64,000 bases of DNA from Psychrobacter coccoides (GTDB taxonomy: Bacteria; Pseudomonadota; Gammaproteobacteria; Pseudomonadales; Moraxellaceae), in assembly GCF_017498085.1 (NCBI RefSeq), contig NZ_JAGBKM010000001.1, positions 241,021 through 305,020 on the forward strand. The letters are read 5' to 3'. Position 1 is the first letter of the stretch. Each line of letters starts with the position of its first letter. Below are positions 1-64,000 of the stretch, piece by piece. The notes below the pieces were generated by a model. That model searched no databases. It had not been told where the DNA came from and saw nothing but the letters and a program-made list of their open reading frames with translations. Both the position numbers and the translations under genes were made by a program.

Positions 1-1
1 T

Positions 2-184
2 CTCGCCCGTGCCGGCATGGCGACTGGACTGGCTGGGCTGTTTTTGGAGGCGCATCCAAATCCAGAGGCTGCCAAGTGTGATGGGCCCTGTGCGCTACGT
101 ATGAGTCAGTTAGAGCCGTTTTTGCAGCAGTTAAAGCAGATTGATGATTTGGTCAAAGGTTTTGCAGCCCTAGACACTCATTAA
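2..184 (+). CDS. kdsA: 3-deoxy-8-phosphooctulonate synthase, C-terminal part
   Basis: The window opens inside this gene, so only about the last 60 codons are visible, ending at TAA 182-184. The enzyme condenses phosphoenolpyruvate with arabinose 5-phosphate to make KDO 8-phosphate for the lipopolysaccharide core, in the cytosol. The fragment reads [20 protein letters not shown], which is the conserved KdsA C-terminal block (GLFxEAHPxPxxAxCDGP) with the metal-site region and the DGP loop. In many gammaproteobacteria kdsA sits directly before eno; here copper genes lie between them. Identification is firm although the catalytic core lies outside the window. Confidence 0.93.
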
Positions 185-225
185 TCAAATCAATAAAAAA
201 GGGCAAATAAAAAAGGGATAGAACG

Positions 226-471
226 ATGGCAATTCAGACAGCACAAGTGAGCATCGAAAATATCGATGATGCTGAAGGGTTAGACAGTGTTATGACTGCG
301 CTAAAAAATATCACAGGCGTGACGGCGATAGACCTTGATGCTGCAAGTAAGATGGCCACTGTGCGTTATGATGACACCGATACCAGTATTCATGCGCTAA
401 CAGCGGCGATCAGCATGGTCGACTATGTGACCCAGCCGTTTCCTATCGACGCGCCCCAAAACCCAGAGTAA
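226..471 (+). CDS. HMA-fold small protein lacking the metal-binding CxxC
   Basis: An 81-residue acidic protein with a clear start: AAAAGGGATAG lies just upstream of ATG. Along its whole length it aligns with the CopZ-like protein encoded directly downstream: beta-strand VSIENID, a helix, GVTAIDLDAASKMATVRYDD, then a helix. At the place of MTCEGC it has DDAEGL, so both metal-binding cysteines are missing. This is seen directly. HMA domains normally bind Cu(I) or another soft metal through CxxC, so this protein is unlikely to carry copper in the usual way. It might act as a structural partner, dimer mate or regulator of the chaperone or ATPase; that is speculation. It is probably co-transcribed with the next gene, 68 bp downstream. 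Confidence 0.8.
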   Translation: MAIQTAQVSIENIDDAEGLDSVMTALKNITGVTAIDLDAASKMATVRYDDTDTSIHALTAAISMVDYVTQPFPIDAPQNPE

Positions 472-539
472 TGGTATAGCGCTTTACGGTTTTAGAGCGT
501 ATAAAACATCACAAATCACTCACAACAAAGGAGCCTATT

Positions 540-764
540 ATGGCAAGTCAAACTCGTATTATTAACATCGATGGTATGACCTGTGAAGGCTGCGTGGCAA
601 GCGTCCATACGGCAACAGGCGATATCGACGGTATAGATATTATTACTGTCGATCTGACAGACAATCTAGCAACAGTCACTTTTGATGACAGCAAAACCAG
701 TGCCGAAGCTATTGCAGCTGCTATTGAAGACGCTGGATTTGATGCAACCGTCGCTAACTCATAA
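540..764 (+). CDS. copZ: CopZ-like copper chaperone (HMA domain)
   Basis: A 74-residue single HMA domain with the motif GMTCEGC near residues 13-18, followed by the usual beta-alpha-beta-beta-alpha-beta pattern. Such proteins bind Cu(I) through the two cysteines and hand it to a P1B-type ATPase in the cytosol. A strong ribosome-binding site (AAAGGAG) precedes the ATG. It follows the Cys-less HMA protein and precedes copA, with a terminator-like hairpin at 781-817, so copA probably has its own promoter or depends on read-through. Specificity for copper rather than mercury or zinc is inferred from the copA neighbour. Confidence 0.88.
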   Translation: MASQTRIINIDGMTCEGCVASVHTATGDIDGIDIITVDLTDNLATVTFDDSKTSAEAIAAAIEDAGFDATVANS

Positions 765-780
765 CGCCTGTTTTAATATT

Positions 781-817
781 AAAACCAGCTGTCAATTTCG
801 GCAGCTGGTTTTTTATT
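781..817 (+). terminator. Rho-independent terminator after copZ
   Basis: AAAACCAGCTG pairs with CAGCTGGTTTT across a 10-nt loop, followed by a T run. It ends the short HMA-copZ transcript. The same AAACCAGC stem recurs at several other terminators in this window. Confidence 0.8.
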
Positions 818-829
818 TTATTGATATTA

Positions 830-879
830 AGGCTTGTCCTTAATTAAGTATTGTCGTTCAGATTGAGAGCACACCCTAA
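830..879. repeat. Internally deleted copy of the CTAG-ended repeat
   Basis: About 50 bp consisting almost only of two element ends. The left end reads GGCTTGTCCTTA. The right end reads CGTTCAGATTGAGAGCACAC followed by CCTAA, which matches the right end of the full copy at 50442-50616 (CGTTCAGATTGAGGACACGC followed by CCTAG). The 125-bp middle of the element is missing. It lies between copZ and copA. Confidence 0.65.
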
Positions 880-1041
880 TTTCTATACTGATGACACCAT
901 ATAGCGTCTCAACTATAGTGACTTGACTTGAATTAAAACCTATCACAACCATATACCAGTGAGTATTAATATACTTTATTGTATAATAAAGCTTACGATA
1001 GCGCTGTTTTAGCCTACATACCATCATAATGAGTCTTATTT

Positions 1042-3390
1042 ATGAGTGATTCTACCAATACCGCCTCCGATCGATCCGCTTATGATGTCGAGACTGAGGT
1101 TCAGTCAGATACCCAGCTTGCGCCGCAGCTTGCCCACTTGCAACTGGCAGTGGATGGGATGACGTGTCAGGCCTGTGCATCACGAATAGAAAAAGTACTG
1201 AACAAAAAAACAGCCATTCATCAGGTTAATGTCAACTTTGCAGGTGAGACGGCCAACGTCGATTATGATCCGGCGCAGGCCAGTACCGAAGAAATCATCG
1301 AATGGGTCAATAAGACTGGCTTTGTCGCCAACCTACAGGCAGGTGACAGCTTGTTTGCCCAAACCGATGCCGACACCGCTACTGAGTATCCGTGGCGCTT
1401 GATTGGGCTATGGATCTGTTTGTTGCCATTTTTGGTAGGCATGGCAGGTATGCTCATCGGTCAGGGCATGGCGTGGATGCCGCCCGTTTGGATTCAGTTT
1501 ATCCTTGCGACCATTGTGCAGTTTGGTCTGGCACTGCCGTTTTATAAGAGCGCTTGGGCGTCAATCAAAGGCGGCTTGGCCAATATGGATGTGCTGGTGG
1601 TCATCGGCACCGTCACGATTTGGGCCTACTCAACGTATCTGTGGCTGACGCATGGAGATGCTGGTTTAGCGAGTCTGTTTCAAGGCATGACTCACGATGG
1701 CCCTGGGGTGTATTTTGAGGCAGGGGTGATGGTCATTGCCTTTGTACGTACCGGTAAGTATCTCGAAGAGCGTACCAAAAAGCACAGCCTAAACAGCATC
1801 GATCTTTTATTATCATTGACCCCAGATCAAGTCGAACAACAGCAGCCAAATGGTGATTTTCATAGTGTGGCGCTCAAAGACGTCCAAGTCGGGGATGTTT
1901 TACGTGCCAAGCAGGGCAGCCGGGTGGCGACAGATGGTGTCGTCATCGAGGGCAGTGGCTGGTGTGTCGAGAGCCATTTAACGGGGGAGTCAGTACCACT
2001 CAAAAAAGAGCAGGGCGATGAGCTCTTGGCCGGTGCTTTGGTCGAAAACGGCAGCTTGCTCTATCGTGTTCAAGCCAAAGGCAGTGACACCAAGCTGGGT
2101 GATATGGTACAAGCACTGAGTGACGCCCAAGGCTCAAGATCAAATCTGGCACGCCTTGCAGATCGGGTAACAGCGGTATTTGTCCCTGTGGTCGTTGCCA
2201 TCGCCATCATCACCTTTATAGTGACATGGTGGGTCACAGGTACAGTAAGCACCGCCTTGATGCATTCGGTATCGGTACTGGTGATTGCTTGTCCTTGCGC
2301 CTTGGGCTTGGCGACGCCAGCGGCCATCATGGCTGGTATGGGTGTGGCGGCACGTCATGGCGTTTGGTTTAAGGATGCTCAGAGCCTAGAAGCAGCAGGT
2401 GATATCGATACCGTCGTACTCGATAAGACCGGCACGCTGACCATAGGTAAGCCGGCCATCGTAGATGAAGTGATGGTGGACAAGTCGCTTGCAGCCGATG
2501 ACGTACTGCAAATTGGCGCTAGTGTCGAGGTGCATGCCAGTCATCCACTGGCCACAGCCTTGATCAATGCAGCAACAGACCGTGGTTTGTCACTACTGCC
2601 TGTCAGTGAGGTCAGGGTGATAAAAGGCGCTGGTATTCAGGCAAACATTGAAGGTCTGGGTACGGTCAAAGTAGGTACGGCAGACTTTGCCAGCTTAACC
2701 CTACCAAAGCTCATGCCAAAAGTATGGCAGATTGCCAGTACTGTGGCCGTGAGTATCAATGACGAGCCACTGGGTGCTTTTGCGCTAGCCGATGACCTGA
2801 AGTCTGATACACCAGCAGCCATTACAGCGCTTCAAGAGGCGGGTATTACTGTCATCCTAATGAGCGGTGATAAGCAGTCTGTGGTCGACCATGTGGCAGG
2901 TCAGCTTGGTATACAAAAAGCATATGGGCAGATGAGCCCACGTGACAAAGCCAGTCAAATTGCCGTATTGCAAACAGCAGGTCATAAGGTCGCTATGGCG
3001 GGTGATGGTGTCAATGATGCACCAGCGATGGCCACTGCGGATGCCAGTTTTGCGATGTTTGAGGGAACAGACGTGGCACAGCATAGCGCCTCCGCTCGCT
3101 TGATGGGCGAGTCACTTATGCATATCGATGCTGCACAAAAAATCGCCAATGCCACACTGCGCAACATCAAACAAAACTTATTTTTTGCTTTTCTTTATAA
3201 TACGCTGGGGATTCCACTGGCGGCCTTTGGCTTTTTAAACCCGATGATTGCAGCGGCGGCGATGGCACTTAGCTCGATTTCAGTACTGATGAACGCCTTA
3301 CGCCTCACACGGTTTAAAACGACAGTTGAGTTGGATAATACCCTATCTAAACCGACCGCTGAGACTCAAAACTTAACCAGTGGTCAGTGA
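1042..3390 (+). CDS. copA: Cu(+)-exporting P1B-type ATPase
   Basis: A 782-residue inner-membrane pump that uses ATP to move Cu(I) from the cytosol to the periplasm. Domains in order: one N-terminal HMA domain with GMTCQAC (Cys 42 and 45); paired transmembrane helices; the actuator domain with TGES near residue 318; the ion-site CPC in helix 6 near 416-418; the phosphorylation motif DKTGT near 460; the nucleotide-binding HP dipeptide near 503; and GDGVND near 654-659. All catalytic signatures are intact and the length is normal for a single-HMA CopA. The start ATG has only a weak ribosome-binding site; an earlier out-of-frame ATG stops after six codons. It forms a copper-handling cassette with the two upstream HMA proteins. 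No CueR-type regulator gene is in the window. Confidence 0.95.
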   Translation: MSDSTNTASDRSAYDVETEVQSDTQLAPQLAHLQLAVDGMTCQACASRIEKVLNKKTAIHQVNVNFAGETANVDYDPAQASTEEIIEWVNKTGFVANLQAGDSLFAQTDADTATEYPWRLIGLWICLLPFLVGMAGMLIGQGMAWMPPVWIQFILATIVQFGLALPFYKSAWASIKGGLANMDVLVVIGTVTIWAYSTYLWLTHGDAGLASLFQGMTHDGPGVYFEAGVMVIAFVRTGKYLEERTKKHSLNSIDLLLSLTPDQVEQQQPNGDFHSVALKDVQVGDVLRAKQGSRVATDGVVIEGSGWCVESHLTGESVPLKKEQGDELLAGALVENGSLLYRVQAKGSDTKLGDMVQALSDAQGSRSNLARLADRVTAVFVPVVVAIAIITFIVTWWVTGTVSTALMHSVSVLVIACPCALGLATPAAIMAGMGVAARHGVWFKDAQSLEAAGDIDTVVLDKTGTLTIGKPAIVDEVMVDKSLAADDVLQIGASVEVHASHPLATALINAATDRGLSLLPVSEVRVIKGAGIQANIEGLGTVKVGTADFASLTLPKLMPKVWQIASTVAVSINDEPLGAFALADDLKSDTPAAITALQEAGITVILMSGDKQSVVDHVAGQLGIQKAYGQMSPRDKASQIAVLQTAGHKVAMAGDGVNDAPAMATADASFAMFEGTDVAQHSASARLMGESLMHIDAAQKIANATLRNIKQNLFFAFLYNTLGIPLAAFGFLNPMIAAAAMALSSISVLMNALRLTRFKTTVELDNTLSKPTAETQNLTSGQ

Positions 3391-3542
3391 CTGCGTTTAT
3401 AACCTCATTTGTTGTATAGAAGATGCTGCTTCAGACGCTAAAATGGGCGATATAAACAATTTTATGCTATGATGCAACATATAATTTTATGATACAGATT
3501 TATAGTTTTAAGTCCCTTTTTTATCCCACACACTTGGCATGA

Positions 3543-4880
<1,338 letters not shown>

Positions 4881-4915
4881 GAAACAAAACCTATCATTAG
4901 TCGTCATCAGATGAG

Positions 4916-4944
4916 CCAAATGATATAGTGACTATATCATTTGG
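4916..4944 (+). terminator. Perfect 29-bp palindrome after eno
   Basis: CCAAATGATATAGT and its exact reverse complement are separated by one base. It lies 35 bp after the eno stop and is followed by a weak T-rich stretch (TGCGTTTT). It probably forms the 3' end or a stability hairpin of the eno mRNA. It is AT-rich and lacks a strong U tract, so a protein-binding operator for ftsB is the alternative. Confidence 0.5.
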
Positions 4945-5060
4945 TGCGTTTTAGCATTATTTGTTTTAGAGCCTCTCGTCTCGCTTGAGAGAGTGGCTTT
5001 TAGCGTTATTATCTTAGGTATATCGTCGTATACCGCTTTTTTCATTTATGTTGCTATCTT

Positions 5061-5369
5061 ATGAAATATCTCAGCCAATTTGTTCTGCTTGCTCTCGCCG
5101 TTGCAGTATTACTCGGACTGCAATATCAGTATTGGTTAGGAGAAAACGGACGATTTGCTCATAACAAATTACTAAGTGACGTTGAAGCGCAGCAGCGCGC
5201 CAATGATAACCAAGTAGCAGCCAACAACCTATTACGTGCAGACGTGCAAGATCTAAAAACAGGCCTTGAGGCAGTAGAGGAGCATGCACGACTGGATCTA
5301 GGCTTGATCAAACCAAATGAGACCTTTGTACAAGTGTCAACGGCACCTACGACGCACAGCCGCAATTAG
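5061..5369 (+). CDS. ftsB: Cell division protein FtsB
   Basis: A 102-residue bitopic membrane protein of the divisome, where it forms a complex with FtsL and FtsQ. It has a short cytoplasmic N-terminus, one transmembrane helix (about residues 5-22), the conserved YWLGENGRF segment right after the membrane, and a periplasmic coiled coil (VEAQQRANDNQVAANNLL). It ends with the EEHARLDLGLIKPNETFVQV region typical of FtsB. Length and position between eno and ispD match the usual gammaproteobacterial arrangement. Confidence 0.93.
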   Translation: MKYLSQFVLLALAVAVLLGLQYQYWLGENGRFAHNKLLSDVEAQQRANDNQVAANNLLRADVQDLKTGLEAVEEHARLDLGLIKPNETFVQVSTAPTTHSRN

Positions 5370-5469
5370 TGCTTTTGCTTATCTACTTGTCTTTTTTAAG
5401 CGTTTGACGCCTTCTTTTAAGTTCTATTGCCATGGGTAGCATACCCTGCAACACTACGAATATAACATC

Positions 5470-6228
5470 ATGAATACCAAACCCTCTGTACATGCTATGA
5501 TCGTCGCTGCTGGTCGTGGTAGCCGTTTTGGTGCCTCTATAGCTAAGCAGTATACAAGACTACAAGAGCAGACGCTGCTACAGCACAGTGTGGCGAGGTT
5601 AGCCGCTAGCACTTATATTGACAAATGCCTTTTGGTCATCGCAGCAAATGATACGACAGCTCAGACATTGAGTTTTAAGCTGCCAATATCCTATGCCATC
5701 GGTGGCGCTGAGCGTTGGCAGTCTGTACAAGCAGGGGTCGACGCAATTGTCAATACCGGTGCGGCTGGCTCAGATTTGGTATTGATACATGATGCTGCTC
5801 GCCCTGCCGTGCCTACCCAAGATATTGAGCACGTGATTGAGGCGGCGATGCTTGAACGATATGGCGCTATTTTAGCCGTCCCCGTCGCTGATACGTTGAA
5901 GAGGTCTGTTTCCCCCAATCAGTCACCATCAACGCCAGCCTTAGGTTCGGCACGTTATATCGCTCATACTGTTGACCGTGAAGGGATGTGGCAGGCCCAA
6001 ACGCCGCAAGTATACCGACTTGAGCAGTTGCAGCAGGTCTTAGCACATGTTGCTAGGCACGAGCTCGCCATCACCGATGAAGCCAGTGCTTTTGAGCATT
6101 TAAATCTGCCCATTCGCTTGGTCGCTGGTAGTCGCCAAAATATCAAGCTGACCTATCCTGATGATGCTGTCTTATTACAAGCCATCTTGACTGCTCAAAA
6201 AAAGTCTCGTCCTCAACTCAAACCATAA
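5470..6228 (+). CDS. ispD: 2-C-methyl-D-erythritol 4-phosphate cytidylyltransferase
   Basis: A 252-residue enzyme of the non-mevalonate isoprenoid pathway; it transfers CMP from CTP to MEP. Motifs: AAGRGSRFG (residues 13-21), KQYTRL, IHDAARP, DTLKRS and QTPQVYRLEQL. It is slightly longer than the E. coli enzyme, with a loop around SVSPNQSPSTPALGS and a short C-terminal tail, KKSRPQLKP. The last codons and the TAA stop lie inside the left end of a dispersed repeat (6200-6381): the sequence from GTCCTCA aligns without gaps over 45 bases with the repeat copy at 40490. The repeat therefore appears to have supplied the C-terminus of this protein. Confidence 0.95.
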   Translation: MNTKPSVHAMIVAAGRGSRFGASIAKQYTRLQEQTLLQHSVARLAASTYIDKCLLVIAANDTTAQTLSFKLPISYAIGGAERWQSVQAGVDAIVNTGAAGSDLVLIHDAARPAVPTQDIEHVIEAAMLERYGAILAVPVADTLKRSVSPNQSPSTPALGSARYIAHTVDREGMWQAQTPQVYRLEQLQQVLAHVARHELAITDEASAFEHLNLPIRLVAGSRQNIKLTYPDDAVLLQAILTAQKKSRPQLKP

Positions 6229-6381
6229 CTCTCTAAGTGGGTTAACAATGGCTACATGTTGTCAAATGACGTTAAATAGCCAGCTAATGTCTCAATAGCG
6301 CTGAGAGCTGCACTGTTTTCCTTGTTTGACTGCTGCCTGTCTTGTTTTGATCTGTACTTTCCAAATAATGACATATTCTAG
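6200..6381. repeat. Diverged full-length copy of the CTAG-ended repeat
   Basis: Collinear with the copy at 40490-40665. It shares GTCCTCAA at the left, GACGTTAAATAGC and TTTTCCTTGTTTGAC in the middle, and TGACATATTCTAG at the right. The terminal repeats have decayed, so it is older than the other copies. It overlaps the last codons of ispD and occupies the first part of the 457-bp ispD-BLUF spacer. I see nothing else recognisable in the rest of that spacer (6382-6685), which is AT-rich. Confidence 0.7.
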
Positions 6382-6685
6382 TGTTATTGTTGTTATAGCT
6401 CCTATCTATCTGTTTGCTCTAATTGCTTTAGACATAAGCCCTGCTTGAGCATGATTAATCTTTCGTTTTATCTCTTCATTACCACCTCGCATCATATAAA
6501 CTATAGCGACAACCTATAACAGTTGCTTTGTTGACGTAATTGGCCTATGATGTAACCAACTTTATACAATAAAAAATAAACCTTATAATATCAATAATAT
6601 AAAGAGCTTGTTTTGCGCCAAAAAACGCTTTGCTTCTATATTTTTATAAAATAAGTGTTTTTGTTTCTTACATAGGAGAGGCAAA

Positions 6686-7309
6686 TTGTCAGACATTACG
6701 AATATAAAAGAATCTAGAGTCGAGCCTCTCTATCAGCTTGTATATATCAGCCGTATCACCTCCACTGGGATGTCAGGCTCTAGTACGCTTAATGATATTG
6801 CTGAAACGTCCATCAAAAATAATCAAATGAAGGGCATCACTGGTATTGTTTGTTATGGTAATGGCTATTTTTTTCAGTATGTAGAAGGCTCAGAACAAGC
6901 GTTAACCAATCTAAAAAACACCTTACTGATGGATGATCGGCACAAAGACATGCAGCTCTTAGACTTCTCTGAGATAGATGTGCGGCGTTTTAGTAGTTGG
7001 TCGTTGCGCTCTATAGTGCTTGAGCGCTGGATGGTAAAAGACGCTAAGGCAAAAGCGCTGTTACCATTTAAGCCTTTTAATTGGGCAGACAATGAATGGC
7101 AACAGTTTTTAGCAGTGTTGCACCGCTACTACGAAGAGCAAAAAGATGCAGGCGATATGGATGCTCAGCCAATCAAATACAGTGCACTGGGTGTCACTTT
7201 GGGTAAAGTAGTGGGGGAGCATCAAGCTTTCTTTTTGATTCAAACCGTGCTTGGCATTTTGATTGTGTTAACGCTACTGTGGCTAGTGTTATCAGATAAG
7301 TTTTTATAG
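6686..7309 (+). CDS. BLUF blue-light sensor with C-terminal membrane helix
   Basis: A 207-residue protein starting at TTG, preceded by a good ribosome-binding site (AGGAGAG, 6 nt upstream). Residues 15-110 form a BLUF domain that binds FAD and senses blue light. The key residues are visible: Tyr20 in LVYISR, Asn45/46 in NNQMKGITG, Gln64 in FFQYVEG, DDRH, and Trp105 in FSSWSLRS. After about 70 residues of unrecognised sequence it ends with a strongly hydrophobic helix (about 181-203, FFLIQTVLGILIVLTLLWLV), which suggests tail anchoring in the inner membrane with the sensor in the cytosol. No output domain such as EAL or GGDEF is attached. Short BLUF proteins in Acinetobacter (BlsA) act through protein partners; a similar mode is inferred. 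Confidence 0.88.
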   Translation: MSDITNIKESRVEPLYQLVYISRITSTGMSGSSTLNDIAETSIKNNQMKGITGIVCYGNGYFFQYVEGSEQALTNLKNTLLMDDRHKDMQLLDFSEIDVRRFSSWSLRSIVLERWMVKDAKAKALLPFKPFNWADNEWQQFLAVLHRYYEEQKDAGDMDAQPIKYSALGVTLGKVVGEHQAFFLIQTVLGILIVLTLLWLVLSDKFL

Positions 7310-7354
7310 ATTTTATAATGAAATGTATGCAGCATCACATTTTTCTAAAAATAG

Positions 7355-7385
7355 AAACCAGTAATCTTTAATTGCTGGTTTTTTT
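7355..7385 (+). terminator. Terminator after the BLUF gene
   Basis: AAACCAG pairs with CTGGTTT across a 13-nt loop, followed by seven T. The rest of the 315-bp spacer up to tRNA-Glu holds the next terminator and no other feature that I can see. Confidence 0.65.
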
Positions 7386-7523
7386 GACAGTCAGTCTTAT
7401 ATAAAACTGGCGCACTCTATATTAGTATAGCAGCCCTGTATCAGCTCTATATGTCGTCAGCTCTGCTCCATAAGTAAGCCTTAATGCACCCATCTTAAGT
7501 CTGTATCAAAAAATAAAGACATA

Positions 7524-7558
7524 AAAAAACCCCAACCATAATTATGGTTGGGGTTTTT
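7524..7558 (-). terminator. Terminator of tRNA-Glu transcript
   Basis: AAAACCCCAACCATAA and TTATGGTTGGGGTTTT form a perfect, long hairpin with A and T runs on both sides. It lies 67 bp past the tRNA-Glu 3' end on the minus strand and would also stop transcripts from the left. Confidence 0.8.
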
Positions 7559-7624
7559 GGTAGGACGCTTACCAGTCTTACTGAATGTTTTATAAACATA
7601 ATGCTGATAAGTGACGCCATATAG

Positions 7625-7700
7625 TGGCGTCCCCAGGGGGATTCGAACCCCCGTTACCGCCGTGAAAGGGCGGTGTCCTAGGCCTCTAGACGATGGGGAC
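7625..7700 (-). tRNA. tRNA-Glu (UUC)
   Basis: On the minus strand a complete 76-nt cloverleaf starts GTCCCCA and ends TGGGGACGCCA with CCA encoded. The anticodon loop is CTTTCAC, anticodon UUC, which reads Glu. The T arm is GGGGG-TTCGAAT-CCCCC. A strong promoter lies 49-77 bp upstream and a terminator downstream, so it is a single-gene unit. Confidence 0.97.
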
Positions 7701-7748
7701 TAGTAACAACACTTCAGCTGCTTTCACCATTTTTGCTGAAGTGGGCGT

Positions 7749-7777
7749 ATTTTAATGGCGTCTGCGTTTTCTGTCAA
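7749..7777 (-). promoter_or_regulatory. Promoter of tRNA-Glu with GC-rich discriminator
   Basis: On the minus strand: TTGACA, 17 nt, TAAAAT, then ACGCCCAC. The GC-rich discriminator is typical of stable-RNA promoters under stringent control (known for E. coli; inferred here). The -10 box contains the TAA stop of the small upstream gene. Confidence 0.8.
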
Positions 7778-7949
7778 GCCTTTTTCTGCGTCTTTTTAAA
7801 ATTAAGTATCTTTTTTTCAGTGCGCGCTTGGGATGGAGGTCTTTTTTCTTTAAATGATGGCGTATCCATAAGGACGTACAAGCACTAATGGTTAAGGCAA
7901 GTAACATGTAGCCAAAAATAGTGCCCCATAACTTGAGCTGTGGATCCAT
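7752..7949 (-). CDS. Small membrane protein with highly basic tail
   Basis: 65 residues. One transmembrane helix (about residues 8-28, WGTIFGYMLLALTISACTSL) is followed by a 35-residue tail made almost entirely of Lys, Arg and His, ending KRLDRKRRRH. The ATG has a strong ribosome-binding site (GGGAGGGA, 8 nt away), which argues that it is a real gene. By the positive-inside rule the tail should be cytoplasmic, where it could touch RNA, ribosomes or acidic lipids; this is inference only. It lies between rnt and tRNA-Glu on the same strand, and its final codons overlap the tRNA promoter. I recognise no family. Confidence 0.6.
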   Translation of the reverse strand: MDPQLKLWGTIFGYMLLALTISACTSLWIRHHLKKKDLHPKRALKKRYLILKRRRKRLDRKRRRH

Positions 7950-8167
7950 AGTAAAGTCCCTCCCTGTAACCTTAAACGATGCATTGCATGTGCTATCTAA
8001 GGTATGAGCAACTTAAGTCACTTAAAGGACATCCTTGCTTTAAGGCAGACGAGAGTCACTAGAATTCAAACGAGCGCTGTACTCAAAGTGCCAACGTTGT
8101 TTTGTAAAACACTATGCTATCAACAATCCTGGTTTAAAAGCTATCATGGCACAAGAGCTATCATGGC

Positions 8168-8986
8168 TTAAGTTGCATTGCTATCATTTAACTCTACATT
8201 GGTTGACTCGTCATGTAAAGCATTGGGTAACATTGGGTAGTTGTTCAAGATATGACAAAACAGCTCAGCTGTCTTTTGAGTGTCATATAGCGCAGAGTGA
8301 GCGTCATTACCATCAAACTCAAGTCCCGCGGCCTTACAAGCGCGGGCAAGAACCGTCTGACCAAAAGCCAGTGCAGATAATGTGACCGTATCCAATACAG
8401 AAAACTGATGGAAAGGGTTGTGGTTTTTGCTGTTGGTACGCAATATGGCAGCGTTTAAAAAGCCTAAATCAAAATGAGCATTGTGGCCGACCAAGACACA
8501 TTGGCGACATTCTTCGCTACGGCGCACTTCCTTCAGGCCTTTAAAAATACGTCGTAGTGCTGTTTTTTCGTCTTCGGCAATGGCTTTGCGCATCGGATTG
8601 TTTGGATCGATACCGGTAAAAGCAAGGGCGCTTGGCTCTAGGTTGGCACCCTCAAAAGGCTCAATGTGAGCACTGAGAGGCTCACCTGAATAAAACACGC
8701 CATGTTCGTCTAGCAGTATAGGAATACAAGCAATTTCTAATAAAGCGTCGGTATGTGAGTTAAAGCCAGCTGTCTCCACATCGACGACTACAGGCATAAA
8801 CTTACGAAAACGGTCTTTGAGCGTCATAGGGGCTGTCTGCTCTGTCACTGACTTAGCGGATGATGCGTCTACTTCTGGGTTATTTTCGTGATGACTCATC
8901 GTCTGAGTTACAGTGTTGTTCTGACCAGTAGAGCGGTCATCAGACTGTTTGGCGTCAGAGTTTGTCATATGTTGTTCGGTTGTCAT
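8168..8986 (-). CDS. rnt: Ribonuclease T
   Basis: A DEDDh-family 3'-5' exoribonuclease that trims the 3' ends of tRNAs and other stable RNAs and takes part in the end turnover of tRNA. Motifs: VVVDVETAGF (Exo I, Asp and Glu), VGHNAHFDLGFL (Exo II) and the HSALYDTQKTAEL block (Exo III, His and Asp). The catalytic core is preceded by about 60 polar residues, more than in the E. coli enzyme. The start is uncertain: ATG at 8986 is used here; a GTG five codons upstream (9001) and an ATG at 8968 are alternatives, and none has a strong ribosome-binding site. It stands next to tRNA-Glu but is separately transcribed. Confidence 0.9.
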   Translation of the reverse strand: MTTEQHMTNSDAKQSDDRSTGQNNTVTQTMSHHENNPEVDASSAKSVTEQTAPMTLKDRFRKFMPVVVDVETAGFNSHTDALLEIACIPILLDEHGVFYSGEPLSAHIEPFEGANLEPSALAFTGIDPNNPMRKAIAEDEKTALRRIFKGLKEVRRSEECRQCVLVGHNAHFDLGFLNAAILRTNSKNHNPFHQFSVLDTVTLSALAFGQTVLARACKAAGLEFDGNDAHSALYDTQKTAELFCHILNNYPMLPNALHDESTNVELNDSNAT

Positions 8987-9107
8987 AGCAGTCCAAATCA
9001 CTTCTATCGAGCATACGGTGGGCTAAAGAGAGCACCAACACCCAATACTATCTACAGCATGTAAATAGCATTGGAATGGTGAGGTGTTTATTATAGTTTA
9101 AGAGACT

Positions 9108-10187
9108 TTATATTTTAAGAGACCAAGGCAAGGTGTCACCTGCCATAAGTGGTGTCAGGGTTTGGCCATCAAAGTACGGATAACCGCTAGGGACTTGTAA
9201 AGGTGTTTTCGTCAAAGTAATCGTGCTTTCGTTAATGGGTAGGCCATAAAACTGAGCACCGAAGCGACTGGCAAAGCCTTCTAGCTTATCAATCTTGCCG
9301 ACGCTATCAAAAGCAGTAGCATATAAGGGCAGAGCGTGGACTGCACTATAGCAGCCAGCGCAGCCACAAGCGTTTTCTTTTTTATCGGTGGCATGTGGCG
9401 CTGAATCAGTGCCCAAAAAGAATTTGGGGCTGCCACTGGTCGCCACATCTAAGAGTACTTTTTGGTGCTTTTCTCGCTTTAAGATAGGGAGGCAGTAAAA
9501 ATGCGGTTTAATACCACCTATCAGCAGATGATTGCGGTTAAACATGAGATGCTGCGGTGTAATGGTGGCAGCAATCTGATTGCCTTGTGCCAATACAAAG
9601 TCCGCAGCATCGCTGGTGGTGATATGCTCCATGACGATTTTTAGTGTGGGAAACTTGGCAATTATCTGTGCGAGTACTTCATCCAAAAAGCGCTTTTCAC
9701 GATCAAAAATATCAACATGATCGTGAGTCACTTCTCCATGTAGTAATAAAGGCAAGTCATGCTTTTCCATCGCTTCAAAGACATCGACACAGGCATTTAT
9801 ATCGGTCACGCCATCAGCAGAGTTGGTGGTTGCGCCAGCAGGGTATAGTTTTACAGCTTGTACCACACCTGATTTGGCAGCGATTTCGATATCTTTTGCT
9901 GTCGTCTGATCGGTTAGGTATAGCGTCATACGGGGATCAAAAGCAGCTTTGCGCTCAAGACTGATGTCACTGTCCTGCAGATGCTGTAAGATGCGCTGAC
10001 GATAAGCCATTGCCTCATCCGTATTTTTGACGGGCGGGACCAAGTTGGGCATACAAATGACACGGTTAAAGCTATTGGCAGCATGTGGGACAGTGGTCGC
10101 TAGCGCTTTATCATCGCGCAAATGAATGTGCCAGTCATCTGGCTGCAAAATGGTTAACTCAGTGGTTGAATCAGTCATAGAGGTCAT
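9108..10187 (-). CDS. pyrC: Dihydroorotase
   Basis: A 359-residue zinc amidohydrolase that closes N-carbamoyl-aspartate to dihydroorotate in pyrimidine synthesis. It is the short type II form (E. coli PyrC). Signatures: DDWHIHLRD near the N-terminus (metal His pair), [15 protein letters not shown] with the carbamylated Lys, [17 protein letters not shown], and GTDSAPH with the catalytic Asp. Length is normal. Two in-frame ATG codons (10187 and 10178) compete as start; neither has a clear ribosome-binding site. It is divergent from argG. Confidence 0.96.
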
Positions 10188-10359
10188 GTTTGTATATCTT
10201 CTAATAAGAAAGTCAAAGAAAATGGCGTATATTTAGGCGTACTGTACACCTTTTTATCTGGCTGGTAATGACAGTATTTGTTTGAGCTATCATAACAGGT
10301 TTGCCAACATGACTAAATAACTGAGCGCTGATAAGTCACAATAAGCTGCTTAATCATCC

Positions 10360-10381
10360 ATCCTCTGCCAGAGGATTTTTC
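10360..10381 (+). terminator. Short terminator-like hairpin upstream of argG
   Basis: ATCCTCT, loop GCC, AGAGGAT, then TTTTT. It lies in the 348-bp divergent spacer between pyrC and argG, before the likely argG promoter, with no upstream plus-strand gene to terminate. Confidence 0.45.
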
Positions 10382-10427
10382 GATACTTGCTTGGAAGTTT
10401 CACCAAAATCCTCGCTTTGTATGAGCG

Positions 10428-10455
10428 TTGCACTTTTGCCGATTGTGAATATGAT
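10428..10455 (+). promoter_or_regulatory. Putative argG promoter
   Basis: TTGCAC, 16 nt, TATGAT. The sequence around the -10 box (TGTGAATATGATGTACA) loosely resembles half of an arginine-repressor box, but the match is weak. A leader of about 75 nt follows up to the argG ATG. Confidence 0.4.
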
Positions 10456-10535
10456 GTACACTGAGCAGGCAATCTATCTTTTGACTCATTATTTGTGTTT
10501 TATTACACACTACATGCTTATATTGGGAGTTATTC

Positions 10536-11774
10536 ATGGCTCAGCTTGATCCAAAAAATATCAATAAAATTGTGTTGGCTTACTCTGGTGGTCTTGACAC
10601 ATCTATCATCGCCAAATGGTTACAAGAAACGTATGATGCAGAAGTGATCACTTTCACTGCTGACATCGGCCAAGGTGAAGAAGTCGAGCCTGCACGTGCA
10701 AAAGCTGAAGCCATGGGCATCAAGCACATTCATATTGAAGACTTGCGTGAAGAGTTTGCACGTGACTATGTGTTCCCTATGTTTCGTGCCAATGCCATCT
10801 ATGAAGGTGAGTACTTACTGGGCACCTCTATTGCGCGCCCACTCATCGCCAAGCGTCTGGTTGAGATCGCAAAAGAACATGGCGCTGATGCCATCAGTCA
10901 TGGTGCCACTGGTAAAGGTAATGACCAAGTTCGCTTTGAGTTGGGCGCTGTTGCTCTTTCTCCAGACGTCGTTACCATTGCGCCATGGCGTGAGTGGGAT
11001 TTATCAAGCCGTGAGAGCTTGATGCAGTATGCCGAAGCGCATGACATCGCAATCGACTATGCCAATCAAAAGACAAAGTCGCCATACTCGATGGATGCTA
11101 ACTTATTACATATCTCATATGAAGGCGGTATCTTAGAAGATCCGTATGCAGAAGCCGAAGAAGAGATGTGGCGCTGGTCGGTAAGCCCAGAAAACGCCCC
11201 TGATGAGGCTGAGTATCTAGAGCTTGAATATGAAAAAGGCGATATCGTCGCAATCGATGGTGAGCGCCTCAAGCCTTATGAAGTAATGATTAAACTCAAT
11301 GAAATCGGCGGCAAGCATGGTATTGGGCGTTTAGATATCGTCGAAAACCGTTATGTTGGTATGAAATCACGGGGTTGTTATGAGACGCCAGCAGGTACGA
11401 TTATGCTAAAAGCGCACCGCGGTATTGAGTCTTTGACCTTGGACCGTGAAGCGGCCCATCTTAAAGATGAGCTGATGCCACGTTATGCCAAGATCATCTA
11501 TAACGGCTACTGGTTTAGCCCTGAGCGTATGATGTTGCAAGCCTTGATTGACAAGTCACAAGAGTATGTCAATGGTACGGTACGTGTGAAGCTGTATAAG
11601 GGTAGTGTTAGTGTCGTCGGACGTCAGTCAGATGATTCATTATTTGATGAAAAAATCGCTACCTTTGAAGATGATGCTGGTGCCTATGATCAAAAAGACG
11701 CCGAAGGCTTTATTCGTCTAAATGGTCTGCGTCTTGCTATCGAAGCCAGCCGTGGGCGTGATCTGTCAAAATAA
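10536..11774 (+). CDS. argG: Argininosuccinate synthase
   Basis: 412 residues; joins citrulline and aspartate with ATP in arginine synthesis, in the cytosol. The N-terminal ATP-binding P-loop is [11 protein letters not shown]. Other conserved blocks are [40 protein letters not shown] and [17 protein letters not shown]. This is the short bacterial type (about 400-410 residues). The start has GGGAG seven bases upstream. It is a single-gene unit ending in a terminator at 11814-11852. Confidence 0.98.
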
Positions 11775-11813
11775 TCGGCTTAGACGGTTTTGTGGACTAA
11801 GTCAGACTTATTC

Positions 11814-11852
11814 AAAAACAGAGACCTATAGTGATAGAGTCTCTGTTTTTTT
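11814..11852 (+). terminator. Terminator after argG
   Basis: AAAAACAGAGAC pairs with GTCTCTGTTTTT across a 15-nt loop and is followed by more T. It may also serve the convergent gene that ends at 11922. Confidence 0.8.
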
Positions 11853-11921
11853 ATTGTCAATGGCAAAAGGCACTATGCTAACTCTAGAAGCGTAAAGGCT
11901 CGTGTCTTTCGAGCGTCTTAA

Positions 11922-13241
11922 TCATTCTGGTACGGTAGGCGCTACATCATCAGTGCTATCAAGATCGTCCTCATCGACTTTGACGATGGCCACATCTTGC
12001 ATTTGGCGTTGCTTTTCTGAGACCGCCTCCGTGGTAGAGATCACTTGCGACGGCTGCTGAGATTTTTGAGTTTGATACTTGAATGTCGCCAGTGCCCCAA
12101 GTCCACCGATGACCAGTATGAGTATCAAAATCGCAGGATCTTTCCAAAGCGGCTTTGGCTTGTCGTACTCGATCGGTATCTCGCTGGTGGTCGTTGGAGT
12201 GTTGTCATTGCTAGCGCCTATCAAACCCAAGCTTACTAGCGGCGGTGTAGGTGGCGTAGTGGGTTCGGAGGTAATGCGTAAGCGGTTGCGACTCAGGTAA
12301 ATATCAGATATTTTTGCCAGTTGTAATAACCAGCGTTGATGCGGTAGAGCGATGGCATACATTTGGGCAAATACGAGGGTGTCATTATGATGACCCTGTG
12401 GCGTGCTATCAGAGGAGCGGCCGATCGCTTTGAGGTAGTTTGAGGTGGCTTGTTGCATATCTTGTTTTGCAGCGCTGTGCTCTGGGGTAAAGCTCGTCAG
12501 CTCGTACCAATAGTTATCAAAAGGTGGCGGTACTATTGTAAGAGAAGTGGCCTCTGTTTTTGATGAGGTTGCTGTCTTTAAGCTTTCTTCATCATTCTCC
12601 GCTAAGACTGAAGCTTGCTGTTGATGCTGGTTGCTTTTATTCGCCTCGATGTCGTGCGCTCTGCTTTGGCTGGTAGGGCTTGTGTTTTGTTCCAATGTAG
12701 ATACGGCTAGTACATTGTTTTTAGCAAAACGCTCTGCTGATAAAAACTGAGGCTGCAGGGCAAACCACTTATCGAGCTCGTCGTTATCGAGCTTGCTGTA
12801 GTCAGCTAAAATAGCAAGCTCTCTTAAGACGATGACACAAAGGCAGGTCAACAGTGTGCGCACTTGTTCGGTGGTCGCATCGACTTGCGATGCAATATAT
12901 GAGCTGGCTTTGACAACACGTGCGCTATCATGAAAGACGGCGTCGGCGACATCATTGCGATGGTATAATGTCGCATTGAGGGTCACAAAGTTCATGGAGT
13001 TGTATTGACGCAGCTCTTTTACAGCAGCACGATTAAACAGCTTTTTATTAATAGCTTGGCCTTGATGGCGCTGCTGATAGGCCAGCAGCGCTGCTACGAT
13101 CGCCTGTAAGCTGGCACCTAGAGCAAGACGGGTTTGCGGTAATGACAGCTCTGCTGCATCGGCTAATAAAGACACTAGGGGCTGGGTATCTTGATATAAA
13201 AAATCATACATCGATACACGTGTCGGTGAAATAGTCGTCAT
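11922..13241 (-). CDS. Unrecognised single-pass membrane protein
   Basis: 439 residues with no family I can name. The first 60 residues (PLVSLLADAAELSLPQTRLA followed by a hydrophobic helix) look like the helical repeat of DUF937-type proteins, but this is only a resemblance. Residues 90-180 are helical. A Gln/Ser/Thr-rich linker (about 190-240) is followed by a short conserved-looking block, FDNYWYELTSFTPEH. One transmembrane helix lies near residues 370-387 (AILILILVIGGLGALATF), followed by a 50-residue acidic tail. The large N-terminal part is probably cytoplasmic. It is convergent with argG and divergent from the YkuD gene. Confidence 0.75.
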   Translation of the reverse strand: MTTISPTRVSMYDFLYQDTQPLVSLLADAAELSLPQTRLALGASLQAIVAALLAYQQRHQGQAINKKLFNRAAVKELRQYNSMNFVTLNATLYHRNDVADAVFHDSARVVKASSYIASQVDATTEQVRTLLTCLCVIVLRELAILADYSKLDNDELDKWFALQPQFLSAERFAKNNVLAVSTLEQNTSPTSQSRAHDIEANKSNQHQQQASVLAENDEESLKTATSSKTEATSLTIVPPPFDNYWYELTSFTPEHSAAKQDMQQATSNYLKAIGRSSDSTPQGHHNDTLVFAQMYAIALPHQRWLLQLAKISDIYLSRNRLRITSEPTTPPTPPLVSLGLIGASNDNTPTTTSEIPIEYDKPKPLWKDPAILILILVIGGLGALATFKYQTQKSQQPSQVISTTEAVSEKQRQMQDVAIVKVDEDDLDSTDDVAPTVPE

Positions 13242-13368
13242 AATCTGCTAGCATCAAAAAAGTGTGCCTATATATTACGGTGCCAACTGCCTAGATACAA
13301 TCCCTTAAGAATAGAAAAGCTCAATCAATCTATAAATAGCACTGTCGATATGACAGTTGGATATACTT

Positions 13369-13887
13369 ATGCAAAATAACAACCAATCAGATATACAGCT
13401 GGTAGTGGATATCGCTCAGCAAACGCTGACGGTATATCAGCAGAATAAAAAAACCACTCAGTACTTGGTCTCTACTGCCAAAAACGGTGTGGGCAGTCAG
13501 CAAGATAGTGGCTGCACGCCACTAGGCCGACACGTCATTGCCAAAAAAATTGGTGGAAGGGCGCCTATCAATTCGGTGTTTGTCGGGCGTGTGCCTACAG
13601 GTGAGATTTATGATACTGAGCTTGGGTTACAGTATCCTGAGCGTGACTGGATATTGAGCCGTATCTTATGGCTAAGTGGTCTTGAGGAGGGGCGTAATAA
13701 AGGCAGTAATCGCCAAGGCGGCTGTGATACCTATCAGCGCTATATCTATATTCATGGTACGCCAGACACTGAGCCTATGGGCACACCGCTTTCGCATGGC
13801 TGTGTACGTATGCGCAATCAAGATATTATGGCGCTGTTTTCCCAAGTAGAAGAGGGGACAGTGGTGACGATCGTCGCTGAGCATTGA
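13369..13887 (+). CDS. Leaderless YkuD-domain L,D-carboxypeptidase or transpeptidase, ElsL-like
   Basis: About 172 residues of YkuD domain with the active-site signature HG-(x)n-SHGCVRM (YIYIHGT and LSHGCVRM), where Cys is the nucleophile. The protein begins directly with the fold (IQLVVDIAQQTLTVYQ) and has no signal peptide or membrane helix, so it should be cytoplasmic. In the related genus Acinetobacter a leaderless YkuD protein, ElsL, is reported to act as an L,D-carboxypeptidase in murein recycling; the same role is inferred here. A TTG four codons upstream (13357) is an alternative start; neither has a clear ribosome-binding site. Confidence 0.82.
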   Translation: MQNNNQSDIQLVVDIAQQTLTVYQQNKKTTQYLVSTAKNGVGSQQDSGCTPLGRHVIAKKIGGRAPINSVFVGRVPTGEIYDTELGLQYPERDWILSRILWLSGLEEGRNKGSNRQGGCDTYQRYIYIHGTPDTEPMGTPLSHGCVRMRNQDIMALFSQVEEGTVVTIVAEH

Positions 13888-13925
13888 GGCGCATGCTTAT
13901 ATATGCCATTATCTGGGTTAAACAA

Positions 13926-13945
13926 AATAACTGTACACAGTTATT
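13926..13945. promoter_or_regulatory. Possible operator upstream of the nitroreductase gene
   Basis: An inverted repeat, AATAACTG-TACA-CAGTTATT, lies about 45 bp before a TATAAT-like box (13991) and about 100 bp before the start codon. The symmetry suits a dimeric repressor or activator of the TetR or MarR type; no candidate regulator is adjacent. Confidence 0.4.
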
Positions 13946-14047
13946 GATAATCTCAACTTCATATAAGGTGCTTATATTTAAGAGGGCTGTTATAATGAGC
14001 CCAGTTTTAGTCGATAAATATATCACTTATTAATGAGGGTATCTATA

Positions 14048-14668
14048 ATGTCAAAAGAAAGTCTAATCACCGTACAACAAGCCTTTGACGAGCGCCGTTC
14101 GATATATGCTTTAGGTAATGAATTACCAGTAGCACCGCAAGCGATCGTGAATATGGCTGAGCGTGTGCTGTTACATACACCGTCTGCTTTTAACTCGCAG
14201 TCTTCACGCTTGGTGGTATTGTTTGGTGCTGAGCATCAAAAGCTGTGGGATATCGCTGAAGAGAAACTGCGTATAGCGGTCGGTGATGGTGACTTTACTG
14301 CCAGTAAACAAAAATTAGACGGCTTTCGGGCAGCGGCTGGTACTGTGCTGTTTTATGAAGACACAAAAGTGACCAAATCACTGCAAGAGCAGTTTGCCCT
14401 ATATGCTGATCGTTTCCCAATTTGGGCAGAGCAGACCTCAGCCATGCACCAGTATGCCATGTGGACAGAGCTGCGCACGCTAGATATCGGTGCCAACCTA
14501 CAGCATTATAATCCGCTGGTAGATGAGGACGCAGCGGCAGCGTTTGCGATTCCGGACAGTTGGGAGTTGATAGCACAGATGCCATTTGGTAGCATTCAAG
14601 CCCCTGCTGGCGAAAAAACGTATCAGCCCGTCAGTGAGCGTATGAAGGTGTTGGGCTTGAACGACTAA
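14048..14668 (+). CDS. Nitroreductase-family NAD(P)H oxidoreductase
   Basis: About 206 residues with the nitroreductase fold (FMN-dependent reduction of nitro compounds or quinones). Signatures: FDERRSIYALG at the N-terminus (the family's RRSxR region), HTPSAFNSQSSRLVVLFG for the FMN phosphate and ring site, and ALWTELRTLDIGANLQHYNP-like sequence in the middle. The start is set at 14048 because GAGGG lies eight bases upstream; the frame is open five codons further back to an ATG that overlaps this ribosome-binding site. The true substrate is unknown. Confidence 0.85.
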   Translation: MSKESLITVQQAFDERRSIYALGNELPVAPQAIVNMAERVLLHTPSAFNSQSSRLVVLFGAEHQKLWDIAEEKLRIAVGDGDFTASKQKLDGFRAAAGTVLFYEDTKVTKSLQEQFALYADRFPIWAEQTSAMHQYAMWTELRTLDIGANLQHYNPLVDEDAAAAFAIPDSWELIAQMPFGSIQAPAGEKTYQPVSERMKVLGLND

Positions 14669-14738
14669 GAGGTGCTAAAAATAAAACCATCTATAAATTC
14701 ATGGACAAAAAAACCATAAATAAAAAGAAGCCATGAAT

Positions 14739-14776
14739 AAAAAAAGACAGCTCTTTGAACTGAGCTGTCTTTTTTG
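14739..14776. terminator. Bidirectional terminator
   Basis: AAAAAAGACAGCTC and GAGCTGTCTTTTTT flank an 8-nt loop between the convergent nitroreductase and CYTH genes; it can end both transcripts. Confidence 0.85.
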
Positions 14777-14834
14777 TTTTTTGAGATGGTGACCTATTTA
14801 GGGCTGCAGTCACTTCTCCTCAGTTGTGATTACT

Positions 14835-16478
14835 TTACCAAAACGCAGTGCTATCGACTGCTTTGGCCAAGCGTTTTTGGCTGCGTTTATAGTCGCTGGC
14901 AAGCTTGGCGGCAAACCAGCCTGCACCATACAAGGCCTTGGCATCTGTCGCTGATTTATTTTGATAGTATTGTTGGTATTGCTTATGACTGCGGTAGTGG
15001 TTGATGGCTTTTTGTGCTTTGGTGATACGTTTTAGCCACCGCTTGCTTTTCTTTTTTGATTTTTTCTTATCAAAAACCGGTATGGCAAATTCACCCATAT
15101 ACCGTAGCAGCGCTAACTCATGCTGTAGGTTATATAGAGCTTGCTGGTCGTCACGCTTCACGTCAGTATTTTTTGCATCTGCACCTTTTGCATTCGCATC
15201 CTTTGTATCGTTATTATTTGGAGAGCTACTCTCTAAAGGAGCGCTGTATGTATCAGGTAGGTTTTGTGCCGCCTGTATAAGCGTGTCTTGCTGCTGAGAT
15301 AAAACCTCTGATAGTTTATCTTTAGCACAGCTGTCCGCTTGGGTCTCAAGGCTAGGGTCGCTCATCGTAAAAGCGATCAATTCAAGTAAGGTCAGCTGAA
15401 AGTCGTTAGCACTGATGGCGTCTATAGGCTTGATCTTGATGGTATTTAGCTCTGCAGTCCAGTCGACGATAGGTGCATTATACCTTTGTAGATTAGGCTC
15501 TATAGACGACGCCAAATAAGCACGTTGTCGATAGTCATCAAGTAGCGTTGCGGTTTGTTTTAGTATCGGTAACCACTCCGGATTGGTATGATCAGAGAAG
15601 CCGGCAAAGGCTTGCAGGACAGCATAGAGGCGAGTGATACCGACATATAACTGCCACACATGACTGTCTTGCTCGCAGCCTGCCACGATCGCACTGCTAT
15701 TAGGTAAGATATGCAGTAAGCAATTGTGCACAGCGGTGCGTATAAAAGCGGGCATGGTGGTTTTTTTATCAATGTTTAGCTGCTCTAGATTGGCGCTGAC
15801 TGCTGGACTATAAGCTTGTCCTGTGATCAGTAAACCACCTCGCTCGGCTTTGGTCACGGTAGACAGACACAGCTTATAGCGCTTACACCAGGTTTTGGCA
15901 GTATCAAATAAAAAGTCTAAATCACCTGCAATCAGCTCAAACTCTATCTCATGAATAGGGTGTTGCTGGCTTTTATCATTGCCATGAATAATCTTCCCTT
16001 TATCGTAAGCGACTTCTATCTGGCTGTTGACATGATTGTCGTCAAGGGGGGTGGTGTCATCATCGATTAAGCGTGTGATACGCTCGACATCGGTAACATA
16101 TAATAATGTAAGTTGTTTGCTCAGCTTCTTAAGTTTGAAGTCAGCCAAAGCGGGAGCGATCACAGTGTCTTTATATAAGGTCAAATTAGGCAAGAGCGTA
16201 TTATCATTTAGCATCTGCTGAACCTGCTCATTATCTAGCAAGTTGTTGTGCTCTAGGCGTGCTGCAATACCATCGCCACCAGCTTTTATGGTCTGTACCC
16301 AGTCATCACCTTCTTTACGAATGCGCAGACCAATACCCGCTTTTGCTAAGGCTTGCTCAGGGGTATCATAATAATGAGCCGCAAGTTTGGTCACTTGTGA
16401 AGACTTTATCTTAGTCTGGCGCATCAGACCTTTTAGACGTGCTGGCGGTATCAAAAATCTCAGTTCTATCTCTTGCAC
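14835..16478 (-). CDS. CYTH and CHAD domain protein, probable inorganic triphosphatase
   Basis: The N-terminal CYTH (triphosphate tunnel) domain spans about residues 1-200: EIELRF right at the start, HYYDTPEQALAKAGIGLRIR, WVQTIKAGGDG, and HEIEFELIAGD. The C-terminal half is helical with scattered basic residues, as in CHAD domains that bind polyphosphate; this half is poorly conserved. E. coli YgiF has the same layout and hydrolyses tripolyphosphate. The usual ExExK is ExExR here. The start was chosen as GTG 16478 because AAGGAGGG lies seven bases upstream; a GTG ten codons earlier lacks a ribosome-binding site. About 547 residues. Confidence 0.85.
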   Translation of the reverse strand: MQEIELRFLIPPARLKGLMRQTKIKSSQVTKLAAHYYDTPEQALAKAGIGLRIRKEGDDWVQTIKAGGDGIAARLEHNNLLDNEQVQQMLNDNTLLPNLTLYKDTVIAPALADFKLKKLSKQLTLLYVTDVERITRLIDDDTTPLDDNHVNSQIEVAYDKGKIIHGNDKSQQHPIHEIEFELIAGDLDFLFDTAKTWCKRYKLCLSTVTKAERGGLLITGQAYSPAVSANLEQLNIDKKTTMPAFIRTAVHNCLLHILPNSSAIVAGCEQDSHVWQLYVGITRLYAVLQAFAGFSDHTNPEWLPILKQTATLLDDYRQRAYLASSIEPNLQRYNAPIVDWTAELNTIKIKPIDAISANDFQLTLLELIAFTMSDPSLETQADSCAKDKLSEVLSQQQDTLIQAAQNLPDTYSAPLESSSPNNNDTKDANAKGADAKNTDVKRDDQQALYNLQHELALLRYMGEFAIPVFDKKKSKKKSKRWLKRITKAQKAINHYRSHKQYQQYYQNKSATDAKALYGAGWFAAKLASDYKRSQKRLAKAVDSTAFW

Positions 16479-16602
16479 AGGCAAACCCTCCTTTGAGGTC
16501 GTATCCACTAATAATCAGCTATAGACTTACTATGTCTTATATCATGGCCAGTGACAAGGGTGTTTCTGGGGAATCTTCGATAAAATTAATGGCTGGCAGG
16601 TA

Positions 16603-16641
16603 TTAAAAAAGCCGCCCTACATGCATGTAGGACGGCTTTTG
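16603..16641 (-). terminator. Terminator after isocitrate lyase
   Basis: AAAAAAGCCGCCCTACAT and ATGTAGGACGGCTTTT form a 16-bp stem with one mismatch and T runs on both sides; it lies 29 bp beyond the aceA stop. Confidence 0.85.
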
Positions 16642-16669
16642 AGTAAGCTTAATTATAGACCAACAGTGA

Positions 16670-18256
16670 TTAGAACTGGTTCATAGTGTTCTTTTCGCCG
16701 CCAGCTTTTAGAGCGTTGTCACCTGAGAAGATTTCTTTGTGATCATCACCTAGGTCTGAACCAGCCATGGCTTGGTGCTTAACACAGTCGATACCTTCAC
16801 GGATTTCTTTACGCTGTACGCCAGCTGCATACGCAAGCATACCTTCTTCGCCGAAGTAGCCTTTAGCAAGCTCATGTACGCTAAGTGCAGTGGTGTGATA
16901 AGTCGGTAGCGTGATCAAGTGGTGGAAGACACCTGCTTCACGTGACGCATCACGCTGGAAGTTCTTCGCAGCTTCGTCAGCGGCTTGATCAAGCTCAGTA
17001 CCATCATAGTCGCTGCTCATTAAGTCGTCTTTATTGTAGGCAGAGATGTCTTTACCTTCTTCTTCCCACTGAGCGATGATTTGCTTACGGAAGTTGAGCG
17101 TCCAGTTGAACGATGGGCTGTTGTTGTAAACCAGCTTGGCTTTTGGCTGCTGCTCTTTGATACGGTCAACCATCATTTTGATGTGTTCTACGTCTGGAGT
17201 CGGCGTTTCGATCCATAGTAGGTCGGCACCGTTTTCTAGAGCAGTCACACAGTCAAGTACAACACGGTCGATATTGGTGTCTTCACGGAACTGATACAAG
17301 CCGTTTGCTAAGCGAACAGGACGTACTAGTTTACCGTCATGCTTCAGTAAGCTGTCGTTTTCATTGGCTTCTTCGAGCGTGATTTCTTCCATTTCGATAA
17401 AGTCGATGTATTTAGAAGCAAGGTCGCCTGGCTCTTCTGATACTGGGATTTTTTGCGTCAATGATGCGCCTTCAGAGTCAGTACGGGCCACGATAACACC
17501 GTCTTCAACACCAAGCTCTAAGAATGCATAGCGAATGGCGTTGATTTTTGCGATGTAGTCTTCATGAGGTACAGTAACTTTACCTGCTTGGTGACCACAC
17601 TGTTTGGCATCAGAGACTTGGTTTTCAACTTGGATAGCACAAGCACCAGCTTCGATCATTTGCTTGGTTAGCAAGTAAGTCGCTTCTTCGTTACCGAAAC
17701 CTGCATCGATGTCAGCGATGATTGGCACAACGTGCGTCTCAAAGTTTTCGATTTTTTCTAAGATGGCTGAAGTGTCTTGGCCCGCTTCTTCTGCAGCATT
17801 TAGCTCACGGAAGTAGTCGTTCAGTACTTTAGCATCGGCTTGACGTAAGAACGTGTAGATCTCTTCGATTAGCTTAGGCACTGAGGTTTTTTCGTGCATA
17901 GATTGGTCAGGTAGAGGACCAAACTCAGAGCGTAGGGCAGCGACCATCCAACCTGATAGATAGATGTACGTTTTAGACGTGGTGCCAAAGTACTTTTTCT
18001 TAGCGTACATGGTTTGTTGGGCTACAAAACCGTGCCAAGCGCCTAGAGACTGTGTGTACTGAGACGTGTCATTATCATAGTCTTCCATGTCCTGACGCAT
18101 TACTTTTGCAGTATATTTTGCAATATCCAAACCGGTTTTAAAGCGGTTTTGCATCATCATACGTGCTGCATCAGTTTCGCTGATGTTCTGCCAGTTACCG
18201 TGCTTTTGCTTTAATTCACGTACTAAATCGATTGCTGATTTATATGCAGTTGACAT
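16670..18256 (-). CDS. aceA: Isocitrate lyase
   Basis: 528 residues; splits isocitrate into succinate and glyoxylate, the first step of the glyoxylate shunt used on acetate, fatty acids or ethanol. The active-site loop is KQCGHQAGK, which carries the catalytic Cys; KKYFGTTSKTYIYLSGWMVA and the FGNEEATYLL region are conserved. The long form and KQCGH match the isocitrate lyases of Pseudomonas and Acinetobacter rather than the shorter E. coli enzyme. AAGGAG precedes the ATG. The 716-bp upstream spacer holds a palindrome at 18354-18370. The ethanol oxidation operon further along would feed acetate into this pathway. Confidence 0.97.
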   Translation of the reverse strand: MSTAYKSAIDLVRELKQKHGNWQNISETDAARMMMQNRFKTGLDIAKYTAKVMRQDMEDYDNDTSQYTQSLGAWHGFVAQQTMYAKKKYFGTTSKTYIYLSGWMVAALRSEFGPLPDQSMHEKTSVPKLIEEIYTFLRQADAKVLNDYFRELNAAEEAGQDTSAILEKIENFETHVVPIIADIDAGFGNEEATYLLTKQMIEAGACAIQVENQVSDAKQCGHQAGKVTVPHEDYIAKINAIRYAFLELGVEDGVIVARTDSEGASLTQKIPVSEEPGDLASKYIDFIEMEEITLEEANENDSLLKHDGKLVRPVRLANGLYQFREDTNIDRVVLDCVTALENGADLLWIETPTPDVEHIKMMVDRIKEQQPKAKLVYNNSPSFNWTLNFRKQIIAQWEEEGKDISAYNKDDLMSSDYDGTELDQAADEAAKNFQRDASREAGVFHHLITLPTYHTTALSVHELAKGYFGEEGMLAYAAGVQRKEIREGIDCVKHQAMAGSDLGDDHKEIFSGDNALKAGGEKNTMNQF

Positions 18257-18972
18257 CTATAGTCTCCTTGGTGGGTGTTATGATTTACTTACAAAAATAA
18301 TTAACGTACAAAAATCAATAAGCGCTACTAAGTATTACTGTACTTGCAGGATATTCGTATCACATACGAACGTATTGATTAAATAGAAGCTTGTGTCTCG
18401 AAGCTTAAGTGCTACTCATCTGACTACTCAAAATCTTTAGCTTAACTACCCTAAACAAGCTTATGGCTAAATACGAGACTACTACGGCGACGCTCTCACT
18501 ACTGGCTCATAAGAAATGCTACAATAAGTGGATATAAGCTTAAAGTTAAAGCTTAGAAAGTCATTTAAGCACGTATTAAAAACGAGTTTTGTTATTGACA
18601 CTTCAATTTGTCTACACGGGCCACTATAGCGAGGTTATTGGGATTTATCTAATTTATGATAGTTATCTTTGGTATTTCTTGTATTTATAGTGTAGTATAA
18701 ACAACGACATAGGCGTTTATTTATTCTAAATTTAGCAATAATCCAAAGGCTTATAGCATAATAATGAGGTGAAAAGTCCTGTTTTAACTCGTAAAAGATA
18801 ATTAATTGTAAGATCGGTTTTGTAGTATTGAGATGAGTTTTTCGTTATCTCTTCCAGTAGCAGATTGGAATAGGTATCGGTTTTATTTTGTTCGGACAGT
18901 CTTCGTTATAACAGCATATAGCAGCCGTCACACTCTAGATGGACATATACTTAAAAGCATAGAGAAATACGT
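18257..18972. other. Long divergent spacer between aceA and a LysR gene
   Basis: 716 bp of AT-rich sequence with no credible coding frame. It contains the palindrome at 18354-18370 about 100 bp before aceA. I see no copy of either repeat family and no hairpin strong enough to call an RNA gene. Its length suggests several regulatory sites for aceA and the LysR gene. Confidence 0.5.
18354..18370. promoter_or_regulatory. Palindrome in the aceA upstream region
   Basis: TTCGTAT-CAC-ATACGAA is a perfect 7-bp inverted repeat, 98 bp before the aceA start codon on the minus strand. It is a candidate site for a dimeric regulator of the glyoxylate shunt; the regulator is not identified. Confidence 0.4.
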
Positions 18973-19962
18973 ATGAATTTGCAGCGGGTTGATTTAAATT
19001 TATTGGTGCATTTAGATGTACTGTTACGAGAAAAAAATGTCACAAGAGCCGCTGAGCAGTTAGGTATCACCCAACCAGCAATGAGTAATATTTTGCGGCG
19101 TTTGCGCAAGTTATTTAATGATCCTTTATTGGTGCGTTCTTCTGAAGGTATGACACCCACTGAGCGAGCTTTAGAGCTGCAGCCACGAATTCGTGAAATA
19201 TTGGCTGATCTCACTCAAGTATTAGAGCCTCGTACTGAGTTTCGCCCTTATACGACCTCACGGGTCTTTCGTATTATGACCTCAGACTATGCGGAGGCGA
19301 CTTTAGTGCCTAAGTTGGTTAAGGCGTTGCGCTCTGAGGCGCCCAATGTGATTTTGGATTTTTTAACGCCATCAGACGTTTCTTATCGAGATATGGAGCA
19401 GGGGCGAGTGGATCTGGCGATCAACCGTTTTAATGAGATACCACAAAGCTTTCACCAAGTATTGGTCTGGCGCGATACCTTTAGCTGCTTACTGTCTGCT
19501 GATAGCCCTATTGCCAATCGATTTAATTTAAAAAATTACCTAAAGGCTCAGCACGTTTGGGTGTCTAAGACAGGTATGGGTGTGGGGTTTGGGGTCAATC
19601 CAGAAAAGTCCGGTGGGCTAGGTTCTATTGATCAAGCGCTGCAGCGGTTGGGTCAAAAACGTCAGATCAGTGTCTTTACCCGTCATTATCAGATGCCAGC
19701 CATGCTCGCTGCCAACAAAGATCTCATCGCTACACTGCCGACACGAGTGGCCCGGATGCAAGCAAATAATGACAGTATCGTTATGAAAGAGCCGCCGTTT
19801 TTTATTCCTGAATTTGAATTGACTATGGCGTGGTCGCCCCTATTGCAGCATCACCCAGCTCACCGTTGGCTACGTCAGCTCATCATGCATGTTGCACGGC
19901 AAGTGGTCGCTGATGAGGAAAACCCGACGCAGGAGATACCTGTCATTAACCATTTGTTTTGA
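18973..19962 (+). CDS. LysR-family transcriptional regulator
   Basis: 329 residues. The N-terminal winged helix-turn-helix covers about residues 1-65 (DLNLLVHLDVLLREKNVTRA, then AAEQLGITQPAMSNILRRLR, then LFNDPLLVRSSEGMTPT). The C-terminal part is an inducer-binding domain, including FRIMTSDYAEATLVPKL and the YRDMEQGRVDLAINRF region. The pattern is closest to the NodD/LinR-like group. It is divergent from aceA and directly upstream of a succinate-semialdehyde dehydrogenase gene, so it may control either; that is inference. It ends in its own terminator. Confidence 0.92.
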   Translation: MNLQRVDLNLLVHLDVLLREKNVTRAAEQLGITQPAMSNILRRLRKLFNDPLLVRSSEGMTPTERALELQPRIREILADLTQVLEPRTEFRPYTTSRVFRIMTSDYAEATLVPKLVKALRSEAPNVILDFLTPSDVSYRDMEQGRVDLAINRFNEIPQSFHQVLVWRDTFSCLLSADSPIANRFNLKNYLKAQHVWVSKTGMGVGFGVNPEKSGGLGSIDQALQRLGQKRQISVFTRHYQMPAMLAANKDLIATLPTRVARMQANNDSIVMKEPPFFIPEFELTMAWSPLLQHHPAHRWLRQLIMHVARQVVADEENPTQEIPVINHLF

Positions 19963-20001
19963 TATGACTCTAGAGACTAAGGCGCTATTAATCGATATCA
20001 G

Positions 20002-20037
20002 AAAAACCAGCCATTATGAATTGAGCTGGTTTTTTTA
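20002..20037 (+). terminator. Terminator after the LysR gene
   Basis: AAAAACCAGC and GCTGGTTTTT with a 12-nt loop and a run of T; it has the same AAACCAGC stem as the terminators at 781 and 50702. Confidence 0.75.
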
Positions 20038-20220
20038 TTGCTCTCTTTTGTATGATGTGACTTTATAGGTACAGTCACATTCTTAACATCTTACGCACAC
20101 TTCTTTATAACTTGTAAACCTACTCCCTGATCCATTTGTTATGCTTGATAAACATCATGAAAAAAGACACGTCCTAATCTAATTGATTCAAAAACACACT
20201 AATAAACAAGGATAATAATC

Positions 20221-21609
20221 ATGGCAGATATCACAACTGTGAACCCAACGACGGGCGAAAATATCAAAGACTATAGCTATATGAGTAATGATGAAGTCAA
20301 TAAGATTATCGATGCTTCTCATAAAGCATTTATAGATTGGCGTCTGGTAAGCGCAGAAGAGCGTTCTAAAGTCATCAAGTCAATTGGTGGTACGCTAATG
20401 ACGTATAAAGATGAGTTGGCAAAACTGATGACCGAGGAGCGAGGCAAAACTCTCGAGGCCAGCTTAGGAGAAGTCGACCTATGTAAAGCCATTTGTGACT
20501 TTACGGCACAAGAGGGTGTTGCCGCTTTAGCCGATGACGAGCGTGAGATCGAAGGGATCAAAAAAGGCCTTATTAGTTATGACCCTATCGGTATCATTTA
20601 TGGTATTCAACCTTGGAACTTCCCAGCTTATCAAGTGTTTCGTTACACCATTGCCAACTTGATGGCGGGCAACAGTATTTTGCTCAAGCATGCTTCAAAC
20701 GTTACAGGCTCAGGCCTACTTATTGAAAAAATCATGCATGAGTCAGACTTACCAAATGACTTATTCCGTGCTTTAATTATCAGTCACGATCAGTCTGAGC
20801 AAGTGATTGAACATGAGAAGGTACGCGGCGTGACGCTGACAGGTAGTGATACGGCCGGTAGGGTAGTGGCACAGCAGGCGGCCAAAGTGCTCAAAAAGAC
20901 GGTAATGGAGCTGGGTTCTAATGATGCGTTTATCGTATTAGAAGATGCCGACTTGGATCTTGCTGCGGCAACCTGTGCCCATGCTCGTCTTTATAACAAC
21001 GGTGAGACCTGTATCGCAGCCAAGCGTTTTGTGGTCGTTGACAGCGTCTATGATAAGTTCCGTGATTTGGTCATCGAAAAGTTTAAGGCTTACAAAGTCG
21101 GTGATCCAATGGAAGCATCTACTGACGTCGGTCCAATGTCGAGTAGTAAACAGCGTGATACTCTACACGAACAAGTACAAGAGAGTGTCAGTAAGGGCGC
21201 AACCATTACTCTAGGGGGTGAAGTGCCAGATAAACCTGGTGCGTTTTATCCACCAACGATTTTGGAGAATATCAAGCCAGATCAGCCAGCGTACAAAGAT
21301 GAGCTGTTTGGGCCAGTGGCGTCGCTCATTCGTGCTAAGGATAAAGAAGATGCGTTTCGTATCGCTAATGACAGTCGCTATGGGCTAGGGGGTGCTATCT
21401 TTTCTAAAGACGAAGAAAAAGCAATAAGCCTTGCCCAAGATCACTTCGATACTGGAATGGTATATATCAATGGTTATAATCTAGTCAATCCAGGACTGCC
21501 GTTTGGCGGGGTTAAAGATTCTGGCTATGGCCGTGAGCATGGCGGCTTTGGTATTAAAGAGTTTGTGAATATTAAGGCTGTGCATGTGGTCAATAAAAAA
21601 CCAGCTTAA
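20221..21609 (+). CDS. NAD(P)-dependent succinate-semialdehyde dehydrogenase
   Basis: 462 residues of the aldehyde dehydrogenase superfamily. The catalytic Cys is in NNGETCIAAKRFVV and the general-base Glu in VMELGSNDAFIVLEDAD; cofactor contacts are in IQPWNFPAYQVFRYTIANLM and LTGSDTAGR. The short length, the NPTTGE start and GSND in place of GGKS resemble the YneI/Sad group, which oxidises succinate semialdehyde to succinate. It is a single gene between terminators. AAGGATAATAATC precedes the ATG. Substrate is inferred from family only. Confidence 0.88.
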   Translation: MADITTVNPTTGENIKDYSYMSNDEVNKIIDASHKAFIDWRLVSAEERSKVIKSIGGTLMTYKDELAKLMTEERGKTLEASLGEVDLCKAICDFTAQEGVAALADDEREIEGIKKGLISYDPIGIIYGIQPWNFPAYQVFRYTIANLMAGNSILLKHASNVTGSGLLIEKIMHESDLPNDLFRALIISHDQSEQVIEHEKVRGVTLTGSDTAGRVVAQQAAKVLKKTVMELGSNDAFIVLEDADLDLAAATCAHARLYNNGETCIAAKRFVVVDSVYDKFRDLVIEKFKAYKVGDPMEASTDVGPMSSSKQRDTLHEQVQESVSKGATITLGGEVPDKPGAFYPPTILENIKPDQPAYKDELFGPVASLIRAKDKEDAFRIANDSRYGLGGAIFSKDEEKAISLAQDHFDTGMVYINGYNLVNPGLPFGGVKDSGYGREHGGFGIKEFVNIKAVHVVNKKPA

Positions 21610-21651
21610 AGCCTCAGTCTCTACCTAGCTTTTAGTATTATTGTTATTATG

Positions 21652-21686
21652 ACCCTCTCGTTACTTGAGTAACGAGGGGGTTTTTG
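21652..21686. terminator. Bidirectional terminator between SSADH and purN
   Basis: ACCCTCTCGTTACT pairs with AGTAACGAGGGGGT around a 3-nt loop, followed by TTTTT. It lies between two convergent genes and touches the purN stop. Confidence 0.85.
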
Positions 21687-21688
21687 AT

Positions 21689-22372
21689 TTAGTCATCTAG
21701 CCAAAGTTTTAGGGGTAAAGCAGGCAAAACGGAGGGGGTGGTCTGCGCTATGTTTAGGTCGATGACGCCCTTTGCGATAAGCTGAATCGTCCAAGGCAAT
21801 AGCTGATGCTCGAGCCGTTGTACCCTGGTTTGTAGGCCAGCAGCGGTGTCCTTAGGTGTAACGTTAAGCAGTGCTTGGGTTAAGACCGCACCTGCATCAA
21901 GCTCAGCTGTGACCACATGGACACTGCAACCATGATGTCGATCACCTGACTTTATGGCCCGCTGATGGGTATCAAGCCCTTTATAAGCCGGTAATAAGGA
22001 AGGATGCAGATTAATCATTGGTGCTGGCGCACTGTCAATAAATGAGCCACTAAGGACACGCATAAACCCTGCCAATACAATCAGGTCTGGCTGCCATGCT
22101 TGTAGCTGAGTGCTGGCATGAGTTTCAAAGGTTTTGATGCCCATACGTTTGCCACTGGCTACATGTGATAGCACTGCTACTGGAATGGCGGCATCTTGCG
22201 CACGTGTGATGGCGTAGGCATCTTCACGATTGCTAATGACCCCGACGATTTCAATTGGCAGTATGTTTGCTTGCATTGCGTCTATTAGTACTTGCAGATT
22301 GCTGCCGCTACCAGATACCAGAACCGCAATGTGCAAAGGCTGGTTGTCGTTATTTTGCTTGTTGCTAGACAT
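21689..22372 (-). CDS. purN: Phosphoribosylglycinamide formyltransferase
   Basis: 227 residues; transfers a formyl group from 10-formyl-tetrahydrofolate to GAR in purine synthesis. Motifs: AVLVSGSGSNLQ near the N-terminus, MRVLSG and NLHPSLLPAYKGLDTH (catalytic Asn and His), and GCSVHVVTAELDAGA with the catalytic Asp. Its ATG overlaps the purM stop by one base (TAATG), so the two are translationally coupled. Confidence 0.96.
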   Translation of the reverse strand: MSSNKQNNDNQPLHIAVLVSGSGSNLQVLIDAMQANILPIEIVGVISNREDAYAITRAQDAAIPVAVLSHVASGKRMGIKTFETHASTQLQAWQPDLIVLAGFMRVLSGSFIDSAPAPMINLHPSLLPAYKGLDTHQRAIKSGDRHHGCSVHVVTAELDAGAVLTQALLNVTPKDTAAGLQTRVQRLEHQLLPWTIQLIAKGVIDLNIAQTTPSVLPALPLKLWLDD

Positions 22373-23433
22373 TAACGATATACCACCGCATCTGCCTGCT
22401 CATCAGTGCTGCGTTTGACCATCTCACCCAACTGCCATGCTGTCTCACCAGCATCATTCAAAGTATTGATGGCCGCTTCAGCTTTATCTTTTGGCACAAC
22501 GATGACAAACCCAATACCGCAGTTGAAGGTGCGATACATCTCGCTTTGCTCGATATTTCCTTCATTTTGTAACCATGTGAACAGCTCGGAAAACTGCCAG
22601 CTGTTGGTATCGATGCTCGCTGACAGATCGTCTGGCAGTACCCGTGGTAGGTTGTCAGTCAAGCCGCCACCCGTGATGTGTGACATGGCATGCAAGGCTG
22701 AGCTACCCAGCGTATCTTGTAGGGCCTTGATGGCCTGAACATAGATACGAGTCGGCGCCATCAGCGCATCCTGAATAGGCTGACCATCTAACTGCTCATC
22801 ACTGTTGGTAAGATCTATGCCACTGACTTCGATGACTTTACGAACAAGTGAATAGCCATTTGAGTGAGCACCGCTAGAAGCCAGAGCGATCAATACATCG
22901 CCTTCAGCGACATTTTCACCAGTAATCACTTCTGCTTCTTCGACCACACCGACACAGAATCCAGCAAGGTCGTAATCCTCATCTTGGTACATACCTGGCA
23001 TCTCAGCAGTTTCGCCACCGATAAGGGCGCAGTTTGCTAGCTTACAGCCTTCGCCGATACCCGTAACGACAGTGGCCGCCACATCCACATCAAGCTTGCC
23101 GGTCGCGTAATAATCTAGGAAGAACAAAGGCTCAGCACCACATACCAGTAAGTCATTGACACACATAGCGACCAAGTCGATACCTATGGTGTCATGACGC
23201 TGCAGCTGCAATGCTAATTTAAGTTTGGTGCCGACACCATCTGTACCTGATACCAATAAAGGTGAGGTATAACCAATCGGAATGCGACAAAGCGCACCAA
23301 AACCGCCAAGACCGCCCACGACTTCAGGACGAGTAGTGGCTTTTGCTACGGATTTGATCCGCTGAACCAATGCGTCGCCTGCATCAATATCAACACCGGC
23401 ATCTTTGTAGCTTAAAGAAGGCTTATCACTCAT
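22372..23433 (-). CDS. purM: Phosphoribosylformylglycinamidine cyclo-ligase
   Basis: About 353 residues; closes FGAM to AIR with ATP in purine synthesis. Conserved blocks: [17 protein letters not shown] at the start, [56 protein letters not shown] and [16 protein letters not shown]. The start is set at the ATG 23433, where the family's SYKDAGVD begins and GAGATAACC precedes it; the frame is open a further 34 codons upstream without conserved sequence. First gene of a two-gene operon with purN. Confidence 0.96.
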
Positions 23434-23709
23434 GGTTATCTCACAATTGGGGTTAAATAATTCGAACGAACCGTCGAAATCGATAAATAAAATCAGAGAA
23501 GAAAGGTTTGACGATAGTGGGCGCATTATACCCAAAAACAGCCCTTACTCGCAAAGCAACTTGCCAATATTCAACGAATATTCAGCATAAGTACCAAATA
23601 AGCGTCAAATAAAAAGTTAAGAAACAAAAAATGACGGATTTTTCATCGTATTCTGCGATAATAAAGCGCAAAACTAATTATTATATATCAATCAATAAGG
23701 ATTCTTTTA

Positions 23710-24816
23710 ATGATTCACCAACAGATAGATCCTTTTTTTCGGCGCTTATTTTTTGTCGCTGTCCTGATAGTGGCTTTGGTTCTACTACATTTGATGATGC
23801 CAGTCATTATTCCATTTGTCATTGCATTTGTATTGGCTTATCTGTTTAATCCATTGGTGAAGCGTTTGTCAAAATATATCAAACGCTGGATTGCTATTAT
23901 TGTTGTTTATGCCACGATTACATTGAGTATGGTTTTATTGCTGTGGTGGTTAGTACCTACCTTATGGCATCAGCTGCAAGCCGCTTGGGAGTATCTACCT
24001 AAGATCTTGAACTGGTACAATGAAGTGGTACGTGAATGGTTTGCCAATAACAGCCGTATGCGTCTGCCAGAGCTAGAGGTTAGAGGGTTGTCCGAAACGT
24101 TGGTAGATTACATGCAGACACATTATAAGTTTGCCGATGCCAGCAGTCTCATGAGTCAGATTGTGGCTTCGAGTATGAGGTTTATCAACAATGCTGGCTT
24201 GATTGTGTTGGTGCCTATTTTAACCTTTTACTTTTTATTCAACTGGGATGAGCGCTTGCATACTTGGAAACAAGCCCTTCCAGCTGCTTATGCTCAGAAA
24301 ATAACGCGCATAGCCAAAGATAGTGATCATGCCTTGATGGCATTTATTAAAGGGCAGCTATTAGTCATGGTGCTGTTGGGAGCGATTTATGCAGTACAGC
24401 TGCAGCTCATTGGTCTCGAGCTTGGGCTGATCATTGGTATGGTAGCAGGTATTGCGAGTTTTGTGCCTTATTTAGGCTTTGGTATTGGGTTTGTGGCTGC
24501 CATTATCGCAGCCCTGTTTCAGTTTGGCTTTGATTGGAAGTACTTGTTACTTGTTACAGGGGCGTTTTTGGTTGGGCAGGCCGCTGAAGGCTATGTTTTG
24601 CAGCCGTTATTGTTGGGTGACAAAATTGGACTATCACCGCTTTGGGTTATATTTGCCGTACTGGCAGGAGCGAGTTTATTAGGCTTCGTCGGTATGCTTA
24701 TTGCTCTTCCTGTTGCAGCAGTGCTGAATGTATTGTTTCATCACTTGTACGATTACTATCTCAGTACTGACTTTTATAAAGGGCGTAAGCAGTTTGACTT
24801 ATTTGAAAAAAAATAA
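23710..24816 (+). CDS. perM: AI-2E/PerM family membrane protein
   Basis: 368 residues with about seven to eight transmembrane helices. Features of the AI-2E exporter family: VIIPFVIAFVLAYLFNPLV near the N-terminus, FIKGQLLVMVLLGAIYAVQL, and the conserved IASFVPYLGFGIGFVAAII block, with GDKIGLSPLWVIFAVLAGA towards the end. Proposed roles of the family include export of small molecules and ion transport; the substrate is unknown here. It is divergent from purM-purN and followed by hda, an order common in gammaproteobacteria. AAGGA precedes the ATG by eight bases. Confidence 0.88.
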   Translation: MIHQQIDPFFRRLFFVAVLIVALVLLHLMMPVIIPFVIAFVLAYLFNPLVKRLSKYIKRWIAIIVVYATITLSMVLLLWWLVPTLWHQLQAAWEYLPKILNWYNEVVREWFANNSRMRLPELEVRGLSETLVDYMQTHYKFADASSLMSQIVASSMRFINNAGLIVLVPILTFYFLFNWDERLHTWKQALPAAYAQKITRIAKDSDHALMAFIKGQLLVMVLLGAIYAVQLQLIGLELGLIIGMVAGIASFVPYLGFGIGFVAAIIAALFQFGFDWKYLLLVTGAFLVGQAAEGYVLQPLLLGDKIGLSPLWVIFAVLAGASLLGFVGMLIALPVAAVLNVLFHHLYDYYLSTDFYKGRKQFDLFEKK

Positions 24817-25169
24817 GCCTTACTCGAAGGTATGCCTTCTTGGGTAGGAACAAGCCTGAGTAGGCTTATCGCCTGTGTTATAAGTGGTTAATCTGAATGG
24901 AAAGAAGAGACGGACAGCAAAAGACTTGTCAGTCATTTTGTAAATATGGTATATATAGGCGCAGTGTTTGTTATGATGACATCTGAGATATGGGTTTTTA
25001 TGACCCAAGATGTTGGTGCTCTATATGCAATCGATCACAAGCACTGGATCTAAAGATAGCTGATCGATATGACGCAATCTTAAGGCTGATTGACTTTTTA
25101 TTAGCGCTCAGTCTCTTTATTTAATGGTATTACTTATTTAATGTATTACGCAAACCGAGTTGATGATTC
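24817..25169. other. Spacer between perM and hda
   Basis: 353 bp without a credible gene. Directly after perM an imperfect inverted repeat (ATAAGCCTTACTC with GAGTAGGCTTAT, about 24813-24872) could form an mRNA 3' hairpin but lacks a T run. The rest probably carries the hda promoter. Confidence 0.4.
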
Positions 25170-25973
25170 ATGGCAGAAGCACAGCTAAGTCTCAATCTGG
25201 ACATTAAGCATGATGCGAGTCTCAGTGACTTTTCCGGTCCAGGTTGGATGTCGATTATTGATGCAGTTCGGCAGTTGCATGTCGGTCTGATTCGGCAACT
25301 GTACCTATTTGGTAGCCCTGCTACTGGTAAGTCGCATCTTTTATCGGCTATTTGTGAGTCATTTATTGACATGGACAAGTCAGCGATTTGCTTATCTCTT
25401 AATGAGCTGATACATACAGATGTGAACGTCCTATCCTCTCTAGAGAACTTTGATGTTATCGCTATTGATGATGTTGAGGTACTCGAGCATAGCACTGAGT
25501 GGCAGGTTGCTTTATTTCACTTGATCAATCGTAGTCGTGAAGGGCAACGACAATTAATATTTGCAGCCAATAAGCCTGCTGGCGAGCTGCCGTTTCAGCT
25601 GACAGATTTGCTAAGCAGACTGTCCCAAGCACCTGCCTTTAAGGTACCCAATGGTCATGACTTGGCTGATAGACAAGCGCTACTTGGTTCTATTTTGCGT
25701 CGACGTGGTTGGCAGTTTGATGAGCGTATTATCGATCATTTGCTAAATGAGGGACCGCACCGTATCGGCGCCATGATGGAAGTGCTCAATTATATCCAAC
25801 CAATGTTTTCCAATCTTGGACGGAGCAACATATCGAAGGCTGTTATCACTGATGCCTTACGTACTATCGATGAGCAGACACTTGTCGCAGAGCTTGCTGA
25901 TATCACGCAGGAGTCACAAAGCGAAGAGGATAAAGTCAAGCAAGACCATCATACCATGCCATTAGACTTTTAG
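25170..25973 (+). CDS. hda: DnaA-related regulatory inactivator Hda
   Basis: 267 residues, a DnaA-like AAA+ protein without the DNA-binding domain. With the sliding clamp it stimulates ATP hydrolysis by DnaA and so prevents over-initiation. QLSLNL at residues 5-10 matches the hexapeptide clamp-binding motif of Hda. The Walker A loop is GSPATGKSH (48-56) and Walker B is VIAIDDVEVLE. It has a sensor and lid region (LADRQALLGSILRRRGWQFD) and about 25 acidic residues more than E. coli Hda at the C-terminus. Its position after perM is conserved. Confidence 0.93.
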   Translation: MAEAQLSLNLDIKHDASLSDFSGPGWMSIIDAVRQLHVGLIRQLYLFGSPATGKSHLLSAICESFIDMDKSAICLSLNELIHTDVNVLSSLENFDVIAIDDVEVLEHSTEWQVALFHLINRSREGQRQLIFAANKPAGELPFQLTDLLSRLSQAPAFKVPNGHDLADRQALLGSILRRRGWQFDERIIDHLLNEGPHRIGAMMEVLNYIQPMFSNLGRSNISKAVITDALRTIDEQTLVAELADITQESQSEEDKVKQDHHTMPLDF

Positions 25974-26106
25974 GGTTTACTTAACAGCCTCTAGGCCACG
26001 TAAGCTTTTACGACTATAAACTTTGACTACTAAGCGTAGAGACTACAACTGAAACCGCTCGCTAGACCTACACCCAACTAACATAGACCTACAGATAGGA
26101 TATCTT

Positions 26107-26787
26107 ATGAAAACATCTGCCTCTTCGCTCAAAAAGCTTACTATGAGCGCCTTACTTGTCGGTGCAGGCTCAGTATCCATGCTCGCACACGCAGACATCA
26201 CCTTGCTAGTGGATGACCATATTAAAGTAACAGCGATAAACGGTCAGGAGCTCAAACAAAGCGTCTTTCAGCCACTAAAAAAAGAGTTTACTTTACAGCC
26301 AGGCAAGCATGTTATTACTGCCAAGTATGATCGTCTGTATAATTTGCGCCGTGACGAGCACGATTATCTGCGCTCAGGTAATATCAGCGTCACCGCAGAG
26401 ATGCTAGACAATCAGACTTATCGTCTGACTATGCCCAACCAACCTGAAGAGTATAGTGCTGCAAAAGAGTATGCAGAGAGCCCAACTCTTGCCGTCCAGC
26501 AAGGTAATACGATCATCGCCAGTCAGCAAAGCGTCTCTGGGGGTGGTGGTCTGCTTTCAGGCTTAGGTAATGCAATTGGCGGCGTGTTTAGTGGTGGCGG
26601 TGATGCCCAACTACAAAACCAACGTGTCATCGCTGCATTAGATCAGCCATCAACGGCCAGCCAAACGGTCGTGACACAAACTGCTAAAGTGTCTGCCTCG
26701 GCGAGTACTTTAGATCAGTTTATGCAACTGTGGCTAAACGCTACGCCCGCTGAGCGTGAGAAAATCCGTCAATGGATTCAGCAGTAA
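26107..26787 (+). CDS. Periplasmic YccT/DUF2057-family protein
   Basis: 226 residues. A signal peptide ends at LAHA-D (about residue 29). The mature part begins with ITLLVDDHIKVTAINGQEL and then FTLQPGKHVITAKYDRLYNL, the pattern of DUF2057 (E. coli YccT, reported to affect curli assembly). A Gly-rich stretch (SGGGGLLSGLGNAIGGVFSG, about 145-165) follows, and the C-terminus carries a short helix (LDQFMQLWLNATPAEREKIR) unusual for the family core. A single gene between hda and a terminator at 26896-26925. Confidence 0.8.
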   Translation: MKTSASSLKKLTMSALLVGAGSVSMLAHADITLLVDDHIKVTAINGQELKQSVFQPLKKEFTLQPGKHVITAKYDRLYNLRRDEHDYLRSGNISVTAEMLDNQTYRLTMPNQPEEYSAAKEYAESPTLAVQQGNTIIASQQSVSGGGGLLSGLGNAIGGVFSGGGDAQLQNQRVIAALDQPSTASQTVVTQTAKVSASASTLDQFMQLWLNATPAEREKIRQWIQQ

Positions 26788-26895
26788 CTCAATACGTGTT
26801 TCCAGCCAACACCAAGTAAAATTGGTACGCCTTATACTAGCAGGACTGTATCAGTTTGGATGGAGTCAACCAGTGCTTTAGATAAAATAAAGCAC

Positions 26896-26925
26896 AAAAA
26901 AAGCACCTTATAGGTGCTTTTTTTT
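26896..26925. terminator. Bidirectional terminator
   Basis: AAAAAAAGCACC, loop TTATA, GGTGCTTTTTTT; it lies between the convergent YccT-like and Dps genes. Confidence 0.85.
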
Positions 26926-26963
26926 ATCTTACGAGTAGAATTATATATCAATAAAACGATAAA

Positions 26964-27446
26964 TTAATTCGCCAAAAATGCGTTGTACATCCACACCAGC
27001 TTTTCTTGCTGCTGTATATAGTCGTCTACTAAATCAGCTGTACCTTGGTCTTCAGCTTTTTCTGCCAGCTCAGACACTTCACGCTGCTCTTCGATAAGTG
27101 ATTGTAGACCAGTCACCACACCTTGCGCACAAGAGTTACCATCTTTCACATTTTTGTCTTCAGAGATGCGAGTATGCTCAGCAAAGTCGCTATAAGCGTG
27201 GAGAGGCGTGCCACCCAAGGTCAAAATACGCTCAGCAATTTCATCAATCTCTACTTGTAGATTGGTGTATAGCTCTTCGAACTGCTCATGCAAGGAAAAG
27301 AAATGCTCGCCTTTTACGTTCCAGTGATAGCCACGAACGTTGATATAAAACATATGATAGCTTGATAATAAGCCATTTAATTTGGCAATGACTTCGCTTA
27401 TATCTGCTTTTTCTAGACCAATTTGATTGGTTGCATTATTACTCAT
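26964..27446 (-). CDS. Dps-family ferritin-like protein (first copy)
   Basis: 160 residues. Dodecameric Dps proteins oxidise and store iron and protect DNA in stress. The inter-subunit ferroxidase residues are visible in YINVRGYHWNVKGEHFFSLH (His) and EQFEELYTNLQVEIDEIAER (Asp, Glu), and LGGTPLHAYSDF follows. It has no Lys-rich N-terminal tail of the DNA-binding E. coli type. AAGGATAATTTT precedes the ATG. A second, only distantly similar Dps lies at 44289-44771. Confidence 0.92.
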   Translation of the reverse strand: MSNNATNQIGLEKADISEVIAKLNGLLSSYHMFYINVRGYHWNVKGEHFFSLHEQFEELYTNLQVEIDEIAERILTLGGTPLHAYSDFAEHTRISEDKNVKDGNSCAQGVVTGLQSLIEEQREVSELAEKAEDQGTADLVDDYIQQQEKLVWMYNAFLAN

Positions 27447-27772
27447 AAAATTATCCTTATAGTTTGAGTGTTAAAATTATTTGGCGCTCTAAATCAAGAC
27501 GTCTAGGAGTGTACCAAGTCATAGGCGATATGGCTACTTCCATTAATATAACATATCTATTTCACTCAGAAAAATAACAATACCAGTGACCGTTTAATAA
27601 TGAATAACTGATACTTACAATACTCAGTTATACCCTGTCAGCAGTCAACTGTCATTTTTATAGAGAGCACTTGCTTTAGACGCTTTCTTGTTATGCTTAT
27701 AATAGTAACAAAACCGTATGTATGAGTAAAATTGAATAAACACAATAATGTGATTGGTTTTGCAAAATAAAA
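27447..27772. other. Spacer upstream of the first dps gene
   Basis: 326 bp up to the next terminator. An inverted repeat ATAACTGA-N12-TCAGTTAT lies at 27604-27631; it could be an operator or an mRNA hairpin. I see no small gene. Confidence 0.35.
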
Positions 27773-27811
27773 TCCCCATTTTTTGCTCAAATAGAAACAA
27801 AAAAGGGGGAT
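27773..27811 (-). terminator. Terminator after the YcxB-like gene
   Basis: On the minus strand TCCCCCTTTTTTG pairs with CAAAAAATGGGGA, followed by TTTTATTTT; it lies 12 bp beyond the stop. Confidence 0.75.
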
Positions 27812-27823
27812 TATGCAAAGTAT

Positions 27824-28483
27824 CTATGCCGGTGGTTGTAAGTTTTCAGGATTTAAGCCTTTGATTGGCACCACTTCTTGTAGGTGTTGACGCACAGTGT
27901 CGATAGGGAACTTTTGTGCTTGCAAGCGCTTAGGTATGATTTGACTGCCTTGTTGGCCTTTCATTTCAAACATCATAAAAATATAGTCATCAGTCTCATC
28001 CCAACTTTTGATGGCACTCCACGGGACCACGGCCTGTTGAGTCGAGCCTGCACGCATCTGCATACCGCGCATCTGTGGGTTTTGCATCAAGTCTGGCTGA
28101 TTGACCGGCATCGCCATCACCAAGCCATGCTTTTGTACGCCAAGCTTCATCTGACGCATCTCATCTGGCATTTCTTGTTCGGCGACCTGTTTATCAAACT
28201 CTCTTTTTACATACCATTTAAAACCAAGCGTACGAACCAGTAGGTAAATCACGACTGCCACCAACATCAACCAAAAAATAATAGTAGAGTAACCGGTGAC
28301 AAAGACCAATCCTGCAATCGCTAGAGCTACTACAATGGCCATAATCACCCATTCTTTGGTTTTGATGGCAGATAGACCAAAAGAAGGGCTGGCACTCGAA
28401 AACAACTCGTATTGTGCTTGATGGAATTCGGCCTCGGTTAGATTTAAGGCAATCGGTTGTAAGGTATAGGGATACAAGGCCAT
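27824..28483 (-). CDS. YcxB-like membrane protein
   Basis: 219 residues. A short N-terminal region ending in LTEAEFHQAQYELF is followed by two transmembrane helices (about residues 45-90, VIMAIVVALAIAGLVFVTGY and a second one) and a soluble C-terminal domain with VVPWSAIKSWDETDDYIFMM and IIPKRLQ. This layout matches the YcxB-like family (two helices, then a domain with the pattern W..I......Y........I.P...) whose function is unknown. It is a single gene with its own terminator. Confidence 0.75.
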   Translation of the reverse strand: MALYPYTLQPIALNLTEAEFHQAQYELFSSASPSFGLSAIKTKEWVIMAIVVALAIAGLVFVTGYSTIIFWLMLVAVVIYLLVRTLGFKWYVKREFDKQVAEQEMPDEMRQMKLGVQKHGLVMAMPVNQPDLMQNPQMRGMQMRAGSTQQAVVPWSAIKSWDETDDYIFMMFEMKGQQGSQIIPKRLQAQKFPIDTVRQHLQEVVPIKGLNPENLQPPA

Positions 28484-28654
28484 AAAGGTTTCTCGGATAC
28501 TCGTTTAGCAGCGTAAAGCATGATGAGTGATGTCATGACTCGCTAGAAGTGGATAAAAAGATATGCGCTTATCTTACCGAAAAGTGCCCCTAAATGAAAC
28601 AGATAACCACTGTTGTCTGTTTATTTGTCCTGATGCAACTCACCTTAATACACC

Positions 28655-28698
28655 TAACAGCACTATCTATCGTAAAAATGCTAAGTAGAGTGCTGTTA
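28655..28698. other. Long dyad in the serS upstream region
   Basis: TAACAGCACT and its exact complement AGTGCTGTTA are separated by 24 nt, about 120 bp before serS. The rest of the 336-bp spacer shows nothing clear. It could fold in the serS leader RNA or bind a protein. Confidence 0.35.
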
Positions 28699-28819
28699 AT
28701 AAGCCGTGAAAACCTACTGGAAACATGGTCAAAACAGCTCGGTCTTGGTATCATAAGCAGCTAAAATATCCCATTAGCTTTTTATTTTTTATTCACATTT
28801 AGCCCTACAGGCAAACACT

Positions 28820-30106
28820 ATGATCGATCCAAAACTTTTACGTGGCGACTTGAGCGAACTACAGCAACAATTGGCCACTCGTGGTTATGAGCTTGATATG
28901 AGCTTTTGGCAAACCATTGAAAATGAGCGTAAGTCCCTGCAAGTAAAAACAGAAGAGCTGCAGTCACGTCGCAACGCTGGCGCCAAGCAGGTAGGGGCCT
29001 TAAAGAAATCTGGTGAAGATGCCAGCGAGTTACTCGCTGAGATGCAAAGTGTTAGCGGTGAGATTAAGGCGGCTGAGGATGAGTTGCGTACATTGCAAGA
29101 ACGCATTACCCAAGCGGCCTTGCAAATTCCTAACCTACCAGCCAGTGATGTGCCTGTTGGTGACTCAGAGGACGATAATGTAGAAGTACGTCAATGGGGC
29201 ACGCCACGTGAGTTTGATTTTGACATTCAAGACCATACGCATATCGGAGAGGTGCTGGGTCTGCTGGATTTTGAGGCTGCAGCTAAACTTACAGGCAGCC
29301 GTTTTAATGTCCTAAAAGGCCAGTTGGCACAGCTGCATAGAGCCTTGATTCAGTTTATGCTCAATACTCATACTGTAAAATACAGCTATCTTGAAACTTA
29401 TGTACCCTATATCGTCAACGCTGAGAGCTTAAAAGGTACGGGTCAGTTGCCTAAGTTTGAAGATGATTTGTTTAAGTTAACCAATCACACCAATAATGAA
29501 GGCACAGACTTTTATCTGATTCCAACCGCTGAAGTGCCAATGACCAACTTGGTACGTGGTGAGCGCTTGGACATTAAAGAGTTGCCGCTTAAGTTTACCG
29601 CTCATACCCCATGCTTTCGTAGTGAAGCGGGCTCACATGGCCGTGATACTCGAGGGCTTATCCGTCAGCATCAGTTTGAAAAAGTAGAAATGGTCAATAT
29701 CGCCACCTCTGAACAGTCAGATGATCTGCTAGAGGCGATGACTGCCCAAGCAGAAGACATCTTGCAACAGCTTGATCTGCCATATCGTGTGGTGAAGCTG
29801 TGTACTGGTGATATGGGTTTTAGTGCCCAAAAGACTTATGACATCGAGGTGTGGTTGCCCAGCCAAGAGACCTATCGTGAAATCTCAAGTTGCTCTAACT
29901 GTGGCGATTTTCAGGCACGCCGTATGGGCACACGAGTCAAAGACGGTAAAAAAACCAGCCTTGCGCATACTCTAAATGGCTCAGGGCTAGCGGTTGGTCG
30001 TACATTACTGGCGGTGATGGAAAACCACCAAAATGCTGATGGAAGTATCACCATTCCAGAAGTATTACGTCCGTTTATGGGCGGTGCTGAGACGATAGCA
30101 GCTTGA
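28820..30106 (+). CDS. serS: Seryl-tRNA synthetase
   Basis: 428 residues; charges tRNA-Ser and tRNA-Sec with serine. The first 110 residues form the long antiparallel coiled coil that grips the tRNA variable arm. The catalytic core has the class II motifs: [13 protein letters not shown] (motif 1 region), [20 protein letters not shown] (motif 2) and [19 protein letters not shown] (motif 3). [13 protein letters not shown] is also conserved. Normal length. tRNA-Ser(UGA), one of its substrates, lies 12 kb away. Confidence 0.98.
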
Positions 30107-30310
30107 TAGTTGTGGTGTGTTTTAGCGACTGGATTTTAATTGAATACAATCATTTAAATGCATTTTTGGTTTGATTCATAGCAAATATGTTAAAATCATA
30201 ATTTGATTTTATAGCTTACAGCTTAAGGGCGCATTTTGCGTCCTTATTTTATTATCGAGTAACCCCTCCTCTTATCAGTCATACCTCTTATTTGAATATT
30301 AGGACACTCT

Positions 30311-32308
30311 ATGTCAGCTCCAATTAGTGAACGTAAATTAGCCAACGCCATTCGTGTACTGTCGTTTGATGCGGTTCAAAAAGCCAACTCTGGTCACCCT
30401 GGTGCACCTATGGGTATGGCGGATATTGCCGAAGTGTTATGGCGCAAGTTTTTAAAACACAATCCTGCTGACCCTAGTTGGCATAATCGTGATCGCTTTG
30501 TATTATCGAATGGTCATGGTTCGATGCTGATTTATTCACTGCTGCATTTGACGGGTTATGACGTCAGTATTGAAGACTTAAAAGCCTTTCGCCAGCTGCA
30601 TTCAAAGACCCCGGGTCATCCGGAGCTTGGCTATACGCCAGGTGTTGAGACGACCACTGGGCCACTAGGTCAAGGCATTGCCAACGCCGTTGGTTTTGCT
30701 ATCGCTGAAAAGACCTTAGCCGCACAGTTCAACCGTGACGGCCATAATATCGTTGATCATCATACCTATGCCTTCCTAGGCGATGGCTGCTTGATGGAAG
30801 GTATCAGTCATGAAGTCTGCTCGTTAGCTGGTACACTAGAGCTTGGTAAGTTGGTCTTCTTTTATGATGACAACGGCATCTCTATCGATGGTGATGTCGA
30901 AGGTTGGTTTACTGACGACACCAAAGGTCGCTTTGAGGCGTATGGCTGGCAAGTGATCGAAGTGGATGGTCATGATGCTGACGCCATCACACAGGCGACC
31001 GAGCAGGCCATTAATGAGACCACTAAACCAAGTCTAATCATTTGCAAAACCATTATCGGTGTCGGTAGTCCTAACAAGCAAGGTCTAGCGGCCAGCCATG
31101 GTGCACCGCTTGGTGATGACGAAATTACTTTGACCCGTGAAGCCTTGTCTTGGAAACACGGTCCGTTCGATCTAGATGATGAAATCTACGAAGCATGGGA
31201 TGCTAAAGCTAAAGGCGACGTGCAACAAAAGAACTGGAATGCCGACTTTGAAGCGTACAAAAAAGCCTATCCAGAACTGGCCGCTGAACTACTACGCCGC
31301 CTAAATGGCGAGTTGCCAGCTGACTTTGAGAGCCAAGCAAGGGACTATATCCAGCAAACTCAAGAAGCAGGCGGTGATGTCGCCAGTCGTAAAGCCAGTC
31401 AAAATGCGATCAATACCCTGCAGCCATTATTGCCAGAACTCATGGGCGGCTCAGCAGATCTAGCAGGCTCTAACCTTACGCTATTTAAAGACGCAAAGGG
31501 GATTGAGACTGATGCTGACGGTAACTATATCTACTATGGTGTACGCGAGTTTGGCATGACGGCGATTGCCAATGGTATTGCTTTGCATGGCGGCTTTATT
31601 CCTTATGTAGCCACCTTCCTGATGTTTATGGAATACGCACGTAATGCTGTCCGTATGGGCGCTTTGATGAAACAGCGTGTCATTCATGTCTATACGCATG
31701 ACTCTATCGGTCTGGGTGAAGATGGCCCAACGCATCAGCCAGTCGAGCAATTGACCAGCCTACGCACCACGCCAAATCTACGCACATGGCGTCCTTGTGA
31801 TGCGACCGAATCGGCGACGGCTTGGGTAGAAGCGATTAAGTCAGAAAACAACCCCTCAGCGCTTATTTTCAGCCGTCAAGGCTTGCCGCATCAGCAACGT
31901 GACAGTGAACAAGTCGCTAACATCACCAAAGGGGGTTACGTACTGGCGAATGAACAAGGCGAGCTAAAAGCAATCATCATCGCAACAGGTTCAGAAGTTG
32001 GCCTTGCGATGCAAGCGCATAAAACGCTTAGCGAAAATGGTGTAGGCGTCCGTGTGGTCTCTATGCCGTGTGCAGAGGTCTTTATGGAGCAAGACGCCAG
32101 CTACCGTGATGCTGTATTGCCAGTCGATATTCGTGCTCGCGTCGCAGTAGAAGCGGCACATGTGGACTACTGGTATAAGTTCGTCGGTCTCGATGGTAAA
32201 ATCATCGGCATGACCACTTATGGCGAGTCTGCCCCTGCGAGTGACTTGTATGAAGAGTTTGGAATTACTACGGATGCGGTGGTTGAGGCTGTGAATAGTT
32301 TGACCTGA
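30311..32308 (+). CDS. tkt: Transketolase
   Basis: 665 residues; moves two-carbon ketol units between sugar phosphates in the pentose phosphate pathway and supplies erythrose 4-phosphate. Signatures: [20 protein letters not shown], the thiamine diphosphate motif [25 protein letters not shown], and [19 protein letters not shown] in the pyrimidine-binding domain. The C-terminal domain contains ATGSEVGLA. Length fits the family. It ends in a strong terminator at 32372-32410. Confidence 0.98.
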
Positions 32309-32371
32309 TTCGTAGGCTGTGGCTTTAGCCCAGCACTGAGCTATGATTTTTAGTTGAGTTAATAGTTTTGT

Positions 32372-32410
32372 AAAAAAGAGCTGCTAGAGTCGTCTAGCAG
32401 CTCTTTTTTA
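32372..32410. terminator. Bidirectional terminator after tkt
   Basis: AAAAAAGAGCTGCTAGA and TCTAGCAGCTCTTTTTT around a 4-nt loop; it lies between convergent tkt and the hydroxy-acid dehydrogenase gene. Confidence 0.88.
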
Positions 32411-32429
32411 TCATTTAACCCTAGACCGA

Positions 32430-33590
32430 TTAGCCATTATAAGTATCAAACCTTTCATTCTCACCTACAATATCGATATAGCTTGCATCCAAATCAGACA
32501 ATTTGGCTGCGCCTGCTAACAACATGGTTGATTTTAGATCATTACTCAAGTGCTCAATGACCGACTGCACGCCTTGTGCGCCGCCCAGACCCAAACCATA
32601 CATCATCGGACGACCGACTGCTACGGCATCTGCGCCCATGGCAATCGCACGCACGATATCAATACCTCGGCGAATACCACCATCTAAGATGATGGGCACA
32701 CGATTATTGACTACTTTGACGATAGGAGGCAGTGCTGTAATGCTGGCGGGTACGCCATCGATTTGACGACCACCATGGTTAGAAACCTGTATGGCGTCAG
32801 CACCCGCACGGATAAATCTGTCGGCATCGTCTGGGCGCAGGATGCCTTTGACGATAACAGGCAAACCGGTGAAGCGTTTGATAAATTGAATGTTTTCAGG
32901 GGTCAAAGCGGTCTTTTGATCAAAGAAGTTACCAAATCCGCCTTTCTTAGGATCATGATTGGCGAAGTTTGCATCTGGGCGAAATGGACTGCCCATCGCT
33001 TTAAAATCTTCAGGCATGCCAGGTCCTAAAGCATCAGCGGTTAGGATAATCGCCGTATAGCCCGCCTCACGGGCACGAGTCAGCAGTGAGCGGGTGACAG
33101 CATCATCGTTATTCCAATACAGCTGAAACCACTTCGGGCCGCTAGTCGCTTTGGCAATTTCTTCAAGCGTGGTGTTTGATGCGCCTGATGAGCAGTACAA
33201 CGTCTTGGCAAGACCAGCACCACGGGCGGTGTCTTTTTCGCCTTGCTCGTGCACCATCATGTGTGCTTCCATAGGCGCAACCATGATAGGCGAAGGCATA
33301 TTGAGACCCAATAAGCTCGTACGAATATCAATATCGTTATTACTTAAACCGACCAAGCGTTTGGCTGCGATACGATAATCATTAAAGGCACGACGATTTT
33401 CGCGCAATGTCCACTCATTGCCGGCACCGCCTGATACAAACTCATAGCCTGCTTTTGGAATAGCGCCGCGGGCTTCGACTTCCAAGCGCTCAAGGCTAAT
33501 GATATTGAGCTGTTTCTCAGCGGTACTGGCACGATAGGGTACGGCAGGGCGGCTGGCGTCATTGGCGGCGGCAAAGACTTGCGTGCTCAT
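32430..33590 (-). CDS. FMN-dependent 2-hydroxy-acid dehydrogenase, frame-separated from its Tat leader
   Basis: About 386 residues of the lactate/glycolate oxidase family; FMN enzymes that oxidise L-2-hydroxy acids. Conserved: IISLERLEVEARGAIPKAGY, MVAPMEAHMM, WFQLYW, VIVKGILRPDDADR, and SNHGGRQIDG with the catalytic His and Arg, then DGGIRRGIDIVRA. The readable frame starts at ATG 33590 and begins MSTQVFAAANDAS, which looks like the end of a signal peptide. Upstream in another frame lies an intact Tat leader start (33590-33703). A 5-bp tandem duplication (CGATG twice, 33611-33620 on the plus strand) separates the two; removing one copy gives one continuous 422-residue protein. As it stands the enzyme would be cytoplasmic or untranslated. 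Confidence 0.85.
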   Translation of the reverse strand: MSTQVFAAANDASRPAVPYRASTAEKQLNIISLERLEVEARGAIPKAGYEFVSGGAGNEWTLRENRRAFNDYRIAAKRLVGLSNNDIDIRTSLLGLNMPSPIMVAPMEAHMMVHEQGEKDTARGAGLAKTLYCSSGASNTTLEEIAKATSGPKWFQLYWNNDDAVTRSLLTRAREAGYTAIILTADALGPGMPEDFKAMGSPFRPDANFANHDPKKGGFGNFFDQKTALTPENIQFIKRFTGLPVIVKGILRPDDADRFIRAGADAIQVSNHGGRQIDGVPASITALPPIVKVVNNRVPIILDGGIRRGIDIVRAIAMGADAVAVGRPMMYGLGLGGAQGVQSVIEHLSNDLKSTMLLAGAAKLSDLDASYIDIVGENERFDTYNG

Positions 33591-33703
33591 CAAAGGGGCT
33601 GCACTAAGGCCGATGCGATGCCAACGGCTCCTAACAGCCTGCGTCTTGATATAGTGTTTTTGGCTGCACTACTGACTACATCTACGTCGTTTGATAATGT
33701 CAT
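33590..33703 (-). other. Tat leader fragment of the 2-hydroxy-acid dehydrogenase, out of frame
   Basis: Starts at ATG 33703, seven bases after AAGGA. It reads 37 residues including the twin-arginine sequence SRRRLLGAVGI, then shifts frame at the duplicated 5-mer and stops at TGA 33590-33592, which overlaps the ATG of the enzyme frame as TGATG. With one 5-mer copy it would continue IGLSAAPL and join the enzyme at MSTQVFAAA. Confidence 0.8.
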
Positions 33704-34248
33704 TTTTACATCCTTGTAAGGTGATTAAAGAAGTATATGCTAGATCTGTAAAACGATAGTACGAACAAGATGACAGATACATCTGTAAATATAATAAATA
33801 AAAGTATGCTAACAGTACAGTAAAAGCATCATGAGTTTAATTAACTAAGGTAAATATTGAAGACGCAACTATTAATAATACTACACAGTTCATTCTAATA
33901 TGGAAAGTGTTGGTATGAACGAGTTGTGATCATAGAATCAGTCAAAGATAAAACAGCCATAAGTTCCAAGTCGTTACTGGTATAACCTTGTTTGCTACTT
34001 TGACTAGAGGCTGTCTAACCCGTATTTAGGATAACTATCCCAGTGGTGTTAGTACCTTTCTTAATTCAATCTACTATACTTTAGTTTGATGCTTGTTGTT
34101 GTCATTCCATATTGACCTAAGTAATCAATCACTATGTTTGGTTTTTTGAAATTTAAAATATTATATAAAAATGTATAATGATTCTATTGCTGAGGTGGGT
34201 TAGTCATAGAGGCTTATCTTAACTATTAGATTGGATATTGAGGGAAGT
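33704..34248. other. Spacer with a decayed repeat
   Basis: 545 bp, AT-rich, without a credible gene. The part 33955-34085 is a diverged relative of the repeat at 44985-45153. The remainder shows nothing that I can name. Confidence 0.45.
33955..34085. repeat. Diverged relative of the 13-bp-TIR repeat
   Basis: It follows the order of the copy at 44985: an ACTGGTATAA block (33975-33984), a GCTGTCTAACC block, ATCCCAGTGGTGTTA, and a T-rich end with ATCTACTATACTT. The terminal inverted repeats are no longer recognisable. Confidence 0.5.
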
Positions 34249-34470
34249 ATGAATCTCAAATTTAGAATTGTGAACACCGCTATCATGTCTACGCTGTTGT
34301 CGTTTATGATGACGATGTTTATTACCTTTATCAATTTAGGATTGTCAGAGGAGTTTTTTATTAACTTTCTCAATGCTTGGAAAGTAGCGTTACCAGCAGC
34401 GTTTTTTGCTGTGCTTATCATCGGCCAACCGGTGCAAAAGCTAACCGCACGAATTTTAGCGCCTAAATAA
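34249..34470 (+). CDS. DUF2798 small membrane protein
   Basis: About 73 residues with two transmembrane helices (NTAIMSTLLSFMMTMFITF and VALPAAFFAVLIIGQPVQKL). The pattern (basic start, first helix ending near a Gly-containing loop, FxxxFxxAW before the second helix, then P.A and P) fits the DUF2798 family of unknown function. ATG 34249 is preferred because GAGGGA lies just upstream, although the spacing is short; a TTG at 34231 is an alternative. Stands alone. Confidence 0.7.
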   Translation: MNLKFRIVNTAIMSTLLSFMMTMFITFINLGLSEEFFINFLNAWKVALPAAFFAVLIIGQPVQKLTARILAPK

Positions 34471-34686
34471 GAAGAGTGGCGCTCTGACATTTAGCCTTGT
34501 AGTGAATACACTTAAAAATATACAGAGTAAAACAGGTACCGTGCTATCGGGGGAAGTGCACTTGTTTTATTGTTGAATAGGAGGACGGTGTGTATTTGTT
34601 TTGTACTGGCACGTTGATTAGGTCTCGATCTTGACTTAACATCAAGTAGGTAAACCTGTTATATAATATGATCAAGGAGAGCTATT

Positions 34687-35007
34687 ATGTCGAAGAAATC
34701 TGCCGACAATGAAACAAAAGATAATATCAAACTGAGTAAAAAGGCCAAAAAACAGCTCAGTAAGCTTAATAAGCTGCGCCAAAAAGAACAAGATAAGATA
34801 GACGAGGTGCGTCAAAAAGAGCTGGCTAAAGTAGATAAAAAGCGCCAAAAAGAGCAAGATAAAGTAGATAAAATGATTCAGAGCTTGATAGATGATATCA
34901 ACCAAAAAGCCTTAAAAAAGCAGAAAAAAGTAGATACCAAGATTCAAAAAAGAAGAAATAAAATAGACAAGGCCGGTATAGAACAAGATCAACCGTGGCA
35001 ATACTAA
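34687..35007 (+). CDS. Lysine-rich coiled-coil protein with 11-residue repeats
   Basis: 106 residues, about one third lysine, with no signal peptide or membrane helix. Three consecutive 11-residue units (LRQKEQDKIDE, VRQKELAKVDK, KRQKEQDKVDK) run from about residue 30 to 62 and a looser continuation follows to residue 95 (KKQKKVDTKIQKRRNKIDK). Such hendecads form a straight coiled coil; the lysine surface suggests binding to nucleic acid or acidic polymers, which is inference. AAGGAGAGC is well placed before the ATG and a terminator follows, so the gene is real. I recognise no named family. Confidence 0.7.
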   Translation: MSKKSADNETKDNIKLSKKAKKQLSKLNKLRQKEQDKIDEVRQKELAKVDKKRQKEQDKVDKMIQSLIDDINQKALKKQKKVDTKIQKRRNKIDKAGIEQDQPWQY

Positions 35008-35034
35008 CAACCTTGGTTGGTTGTGATTTTATTT

Positions 35035-35074
35035 ATCCAACTCTAGAGATCCAAATCTAGGGTTGGATTTTTTA
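35035..35074 (+). terminator. Terminator after the coiled-coil gene
   Basis: ATCCAACTCTAGA and TCTAGGGTTGGAT form a 13-bp stem with one mismatch, followed by TTTTTT. Confidence 0.75.
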
Positions 35075-35110
35075 TTGACTCAGCTGAGCCATTACATGAG
35101 GAGCAGGTGC

Positions 35111-35437
35111 TCAAACTTTGCATACCTCTGAGCGCACAATGAAACGTTTGCCTTCTGGTATTTCCAGTGAAAAGCTTGCCCCACGTCCCTCTACCACATC
35201 AATGGTTAAATCAGTATGTTTCCATAGCTCGTACTGGGCTTTACCCATATAAAAAGGGCAGCCTGCCAACTCGCCAACGAGCACGTCTTGTCCGCCCACT
35301 TTGAACTCACCGAGCGGATAACACATCGGAGAGCTGCCATCGCAGCAGCCGCCCGACTGGTGAAACATAAGCTCGCCATGCTTGGATTTGAGCAGATCGA
35401 TGAGGACAACACAAGATTCTGTCGCTGTAAGTTTCAT
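35111..35437 (-). CDS. DUF779 protein of the ethanol oxidation operon
   Basis: About 108 residues rich in Cys: QSGGCCDGSSPMCYPLGEF and ELAGCPFYM, a likely metal-binding site. DUF779 proteins are commonly encoded beside acetaldehyde dehydrogenases of the ExaC/AcoD type, as here; their exact role is unknown, with a chaperone or regulatory function proposed by association. The ATG at 35437 is chosen because AAGGAGTC lies upstream; the frame is open 18 codons further. Last gene of the aldehyde-alcohol dehydrogenase cluster, 160 bp after adhP. Confidence 0.85.
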   Translation of the reverse strand: MKLTATESCVVLIDLLKSKHGELMFHQSGGCCDGSSPMCYPLGEFKVGGQDVLVGELAGCPFYMGKAQYELWKHTDLTIDVVEGRGASFSLEIPEGKRFIVRSEVCKV

Positions 35438-35597
35438 AATAGACTCCTTATCATTATCGAAGGAAGACATAGAGAAAAAAGGCCATATCATCTCAACTCA
35501 AGTGGCTAAAAAACACAGAGTTGAAAGTGATACGGCCTATTTTTTTGATCAAAGCGTTATGGTTACAGACTTCAATCACAGGGTGGTATTATGATGG

Positions 35598-36626
35598 CTA
35601 CATACTGTAGTCAATCACGATCCTACCTTCAATCTTGCCATCACGCATGCGATCGAGAATATCATTAATATTCTCAAGAGGCTCAGCGGCGACAGTGGCT
35701 TTTACCTGTCCAGCTGCTGCCATATCTAGCGACTCTTGCAAGTCAAGACGGGTACCAACGATAGAGCCACGAATGGTGATACCATTTAGTACAGTATCAA
35801 AGATAGAGACAGGGAAGTCACCTGTCGGTAGGCCGTTACAGACCAAGGTACCACCGCGGCGTAACATAGTTAGCGCCTGATCAAAGGCTTTGGAGGATAC
35901 GGCAGTGACTAGCACGCCATGAGCGCCGCCAATCTCTTCTTGCAGATACTCACCTGGGTCTGTGTTTTTTGCATTGACTGTAACTTTTGCGCCCAGTTTT
36001 TTGGCAAACTCAAGCTTTTCGTCATCAATGTCGACTGCAGCGACGTTGAGTCCCATCGCAATAGCATACTGCACTGCCATATGACCCAGACCACCGATAC
36101 CTGAAATCACTACCCAGTCACCAGGCTTGGTATCCGTCATTTTTAGGCCTTTATAGACAGTGACACCTGCACACAAGACAGGGGCAATCTCTACAGAGTC
36201 CACGCTTTCTGGGATAATGCCCACATAGTCGGCATCTGCAAGTACATACTCTGCAAAGCTACCATTCACCGAGTAGCCTGAGTTTTCTTGCTTTAGGCAC
36301 AACGTCTCCCAACCACCTAAACAGTGCGTACAGTGTCCGCAAGCAGAGTAGAGCCAAGGCACACCGACTCGGTCGCCTTCTTTGACGTGATGGACGTTTT
36401 CGCCGACAGAGGTGATGATGCCTACGCCTTCATGTCCAGGGATAAACGGTGGACTTGGCTTGACTGGCCAATCTCCTTCTACGGCATGGAGGTCCGTGTG
36501 ACAGACGCCTGAGGCTTCCATTTTTACCACGATCTGACCGGCACCTGCGGTTGGGACGTCTACTTCTTCGATCTGTAGCGGTTGATTAAACTCATGTAGG
36601 ACAGCTGCTTTCATTTTATTAGCCAC
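35598..36626 (-). CDS. adhP: Zinc-dependent alcohol dehydrogenase (AdhP type)
   Basis: 342 residues; NAD-dependent oxidation of ethanol and other primary alcohols, or the reverse. Catalytic zinc ligands: [15 protein letters not shown] (Cys) and IPGHEGVG (His, Glu). Structural zinc Cys cluster: [16 protein letters not shown]. The nucleotide-binding motif is [15 protein letters not shown]. The start is GTG at 36626, with AAGGAG eight bases upstream; ATG 36614 is the alternative. Middle gene of an operon with an aldehyde dehydrogenase and DUF779, which together would convert ethanol to acetate. Confidence 0.94.
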
Positions 36627-36726
36627 GTTACTTACTCCTTGTAACTACTTAAAAGATTGATGCTTTATAAACATCAATCAATGAGGCGCTTTATGGGTTT
36701 TATCACAAAGCGCTGTGAACGAGGGT

Positions 36727-38253
36727 TTAAAAGAACCCCATCGCTTTTGGACTATACGACACCAGCATGTTTTTGGTTTGCTGATAATGGTCGAGCATCA
36801 TCAAATGGTTTTCGCGGCCGATACCCGATTGCTTGTAGCCACCGAATGCAGAATGCGAAGGATAGACGTGATAGCAGTTGGTCCATACACGACCTGCTTG
36901 GATACCACGTCCGAAGCGATACGCTTTGTGTACACTGCGTGTCCAGACGCCTGCACCTAAACCGTATAAGGTGTCATTGGCGATTTGCATGGCTTCCTCA
37001 TCGTCCTTAAAAGTGGTGACGGCTAAGACAGGGCCGAAGATTTCTTCTTGGAATACCCGCATGTCGTTAGTGCCTTCAAAGATCGTAGGCTGGACATAGT
37101 AGCCTTCACTAAGGTCACCCTCATGCTTGGCTTGTTCGCCACCAACCAAGACTTTCGCCCCTTCTTGCTTACCGATATCTAAGTAAGACAGGATTTTTTC
37201 TAGCTGATCAGTACTGGCTTGTGCGCCAATCATGGTATCAGTATCGAGTGGGTTGCCCATTTTTATGGCTTTGACACGCTCGATACAGCGTTTGATAAAC
37301 TCATCATAAATACTCTCGTGTACGAGCGCTCGTGACGGACAAGTACAGACCTCACCTTGGTTAAGAGCAAACATCACAAGACCTTCGACTGCTTTGTCTA
37401 AGAAGTCATCATCTTCATCCATGACGTCGGCAAAGAAGATATTGGGACTCTTACCACCCAGCTCTAAGGTCACTGGAATGATGTTTTCACTGGCATATTG
37501 CATGATAAGGCGACCAGTAGTCGTTTCGCCAGTAAAGGCCACTTTGTTAATACGTGGGTTAGATGCCAATGGTTTACCTGCTTCAACACCGAAACCGTTG
37601 ACGATATTTAACACACCTTTAGGCAAAATATCAGCGATACCGATGGTTTCTAGCATGAATAAAACAGATGCTGGCGTTTGCTCAGCCGGCTTCATGACGA
37701 TACAGTTGCCTGCTGCAAGTGCAGGAGCGATCTTCCATACCGCCATCAGGATAGGGAAGTTCCACGGGATGATTTGCCCGACGACGCCTAGCGGCTCATG
37801 AAAGTGATAGGCAACAGTGTCATCATCGATTTGGCTGATACCGCCTTCTTGAGCACGAATGGCACTGGCAAAATAACGGAAGTGATCGACCGCTAACGGA
37901 ATATCTGCCGCAAGGGTCTCACGCACGGGCTTGCCATTTTCATAGGTTTCGGCAATGGCGATAGCCTCTAAATTGGCTTCCATTTTATCAGCGATTTTTA
38001 GCAGTAGGTTGGCACGTTCTGCGACACTGGTCTTGCCCCAAGCCTCTTTGGCCGCATGGGCAGCATCTAATGCTTTTTCGATATCCGCTTCTTTTGAGCG
38101 AGCGACTTGGCAGATGACCTTACCATCGACGGGGCTGGTGTTTTCAAAGTACTCACCATCGACAGGTGCCACCCACTCACCATTGATAAAGTTGTCGTAT
38201 TTTTCACGAAATTGAACGGGACTGTTTTCAGTATTGGGATAGGCGTGTAGCAT
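36727..38253 (-). CDS. NAD-dependent (acet)aldehyde dehydrogenase
   Basis: 508 residues of the ALDH superfamily, ExaC/AldB/AcoD type. [20 protein letters not shown] and [11 protein letters not shown] form part of the cofactor site. The general base Glu is in [13 protein letters not shown], and the catalytic Cys is in [14 protein letters not shown]. The C-terminal part [16 protein letters not shown] is conserved. AAGGAG precedes the ATG. First gene of the cluster with adhP and DUF779; it would oxidise the acetaldehyde made by AdhP to acetate, which then needs the glyoxylate shunt (aceA in this window). Confidence 0.93.
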
Positions 38254-38531
38254 TAACGGCTCCTTGTTGTATGCACTTATTGAAGTGGTTCAAAGTGCAA
38301 GATTTTTTTATTTACTCACACGGTTTTTACAGACCTTCCTGATCTGCTTGTCATACTATCGTACTGAACTTTTGTATATAAACAAAGCTACTTTTAGTAA
38401 GAGCTGGCAAGATTGTTGATAACTTTGGGTTATGTATAGGTATTTGCTTTAATTGGTTCGAAAACTGGATACAGCTGCTATAATTGCTACCACTATTATG
38501 CTACAAGCGTAGCGCTCTACTTTCTTAAGTT

Positions 38532-40493
38532 ATGGGTTGGTTTGGATATATGCGTCAATCTTCTGCACTTGATATATTAAAAACAGGTCAAAATGTCTTT
38601 TTGACGGGTTCGGCAGGCTCTGGTAAGACTTATACGCTTAACCAATATATTCATTATTTGCGTGCACGCCGTGTACCGGTGGCGGTGACCGCTAGTACTG
38701 GTATCGCTGCGACCCATATGAGTGGTACGACCATCCATAGCTGGTCGGGTATAGGTATCAAGGATGAACTATCAGAGCGTGATTTGGTCAATCTGTCACG
38801 TAAGCAGTTTTTGGCAGACAGAATCAAAGACACTGCAGTATTGATTATCGACGAGATATCTATGCTCCATGCCAAGCAGCTCAACCTAGTCAATCAGGTG
38901 CTCAAGCATATACGAAAAAAAGATGAGGCTTTTGGGGGGATTCAAGTCGTGGTGGCGGGGGATTTTTTTCAGTTGCCACCGATTGGAAGTAAGGGCGAGA
39001 GCAATCGAGAGAAGTTTGCTTTTATGTCAGAAGCGTGGCTCGATGCTGGGTTTCACATTTGTTATTTGTCGGAGCAACACAGGCAAGTCAGCGAGGCGGC
39101 TCAGGGTGGTCTAGATTTGGATGATATTCTCAATCAGATTCGCAGACAAGAAGTCACGTTTGAAGCGATTGCGGCACTGGAAGCCACCTATGATCAAGAT
39201 GTTGATGTCAGCCGCACCCGTCTTTATACCCATAATCTTAATGTCAATAAAATCAATGACAAAGAGCTTGCAAATCTAAATGGCGAGATGATGCGCTTTG
39301 AGGCAACAGCCACAGGCGATAGCAAACTGGTTGAGACATTAAAAAAGACGGTGCGCACCCAAGATGAGCTGATTTTGAAAGTTGGGGCGAAAGTGATGTT
39401 TATCAAAAATAACACGGAGCTTGGCGTCTCTAATGGCACCATGGGCGAGCTCGTTGGTTTTGCAGCGGTCAAGGTTGACGACAATAAAGATAGTGAGGAG
39501 ACTTTAACCGAAAAAGGCACTGATATCGATTTGGATACAGACAGCGCTGCTGATAATGATGAAGAGACAGCTGATCATAAAAAAGAGGCAGCAAAAAAAG
39601 ACAAAGAAAAGTCAAAAAAAGCCATCACACAGAAAATGCCTGTGGTCAGACTCAACTCAGGACGTGAAGTCGTTGCAGAGCCTGAAGAGTGGATTATCGA
39701 AGACGAAACTGGGGACGTGCTGGCAAGTTATCATCAAGTACCGCTTTGTCTGGCATGGGCGATTACCATTCATAAATCTCAAGGCATGACCCTGGACGCC
39801 GCTGAAATCGATTTGTCACGTACCTTTGAGCTGGGACAAGGTTATGTGGCGTTGTCACGACTTAAGTCATTGGCAGGCTTGCAGCTGCTGGGTATGAATG
39901 AGATGAGCCTACAGCTTGACCCGTTGGCCCGTGGTGCTGATAAACGGTTTTTGGTGCTCTCTGAAGAAGCAGACGCCAACTATGCCATGCTTGATGAAAA
40001 AAGCATGTCACAAGCTCATGATAAGTTCGTACTAAAGTCAGGTGGTACACTGAGTCAGTCCGTCATTGAAGCCTATACCAGTCTACAAAAGCGCCGCCGT
40101 GAGCGTCAGCAAGCGCAGCTGGATAAAAAGAGCAAGCTAAGCAATCAAGTGGCTGATAAGTCTGAGAGTACGCTGATGGCGACCAGGCTACTATTAGAAG
40201 AGAGTCTGTCTATCGCTGATATTGCCCAAACACGGGAACTGGCACAATCGACGATTATGCGCCATATCAGTGAGCTGAAGTCACAAGACCCCAGCCTTGC
40301 TTGCGATCACTTGCGCCCTGATGATGATATTATGACCGCAGTTGGCAATGCCTATGTCGCTATTAAAGTCGCCAACAACCCCAATGACTTTAACGACAAT
40401 GGCAGTATCAAGCTGCGTCCTATCTATGAGCATCTTAAACAAGCCTTTGACTATAATACCATTCGTTTGGCATTGATATTTATCACACCCTAG
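38532..40493 (+). CDS. Pif1-like superfamily 1 helicase with C-terminal HTH
   Basis: 653 residues. Walker A is GSAGSGKT (residues 26-33), followed by VTASTGIAATHMSGTTIHSW (motif Ia of the Pif1/RecD2-type helicases), Walker B LIIDEISML, and VVVAGDFFQLPPI (motif III). IHKSQGMTLDAAEIDLSRTF and GQGYVALSRL are motifs V and VI. Between about 310 and 370 there is a highly charged, low-complexity insertion (acidic, then Lys-rich). The end carries a helix-turn-helix (ADIAQTRELAQSTIMRHISE) of the kind found at helicase C-termini. ATG 38550 is an alternative start. The TAG stop is the terminal CTAG of a repeat element that begins there. Confidence 0.88.
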   Translation: MGWFGYMRQSSALDILKTGQNVFLTGSAGSGKTYTLNQYIHYLRARRVPVAVTASTGIAATHMSGTTIHSWSGIGIKDELSERDLVNLSRKQFLADRIKDTAVLIIDEISMLHAKQLNLVNQVLKHIRKKDEAFGGIQVVVAGDFFQLPPIGSKGESNREKFAFMSEAWLDAGFHICYLSEQHRQVSEAAQGGLDLDDILNQIRRQEVTFEAIAALEATYDQDVDVSRTRLYTHNLNVNKINDKELANLNGEMMRFEATATGDSKLVETLKKTVRTQDELILKVGAKVMFIKNNTELGVSNGTMGELVGFAAVKVDDNKDSEETLTEKGTDIDLDTDSAADNDEETADHKKEAAKKDKEKSKKAITQKMPVVRLNSGREVVAEPEEWIIEDETGDVLASYHQVPLCLAWAITIHKSQGMTLDAAEIDLSRTFELGQGYVALSRLKSLAGLQLLGMNEMSLQLDPLARGADKRFLVLSEEADANYAMLDEKSMSQAHDKFVLKSGGTLSQSVIEAYTSLQKRRRERQQAQLDKKSKLSNQVADKSESTLMATRLLLEESLSIADIAQTRELAQSTIMRHISELKSQDPSLACDHLRPDDDIMTAVGNAYVAIKVANNPNDFNDNGSIKLRPIYEHLKQAFDYNTIRLALIFITP

Positions 40494-40665
40494 GGCATGT
40501 CCTCAATTCAATCGAAGGATACCTAAATGGGCTAAAAATGGCTAAATCTTGCCAAACGTCGTTAAATAGCTAGGTAATATCCCGATATTATCTGCGCTAT
40601 TTTCCTTGTTTGACGGCAATTTATCTCATTTTTATCTCCATTTTTAAAATGAGGACAAGCCCTAG
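40490..40665. repeat. CTAG-ended MITE-like repeat, copy A
   Basis: 176 bp from CTAG to CTAG. The left end is CTAGGGCATGTCCTCAATTC, the right end (reverse complement) is CTAGGGCTTGTCCTCATTTT. There is no coding capacity. The first CTAG contains the helicase stop codon. It matches the copy at 50442-50616 in reverse orientation over its whole length. Confidence 0.8.
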
Positions 40666-40734
40666 TATTATTTATAGTGTTCCGCGTCTATTATCTCTTT
40701 ATACCACTTCCAACCTTTATAGCGATATCCTGTT

Positions 40735-41916
40735 ATGCCTGATTTTTCCAGCACCACCTACCATCTCACATCAGACCCCGCAGTAGCATCAGGGTTTCAT
40801 GCAACCAGTGAGCACACACAGCCATTGAGGGTCGCTATTAATGGATTTGGTCGCATAGGACGTAATGTCCTCCGTGCGCTACTTGAGCGCTTTGAGGTGC
40901 TAGGCCGTGCTATACATGTGGTCGCTATCAATGACTTAGCACCAGCAGATATTTTATTGCATTTGTTAAAGTTTGACAGTACTCATGGTCGTCTCAGTCG
41001 GCTAGGGGTCAGTGCAGACATCATAGAGAGCACCATCGATGAATACAGCCAAACGCAATTGTGCTTGACCAAAAAAAACCACACGTATTGTATTCGCATG
41101 CTCTCAGAGCCAGATCCTAAGCAGCTACCATGGCAAACGCTTGGTATTGATGTGGTGTTAGAGTGCACGGGCTACTTTCGGTCTTACGATCAGGCGCACT
41201 TGCATATTGAGGCAGGTGCGCAGCAAGTTATCATCGGTGCAGCCCCTTTTGATGATGTGGACGCCTGTATCGTGATGGGTGTCAACACTGAGCTATTGAC
41301 GTGCGAGTTACCAATCATCTCTAGCGTCTCTTGTACCACGCAAGCCTTGGTGCCCTTGATTGATACACTTGACAAGGCATTTGGTGTGCAGTCGGCTATG
41401 ATGACTGAGATTCATGCAGTGACCGCTGATCAAACGGTGCTCGATCAGGCGCATCGTGATCCAAGACGGGCACGTGCTTCAGGCCATAACATCATTCCTA
41501 CGACATCTAGTAGTATCGCAGCGACTGAGCGGGTATTGCCGACGATGACAGATAAAATCAATGGTCATTCTATACGTGTGCCAACCATAGACGTTGCTGC
41601 TATCGATGTGACCTTTGTATTTGAGACGCCCAATGTCCGAATTGACTCAGTAAAACAAGCACTGCTAACAGCAAGTACGGCGCATTTGCTTGATATTATG
41701 TCTTATACTGAGGAGCCTTTGGTTTCAAGTGACTTTATTCATCAGTCAGAGTCGCTGATCATTGATGGTCAGCAGCTCATGCAGGTAGGCAATCAATACA
41801 AGGTTTTTGCTTGGTATGACAATGAGTGGGGCTATGCCAACAGGCTGCTGGATATGTGTTTGCACCTGGCATCTAGTAAGCAAAAACTGACTGAAAAAGC
41901 CTTAGAAAAAAAATAA
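40735..41916 (+). CDS. Glyceraldehyde-3-phosphate or erythrose-4-phosphate dehydrogenase family protein
   Basis: 393 residues. NAD-binding start VAINGFGRIGRNVLRALLER, then VVAINDLAPADILLHLLKFD. The catalytic Cys lies in SCTTQALVP and the catalytic His in EIHAVTADQ; the usual motif is SCTTN, so Asn is replaced by Gln. The sequences RVPTIDVAAIDVTF and EEPLVSSDFIHQSESLIIDG are closer to erythrose-4-phosphate dehydrogenase (Epd) than to classical GapA, but RASGHNIIPT is GAPDH-like. About 33 residues precede the Rossmann fold with no other start codon in between. It could work in gluconeogenesis or in pyridoxal phosphate synthesis; I cannot decide. Confidence 0.85.
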   Translation: MPDFSSTTYHLTSDPAVASGFHATSEHTQPLRVAINGFGRIGRNVLRALLERFEVLGRAIHVVAINDLAPADILLHLLKFDSTHGRLSRLGVSADIIESTIDEYSQTQLCLTKKNHTYCIRMLSEPDPKQLPWQTLGIDVVLECTGYFRSYDQAHLHIEAGAQQVIIGAAPFDDVDACIVMGVNTELLTCELPIISSVSCTTQALVPLIDTLDKAFGVQSAMMTEIHAVTADQTVLDQAHRDPRRARASGHNIIPTTSSSIAATERVLPTMTDKINGHSIRVPTIDVAAIDVTFVFETPNVRIDSVKQALLTASTAHLLDIMSYTEEPLVSSDFIHQSESLIIDGQQLMQVGNQYKVFAWYDNEWGYANRLLDMCLHLASSKQKLTEKALEKK

Positions 41917-41939
41917 TTTAAATTATTTTAAATATGCGC

Positions 41940-41967
41940 TTGCATTCTCATTCGATATCGCTATAAT
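41940..41967 (+). promoter_or_regulatory. Promoter of tRNA-Ser
   Basis: TTGCAT, 16 nt, TATAAT, with the tRNA starting 12 bp later. Just upstream (41911-41928) is a perfect AT-only palindrome, AAATAATTTAAATTATTT, that could act as an UP element or as part of the preceding gene's 3' end. Confidence 0.7.
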
Positions 41968-41978
41968 GATGCACCTAT

Positions 41979-42069
41979 GGAGACGTGGCAGAGCGGTTGA
42001 ATGCACCGGTCTTGAAAACCGGCAAGGGTTCATAGCCCTTCGTGAGTTCGAATCTCACCGTCTCCGCCA
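41979..42069 (+). tRNA. tRNA-Ser (UGA)
   Basis: 91 nt including encoded CCA. The acceptor stem is GGAGACG with CGTCTCC, and the anticodon loop is CTTGAAA, anticodon UGA. The long variable arm is typical of class II serine tRNAs. Terminator at 42087-42123. Confidence 0.97.
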
Positions 42070-42086
42070 AATTTAAGTTTTAAAAA

Positions 42087-42123
42087 TAAAAACCCCAATC
42101 AATATGCTGATTGGGGTTTTTTT
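42087..42123 (+). terminator. Terminator after tRNA-Ser
   Basis: AAAACCCCAATCA pairs with TGATTGGGGTTTT around a 5-nt loop and is followed by T. Confidence 0.85.
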
Positions 42124-42162
42124 ATGCCTAAAACTTTTATCAGATTCTAATCAGCAGACAAT

Positions 42163-42200
42163 AAAAAAGACCAGCTGCGATTGGGCAGGACTGGTCTTTT
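42163..42200 (-). terminator. Terminator after the ribbon-helix-helix gene
   Basis: On the minus strand AAAAGACCAG pairs with CTGGTCTTTT, followed by TTAT; it is 22 bp past the stop. Confidence 0.7.
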
Positions 42201-42221
42201 AATCGTGAGTCATAGCAGGTT

Positions 42222-42551
42222 TTAATCTTCGTTTTGTAGCTCTGATAGGGGATGAGTGATACTGCTATCATGCGTCTCTACAATCGCTTTATCGATGATA
42301 TGCTGGCTCACACCACTTTTGCGTAAAGTCTCGATAAAGACCTCATCATGCGCTAGGGTATAGTCTTGGTGATCACGGTCAAGCCCTTGACGAATATATA
42401 GGCGTATCAGACCTTGAATGCGTTTAAAACCAAGCTCTGATGAGGTGGTCTCTAATAACTCAATCATCTCCTCAGACAGGCGGATACTAACTGGGCGCGT
42501 GACTTTTTGGGGATGATCAGAAAATTTGTTTTTTATGCGTACAGGTATCAT
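42222..42551 (-). CDS. Ribbon-helix-helix (CopG-like) DNA-binding protein
   Basis: 109 residues. Residues 17-50 (VTRPVSIRLSEEMIELLETT followed by SSELGFKRIQGLIRLYIRQG) show a beta strand and two helices as in ribbon-helix-helix repressors: alternating R-P-V-S-I-R-L, then two amphipathic helices. The C-terminal half is acidic and unrecognised. Such proteins bind DNA as dimers and often control plasmid, toxin-antitoxin or metal genes. No toxin or other partner gene is adjacent: neighbours are tRNA-Ser and tRNA-Asn. Its target is therefore unknown. Confidence 0.75.
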   Translation of the reverse strand: MIPVRIKNKFSDHPQKVTRPVSIRLSEEMIELLETTSSELGFKRIQGLIRLYIRQGLDRDHQDYTLAHDEVFIETLRKSGVSQHIIDKAIVETHDSSITHPLSELQNED

Positions 42552-42766
42552 AGTAAACCATTACTTATATTGAGTAAGAATAAAGAGAATGAATGAAAGC
42601 GCAGGACAGGTAGTTATATGTTGTGATGACATTGATAAGTGCTCAGCAGTACCTGAAATAAGCGTTATAAGCTGCTATCTAAGACTAACTATATCATATA
42701 ACACAATAGAACCGACTAAAAAATAGCAGTCGTAAAAACAATGAGACATAAAAAAACGAGACATAA

Positions 42767-42797
42767 AAAAACCTTCATCAAAATCGATGAAGGTTTT
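42767..42797 (-). terminator. Terminator after tRNA-Asn (first)
   Basis: AAAACCTTCATC and GATGAAGGTTTT around a 7-nt loop, directly beyond the tRNA 3' end on the minus strand. Confidence 0.8.
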
Positions 42798-42803
42798 AGA
42801 ATA

Positions 42804-42879
42804 TGGCTCCCCAACCTGGGCTCGAACCAGGGACACACGGATTAACAGTCCGACGCTCTACCAACTGAGCTATTGGGGA
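42804..42879 (-). tRNA. tRNA-Asn (GUU), copy 1
   Basis: 76 nt with encoded CCA. On the minus strand it begins TCCCCAATAGCTCAGTTGG and the anticodon stem-loop has CTGTTAA, anticodon GUU. It is identical in sequence to the second copy at 43185-43260. Confidence 0.97.
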
Positions 42880-42937
42880 ATAAGTTGTTATAACACCAAG
42901 CAACTTGATCTGAGCTTGTTTGCGTTATGTGGAGCGT

Positions 42938-42966
42938 ATTTTAGCCAAGTAGTGCGAGTCTGTCAA
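42938..42966 (-). promoter_or_regulatory. Promoter of tRNA-Asn copy 1
   Basis: On the minus strand: TTGACA, 17 nt, TAAAAT, then ACGCTCCAC. Same architecture as at 7749 and 43376. Confidence 0.8.
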
Positions 42967-43088
42967 CCATAATACGCAATTAAAAATATATTTTCTTATG
43001 TCGTAGGGTTTCGGGTGTTTGTCGCTGTTTGTGTATATCAAATACAGACAATAAACAGCTTCAACTCTATATAAAGCCTTAGACACAA

Positions 43089-43115
43089 AAAAACCCTCAC
43101 TACAAAAATAAGGGT
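43089..43115 (-). terminator. Weak terminator after tRNA-Asn (second)
   Basis: On the minus strand GACCCTTA-loop-TGAGGGTTTTTTT gives a stem of five to six base pairs with a T run. The rest of the 305-bp spacer between the two tRNA-Asn genes holds the promoter of copy 1. Confidence 0.5.
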
Positions 43116-43184
43116 CTTGGCAAATGCCATAATCAAATCAAAAATGACTTGAAGGGGTACTGCATAAAAAGCAACTACAAAATA

Positions 43185-43260
43185 TGGCTCCCCAACCTGG
43201 GCTCGAACCAGGGACACACGGATTAACAGTCCGACGCTCTACCAACTGAGCTATTGGGGA
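43185..43260 (-). tRNA. tRNA-Asn (GUU), copy 2
   Basis: 76 nt with CCA, identical to copy 1. Each copy has its own promoter and terminator-like hairpin, so the pair is a tandem duplication of the gene but not of the flanking sequence. Confidence 0.97.
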
Positions 43261-43636
43261 ATAGGTTGTGAAGATGAATCATCTCACTACAGCTTAACAT
43301 CACTCTGACTTAATACAAGTATTTGAGTATTGACGCTTGAGGATTGCTCCTACATGTCGTTGCTAAGTGGGGCGTATTCTAGCAAAGATAAAAAATAGGT
43401 CAAGCCTTTTTGTATAATATTTTGATATTAGGGTGGTTATGTCTCTTAGAAGGCGTTTTAGCTAGTGAGTTTACAGCGTTACTTCTCACTACTGATAGGG
43501 TCGATTGACTGGTTTGTTTAAGGTTGTTCGGGCTAAAAAGAGGGTGTCAGTGGCTCATTAAGCGCTGTTAATCCAAGAGCGCTTTAGATACACTGATGTC
43601 TAATATAATTGTACTTTTAAAAACCTAAGGAACATT
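43261..43636. other. Spacer between tRNA-Asn copy 2 and a thioesterase gene
   Basis: 376 bp. It holds the tRNA promoter at 43376-43403 and, near 43600, a TATAAT box that could serve the thioesterase gene. I see no gene in it. Confidence 0.45.
43376..43403 (-). promoter_or_regulatory. Promoter of tRNA-Asn copy 2
   Basis: On the minus strand: TTGACC, 16 nt, TAGAAT, then ACGCCCCAC. The discriminator is nearly the same as in the tRNA-Glu and tRNA-Asn copy 1 promoters. Confidence 0.78.
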
Positions 43637-44149
43637 ATGGCACAGTCCAATACTTCTTCAACTGCAAAAAAAGCGCCGTTAAATCATGAGCTTTATATGT
43701 CGATACTGATGACACCTGATATGGCAAACTTCATCGGTAATGTGCATGGCGGCGATCTACTCAAAATGCTCGACCAGGTGGCTTATGCTTGCGCCAGTCG
43801 TTATAGCGGTAACTATGTAGTGACCTTGTCTGTTGATCAAGTGATGTTCCGTGAGCCTATCTATGTCGGTGAGCTGGTCACTTTTGCTGCCAGTATTAAT
43901 TATGTCGGTAAGACTTCTATGGAAGTAGGGATACGTGTCGAAGCAGAAGATGTGCGTGCACGTACCATTCGTCATACCAACAGTTGCTATTTTACTATGG
44001 TTGCTATCGATGACAATGGCAAACCCACACCCATACCGCCGCTAGACATCAAAACCCCTCTACAGCAGTGCCGTGCTGATGCAGCGCTGGCTCGTAAAAA
44101 TATGCGTATGCAAAGCTCAGATCGTCCCAGTTGTGACATCAACGAGTAA
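43637..44149 (+). CDS. Acyl-CoA thioesterase (YciA/BFIT-type hotdog)
   Basis: 170 residues, a single hotdog domain: PDMANFIGNVHGGDLLKMLD with the helix and the active-site Asn/His/Asp region, AYACASRYSGNYVVTLSVDQ, then IYVGELVTFAASINYVGKTS and MEVGIRVEAED. It hydrolyses acyl-CoA to free acid and CoA; chain length is not predictable here. The C-terminal 40 residues are charged and variable. A good ribosome-binding site (TAAGGAAC) precedes the ATG. Confidence 0.9.
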   Translation: MAQSNTSSTAKKAPLNHELYMSILMTPDMANFIGNVHGGDLLKMLDQVAYACASRYSGNYVVTLSVDQVMFREPIYVGELVTFAASINYVGKTSMEVGIRVEAEDVRARTIRHTNSCYFTMVAIDDNGKPTPIPPLDIKTPLQQCRADAALARKNMRMQSSDRPSCDINE

Positions 44150-44197
44150 GTCGCAGTGCTGCTTTTTATAAGCTTATTTTAGGAAGGAACGCGGAAA

Positions 44198-44232
44198 CAA
44201 AAAAGTCACCTTACTAAGTAAGGTGACTTTTT
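44198..44232. terminator. Bidirectional terminator
   Basis: AAAAAGTCACCTTACT and AGTAAGGTGACTTTTT with almost no loop; it lies between the convergent thioesterase and second dps genes. Confidence 0.85.
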
Positions 44233-44288
44233 GATTCATATCGCATAATAGCGGCTTATGATCTGGCTATTATACGATGACTTCAGAG

Positions 44289-44771
44289 TTATGATTTAGG
44301 AGCGTTAGCGCCGATAAACCAAGCGTCTTTGTCGATAATACGGCTGACTTCAGTAAGTAGGTCGGCGGTATCCTCATCACCAGCGTCGCCAGCGACATCG
44401 ATGCCCTCACGCAATGAAGCAGCGATGGTCTTATAGCGATTGGTCAGCTCACGAACGTGTGAGTCGACCTCGGTGATATCGGTGGGATAAGTCTCTAAAA
44501 TAGAGTCTTCAACGACACGCTTGGAGATACCGTTGGCTTTACCGCCCAATATCACGATACGTTCAGCGACCGTATCATAAGCTTCTGTCAGGCGCTCATA
44601 AGTCTCGTCTAATAACTGATGTACACCAATAAACCCTGTGCCCTGCAAGTTCCAATGACACTGCTTAGAATCCATGCTTAAGTCGATTAAGTTGGCTAAA
44701 TTCGAATTTAGTAGCGCTACCATTTTTTTGGCAGTATTGTCGTTTATACCACTGGCATAGCGTTCTCTCAT
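44289..44771 (-). CDS. dps: Dps-family DNA-protection protein (second copy)
   Basis: 160 residues, closer to E. coli Dps than the first copy: INDNTAKKMVALLNSNLANL, LSMDSKQCHWNLQGTGFIGV with the ferroxidase His, HQLLDETYERLTEAYDTVAE with Asp and Glu, and ILGGKANG. Dps stores iron, consumes peroxide and packs DNA in stress. The short basic N-terminus (MRERYASG) could help DNA binding. TGGAGTAATTT precedes the ATG. A peroxide-responsive promoter cannot be verified by eye. Confidence 0.92.
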   Translation of the reverse strand: MRERYASGINDNTAKKMVALLNSNLANLIDLSMDSKQCHWNLQGTGFIGVHQLLDETYERLTEAYDTVAERIVILGGKANGISKRVVEDSILETYPTDITEVDSHVRELTNRYKTIAASLREGIDVAGDAGDEDTADLLTEVSRIIDKDAWFIGANAPKS

Positions 44772-44984
44772 AAATTACTCCATTATTTTAAATTATTGTA
44801 GAAAGGATCAACAAAGATGAATCATCGGACATATTATTGATTATGCTTATCGTCCCTTGATCAACTCGATATCTATGTTATCAGCTCATCATATGAATGG
44901 AACCCAAAAGTGTTAGGTTTTATTGAGTAGTCATGTAATGGCTTTGTTAAAAAGACCTTGTAAATAAGAACGGCTATAAAACAA

Positions 44985-45153
44985 TATATAGTCAGCTGAA
45001 TGTAAAACTGTTATGGATTTCAATGCGCTACTGGTATAAATTTTACTTGCGTGCTGCGTTCCTTCGATGCTGCGCAACCTATATTTTGAACAGAAAGCAT
45101 CCCAGTAGCGCTATGATATTTTTAGAGTGTATCGACTATAAGCTGACTATATA
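44985..45153. repeat. Repeat element with 13-bp terminal inverted repeats
   Basis: 169 bp. The ends are TATATAGTCAGCT and its exact reverse complement. Inside is a second perfect inverted repeat, GCGCTACTGG (45025-45034) with CCAGTAGCGC (45102-45111). There is no coding capacity. It sits in the 525-bp spacer between dps and uvrB; the remaining spacer shows nothing clear. Confidence 0.7.
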
Positions 45154-45296
45154 AGCCGGCTAGACAAGCGGCTTATTTTAAAGACCAACTACTCTCAAGC
45201 CGCCAGTAGGGCCGCTGTTTTTTGTACTGAATTATGCTTTAAAAAGAAGCGCTTGACCCCATATTGTTATAAACGTTAACAAGAAGAAAGTACAAT

Positions 45297-47408
45297 ATGC
45301 GAATGCCCGAACCACGCTCGTCGCGTCAGTTAAATCAGTTGGCCACTCAGCTCCAAGGTGAAGCTGAGATCAGTGGTGTGAATGCATCTGGAACGCAGAT
45401 ATCCAGTCGTGCCTTTGAAATGGTGACTGATTTTGAGCCGGCAGGCGATCAGCCACAAGCGATTGAAAAGCTGGTCAAAGGTGTTGATGCTGGCATGGAT
45501 GAGCAGCTTTTGCTTGGCGTGACAGGCTCCGGTAAAACCTACACGATGGCCAAGGTTATCTCAGAGTGTCAGCGTCCCACCATTATCATGGCGCATAACA
45601 AGACCCTTGCAGCGCAGCTGTATGGTGAATTTAAGGCGTTTTTCCCAAATAATGCAGTTGAGTATTTTGTCAGTTATTACGACTACTATCAGCCTGAAGC
45701 CTATGTAGCGGCCAGTGATACCTTTATCGAAAAAGACAGCGCCATTAATGACCATATCGACCAGATGCGTCTGTCAGCGACGCGGGCGCTGCTTGAGCGC
45801 CGTGATGCCATTATCGTCGCCTCGGTCTCTTGTATCTATGGTTTGGGCGATCCTGAGAGTTACCTAAAAATGCTGTTGCATGTCGTCGTCGGCGATAAAA
45901 TAGATCGCACAGCGACGATTAAACGCTTGGTTGAAATGCAGTACACCCGTAACGAGTTGGACTTTGGGCGTGGTACTTATCGTCTGCGTGGTGAGCTGCT
46001 TGACATTTACCCTGCGGAGTCTGAGCAGCTTGCGGTCCGTATTCATCTGTTTGATGATGAAGTAGAAAAAATCACTTGGTTTGACCCTTTAACTGGTAAA
46101 ACCGTGCGTAGTGTGCCACGTATTACTATTTATCCTAAGTCGCATTATGTGACCCCGCGTAATCGCTTGGAGGCGGCCAGCCATACCATTCGTGATGAGC
46201 TTGAGCAGCGCTTAGAGCACTTCCGTGATAATAATAAGTTGATTGAAGCCCAACGCATCAAAGAACGTACCCAATATGATTTAGAAATGATCCAACAGCT
46301 TGGCTATTGTAACGGTATTGAAAACTACTCACAGCATCTCTCTGGCCGTCCTTGGGGAGAAGCGCCGCCGACATTGTTTGACTATATTCCTGAGGACGCT
46401 CTGCTGTTTATCGATGAGTCGCATGTGACCGTCTCGCAAGTGGGGGCGATGTATAAAGGTGATCGATCACGTAAAGAAAACCTTGTGAATTATGGCTTTC
46501 GTCTGCCGAGTGCCATGAATAACCGTCCGATGAAGTTTGAAGAATGGGAGCGTATTAAGCCCAAGACCATTTATGTGAGTGCGACACCAGCGCAATATGA
46601 ACTTGAGCATAGCGAACAAGTGGTCGAGCAGGTGGTGCGGCCAACGGGACTGATTGACCCTGAAATTGAGATCCGTCCAGTACTCACTCAGGTCGATGAC
46701 GTACTCTCAGAGATTACCAAACGCCGTGAGCTCGATGAGCGTGTATTGATCACTACTTTGACCAAGCGTATGGCAGAGGATCTGACCAGCTACCTGCAAG
46801 AGTATGATATCAAGGTGGCTTATTTGCATTCGGACATCGATACCGTTGAGCGCATGCAGATCATTCACGAGCTGCGCACCGGTGTCCATGATGTCCTCGT
46901 CGGTATTAACTTGCTGCGTGAGGGCCTTGATATGCCTGAGGTGTCGTTGGTGGCAATATTTGATGCGGACAAGGAAGGGTTTTTGCGCTCTGAGCGCTCT
47001 TTGATTCAAACCATTGGCCGTGCTGCACGACATCTAAACGGCAAGGCGATTCTTTATGCAGATCGTATGACCCCTAGTATGGAAAAGGCGATAGAAGAGA
47101 CGGACCGTCGCCGTGAAAAACAAATCGCCTTTAATCGTGAGCATAATATTACGCCAAGGGGAGCACGGCGTAATGTCACGGATAAGATTGATACTGGCGA
47201 GGAGCTTGACGCCAATGACAATCAGGCCATACCCGTCAAGAGTAATCTGCCCGATGTCGATATCAGTATATTGCGTAGCCCTGATCTGCTCGCTAAAGAG
47301 ATCAATCGCCTTGAGAAGCTTATGAAGCAGTACTCTCGTGATCTAAAGTTTGAAGATGCCGCCAAAACCCGTGATAAGGTGCTAGAGCTCAAAGCGCATT
47401 TGATTTAG
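45297..47408 (+). CDS. uvrB: UvrABC system protein B
   Basis: 703 residues; the damage-verifying helicase-like subunit of nucleotide excision repair. [14 protein letters not shown] and Walker [12 protein letters not shown]; the beta-hairpin region [11 protein letters not shown]; helicase motifs DESHVTVSQ (II), [24 protein letters not shown] and [26 protein letters not shown] (VI). The C-terminal UVR domain that contacts UvrC is present ([20 protein letters not shown]). The N-terminus has about 40 residues more than E. coli UvrB before FEPAGDQ; ATG 45303 is a possible alternative start. Followed by a strong terminator. Confidence 0.97.
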
Positions 47409-47437
47409 CGCCCTATATCTTAGCTTTCATCGATACT

Positions 47438-47474
47438 AAAAGGTGAGGTGCATCCTTTGCATCTCACCTTTTTT
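47438..47474 (+). terminator. Terminator after uvrB
   Basis: AAAAGGTGAGGTGCA pairs with TGCATCTCACCTTTT around a short loop, with one mismatch, and is followed by T. Confidence 0.85.
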
Positions 47475-47642
47475 ATGCTGCAGACAGCACTATAGATAAC
47501 TTATATTTGGTAGTCAGATAACTTGTAATTATAGTAGATGCCACTTAATATGATATCAATGATTAAGATGAGCTGTATCAGTTACTGAAGGTGTTGCCCA
47601 CTGACTTTATTACCCATTGGCTGTTTTGGCGGACGATTTATC

Positions 47643-48701
47643 ATGCAGACTTATAATAATGAATTGCTCAAGTTGGACTTTAATGAAAACGCCTTAGGCA
47701 TGTCAGACTCGGCCAGACAAGCGGTCACTGACGCTCTAAACGATGGCGCACGGTATCCTGATAAACAGCGCACCATGCTAATGAGCAAGGTCGCTGCTAT
47801 GAATGGCGTACCTGAAGCGCAGGTTTTGTTAGGCAATGGCTCAATTGAGTGTATCAGAGCAGTCGTACAAATGTTATATGACAAGGCGCTGAAGACAGGC
47901 GTAGCGTTTCAGCTGATCACGCCCGACCCGACCTTTGGGTGTGCTGAGCAGTATGCAGTTTCTCTTGGGGTGTCAGTGACCAAAGTACCACTAATGCCCG
48001 ACAACTATGATTTAGATTTTGAGCAGCTACAAAAAGCCGCTGACGCATTTGCTGGCATCAGCCTGTTTTATATTTGTAATCCTAATAATCCAACAGGGAC
48101 GATAACGGTAACCGACAGACTGAAAGCTTGGATAAAAAACGCCCCAAAAAACCATTATTTTTTATTAGACGAGGCTTACTTTGGCTATGTCACGGAGCCA
48201 AGCTTTGAGAGTGGGGTTGAGTGGGTTAAACATCAGCTGTCAGATAACCTAGTCGTTGTTCGTACTTTTTCGAAGCTCTTTGGGCTTGCAGGTTTGCGAG
48301 TGGGCTACGCCATTGCAAACCCGCAGATTATTTTAGAGATTGAGGCTTTGATGTCTACTGACAACATCAACACCTCAGCTGCCGTAGCTGCCGTAGCTAC
48401 GATAGAAGATACGGCGTTTTTGGCGCACAGTTTGCACACCACCACTCAGGCACGGCAGATGATGGAAGAGGCGTTAGATAAACTCGGACTGCGCTATCTG
48501 CCCTCGCAAACCAACTTTATTTTTCATGAAATCAAAGGTGATGTCCAAACCTACATAGATAGAATGAAAGCATACGGCATTGCGGTTGGCCGTGAGTTTC
48601 CCTCTATACCAGGGTTCAATCGTATTACGCTTGGTACGCCTGATGAGATGAGGGTGGTCATTGCAGCACTGAAGTCGTTTCGTAAAAAAGGCTGGATCTG
48701 A
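47643..48701 (+). CDS. HisC-like PLP aminotransferase, copy 1
   Basis: 352 residues of fold type I aminotransferase, histidinol-phosphate aminotransferase family. LDFNENALGMSDSA at the start corresponds to the substrate-contact LNxNENP motif. Others: LGNGSIECI, FYICNPNNPTG with the PLP ring Asn, FLLDEAYFGY with the PLP Asp, the Schiff-base Lys in RTFSKLFGLAGLRVGY, and the carboxylate Arg near the C-terminus (FNRITLGTPDEM). All catalytic residues are in place. Not beside other his genes, so the true substrate is uncertain: histidinol phosphate, an aromatic amino acid or another. A close paralogue follows 89 bp later. Confidence 0.85.
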   Translation: MQTYNNELLKLDFNENALGMSDSARQAVTDALNDGARYPDKQRTMLMSKVAAMNGVPEAQVLLGNGSIECIRAVVQMLYDKALKTGVAFQLITPDPTFGCAEQYAVSLGVSVTKVPLMPDNYDLDFEQLQKAADAFAGISLFYICNPNNPTGTITVTDRLKAWIKNAPKNHYFLLDEAYFGYVTEPSFESGVEWVKHQLSDNLVVVRTFSKLFGLAGLRVGYAIANPQIILEIEALMSTDNINTSAAVAAVATIEDTAFLAHSLHTTTQARQMMEEALDKLGLRYLPSQTNFIFHEIKGDVQTYIDRMKAYGIAVGREFPSIPGFNRITLGTPDEMRVVIAALKSFRKKGWI

Positions 48702-48790
48702 CTCAGAGTCCTTGTCAATCAATAAAATGCACCTTAATATGGCAGCCTTTTGCGTTATAACCCACATACTTATTAGGTCAATTTATCACT

Positions 48791-49843
48791 GTGCATACTC
48801 ATAATTTACTCGAATTAAACTCTAACGAAAACTCTTTAGGCATGGCAGAATCTGCCAAACAAGCCATTATCGATACTTTAGATATTGGCTTTCGTTATCC
48901 AGATGATCAGCGTGCTGCTCTTATCAGTAAGATTGCTGAAATCAATGGTGTGGCAGAGAACCAAGTCTCGCTCGGCAACGGCTCAAGCGAGAACATTCGA
49001 GCAGTGCTACAAATGCTGCAAATCAAAGCGCTAAAACAAGGCCAGTCTCTGCAAGTCATCGTCCCAGACCCTACTTTTGCCTATGCAGAGTTGTATACGC
49101 ACTCAATCGGTGAGTCCGTGGTCAAAGTACCTCTTACCCCACACAGTCATGATTTGGACTTTGATGCGCTTCAAAGCGCTGCAGATGCGTTTGCTGGTAT
49201 CAGCCTGTTTTATATTTGTAATCCTAATAACCCAACAGCAACGATTACTGCAACCGATAAGCTTAAGTCTTGGATAAAAAATGCCCCTGCGCATCATTAC
49301 TTTTTAATCGATCAGGCTTATTCAGAGTATATTACCGACCCAGACTTTGAGAGCGGTGTCGAATGGGTGAGGCAACAGCTGTCAGATAATATAATCGTGA
49401 TTCGCACTTTCTCGAAGCTCTGTGCGCTAGCAGCCATGCGGATGGGGTATGCGATTGCGAGTCCCAAAACCACAGCCGCTGTCGAAGACTTTATGTCTAT
49501 AGACAACACCAATCTGTCAGGAGCAGTAGCCGTGCTAGCGACCTTGAATGATGAGGCGTTTTTGGCGCACAGTTTGCGTACAACCAATCAGTCTCGGCAG
49601 ATGATAGAAGAGGCATTAGACGAGCTAGGACTGCGTTATCTGCCTTCACAAGCTAACTTTATCTTTCATGAAGTCAAAGGTGATGTCCAAACCTACATAG
49701 ATAGAATGCAAGAGCAGGACATTGTGGTTGGACGGGCTTTTCCACCGATTGAGGGGTTCAACCGCTTGACGCTTGGTACACCTGACGAGATGGCAGTATT
49801 TATTAAAGCATTAAAGCGCTTTCGCAAAAAAGGCTGGGTTTGA
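48791..49843 (+). CDS. HisC-like PLP aminotransferase, copy 2
   Basis: 350 residues starting at GTG 48791; LLELNSNENSLGMAESA follows at once, so the start fits the paralogue. It is closely similar to copy 1 along its whole length, with some stretches nearly identical at the DNA level (for example both genes carry TGATGTCCAAACCTACATAG near the 3' end). The PLP Lys (RTFSKLCALAAMRMGY) and CNPNNPT are kept. Around the PLP Asp it reads FLIDQAYSEY where copy 1 has FLLDEAYFGY, and GLAGLRVGY became ALAAMRMGY. The changes line the active site and suggest a different substrate or reduced activity. Confidence 0.83.
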   Translation: MHTHNLLELNSNENSLGMAESAKQAIIDTLDIGFRYPDDQRAALISKIAEINGVAENQVSLGNGSSENIRAVLQMLQIKALKQGQSLQVIVPDPTFAYAELYTHSIGESVVKVPLTPHSHDLDFDALQSAADAFAGISLFYICNPNNPTATITATDKLKSWIKNAPAHHYFLIDQAYSEYITDPDFESGVEWVRQQLSDNIIVIRTFSKLCALAAMRMGYAIASPKTTAAVEDFMSIDNTNLSGAVAVLATLNDEAFLAHSLRTTNQSRQMIEEALDELGLRYLPSQANFIFHEVKGDVQTYIDRMQEQDIVVGRAFPPIEGFNRLTLGTPDEMAVFIKALKRFRKKGWV

Positions 49844-50064
49844 TGAGTAAAAACAGCTCAGAGTAATCTCATCAGTTAGCTCGTAGTATCTGCAGAGATG
49901 ACAGACAGGGTTTAACCCTTTTACGCCGTTTCCCTTACTGGCATAAACGTAGGTTTACATAGTTACTCTTAAAATATCGTCATATCTTTAATAAGATAGA
50001 CAGATGAGCGCAGCTAATACCAGTTTGCTCTATTCAGTGTTTTTAAATAATAAGGATAAAGATA

Positions 50065-50445
50065 ATGGATGTAAAAGCGTTATTTAAAAAAGGTATAGAA
50101 CAACAATTACTCGATGTAGATGACTATATCTTTACGCCTAAACAATATGAAATGAGAGTTGAAGATGGCGACTTAAAGTGTATCCTAAACAGCGACGGCA
50201 GCGTCAATATTTTTTATAGTAAAGAAGGGATTACCGATGTTAGAGCAGCAGCACGTAAACACCCTTTTACCACTTTTGACACCGAGCTGCATCACGGTAT
50301 CTATGATGATGTGATTGAAGATTTAATCGATAGTGTGAATGAGATTATAAACAGTCATTCAAAGTATTTTCGTATCAACAAAGTCTTGCCAATGACGGCA
50401 GCTTTAGATGGCGATACTGTGATTACAGAAGCTGATAAAGACTAG
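50065..50445 (+). CDS. Hypothetical acidic protein
   Basis: 126 residues with no recognised family, signal peptide or membrane helix. It is acidic, with alternating beta and alpha segments (YTPKQ-like loop, CILNSDGSVNIFYS, FTTFDTELHHGIYDDVIEDL, then IDSVNEIINS). AAGGATAAAGATA precedes the ATG, so it is probably expressed. Its TAG stop is part of the CTAG end of the repeat element at 50442, so the native C-terminus may have been altered by the insertion. Confidence 0.6.
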   Translation: MDVKALFKKGIEQQLLDVDDYIFTPKQYEMRVEDGDLKCILNSDGSVNIFYSKEGITDVRAAARKHPFTTFDTELHHGIYDDVIEDLIDSVNEIINSHSKYFRINKVLPMTAALDGDTVITEADKD

Positions 50446-50616
50446 GGCGTGTCCTCATTTTGAAAATTATGATAAAAATGAGATAAATTGAAGTCAAACA
50501 AGGAAAATAACGCAGATAATATCGGGATACTAGCCAGTTATTTGACGCCGTTTGGCAAAATTTAGCCATTTTTAGTCCATTTAGATGCAATCGTTCAGAT
50601 TGAGGACACGCCCTAG
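50442..50616. repeat. CTAG-ended MITE-like repeat, copy C
   Basis: 175 bp from CTAG to CTAG, in opposite orientation to copy A. The ends are CTAGGGCGTGTCCTCA and TGAGGACACGCCCTAG, a perfect 16-bp terminal inverted repeat. It is the best-preserved copy in the window. The remaining spacer (50617-50767) holds the terminator at 50702-50738. Confidence 0.85.
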
Positions 50617-50701
50617 AGTAGTATGCTGATTTTGATATGACTGCCGCTTAAATAAGCGGCGTTTATTTTACACTTTTTTCATTTCGAAGCCTCTTACGTC
50701 G

Positions 50702-50738
50702 AAAAACCAGCTGGAAAGACTCTCTCAGCTGGTTTTTT
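50702..50738. terminator. Terminator with AAACCAGC stem
   Basis: AAAAACCAGCTG pairs with CAGCTGGTTTTT around a 12-nt loop, with T and A runs on both sides. On the minus strand it ends the DUF697-like gene; it could also stop plus-strand read-through. Confidence 0.8.
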
Positions 50739-50767
50739 CTTGTCAACAACTACTAGTACAAGTGATT

Positions 50768-51283
50768 TTAGACGTTTTGGCTGCTTTCTTTTTTCTGAAT
50801 GTCTTTTGCTAACTTATAGCATTCATTAATATGATCGTTGGCGATTTTTCTAAATATCGTATAACCCATCGTTGCTGCCACCAATTGACCGCCTAGTGGG
50901 ATGAACTTGGTCACTTGCTTGGCAGCGATACGTCCACCGAAGCCCTGAATGGTTTTTTTGACGATACCACGTGTCGCCATGAGGCCTGCAAAGTCAACCG
51001 TACGGTCTTTTAACGCCTGCCAATGAATCTCACGTGACTCTAAGTCGACAGCAGACTCTCGGCCTTCGATCAGACCAAAGCGCTCACTTATCTCAGGCAG
51101 TAAATGGGTAAGCATGCCGGCATCGACAGCGACATCAAAAAAAGGGACGGGTACGATGGCGACACCAGCAGAAACTCTGGCCCGTTTTTTTACGAGTTTC
51201 TTACACTCTTTTTTTACTTGATCCAAATCTAAGTTTGGATCGATGGTGTTTGGTAGTTTTTCGGCCGCTGGGGTGGTTTTCAT
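50768..51283 (-). CDS. DUF697-like membrane-associated protein
   Basis: 171 residues. The central part has two hydrophobic segments: AGVAIVPVPFFDVAVDAGML and KFIPLGGQLVAATMGYTIFR, separated by a charged region with TRGIVKKTIQGFGGRIAAKQ. The pattern with P-x-P-x-x-D followed by a long loop and G-rich second segment resembles DUF697/YcjF-type proteins, which often accompany GTPases; no GTPase gene is adjacent. AAGGAAGC precedes the ATG. The family assignment is tentative. Confidence 0.6.
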   Translation of the reverse strand: MKTTPAAEKLPNTIDPNLDLDQVKKECKKLVKKRARVSAGVAIVPVPFFDVAVDAGMLTHLLPEISERFGLIEGRESAVDLESREIHWQALKDRTVDFAGLMATRGIVKKTIQGFGGRIAAKQVTKFIPLGGQLVAATMGYTIFRKIANDHINECYKLAKDIQKKESSQNV

Positions 51284-51656
51284 AAAGCTTCCTTATTATA
51301 TGAGAGTGTTAAATGTTTTAGAGCTAGCAAACGATAAATGGCTATGACTCGATAGTTACTATTCTATGGGTTTGTAGGCGACATACAATCATGGCTTTGT
51401 AGCAAAATGCAGAAAAATACGATGCATATGCACAGTTTTTGTAAACAAAGCATACCCATAAAATGTACATCAGAAGTGCGTCTCCATCTATAACTGTTTG
51501 AAGTCAGCTGTCTATCGATCCTTTAACTGGCTTTTTTTAACATAACCGTCAGGCTGATAAGATGCAAGAGTAAACCATGTACTGAAATGCCATAAAATAT
51601 CGAAACTCCCATAAGTTGTGATTGTGACCTTGAGTCAAAGTCAGTAGAATACAGCC
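51284..51656. other. Spacer between the DUF697-like gene and recJ
   Basis: 373 bp without a credible gene on either strand and without a copy of either repeat family. I see no clear terminator or operator; it probably contains the two divergent promoters. Confidence 0.4.
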
Positions 51657-53405
51657 ATGCTAAATTTAACCCCCCGTTATCAAGGCACTCGCATCGACGA
51701 GTTGCCCATGGCTTTGCAGCCTCTTGCTGCCCAATCACTAACACTGGCACGCCTGTATGCTGGCCGTGGTATTACTGCACCTGATGAGCTGGAGGTCAGT
51801 CTGTCTGGACTATTGCCTGCTGAGCAGCTGCATGGCGTCACTGAGGCCGTGGACTTGTTAGATGCTGCTATCGACAATGCCCAGCGAATCTTGATAGTCG
51901 GTGACTTTGACTGCGATGGTGCTACGAGTACGGCATTGATGATGCGGGCTTTGACTGCTATGGGGGCAGTTGTCGACTTTTTGGTTCCTGATCGCTTTAA
52001 GTATGGTTATGGTTTGACACCTGAGATTGTTGAGTTGGGTATTAAGACCTATCAGCCAGACGTGATAGTGACGGTGGACAACGGTATCTCAAGCCATGAA
52101 GGGGTGGCACGTGCGCAAGCAGATGGCATTACCGTTATCATTACTGATCATCATCTCACGACCAAAGAAACACCGCCTGCTGAAGCAGTAGTCAATCCTA
52201 ATCAGCTTGAGTGTCATTTTGCTAGCAAGGCGCTCGTCGGGGTCGGTGTGGCGTTTTATGTACTCGGACGCTTGGCCAAGCAGCGCCGTGAGGCGGGCAA
52301 GACTAGCGTGCAGGTCAGCCAGTATTTAGATTTAGTGGCGCTGGGCACGATCGCTGACGTTGGTGTGCTTGATAAAAACAATCGTATCTTGGTTCATCAT
52401 GGTCTGGCGGCAATTCGTCAAGGACGCTGCTGCTTAGGTATCTTAGCACTGCTTGAGCAAGCAGGCCGTGATCCCAAGCAATTGCAGGCGCAGGATTTTG
52501 GGTTTGTATTGGGTCCACGTATTAACGCTGCTGGACGTATGGATAATATGCGTATCGGTATTGAGTGTTTATTGACTGAAGACTGGCGTACCGCCCAGCG
52601 TCTGGCGCAAGAGCTTGAGCACCTCAACCGTACCCGTCGTCAGGTAGAAGGCGAGATGCGCAAGCAAGCGGATAATATCGTACAGACGTTGGCTGCTGAT
52701 ACCAGCAGTACAGGTAAGCGCAGTATTGTGCTGTATCAAGATGACTGGCACCAAGGCGTCATCGGTATCGTTGCAGGACGGTTAAAAGAACATCATTATT
52801 TGCCAAGTATCGTCTTTGCACCAGCAGATAAAGCGCATACAGACCATGACGATGCGATCAAAGGTTCGGCCCGTTCTATAGCTGGCGTACATATCCGTGA
52901 TGCCATCGAAATGGTCGCTGAGCGCCACCCTGATTTGATCAGTCACTTTGGGGGTCATGCGATGGCAGCAGGTTTGACGATTAAGCGTGGTCACTTTACA
53001 GGTTTTGTTCAAGCGTTCAATGAGGTCATGGCAGAATTGGATGATGCGGTGTTTTTTGAACAAAAACTCACTGATGGGGCGCTACAAGCAAGTGACTTTA
53101 GCTTGTGGTTTGCAGAGCACTTGGCTGAGGCAAGCATCTGGGGCCATGGCTTTGCCCCGCCTGTATTTGATGGCGTATTTGACGTACTGAGTTTTAAGAT
53201 ATTAAAAGACAAGCATCTCAAATTATCTTTACGTTATCCAGGTGTACAATACCCCATCGAAGCGATTTGCTTTAACTTCGATACTGAGGTCTGGGACTAT
53301 CGTGCTGAGCAAGTGCATCTGTTGTTTGAGCTCGATATCAATGAATGGAATGGCAAACAAAGTCTACAGCTGATGGTAAAAGACTTGGCGGTTATCCAAC
53401 CTTAA
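51657..53405 (+). CDS. recJ: Single-stranded-DNA-specific exonuclease RecJ
   Basis: 582 residues; a 5'-3' exonuclease on single-stranded DNA for recombination and mismatch repair. DHH-family motifs: VGDFDCDGATSTAL (I), IVTVDNGIS (II), ITDHHLT (III, DHH), and in the DHHA1 domain GPRINAAGRMDNM with GGHAMAAGLTI. A C-terminal OB domain follows. Length is normal. The start lacks a strong ribosome-binding site but the N-terminus matches the family. Its stop overlaps the stop of the convergent downstream gene by four bases. Confidence 0.96.
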   Translation: MLNLTPRYQGTRIDELPMALQPLAAQSLTLARLYAGRGITAPDELEVSLSGLLPAEQLHGVTEAVDLLDAAIDNAQRILIVGDFDCDGATSTALMMRALTAMGAVVDFLVPDRFKYGYGLTPEIVELGIKTYQPDVIVTVDNGISSHEGVARAQADGITVIITDHHLTTKETPPAEAVVNPNQLECHFASKALVGVGVAFYVLGRLAKQRREAGKTSVQVSQYLDLVALGTIADVGVLDKNNRILVHHGLAAIRQGRCCLGILALLEQAGRDPKQLQAQDFGFVLGPRINAAGRMDNMRIGIECLLTEDWRTAQRLAQELEHLNRTRRQVEGEMRKQADNIVQTLAADTSSTGKRSIVLYQDDWHQGVIGIVAGRLKEHHYLPSIVFAPADKAHTDHDDAIKGSARSIAGVHIRDAIEMVAERHPDLISHFGGHAMAAGLTIKRGHFTGFVQAFNEVMAELDDAVFFEQKLTDGALQASDFSLWFAEHLAEASIWGHGFAPPVFDGVFDVLSFKILKDKHLKLSLRYPGVQYPIEAICFNFDTEVWDYRAEQVHLLFELDINEWNGKQSLQLMVKDLAVIQP

Positions 53406-54037
53406 TCTACCAAACGAATGGACGGTAGGTGCCAGTCGAAACGTAGCGCCAACATACGTACCCAAAAAATAATGCCCAACATAACAAACTCGTTGAGCCC
53501 TGCATTCATCCCTAGATAGTCAAAAAACAAGTAAGCTACCGATCCGACAATGCTGGCAGTAATATAGATTTCACGTTGCAGAACCAGTGGAATCTGATTA
53601 CAGACAATATCCCGCAGCAGGCCACCGATAATCGCTGTCCAAACACCCATCATAATAGCAATCAAGGGTGACATGTCTTGATGCAGTGCGACTTTGAAAC
53701 CAATAACACTAAAGGCGGCAAGACCAATAGCATCAAACAGTTTTACCGCTCTATCAATCTTATGATAAAGATGAAAAAAGGTCTGCAAAATAAGAGACGT
53801 CGCCGTAATGACAAACATATAATTAAGGTCTGTCATCCAAAATAAAGGGTGTCTGTCCAGCGCAATATCTCGTAACGTACCACCGCCCACGGCATTGGCC
53901 ATGGAGACTAAGATACAACCTGTGATATCAAAACCCTTATGCTGTGCCAGTAAAGTACCGGCAATAGCGCAAGCAATCACCCCCACCATATCTAGGAGGT
54001 ACAGGAGAATGTCAGGAAAAATCAAATCGTTAACCAT
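53402..54037 (-). CDS. TRIC/UPF0126-family membrane protein
   Basis: 211 residues with about seven hydrophobic helices in two repeats. The two glycine-rich motifs of the family are present: ANAVGGGTLRDIAL in the first half and IIGGLLRDIVCNQIPLVL in the second. Prokaryotic members are trimeric cation (potassium) channels; E. coli YicG and YadS are of unknown function. It is convergent with recJ with a 4-bp overlap, so there is no room for a terminator between the two. Confidence 0.88.
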   Translation of the reverse strand: MVNDLIFPDILLYLLDMVGVIACAIAGTLLAQHKGFDITGCILVSMANAVGGGTLRDIALDRHPLFWMTDLNYMFVITATSLILQTFFHLYHKIDRAVKLFDAIGLAAFSVIGFKVALHQDMSPLIAIMMGVWTAIIGGLLRDIVCNQIPLVLQREIYITASIVGSVAYLFFDYLGMNAGLNEFVMLGIIFWVRMLALRFDWHLPSIRLVD

Positions 54038-54159
54038 GGTTGTCGTACCAAGTAATGATCGTTAAAGTGAGCCGTCTGGATATAATCAACTGTGTTGGTT
54101 CTATATGTGAGCTATATCAGTGTTGTAGCAGTAGGATTAATCAGGCAGCAATGTGCGTG

Positions 54160-55317
54160 TTAGCCGTCTTTTGCAAACAAAATCAATCCTATTATAATCA
54201 AAGCGATACCCACCAGACCCATGGTCGAGGGAATCGAGTTGTCCAATAGTAATATACCACCAATCAATGCAAATACCACTTCACTGGCTTGAGTGGCGTC
54301 GACTCCAGCCACTTCGCTTGAGGTTGCGGCCTGTCCACGGGCATATAAAAAAATAGTCGTCGCTGCAACCCCTGCCAGTAAAGCCACAAGCAAAGTGTTA
54401 AATAGCTGTGAGATTTCAGGTGCCTCAGGTCGCATTATCATGCCTAACAGCAGCCAAAATGGCAAACTACCCAGCGTCATAAGCCAGACTTTGTTAAAGG
54501 CATTGTGCAGTAGGGTGGTTTCGATGGTGGGGATACGGTCGATAAACGCCTGTAATGTTGATGGAAGTGACGTCACCGTAAGCTGGCTTTGGTTGTCTGT
54601 GCCCTCACTGTTGATGGTCGCATCATTTAGAGAAGAAGGTAAGTCGTAAGCTTCAGAAATAAGCGGCTCATCATATGTACCGTTAGGGCTAGGTGTTTTA
54701 TCCACTTGAGGGGTTGTCTCAGGCTGTGCACGAGAGTTGTGCGTGACTTGCCAGACCAGCTGGTTACCGATTGGGTAGCTAAAAGCGGCAATAAGGGCAG
54801 GTAATGCACCATAAAGCAACATATCGGCCATAGGAACAACATTGGCGATATCTGTGTTTGCCACGGTAGCAGCCTGTATCCCTTCGCTGACATTGACCAA
54901 GACCACACCGATAAAGACCAGTAGGGCATAACCAATGAATCTCCTAGCAAAGCGTTGCCCAAAAGCCATCAGTACCAGCAGACTGGTAACGACGGTAAAC
55001 ATAAAAGTCGCTGCGACCACCCAACCAGCGACATGGTCTGCTGCATAGCATATACCAGTATAAAACAGCCCAAAACCAATGCTACCAGTCACACACCAAA
55101 ACCGCCAATGCTGCCAAAAAACAGTCATCAGCGCTTTGAGACTAGCAGCACCTTGCTGTATCAAGATAATCGCTGTAATGATCAGCCACATAAAAAGATA
55201 GCGTAGACTGGCAGACCAGAACCAATGACCGCCTGCAGTGCTCATCATCTCATTTAAGATAAATGTTGAACTAAAAAAAGCACCCGCCAACAACCCTAAC
55301 AATATCAGTCTGACCAT
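54160..55317 (-). CDS. DMT-superfamily (EamA-like) exporter
   Basis: About 385 residues and ten transmembrane helices in two halves, as in the multidrug resistance efflux branch of the DMT superfamily. The first half begins LILLGLLAGAFFSSTFILNE. The second half ends EVVFALIGGILLLDNSIPST followed by MGLVGIALIIIGLILF. Between them sits an unusual hydrophilic insertion of about 60 residues (PETTPQVDKTPSPNG onwards). The start is set at ATG 55317, which has AAGGA six bases upstream; the open frame extends further into queE. Substrate unknown. Confidence 0.82.
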   Translation of the reverse strand: MVRLILLGLLAGAFFSSTFILNEMMSTAGGHWFWSASLRYLFMWLIITAIILIQQGAASLKALMTVFWQHWRFWCVTGSIGFGLFYTGICYAADHVAGWVVAATFMFTVVTSLLVLMAFGQRFARRFIGYALLVFIGVVLVNVSEGIQAATVANTDIANVVPMADMLLYGALPALIAAFSYPIGNQLVWQVTHNSRAQPETTPQVDKTPSPNGTYDEPLISEAYDLPSSLNDATINSEGTDNQSQLTVTSLPSTLQAFIDRIPTIETTLLHNAFNKVWLMTLGSLPFWLLLGMIMRPEAPEISQLFNTLLVALLAGVAATTIFLYARGQAATSSEVAGVDATQASEVVFALIGGILLLDNSIPSTMGLVGIALIIIGLILFAKDG

Positions 55318-55388
55318 TTTGCATCCTTGCAACAGCTTGTCGTATCGTGGCTTGATGACATGACAAGCGACGTTTATTTTTGCGGCAA

Positions 55389-56120
55389 TTACTTGCCCTT
55401 GGCATCGGCCCAGATTATCTTGTGCAGTTGCAATTGAAAGCGTACAGGTAGGGCATCGGCCAGTAGCCACTCAGCCAGCTCACGAGCCAGTATAGGAACA
55501 TCAAGGCTGGTCTCTTCACCAATATCATCTGCTACATTAAACATCGGCGAAAACCAAACAGTACCGACCAGTTTATCGAGCTTATGCTCAAACAACTTCT
55601 GTTTTGCCCAGTCATAATCCTTACGATTCATAATGACAAACTTGATTTGATCGTGTTGGGTTAAGTGGTTCAGGTTTGACCAAAGGTTTTTGTCCTCTTC
55701 GCCTGAGCTTGGTGTCTTCAGATCCATCACTTTACTGACAGCTGGCGGAACGTTTTCTACCGTCAGCGCCCCTGCGGTCTCAAGAGAAATCTCATAATCA
55801 TCAGCTAATAAGCGCTTCATAAGCTCAATGGCATTTGGCTGAGCTAGTGGCTCACCGCCTGTCAGACAAATACGCTTGCAAGGGTAGCGTTTAGTGGTTT
55901 CTATAATGCTCTCTAACGACTGACGCTCGCCACCGGTAAAGGCGTATTCGGTATCACAGTAGACGCAGCGTAGGGGGCAGCCTGTTAGGCGTACAAATAT
56001 CGTTGGCAGGCCTGAAGTCAGCGCCTCACCTTGTAGAGAGTAAAACACTTCTGTCAAACGCAGACCTGCTTCAGGATCAGTAACAGGAATGGCGGGAGTA
56101 CGTAAGGGGGACTCGCTCAT
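55389..56120 (-). CDS. queE: 7-carboxy-7-deazaguanine synthase
   Basis: About 243 residues, a radical SAM enzyme that makes 7-carboxy-7-deazaguanine for queuosine and related tRNA modifications. The [4Fe-4S] motif is CPLRCVYCDTEYAF (C-x3-C-x2-C), preceded by FYSLQGEALTSGLPTIFVRL. LTGGEPLAQP and SLETAGAL follow. It has the longer insertion of the non-E. coli type. ATG 56120 is the preferred start; ATG 56156 is 12 codons upstream, and neither has a clear ribosome-binding site. It may be co-transcribed with the DMT exporter, 71 bp downstream. Confidence 0.93.
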   Translation of the reverse strand: MSESPLRTPAIPVTDPEAGLRLTEVFYSLQGEALTSGLPTIFVRLTGCPLRCVYCDTEYAFTGGERQSLESIIETTKRYPCKRICLTGGEPLAQPNAIELMKRLLADDYEISLETAGALTVENVPPAVSKVMDLKTPSSGEEDKNLWSNLNHLTQHDQIKFVIMNRKDYDWAKQKLFEHKLDKLVGTVWFSPMFNVADDIGEETSLDVPILARELAEWLLADALPVRFQLQLHKIIWADAKGK

Positions 56121-56345
56121 AATAGATTCAAATACAGTCAAAGGTTGATAAAGCATTTAGAGGCTTAACAGCGTTACTAAGCGCTATTAAAGATAAGAGG
56201 ATAAGCTTTGGCGTTCCAAAATTGAGCGCTTAAAAAATTTGCGATGGATTATAACGCATGTGATTATACAAAGCTGCACAAGAGATGCTAAAGTGAGTCT
56301 TTAACATCTCTTGTGATCAGTAGTGATAAGGGCATTGATACAGAA

Positions 56346-57167
56346 TTAGTCTAAACGCAGCAGCTCATTGACCGCTGTTTTTGCCCGAGTTTGTGCATCA
56401 ACTTTTTTGACGATAATCGCCGCATATAAGCTATGGCTACCGTCTTTTGACGGCAAGCTGCCAGGCACGACAACAGAGCCTGCGGGCACACGGCCACGAT
56501 GAATCTCACCGGTCTCACGATCATAGATGCGAGTGGATTGACCGATATAGACACCCATAGAGATGACTGCGCCTTCCTCGATGATTACGCCTTCGACGAT
56601 CTCAGAGCGTGCACCGATAAAGCAGTTATCTTCGATGATCGTGGGGTTGGCTTGCAAAGGCTCTAATACCCCGCCGATACCGACACCGCCTGATAAATGC
56701 ACGTTTTTACCGATTTGGGCACATGAGCCTACTGTTGCCCATGTATCTACCATCGCCCCTTGATCGACGTAAGCACCAATATTGATATAAGAAGGCATCA
56801 GGACAGCGCCTGCTGCAATAAATGAGCCTTTACGAGCGACGGCTGGTGGCACCACACGTACACCAGCGTCTTTAAACTGCTCCTCGCTCCAATCAGCAAA
56901 CTTGGTCGGTACTTTATCATAAAACTGTAGATGCTCACCGGCAGGCTGAGTGTAATTATCATTCAGACGAAACGATAACAGTACCGCTTTTTTGGCCCAC
57001 TGATTGACAACCCATGCGCCATCTTTTTTTTCAGCGACACGCAAGCTGCCATTATCGAGCTGCTCTAGCACTTGTTCGATCGCATCACGTATCTCTTGTG
57101 GCATAGTACTTGGGCTATATTCGTTACGGCTCTCAAAGGCTTGTTCAATAGTTTGCTGTAATGACAT
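56346..57167 (-). CDS. dapD: Tetrahydrodipicolinate N-succinyltransferase
   Basis: 273 residues; succinylates tetrahydrodipicolinate in the succinylase branch of lysine and diaminopimelate synthesis. The N-terminal helical domain ([20 protein letters not shown]) is followed by a left-handed beta helix of hexapeptide repeats ([20 protein letters not shown], then [20 protein letters not shown]), with [20 protein letters not shown] and [17 protein letters not shown] conserved. Normal length. It stands alone. Confidence 0.96.
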
Positions 57168-57315
57168 AAAGGTTCCTGAAATGAGTGAAAGAGAAGTTTT
57201 ATAGCTATAGAGGCTTAAACAATAACAGCTTAAACATAGACAAGAAAACCTGCTGTCTTATCGCCAATTGTATGGCCGCTAACCTAGCAAGTTTAGCAAA
57301 GCTTGCCTGTAGCCG

Positions 57316-58257
57316 CTACTGACTTAAGTGCTGTATCCAATTTAAAATATCATGGTAGACCAAGGTATGGTGCTGCTCGTGTAGAGGCTCGTGGCGCATA
57401 TTAGGATACAAGCGCACATCTGTACGACAAAACCCTTGTTTTTTGAGCTGGCGGCTGATATTGCGAATACCACGGCCCATATTGCCTACAGGGTCGTTTT
57501 CCCCACTGACAAACAACATCGGAAAGTCTTTGCTAATGGTATTTGCCCATTGCTTACCTACACCTGACTGCATCAGCGTGAATAAGGTTAAAAAGCCATT
57601 GTTGGTAAACTCAAAACCCGTTAAAGGATCCGCCTCATAGTTTTTGACAGCAGCAGGGTCTTCATTAAGCCACGCAAACTCAGAGTCTGAAATGCGATGA
57701 TCAAGCTTGCTGTTGAGTACTTTATTCATCATATCAGCAAACAGCGTATTACGTTTTTTTGGAGCAGTCTTTGTTAAGATACTGCTGATAGGCAGTAACG
57801 CTTTGATTAAGGGGTTGGCATCAGAGGAGCCCATCAAGATGCTCCCTGTAAAGTCTTGGGCGTGATGTTTCAGCACAGTACGTACGATAAATGACCCCAT
57901 AGAGTGGCCCATAATAAAATGTGGGACTTGCGGGTGGCGGCTCTTTAGCGTGTCTGCCATGACGATGACGTCTTTTAGTAGAGACTGTACGGGATGCTCA
58001 CGGGCAAAATACCCAAGCTCATCGGGTACTTTGACCGTCTGTCCATGACCAAGCTGATCATAAGTCACCACGGCTATGCCATGATTGGCTAAAAACTGCG
58101 CAAACTTACTGTAGCGGCCACTGTGCTCTGCCATCCCATGTACGATCAGTAGTGTCGCCTGAACCTCATCTGTTGGCTCAAAAAAAGTATGATGCAGATA
58201 ATGAATCTTGTCAGATGAAATGATTTGCTCGTTATCAGTATTGATATTATTAGTCAT
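57316..58257 (-). CDS. Monoacylglycerol-lipase-like alpha/beta hydrolase
   Basis: About 313 residues of the lysophospholipase/monoacylglycerol lipase group. LLIVHGMAEHSGRYSKFAQF contains the oxyanion-hole HGM, the nucleophile Ser lies in GHSMGSF, the acid in VSGENDPVGN, and the catalytic His in MRHEPLHE. No signal peptide, so cytosolic or peripheral. ATG 58257 is chosen because AAGGAAG lies five bases upstream. The natural ester is unknown. Confidence 0.88.
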   Translation of the reverse strand: MTNNINTDNEQIISSDKIHYLHHTFFEPTDEVQATLLIVHGMAEHSGRYSKFAQFLANHGIAVVTYDQLGHGQTVKVPDELGYFAREHPVQSLLKDVIVMADTLKSRHPQVPHFIMGHSMGSFIVRTVLKHHAQDFTGSILMGSSDANPLIKALLPISSILTKTAPKKRNTLFADMMNKVLNSKLDHRISDSEFAWLNEDPAAVKNYEADPLTGFEFTNNGFLTLFTLMQSGVGKQWANTISKDFPMLFVSGENDPVGNMGRGIRNISRQLKKQGFCRTDVRLYPNMRHEPLHEQHHTLVYHDILNWIQHLSQ

Positions 58258-58281
58258 AAGCACTTCCTTAATGGGATAAGA

Positions 58282-58322
58282 GGCCCTAGGGTCTGCTGAG
58301 CGACCCTAGGGCATGTTGAGAA
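58282..58322. repeat. Possible solo end of the CTAG-ended repeat
   Basis: CCCTAGGGT and ACCCTAGGG form a hairpin, followed by CATGTTGAGAATTCA; CTAGGGCATGT equals the end of copy A. It may be the remains of a deleted element, or chance. It lies between two minus-strand genes and could also be a hairpin after the amidohydrolase transcript. Confidence 0.35.
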
Positions 58323-58352
58323 TTCATCAATCAGCAACGTCATTTGTATGGT

Positions 58353-60113
58353 TTACGATGATGGGCGCTGATAAATGGTCTTACCCTCTTTAATGGTTTT
58401 GATTACCTTGATATCCCTAATGTCGTTGCGGTCTACTGTCAGTGGATTGGCATCTAAAATCACCAAGTCAGCAAGCTTACCTTCGACCAAGCTGCCTTTA
58501 CTGTCCTCTTCAAAAAGCTCGTAAGCGGCATGAGTAGTAATGGCTTTTAGGGCTTGATAAGGTGTGGCACGCTCCTCCTCACCAATGACTTTGCCTGAGC
58601 GAGAGGTGCGATTGACAGCTGACCATACAGAAAACAGTGGATCTAAAGGGGTGACGGTGTCGTCAGAGTGGTTAGTATATATGAGTCCCATCTTGTCTGC
58701 AGTTGCAATTGGGCTCAAAAAACTGGCGCGTTTTTCGCCTAGGTTTTTGACATGGACATCGCCCCAAAAGTAAGCATGGTTGGTAAAAAATGACGGCAGC
58801 ATATTATACTTTTTAAAAGCCTCTAGCTGATCGGGTCGAACAAACTGGGTATGAATAGGGACAGTACGGCGGTCTTTGTCAGCAGCTTGCCCTGTCTGTT
58901 TTACAGCGTACTCGTGAGCCTCGATAATCATATCGGTCGCTGCATCGCCGTTATTATGAATAAACAGCTGATTGTCATGTGCATAGGCTTTGGCAAACAT
59001 CTCGTTTATCTCGTCCTGACTGAGGCTCGGCAGCCCGCGACAGTCGCTTTCACAGCCATCAACAGGTGTCAGATACGGCTCGGTAAAATAAGCAGTCTTG
59101 CCTTGTGGTGAGCCATCAGCGATGATTTTGGTGCCTTGGACTTTAAAACCGTTTTGATAGGTTTTCCATTTAAGGTCTTTGTCAGCTAAGTTCTCATCCA
59201 AATCACTAACGCCTGCTAGCGCCACTAAGTCAATTTTAAGTTTGCCGGCGTCTGCCTGTGATTGAAAAAACTGAATGGCATCACGGGTGGTAGAGCCATC
59301 TTGGGCCGTGGTCACGCCGTTTTTGGCATAGTAGTCTTGGGTCTGTGCAAAAAACTGAGCTTGTTTGGGCTCAAGCTCGTTGAGTAGCACGTACATAAAC
59401 GGATACATGGCTGTCTCTTGTAGCAGGCCATTTGGCTCGTTGGAGCCTGCCATGCGGGCGATATGCCCACCAGCAGGCGCTTTGCTATCAGCGGTAATGT
59501 CCATAGCAGCCAAAGCTTTGGAGTTGGCGACACCCATATGGCCACTGGTATGCTGCAGATAGACTGGGTTATTGGGTAAGACACTGTCGATCTCGTCTTT
59601 GGTCGGATGACGCCCGTCGCTCAGTTGCGTTTCGTCATAGCCCCAGCCAAAAACCCATTCGCCATCAGGAATGTTGTTGTCTTCTTTATAGGTTTTTAGC
59701 GCTTGTAGTATTTTGTCGATACTATCAACGGACCCGATGGGCGGTGCGGTCAGATTGGCTTGTCCCATGGTGTTGGATACCAGCGCAAAATGACTGTGAG
59801 GGTCGATAAAGCTTGGTAGCAAAGTCTGATTTTTTAAGTCAACTTGGGCTGCATTGGCGTATTTTGATTGGGCCTCGGCCAGAGCGCCGACATAAGCTAT
59901 CTTGCCTGCTTGGGTGACGAGCGCCTCCACCATCTGCGGGGTATCACCTGTCATGGTGATGATGTCACCATTGTAATAAACAGTGGCTTGGGGTGACGTG
60001 GGTTGCATCGCTTGAGTGCTGGGTTGGAGTGTGGCTTGATTGGCACTACAGCCAATGACACCTATAATGCCAAGGCTCAATAAAGTCGGTTTGATCAAAG
60101 AGGTTATCGTCAT
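58353..60113 (-). CDS. Lipoprotein amidohydrolase (YtcJ-like)
   Basis: About 586 residues. The N-terminus is a lipoprotein signal (LLSLGIIGVIGC, Cys22), so the enzyme is anchored to a membrane outside the cytosol. The body is an amidohydrolase of the YtcJ/NfdA type: VYYNGDIITMTGDTPQMVEA, the metal-binding HSH in FIDPHSHFALV, GWGYDETQLSDGRHPT, LFIHNNGDAATD, and near the end GSLVEGKLADLVILD. Such enzymes hydrolyse N-acyl or amide bonds; substrate unknown. AAGGAAATAATA precedes ATG 60113, which fixes the start. It is divergent from the TAXI-TRAP operon, suggesting linked functions: an extracytoplasmic hydrolase releasing a solute for uptake (inference). Confidence 0.88.
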   Translation of the reverse strand: MTITSLIKPTLLSLGIIGVIGCSANQATLQPSTQAMQPTSPQATVYYNGDIITMTGDTPQMVEALVTQAGKIAYVGALAEAQSKYANAAQVDLKNQTLLPSFIDPHSHFALVSNTMGQANLTAPPIGSVDSIDKILQALKTYKEDNNIPDGEWVFGWGYDETQLSDGRHPTKDEIDSVLPNNPVYLQHTSGHMGVANSKALAAMDITADSKAPAGGHIARMAGSNEPNGLLQETAMYPFMYVLLNELEPKQAQFFAQTQDYYAKNGVTTAQDGSTTRDAIQFFQSQADAGKLKIDLVALAGVSDLDENLADKDLKWKTYQNGFKVQGTKIIADGSPQGKTAYFTEPYLTPVDGCESDCRGLPSLSQDEINEMFAKAYAHDNQLFIHNNGDAATDMIIEAHEYAVKQTGQAADKDRRTVPIHTQFVRPDQLEAFKKYNMLPSFFTNHAYFWGDVHVKNLGEKRASFLSPIATADKMGLIYTNHSDDTVTPLDPLFSVWSAVNRTSRSGKVIGEEERATPYQALKAITTHAAYELFEEDSKGSLVEGKLADLVILDANPLTVDRNDIRDIKVIKTIKEGKTIYQRPSS

Positions 60114-60344
60114 TATTATTTCCTTAGTTTTTATGAGTCGCGACGTCAATAGGGCGTCATTATAGCAGAAGGCTATAGATGCCATGCGTTGCACTGAGCA
60201 CAAGTGAGCGTATAATCATAAACTTTAGTTCGAGAGTTAGTTAGATAATATGCAGCGATGCAGATTTATAGCATATTATAATGTTATGATGAATACGTGT
60301 TTTTTGTGACACAATTTTGTTTTATTTTATCAAGGAAGAATTCA

Positions 60345-61373
60345 ATGAAGTCTATTACCAAGTTATCTCTAATCACAGCGATGATTGCGTCGAGTATGGC
60401 ACTCACTGCCTGCTCAAACTCAGACAATGAAACGGCGAGCGTTGAAGATTCAGCGACTGTCAATGATGCAGAAATGACAGCACCTGCTGCTGATAAGCTT
60501 GAGACTAAGTTTGTCACTATTGCGACAGGCGGGGCATCGGGTCCTTATAACATTATTGGCACATCATTATCAGAAGTTTATGCTAAAACCTTTGGCGTCA
60601 ACTCCAAAACTCAAACCACCGGCGCCTCAGTTGAAAACGTCAATTTGCTGACCCAAGGCAAGGTTGACATGGTTTTGGCGCTTAGTGATGTGGTCACAGA
60701 TGCTGTCGCTGGCGAAAATAACTTTGAGCAGCCCATAGACAATATTCAGCAAATTGCGGTTTTGTATCCCAACGTTGTACAGGTAGTGACGACTAAAGAC
60801 TCTGGCATCATGAATTTAGAGGACCTACGTGGCAAGCGTATTGCGGTAGGTGACCAGGGCTCTGGCACTGAGGTCAATGCTCGAACGCTATTAGATGGCT
60901 TTGGTATCACCTACGACGATGTTGAGGTAGATTATCTGGGCTTTGCTGAAGCGGCTGATGGTATGAAAGCAGGAAAAATCGAAGCGGCATTCTTTAGTAG
61001 TGGTCTACCGAACTCTTCATTGATGGAGCTAGAGCAGGGACTAGATTTACAGCTCATCACTATTGATCAAGACAAACTCAACGAAATTATTGCCACCAAG
61101 CCGTACTTTAAAACCTTTGAGATTCCTGCGGGCACCTATGGCAACGATACTGCGATACCGACTGCCGCCATTATGAATGCGCTAATGGTACGCTCTGACT
61201 TATCTGAAGATGATGGTTATAAATTAACCAAAGCCTTGTTTGAAAACTTAGATGGTTTAAAAACAGCCCACCAAGCCGCCAATGACATCAGTCTAGATAC
61301 CGCCAATGTCGGCATGGTAGCGCCTATCCACCCAGGGGCTAAAAAGTACTATGATGAGCAAGCTGCCAAGTAG
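60345..61373 (+). CDS. TAXI-family TRAP transporter solute-binding lipoprotein
   Basis: About 342 residues. ATG 60345 has AAGGAAG upstream. The N-terminus ends in the lipobox LTAC (Cys23), followed by about 35 acidic, Ser/Ala-rich linker residues and then the binding domain: FVTIATGGASGPYNIIGTSL, VENVNLLTQGKVDMVLALSD, LRGKRIAVGDQGSGTEVNAR, all characteristic of TAXI proteins. It captures a solute (other TAXI systems are linked to dicarboxylates or glutamate-like compounds) and delivers it to the TRAP permease. A lipid anchor in a Gram-negative TAXI protein is less usual than a soluble one. First gene of an operon. Confidence 0.92.
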   Translation: MKSITKLSLITAMIASSMALTACSNSDNETASVEDSATVNDAEMTAPAADKLETKFVTIATGGASGPYNIIGTSLSEVYAKTFGVNSKTQTTGASVENVNLLTQGKVDMVLALSDVVTDAVAGENNFEQPIDNIQQIAVLYPNVVQVVTTKDSGIMNLEDLRGKRIAVGDQGSGTEVNARTLLDGFGITYDDVEVDYLGFAEAADGMKAGKIEAAFFSSGLPNSSLMELEQGLDLQLITIDQDKLNEIIATKPYFKTFEIPAGTYGNDTAIPTAAIMNALMVRSDLSEDDGYKLTKALFENLDGLKTAHQAANDISLDTANVGMVAPIHPGAKKYYDEQAAK

Positions 61374-61902
61374 ATATTTATGGGGAGTAACTGGCGTAGC
61401 ACTGAGTGTGGCGCTGGTTTTTTTAATAATAGGAATCACCTCACGTCTGTCTGTGATTGAAGTGAGTGTTGAGGATGGGATTGGGCTCAACGGCTCTGAT
61501 CAACAGGTATGTTATTTCGTTGAGCCTGAGTTTCAGCTGCGCTGGATGCATTCGGTAGAAAAACAGTGGTGGGAGGAGCAGTATCAACGTAACGATGATG
61601 CTTTACTATTGACCACGACTTACTTTGAAGCGTTCGGTGCGGGCACGCCTTCAACTGAAGCGCTTGCGACAGTGCAAAAGCCAGGTTATCTGGGCTATCA
61701 GATCAATGAAAGTCTGCCGAACTTAGATTGGGTAGTCTCAAGGCTCACTAAAGGCGAGATTAATTATGGTGACCATCAGATTTTGATTCATCAGTGGGTA
61801 CCAGATTATTCTACAATCATTATTACGCCCAAGGCGTATGGTCTAGTAGATAGATTGAAAAAGGATTTTTGTCATGAACTCTCAAGTGATGGATCAGAGT
61901 AG
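61351..61902 (+). CDS. DUF1850 protein of the TAXI-TRAP operon
   Basis: 183 residues. It starts inside the 3' end of the solute-binding gene (23-bp overlap), with ATG 61351 and ATG 61354 both possible. One N-terminal transmembrane helix or signal anchor (about residues 9-29, LWGVTGVALSVALVFLIIGI) is followed by a DUF1850 domain: EPEFQLRWMHSVEKQWWEEQ, YFEAFGAGTPS, and the C-terminal LIHQWVPDYSTIIITP. DUF1850 genes commonly lie between TAXI and TRAP permease genes; the function is unknown. Overlap with both neighbours (29 bp at its 3' end) implies translational coupling. Confidence 0.85.
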   Translation: MMSKLPSRYLWGVTGVALSVALVFLIIGITSRLSVIEVSVEDGIGLNGSDQQVCYFVEPEFQLRWMHSVEKQWWEEQYQRNDDALLLTTTYFEAFGAGTPSTEALATVQKPGYLGYQINESLPNLDWVVSRLTKGEINYGDHQILIHQWVPDYSTIIITPKAYGLVDRLKKDFCHELSSDGSE

Positions 61903-63973
61903 TACGTCGGCCCAGACAAGTGATATCAGAAGCGACAATAAACTAGGCAGCACTGCTCATTTATCTGAGCAGTCTGATAGTGCTAATGGTTCTGCTACCG
62001 ACACAGAAGCCCACAATAAAGCCATATTAGAAAAATACGATCGAGAGTCAATTACCCGTAATATCACTCAAGGTCCAGTCAAGTACTTCATCGCTATTGT
62101 TTGTATTTTATATTCTATTTTTCATTTGTATATTACCTTTAATCCCATGCCTGCTTTGCTACAGCGCTCTGTACACGTCGGCGTTGGATTTGCTTTAATA
62201 TTTTTAATCTTTCCTGCCAGCAAAACAAGCAGCCGCAAAAAAGTCGCTTGGTATGATTGGATATGGTTTTTGCTGTCATTATCTGGCATGGCTTATTTAA
62301 TATACGAGTACCAAGACATCGTCACCTCACGTGGCGGTATGGCCAATCAGACCGATATCATATTTTCTATTATTACTGTCATCTGCGTGCTTGAGGGCAG
62401 CAGACGGATTACAGGTTGGATTTTGCCCATATTGGCATCGATATTTTTGGCCTATCCATTTGTCAGTCATTTAGACTTTATGCCTGAACGGCTGCTGACA
62501 CGCCCTTATGACATGGGGGATATTTTTGGTCAGTTGTTTTTAAAAACAGAAGGTTTATATTCGGTAGCGATTGGTGCATCGGTGACCTTTATTTTCTTAT
62601 TTATCCTGTTTGGGGCCTTTTTAGCGCGCTCAGGCATGGGACAGCTTTTCAACGACCTAGCGCTGGCATTAGCAGGGGATAAAAAAGGTGGCCCTGCTAA
62701 AGTTGCAGTGATCTCAAGTGGTTTTATGGGTAGTATCAACGGTTCAGCCTTGTCAAACGTAGTTAGTACGGGTGCGTTTACCATTCCATTGATGAAAAAG
62801 GTGGGTTACAAAAAAGATTTTGCAGGCGCTGTGGAGGCGAGCGCCTCGGTTGGCGGGCAGATATTGCCGCCAATTATGGGCGCCAGTGCCTTTATTATGG
62901 CCGAAACCACAGGGCTGCCTTATAGCACGATTGCTTTAGCTGCGTTATTGCCAGCCGTACTCTACTATCTGGGCGTTATTGCGCAAGTGCACTTTCGAGC
63001 TGGGCGCCGTGACCTAAAAGGCATCGCTAAAGAAAACCTGCCCGCTGTCAAAGAAGTACTAAAGGCACGGGGGCATATGCTATTGCCGATTGTGTTTTTG
63101 ATATATCTGTTGATAAAAAACGTACCCGTAGGCTATGCCGCCGCTTACACCATCGGCTTCACAGTCGCCATCAGTATGATACGCAAAGAGACTCGCATGG
63201 GAGTTGCTGATATCTTAGGCGCACTGGAGGATGGCGCTCGCCAGTCGCTGGCGGTGATGGCGGCTTGTGCGGTGGTTGGTGTCATCATTGGGGTGGTGAG
63301 CTTGACCAGCTTTGGTACGGTGATGACCTCATCTATCGTGACGCTTGGTGCAGGATCATTATTCCTTACGCTTATTTTGACGATGCTTGCATCGATGGTA
63401 TTGGGCATGGGGCTACCGTCTATTCCTGCCTACATTATTACGGCAACCATGGCTGCACCAGCGTTAGCAGGTTTTGATATTCCGATTTTATCAGCGCATA
63501 TGTTTGTGTTTTATTTTGGTATTTTTGCCAATATCACACCACCTGTGTGTCTGGCAGCCTTTGCTGGTGCGGGTATCTCTGGTGGCGATCCGATGAAGAC
63601 AGGCTTCTTATCGCTTAAGCTGGCATTGGCCGGATTTATCGTGCCGTTTATGTTTATCTATAGTCCGACGATGCTGATGATAGACCCCACAGGTCTAGCG
63701 GTAACAGCCAAAGATTTCCCGCTACCACCTATTCTTGATATCGTAACAGTGGTATTGACATCGGTAACAGGCGTCATTGCCTTAGGTGCAGCGCTAGAAG
63801 GCTACTTCAGGGGCGCTATGAACCCGCTGATTCGGGGTGTACTGGCTGTCGGTGCATTACTGCTGATTTATCCAGAGCTGACGACAGGATTAATAGGCGG
63901 GATTATCGTATTGATTATTGCTGTTTGGAATATAAAAACAGCTGAAAAGCCCACACCGACCTTAACGGTTTAG
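61874..63973 (+). CDS. TRAP transporter fused permease (DctQM)
   Basis: 699 residues. It begins with about 65 polar residues rich in Ser, Thr and Asp, unlike most homologues, then four helices of the small (DctQ-like) part and about twelve helices of the large (DctM-like) part. Marked blocks: FILFGAFLARSGMGQLFNDL, GFMGSINGSALSNVVSTGAF, VGGQILPPIMGASAFIMAET, GMGLPSIPAYIITATMAAPA and ITPPVCLAAFAGAGISG. Ion-driven (proton or sodium) import of the solute bound by the TAXI protein. AAGGA precedes the ATG. The operon ends here, 27 bp before the end of the window. Confidence 0.93.
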   Translation: MNSQVMDQSSTSAQTSDIRSDNKLGSTAHLSEQSDSANGSATDTEAHNKAILEKYDRESITRNITQGPVKYFIAIVCILYSIFHLYITFNPMPALLQRSVHVGVGFALIFLIFPASKTSSRKKVAWYDWIWFLLSLSGMAYLIYEYQDIVTSRGGMANQTDIIFSIITVICVLEGSRRITGWILPILASIFLAYPFVSHLDFMPERLLTRPYDMGDIFGQLFLKTEGLYSVAIGASVTFIFLFILFGAFLARSGMGQLFNDLALALAGDKKGGPAKVAVISSGFMGSINGSALSNVVSTGAFTIPLMKKVGYKKDFAGAVEASASVGGQILPPIMGASAFIMAETTGLPYSTIALAALLPAVLYYLGVIAQVHFRAGRRDLKGIAKENLPAVKEVLKARGHMLLPIVFLIYLLIKNVPVGYAAAYTIGFTVAISMIRKETRMGVADILGALEDGARQSLAVMAACAVVGVIIGVVSLTSFGTVMTSSIVTLGAGSLFLTLILTMLASMVLGMGLPSIPAYIITATMAAPALAGFDIPILSAHMFVFYFGIFANITPPVCLAAFAGAGISGGDPMKTGFLSLKLALAGFIVPFMFIYSPTMLMIDPTGLAVTAKDFPLPPILDIVTVVLTSVTGVIALGAALEGYFRGAMNPLIRGVLAVGALLLIYPELTTGLIGGIIVLIIAVWNIKTAEKPTPTLTV

Positions 63974-64000
63974 AGCGTTAGGTGTGTATAATAGTACACT

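Follow-up and report, generated by a model that had tools for sequence, protein, structure and literature searches.

IS870 creates its own stop codon by inserting into CTAG, and CTAG is also preferred by IS630, whose target preference was reportedly described by Tenzen and Ohtsubo in 1991. Elements of the IS427 group measure 832–865 bp and nearly all have 2-bp repeats, while some members have two overlapping frames, according to the accessible part of their description (PMC3281130). Among smaller elements, MITEPsy1 of Pseudomonas syringae is given in the available part of its account as 100 nt long, with ends GGAAGGTCTGAAAAAGCC and a reported 4-nt duplication (PMC3189936), and MITEAba12 of Acinetobacter appears in the excerpted report as an element of 111–114 bp with ends GGCTTTGTTGCACAAA and 9-bp duplications, ISAba12 being its proposed mover (PMC6382973). 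Foldback intergenic MITEs are characterised, in the portion of the source available, as short, AT-rich and intergenic, with a stable stem-loop in the transcript (PMC10969869).

Here we describe an element from a 64,000-nucleotide stretch of Psychrobacter coccoides DNA (contig NZ_JAGBKM010000001.1, positions 241,021 to 305,020 of the forward strand; referred to as the window) that is very probably a MITE of an IS5-family, IS427-like insertion sequence (IS), and whose inner core is a covarying hairpin seen with varied ends. The MITE part of this reading is ordinary and well supported. The element differs from the IS427 group in having no transposase, with only its ends (~13–18 bp) in common. As far as the accessible account goes, MITEPsy1 resembles it in being a small, tentatively IS5-like MITE that inserts at CTAG or YTAA, but differs, when compared by description, in its length of 100 nt, its other ends and its 4-nt duplication (PMC3189936); MITEPsy1 may be a relative. 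MITEAba12, in the available part of its report, is likewise a MITE from the same bacterial family (PMC6382973), but an identification with it was rejected because neither the ends GGCTTTGTTGCAC nor the 9-bp duplication was found. With foldback intergenic MITEs, as partly described, the element shares its short length, AT-richness, intergenic placement and stem-loop (PMC10969869). Within the literature searched (most subscription journals lay outside it), neither the element nor its core was described, and we found no account of one covarying core common to differently ended MITEs across many families.

An element in the helicase stop codon

The features of the window on which the analysis rests are the following:

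38532..40493, plus strand: helicase gene holding the insertion in its stop codon; protein end the same as in orthologues
40491..40492, no strand: left-hand TA of the duplicated target, which also forms bases 1–2 of the helicase stop codon TAG
40493..40662, plus strand: MITE copy A, 170 bp, with ends GGGCATGTCCTCAATT and, as reverse complement, GGGCTTGTCCTCATTT
40524..40637, plus strand: structured core, modelled as R1 (114 positions)
40663..40664, no strand: right-hand TA of the duplicated target, with G as the next base
50445..50613, minus strand: MITE copy C, 169 bp, with its core on the minus strand at 50470–50583
6200..6375, plus strand: decayed copy B, limits approximate, with a core match at 6234–6353

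The original prediction, made from the letters of the window, had placed a MITE-like element of 176 bp at 40490..40665. An element is indeed present there, but its proper limits are 40493–40662 (170 bp). The inverted ends that had been claimed were found at both copy A (40490–40505 and 40650–40665) and copy C (50442–50457 and 50601–50616). With up to 3 mismatches allowed, the end pattern had 5 matches in the window, one of them elsewhere at 827, as against a mean of 0.67 and a largest value of 3 in 100 shuffles. Copy A is short (170 bp), carries no transposase gene and has matched terminal inverted repeats, and the family to which it belongs has many dispersed copies, a target duplication and an empty site, as a MITE should.

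The helicase frame ends ...FITP-TAG, in which TA belongs to the flank and G is the first base of the element; the left CTAG that was thought to hold this TAG consists of a pyrimidine, the TA and the element's first G. To see how the gene ends elsewhere, we turned to its Psychrobacter orthologues, using 71 of 79 loci and leaving out L358–L360, L362 and L371–L374 (other bacteria). An element end (2 mismatches allowed) was present within 400 bp past the helicase stop in 0 of these 71 orthologues, and in 69 of them the stop codon immediately follows the residue aligned with the last one of the helicase. Their stop codon is TAA or TAG in 70 cases and TGA in one, and the C-terminal residues are ITP in 65 and others in the remaining six. 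The absence of the element behind all 71 orthologues, together with a stop in the matching place in 69 of them, indicates that the helicase stop predates the insertion, which went into a stop codon already present and did not alter the protein.

Copy C, too, begins in a stop codon as had been predicted, its left TA lying inside that of a predicted small gene at 50065–50445 found by our own gene caller. Copy B, a decayed relative with a core match of E 2.1e-9, reaches into ispD as proposed: the ispD frame stops inside its left end, ending ...SRPQLKP-stop. Since the frame runs into this left end, it is apparently copy B that encodes SRPQLKP, the last residues of ispD.

Copy number and spread

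The expectation of a multi-copy element with further copies in the genome and the genus was borne out. In the own genome, where the search scored 40 of its 82 initial candidates, at least 40 near-complete BLAST places and one 32-base piece were found; a 13-base end occurred there in 61 exact copies, compared to 0 for a reversed control pattern. The element was found in 22 of the 38 genomes searched, the own genome included. With the stricter filters and rough E-values used for searches over more than 40 genomes, relatives appeared in 78 of 199 family genomes, across 6 of 16 genera. They also occur, with 74–75 percent identity, in three plasmid records of Moraxella osloensis, two of which were looked at.

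On one M. osloensis plasmid (L269, 3003–3177), a relative stops ~2 bp short of the annotated ssb start. The own genome further contains tiny TA-flanked derivatives of 36 bp (L086, 1501–1536) and 59 bp (L070 and L076, both 1501–1559), which are hardly more than the two ends.

A covarying hairpin core

When folded, the whole element (40485–40670) reached –61.4 kcal/mol, compared to –33.7 kcal/mol in shuffles (z –7.1), and the other strand gave a z of –6.4. A total of 42 elements with ends of various types could be aligned over their inner sequence (alignment A1), with 95.2 percent of pair cells forming pairs and 108 double-change cells versus 28.8 in shuffled alignments (0/500) and at most 36 with slid partners. 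In alignment A3 (28 rows, including sequences from genomes G026 and G273, which are outside the family), 22 of 32 pairs had double changes, with 157 double-change cells versus 50.4 shuffled and at most 49 slid. The class-wide alignment A4 (41 rows, omitting L470, L473, L476, L478–L480, L482 and L483) had 91.4 percent of its cells pairing and 243 double-change cells, where shuffling gave 72.5 and sliding the partners by one to three columns no more than 65; as in all of these alignments, the double-change count is inflated by relatedness among the rows. The rows of A1 to A4 (42, 40, 28 and 41, respectively) were hand-picked for diversity. In 20 of its 41 rows, A4 shares loci with A3 or with the earlier alignments that yielded the structure. 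As RNAalifold recovered only part of the structure from A4, its helices were carried over by hand from A3.

Some unpaired bases are fixed as well, with CGT opposite CCT and T.G opposite C.GC; in A4, CGT is conserved at 93 percent and CCT at 95–100 percent. This fixation is limited to some positions, since in A3 paired columns are on average more conserved than unpaired ones (column means of 1.19 versus 0.97 bits).

R1, a covariance model built on the core, matched 17 of 293 order genomes, 8 of them outside the family. The strongest of the latter matches were in G026 (E 5e-10) and G273 (E 2e-8), where the core resides in repeated elements with different ends (GAGACCATTGCATT and AGAGRCCTTTRC), and the remaining R1 matches outside the family, which are weaker (E 1e-5 to 1e-3), may include some chance matches to other palindromes. 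A second model (R2), applied to the class at E 1e-4, matched 50 of 369 genomes (own included) and 43 of 272 genera, with a best E of 7.6e-23 outside the own genome. At the level of the phylum, R2 matched 34 of 398 genomes, namely the own genome, 5 from the same order, 12 from the same class and 16 from outside the class, the last by model score alone and with 15 of the 16 belonging to one family (f246). Many of the class-wide loci have GAGACCTTTGCACGA-type or GGAACCTCTGATTAATTC-type ends (26 of the 29 loci L455–L483 were looked at). In L417, L418 and L420, which come from other families, CCCGAAGGGCG or a similar sequence stands beside a core-like apex whose kinship to the core is uncertain.

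Because the helices vary and yet pair, some loop bases are near-fixed and the ends differ, we infer that the core is under selection as a folded molecule, either RNA or single-stranded DNA. It would then be kept because it works as such a folded nucleic acid, and it would have been re-ended by, or have co-evolved with, different transposase partners (which were sought within the bacterial family only). Our tentative proposal, for which we would claim somewhat less than even confidence, is that the core is an undescribed mobile hairpin module, present through much of the class and perhaps beyond, in which pairing and loops are selected and which borrows the ends of whatever transposase is available. 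Paired changes could also arise from homogenisation of the arms by template switching in a quasi-palindrome, in which case selection need not be invoked and the core would reflect shared ancestry only. The element is nearly palindromic, kinship among the sequences can inflate the counts, and arm-to-arm gene conversion could yield some paired changes without selection. Homogenisation should, however, wipe out mismatched internal loops, whereas the loop bases CGT and CCT are well kept, and slid partners do not come near the double-change count of the true ones in A4; we therefore regard this explanation as unlikely. The persistence of the hairpin's pairing over many families, with ends that vary, suggests that a functional folded module is present in some MITEs, which would then be more than dead IS, an idea that R2 and the alignments make directly testable.

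Rfam gave no match for positions 40200–40900 (E up to 1) or, at gathering thresholds, for four loci. Roles as a terminator or a promoter were both rejected for 40400–40800, where a simple scan found zero terminator-like sites, and 2 promoter-like sites compared to 1.4 in shuffles. In tandem gene contexts, the element had the same strand as the genes in 45 cases and the opposite strand in 14, or 35:15 (P 0.007) after removal of shared insertions. A strand bias would point to RNA, and the prediction was fixed before a second set of 80 copies was scored (G018 was added, and G548 was named but not included). This second set did not confirm the bias (26:19, P 0.37); the pooled ratio of 61:34 (P 0.007) contains the set that prompted the idea.

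Target site and duplication

In a scan without any TA requirement, 56 of 57 elements in loci L001–L058 were flanked by TA on both sides. The sole exception (L008, 1502–1671) has AGA instead of TA on its left side, with CTAGA directly upstream. For 123 unique insertions, collected with a finder that required TA on both sides, the base preceding the left TA was C in 81, T in 37 and A in 5 cases, and the right TA was followed by G in 80, A in 41 and T in 2, so that C or T comes before in 118 and G or A after in 121 of the 123. The predicted preference for CTAG was upheld, as this target accounts for 49 of the 123 insertions, a 12.9-fold enrichment relative to NTAN sites in the flanking DNA. Against the same background, the enrichment was 4.6- to 4.9-fold for CTAA and TTAG, and TTAA was not enriched.

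A flanking CTAG had originally been thought to represent a 4-bp target-site duplication, with a single CTAG expected at empty sites. An empty site was found, as the own genome has an unoccupied version of a site that is filled in genome G022, but the 49-bp junction is identical around a single TA. The filled site in G022 reads TTA-GGGC..GCCC-TAG, and a 4-bp repeat is therefore absent. Both the flanks of the insertions and this empty site thus rule out a 4-bp CTAG duplication, and the duplication is TA within a CTAG-preferring YTAR target. The 4-bp duplication that marks the IS5 group sensu stricto (YTAR) is not shown by the element.

Stop codons and gene context

Since YTAR is palindromic with a central TA and the element starts with G, a TAA or TAG stop that receives the element in frame always ends up as TAG, and the insertion is silent. 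Moreover, because A or G nearly always follows TA in the empty target, an insertion in frame with a gene was already at a stop. A palindromic TA target combined with ends that begin with G hence amounts to a simple rule, in which a stop stays a stop. This rebuilding of TAG accounts for the helicase insertion with no need for the element to be drawn to stops.

Attraction was nevertheless part of the original prediction, in which an element that targets CTAG would collect at amber stops. Copies A and C do sit in stop codons, and CTAG is the favourite target. Among 120 classified insertions (3 of the 123 were dropped as their flanks were too short), 10 were located in stops, 107 were intergenic and 3 lay in coding edges, all gene calls being made with our own small codon-usage caller. 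Against a null weighted by target type, however, the 10 insertions in stops compare with 8.3 expected among 110 (P 0.32), ten insertions being left out of this test (7 outside YTAR and 3 in coding edges), and the predicted accumulation at stop codons was thus not found.

Avoidance of coding DNA is strong, with 117 of 120 insertions in non-coding DNA compared to 2324 of 6997 null YTAR sites. There was a mild excess between convergent gene pairs (29 of 115 insertions versus 298 of 2067 null sites, P 0.003), and the gene 3′ ends that face an insertion were located within 30 bp of it more often than those facing null sites (43 of 116 versus 425 of 1727, P 0.004). L137 and the first insertion of L238, neither a member of this element family, were excluded from these gene-context counts and from the strand counts, and some insertions had no gene on one side. 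The excess near 3′ ends would suit an element that specifically seeks stops, but it and the convergent excess also fit avoidance of promoters, as 0 percent of the facing 5′ ends were within 20 bp of an insertion, as opposed to 6 percent at null sites. Together with the target-weighted test, this makes a specific search for stop codons very improbable. Copies would instead persist where they are harmless, and MITEs at gene ends need not imply targeting.

Probable partner insertion sequences

A search with PF13340 returned a match in 43 of 60 genus genomes. The IS recovered had ends GGGCGTGTCATCAATT, GGGCGTGTCTTCAATT, GGGCGTGTCCCTAATT, a mixed pair of GGGCGTGTCCCTAATT and GGGCGTGTCCTCAATT, GGGTGTGTTGACA and GGGCGTGTTGAACATT, with the end types being CATCA, CTTCA, CCCTA, CCCTA/CCTCA, GTTGACA and GTTGAAC. 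In a scan without TA requirement, all 34 distinct IS insertions were flanked by TA on both sides, the empty site being available for the MITE only. Their length was 805–860 bp (835–860 bp in 30 of the 34), and they contain two overlapping transposase frames. In one of them (L109), frame 2 matched NF033580 (IS5 family) with 189.2 bits, above the cut-off of 110, and frame 1 alone scored 89.1 bits, below it. In size, in their two overlapping frames and in their TA flanks these IS are like the IS427 group as far as the available part of its description extends, and it is by these features that we apply the group name to them.

The IS5-type assignment in the original prediction is hence supported, since IS whose ends are of this kind code for IS5-family transposases. 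A full-length IS of this kind would supply a transposase that acts in trans on the shared ends. MITE end types are CCTCA, CTTCA and CATCA in Psychrobacter and CCCTA, GTTGAAC and GTTGACA in other genera, and genomes G104 and G078 have CCCTA-ended MITEs alongside an IS with a CCCTA end. The MITE has the target and TA flanks of these IS, and its ends match theirs, for the CCTCA type of copy A at one IS end only. Among the genomes searched, no complete IS carried CCTCA ends on both sides, and the nearest ones combine a CCTCA end with a CCCTA end. The search for an IS with the same ends was therefore successful in the genus, but for the CCTCA type it yielded a single-ended match. No related transposase had been seen in the window; related ones do exist in the genus, and the own genome retains 79 bp of what was an IS end of the CCTCA type. 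As the only DUF4096 gene of the own genome lies within an IS of another end type, the partner may have been lost there, may fall in an assembly gap or may be differently ended.

That the mover of the element (ends GGGCNTGTCCTCA) is of the IS630/Tc1 type, which also duplicates TA and prefers CTAG and is thus alike in target and duplication, is scarcely credible given the IS5-family transposases encoded by IS with the same kind of ends. Derivation of the MITE interior from the body of an IS was also rejected, as only the ends were alike by eye. Finally, one 158-bp TA-flanked sequence (L137, 1501–1658), bounded left and right by IS ends, resembles an internally deleted IS.
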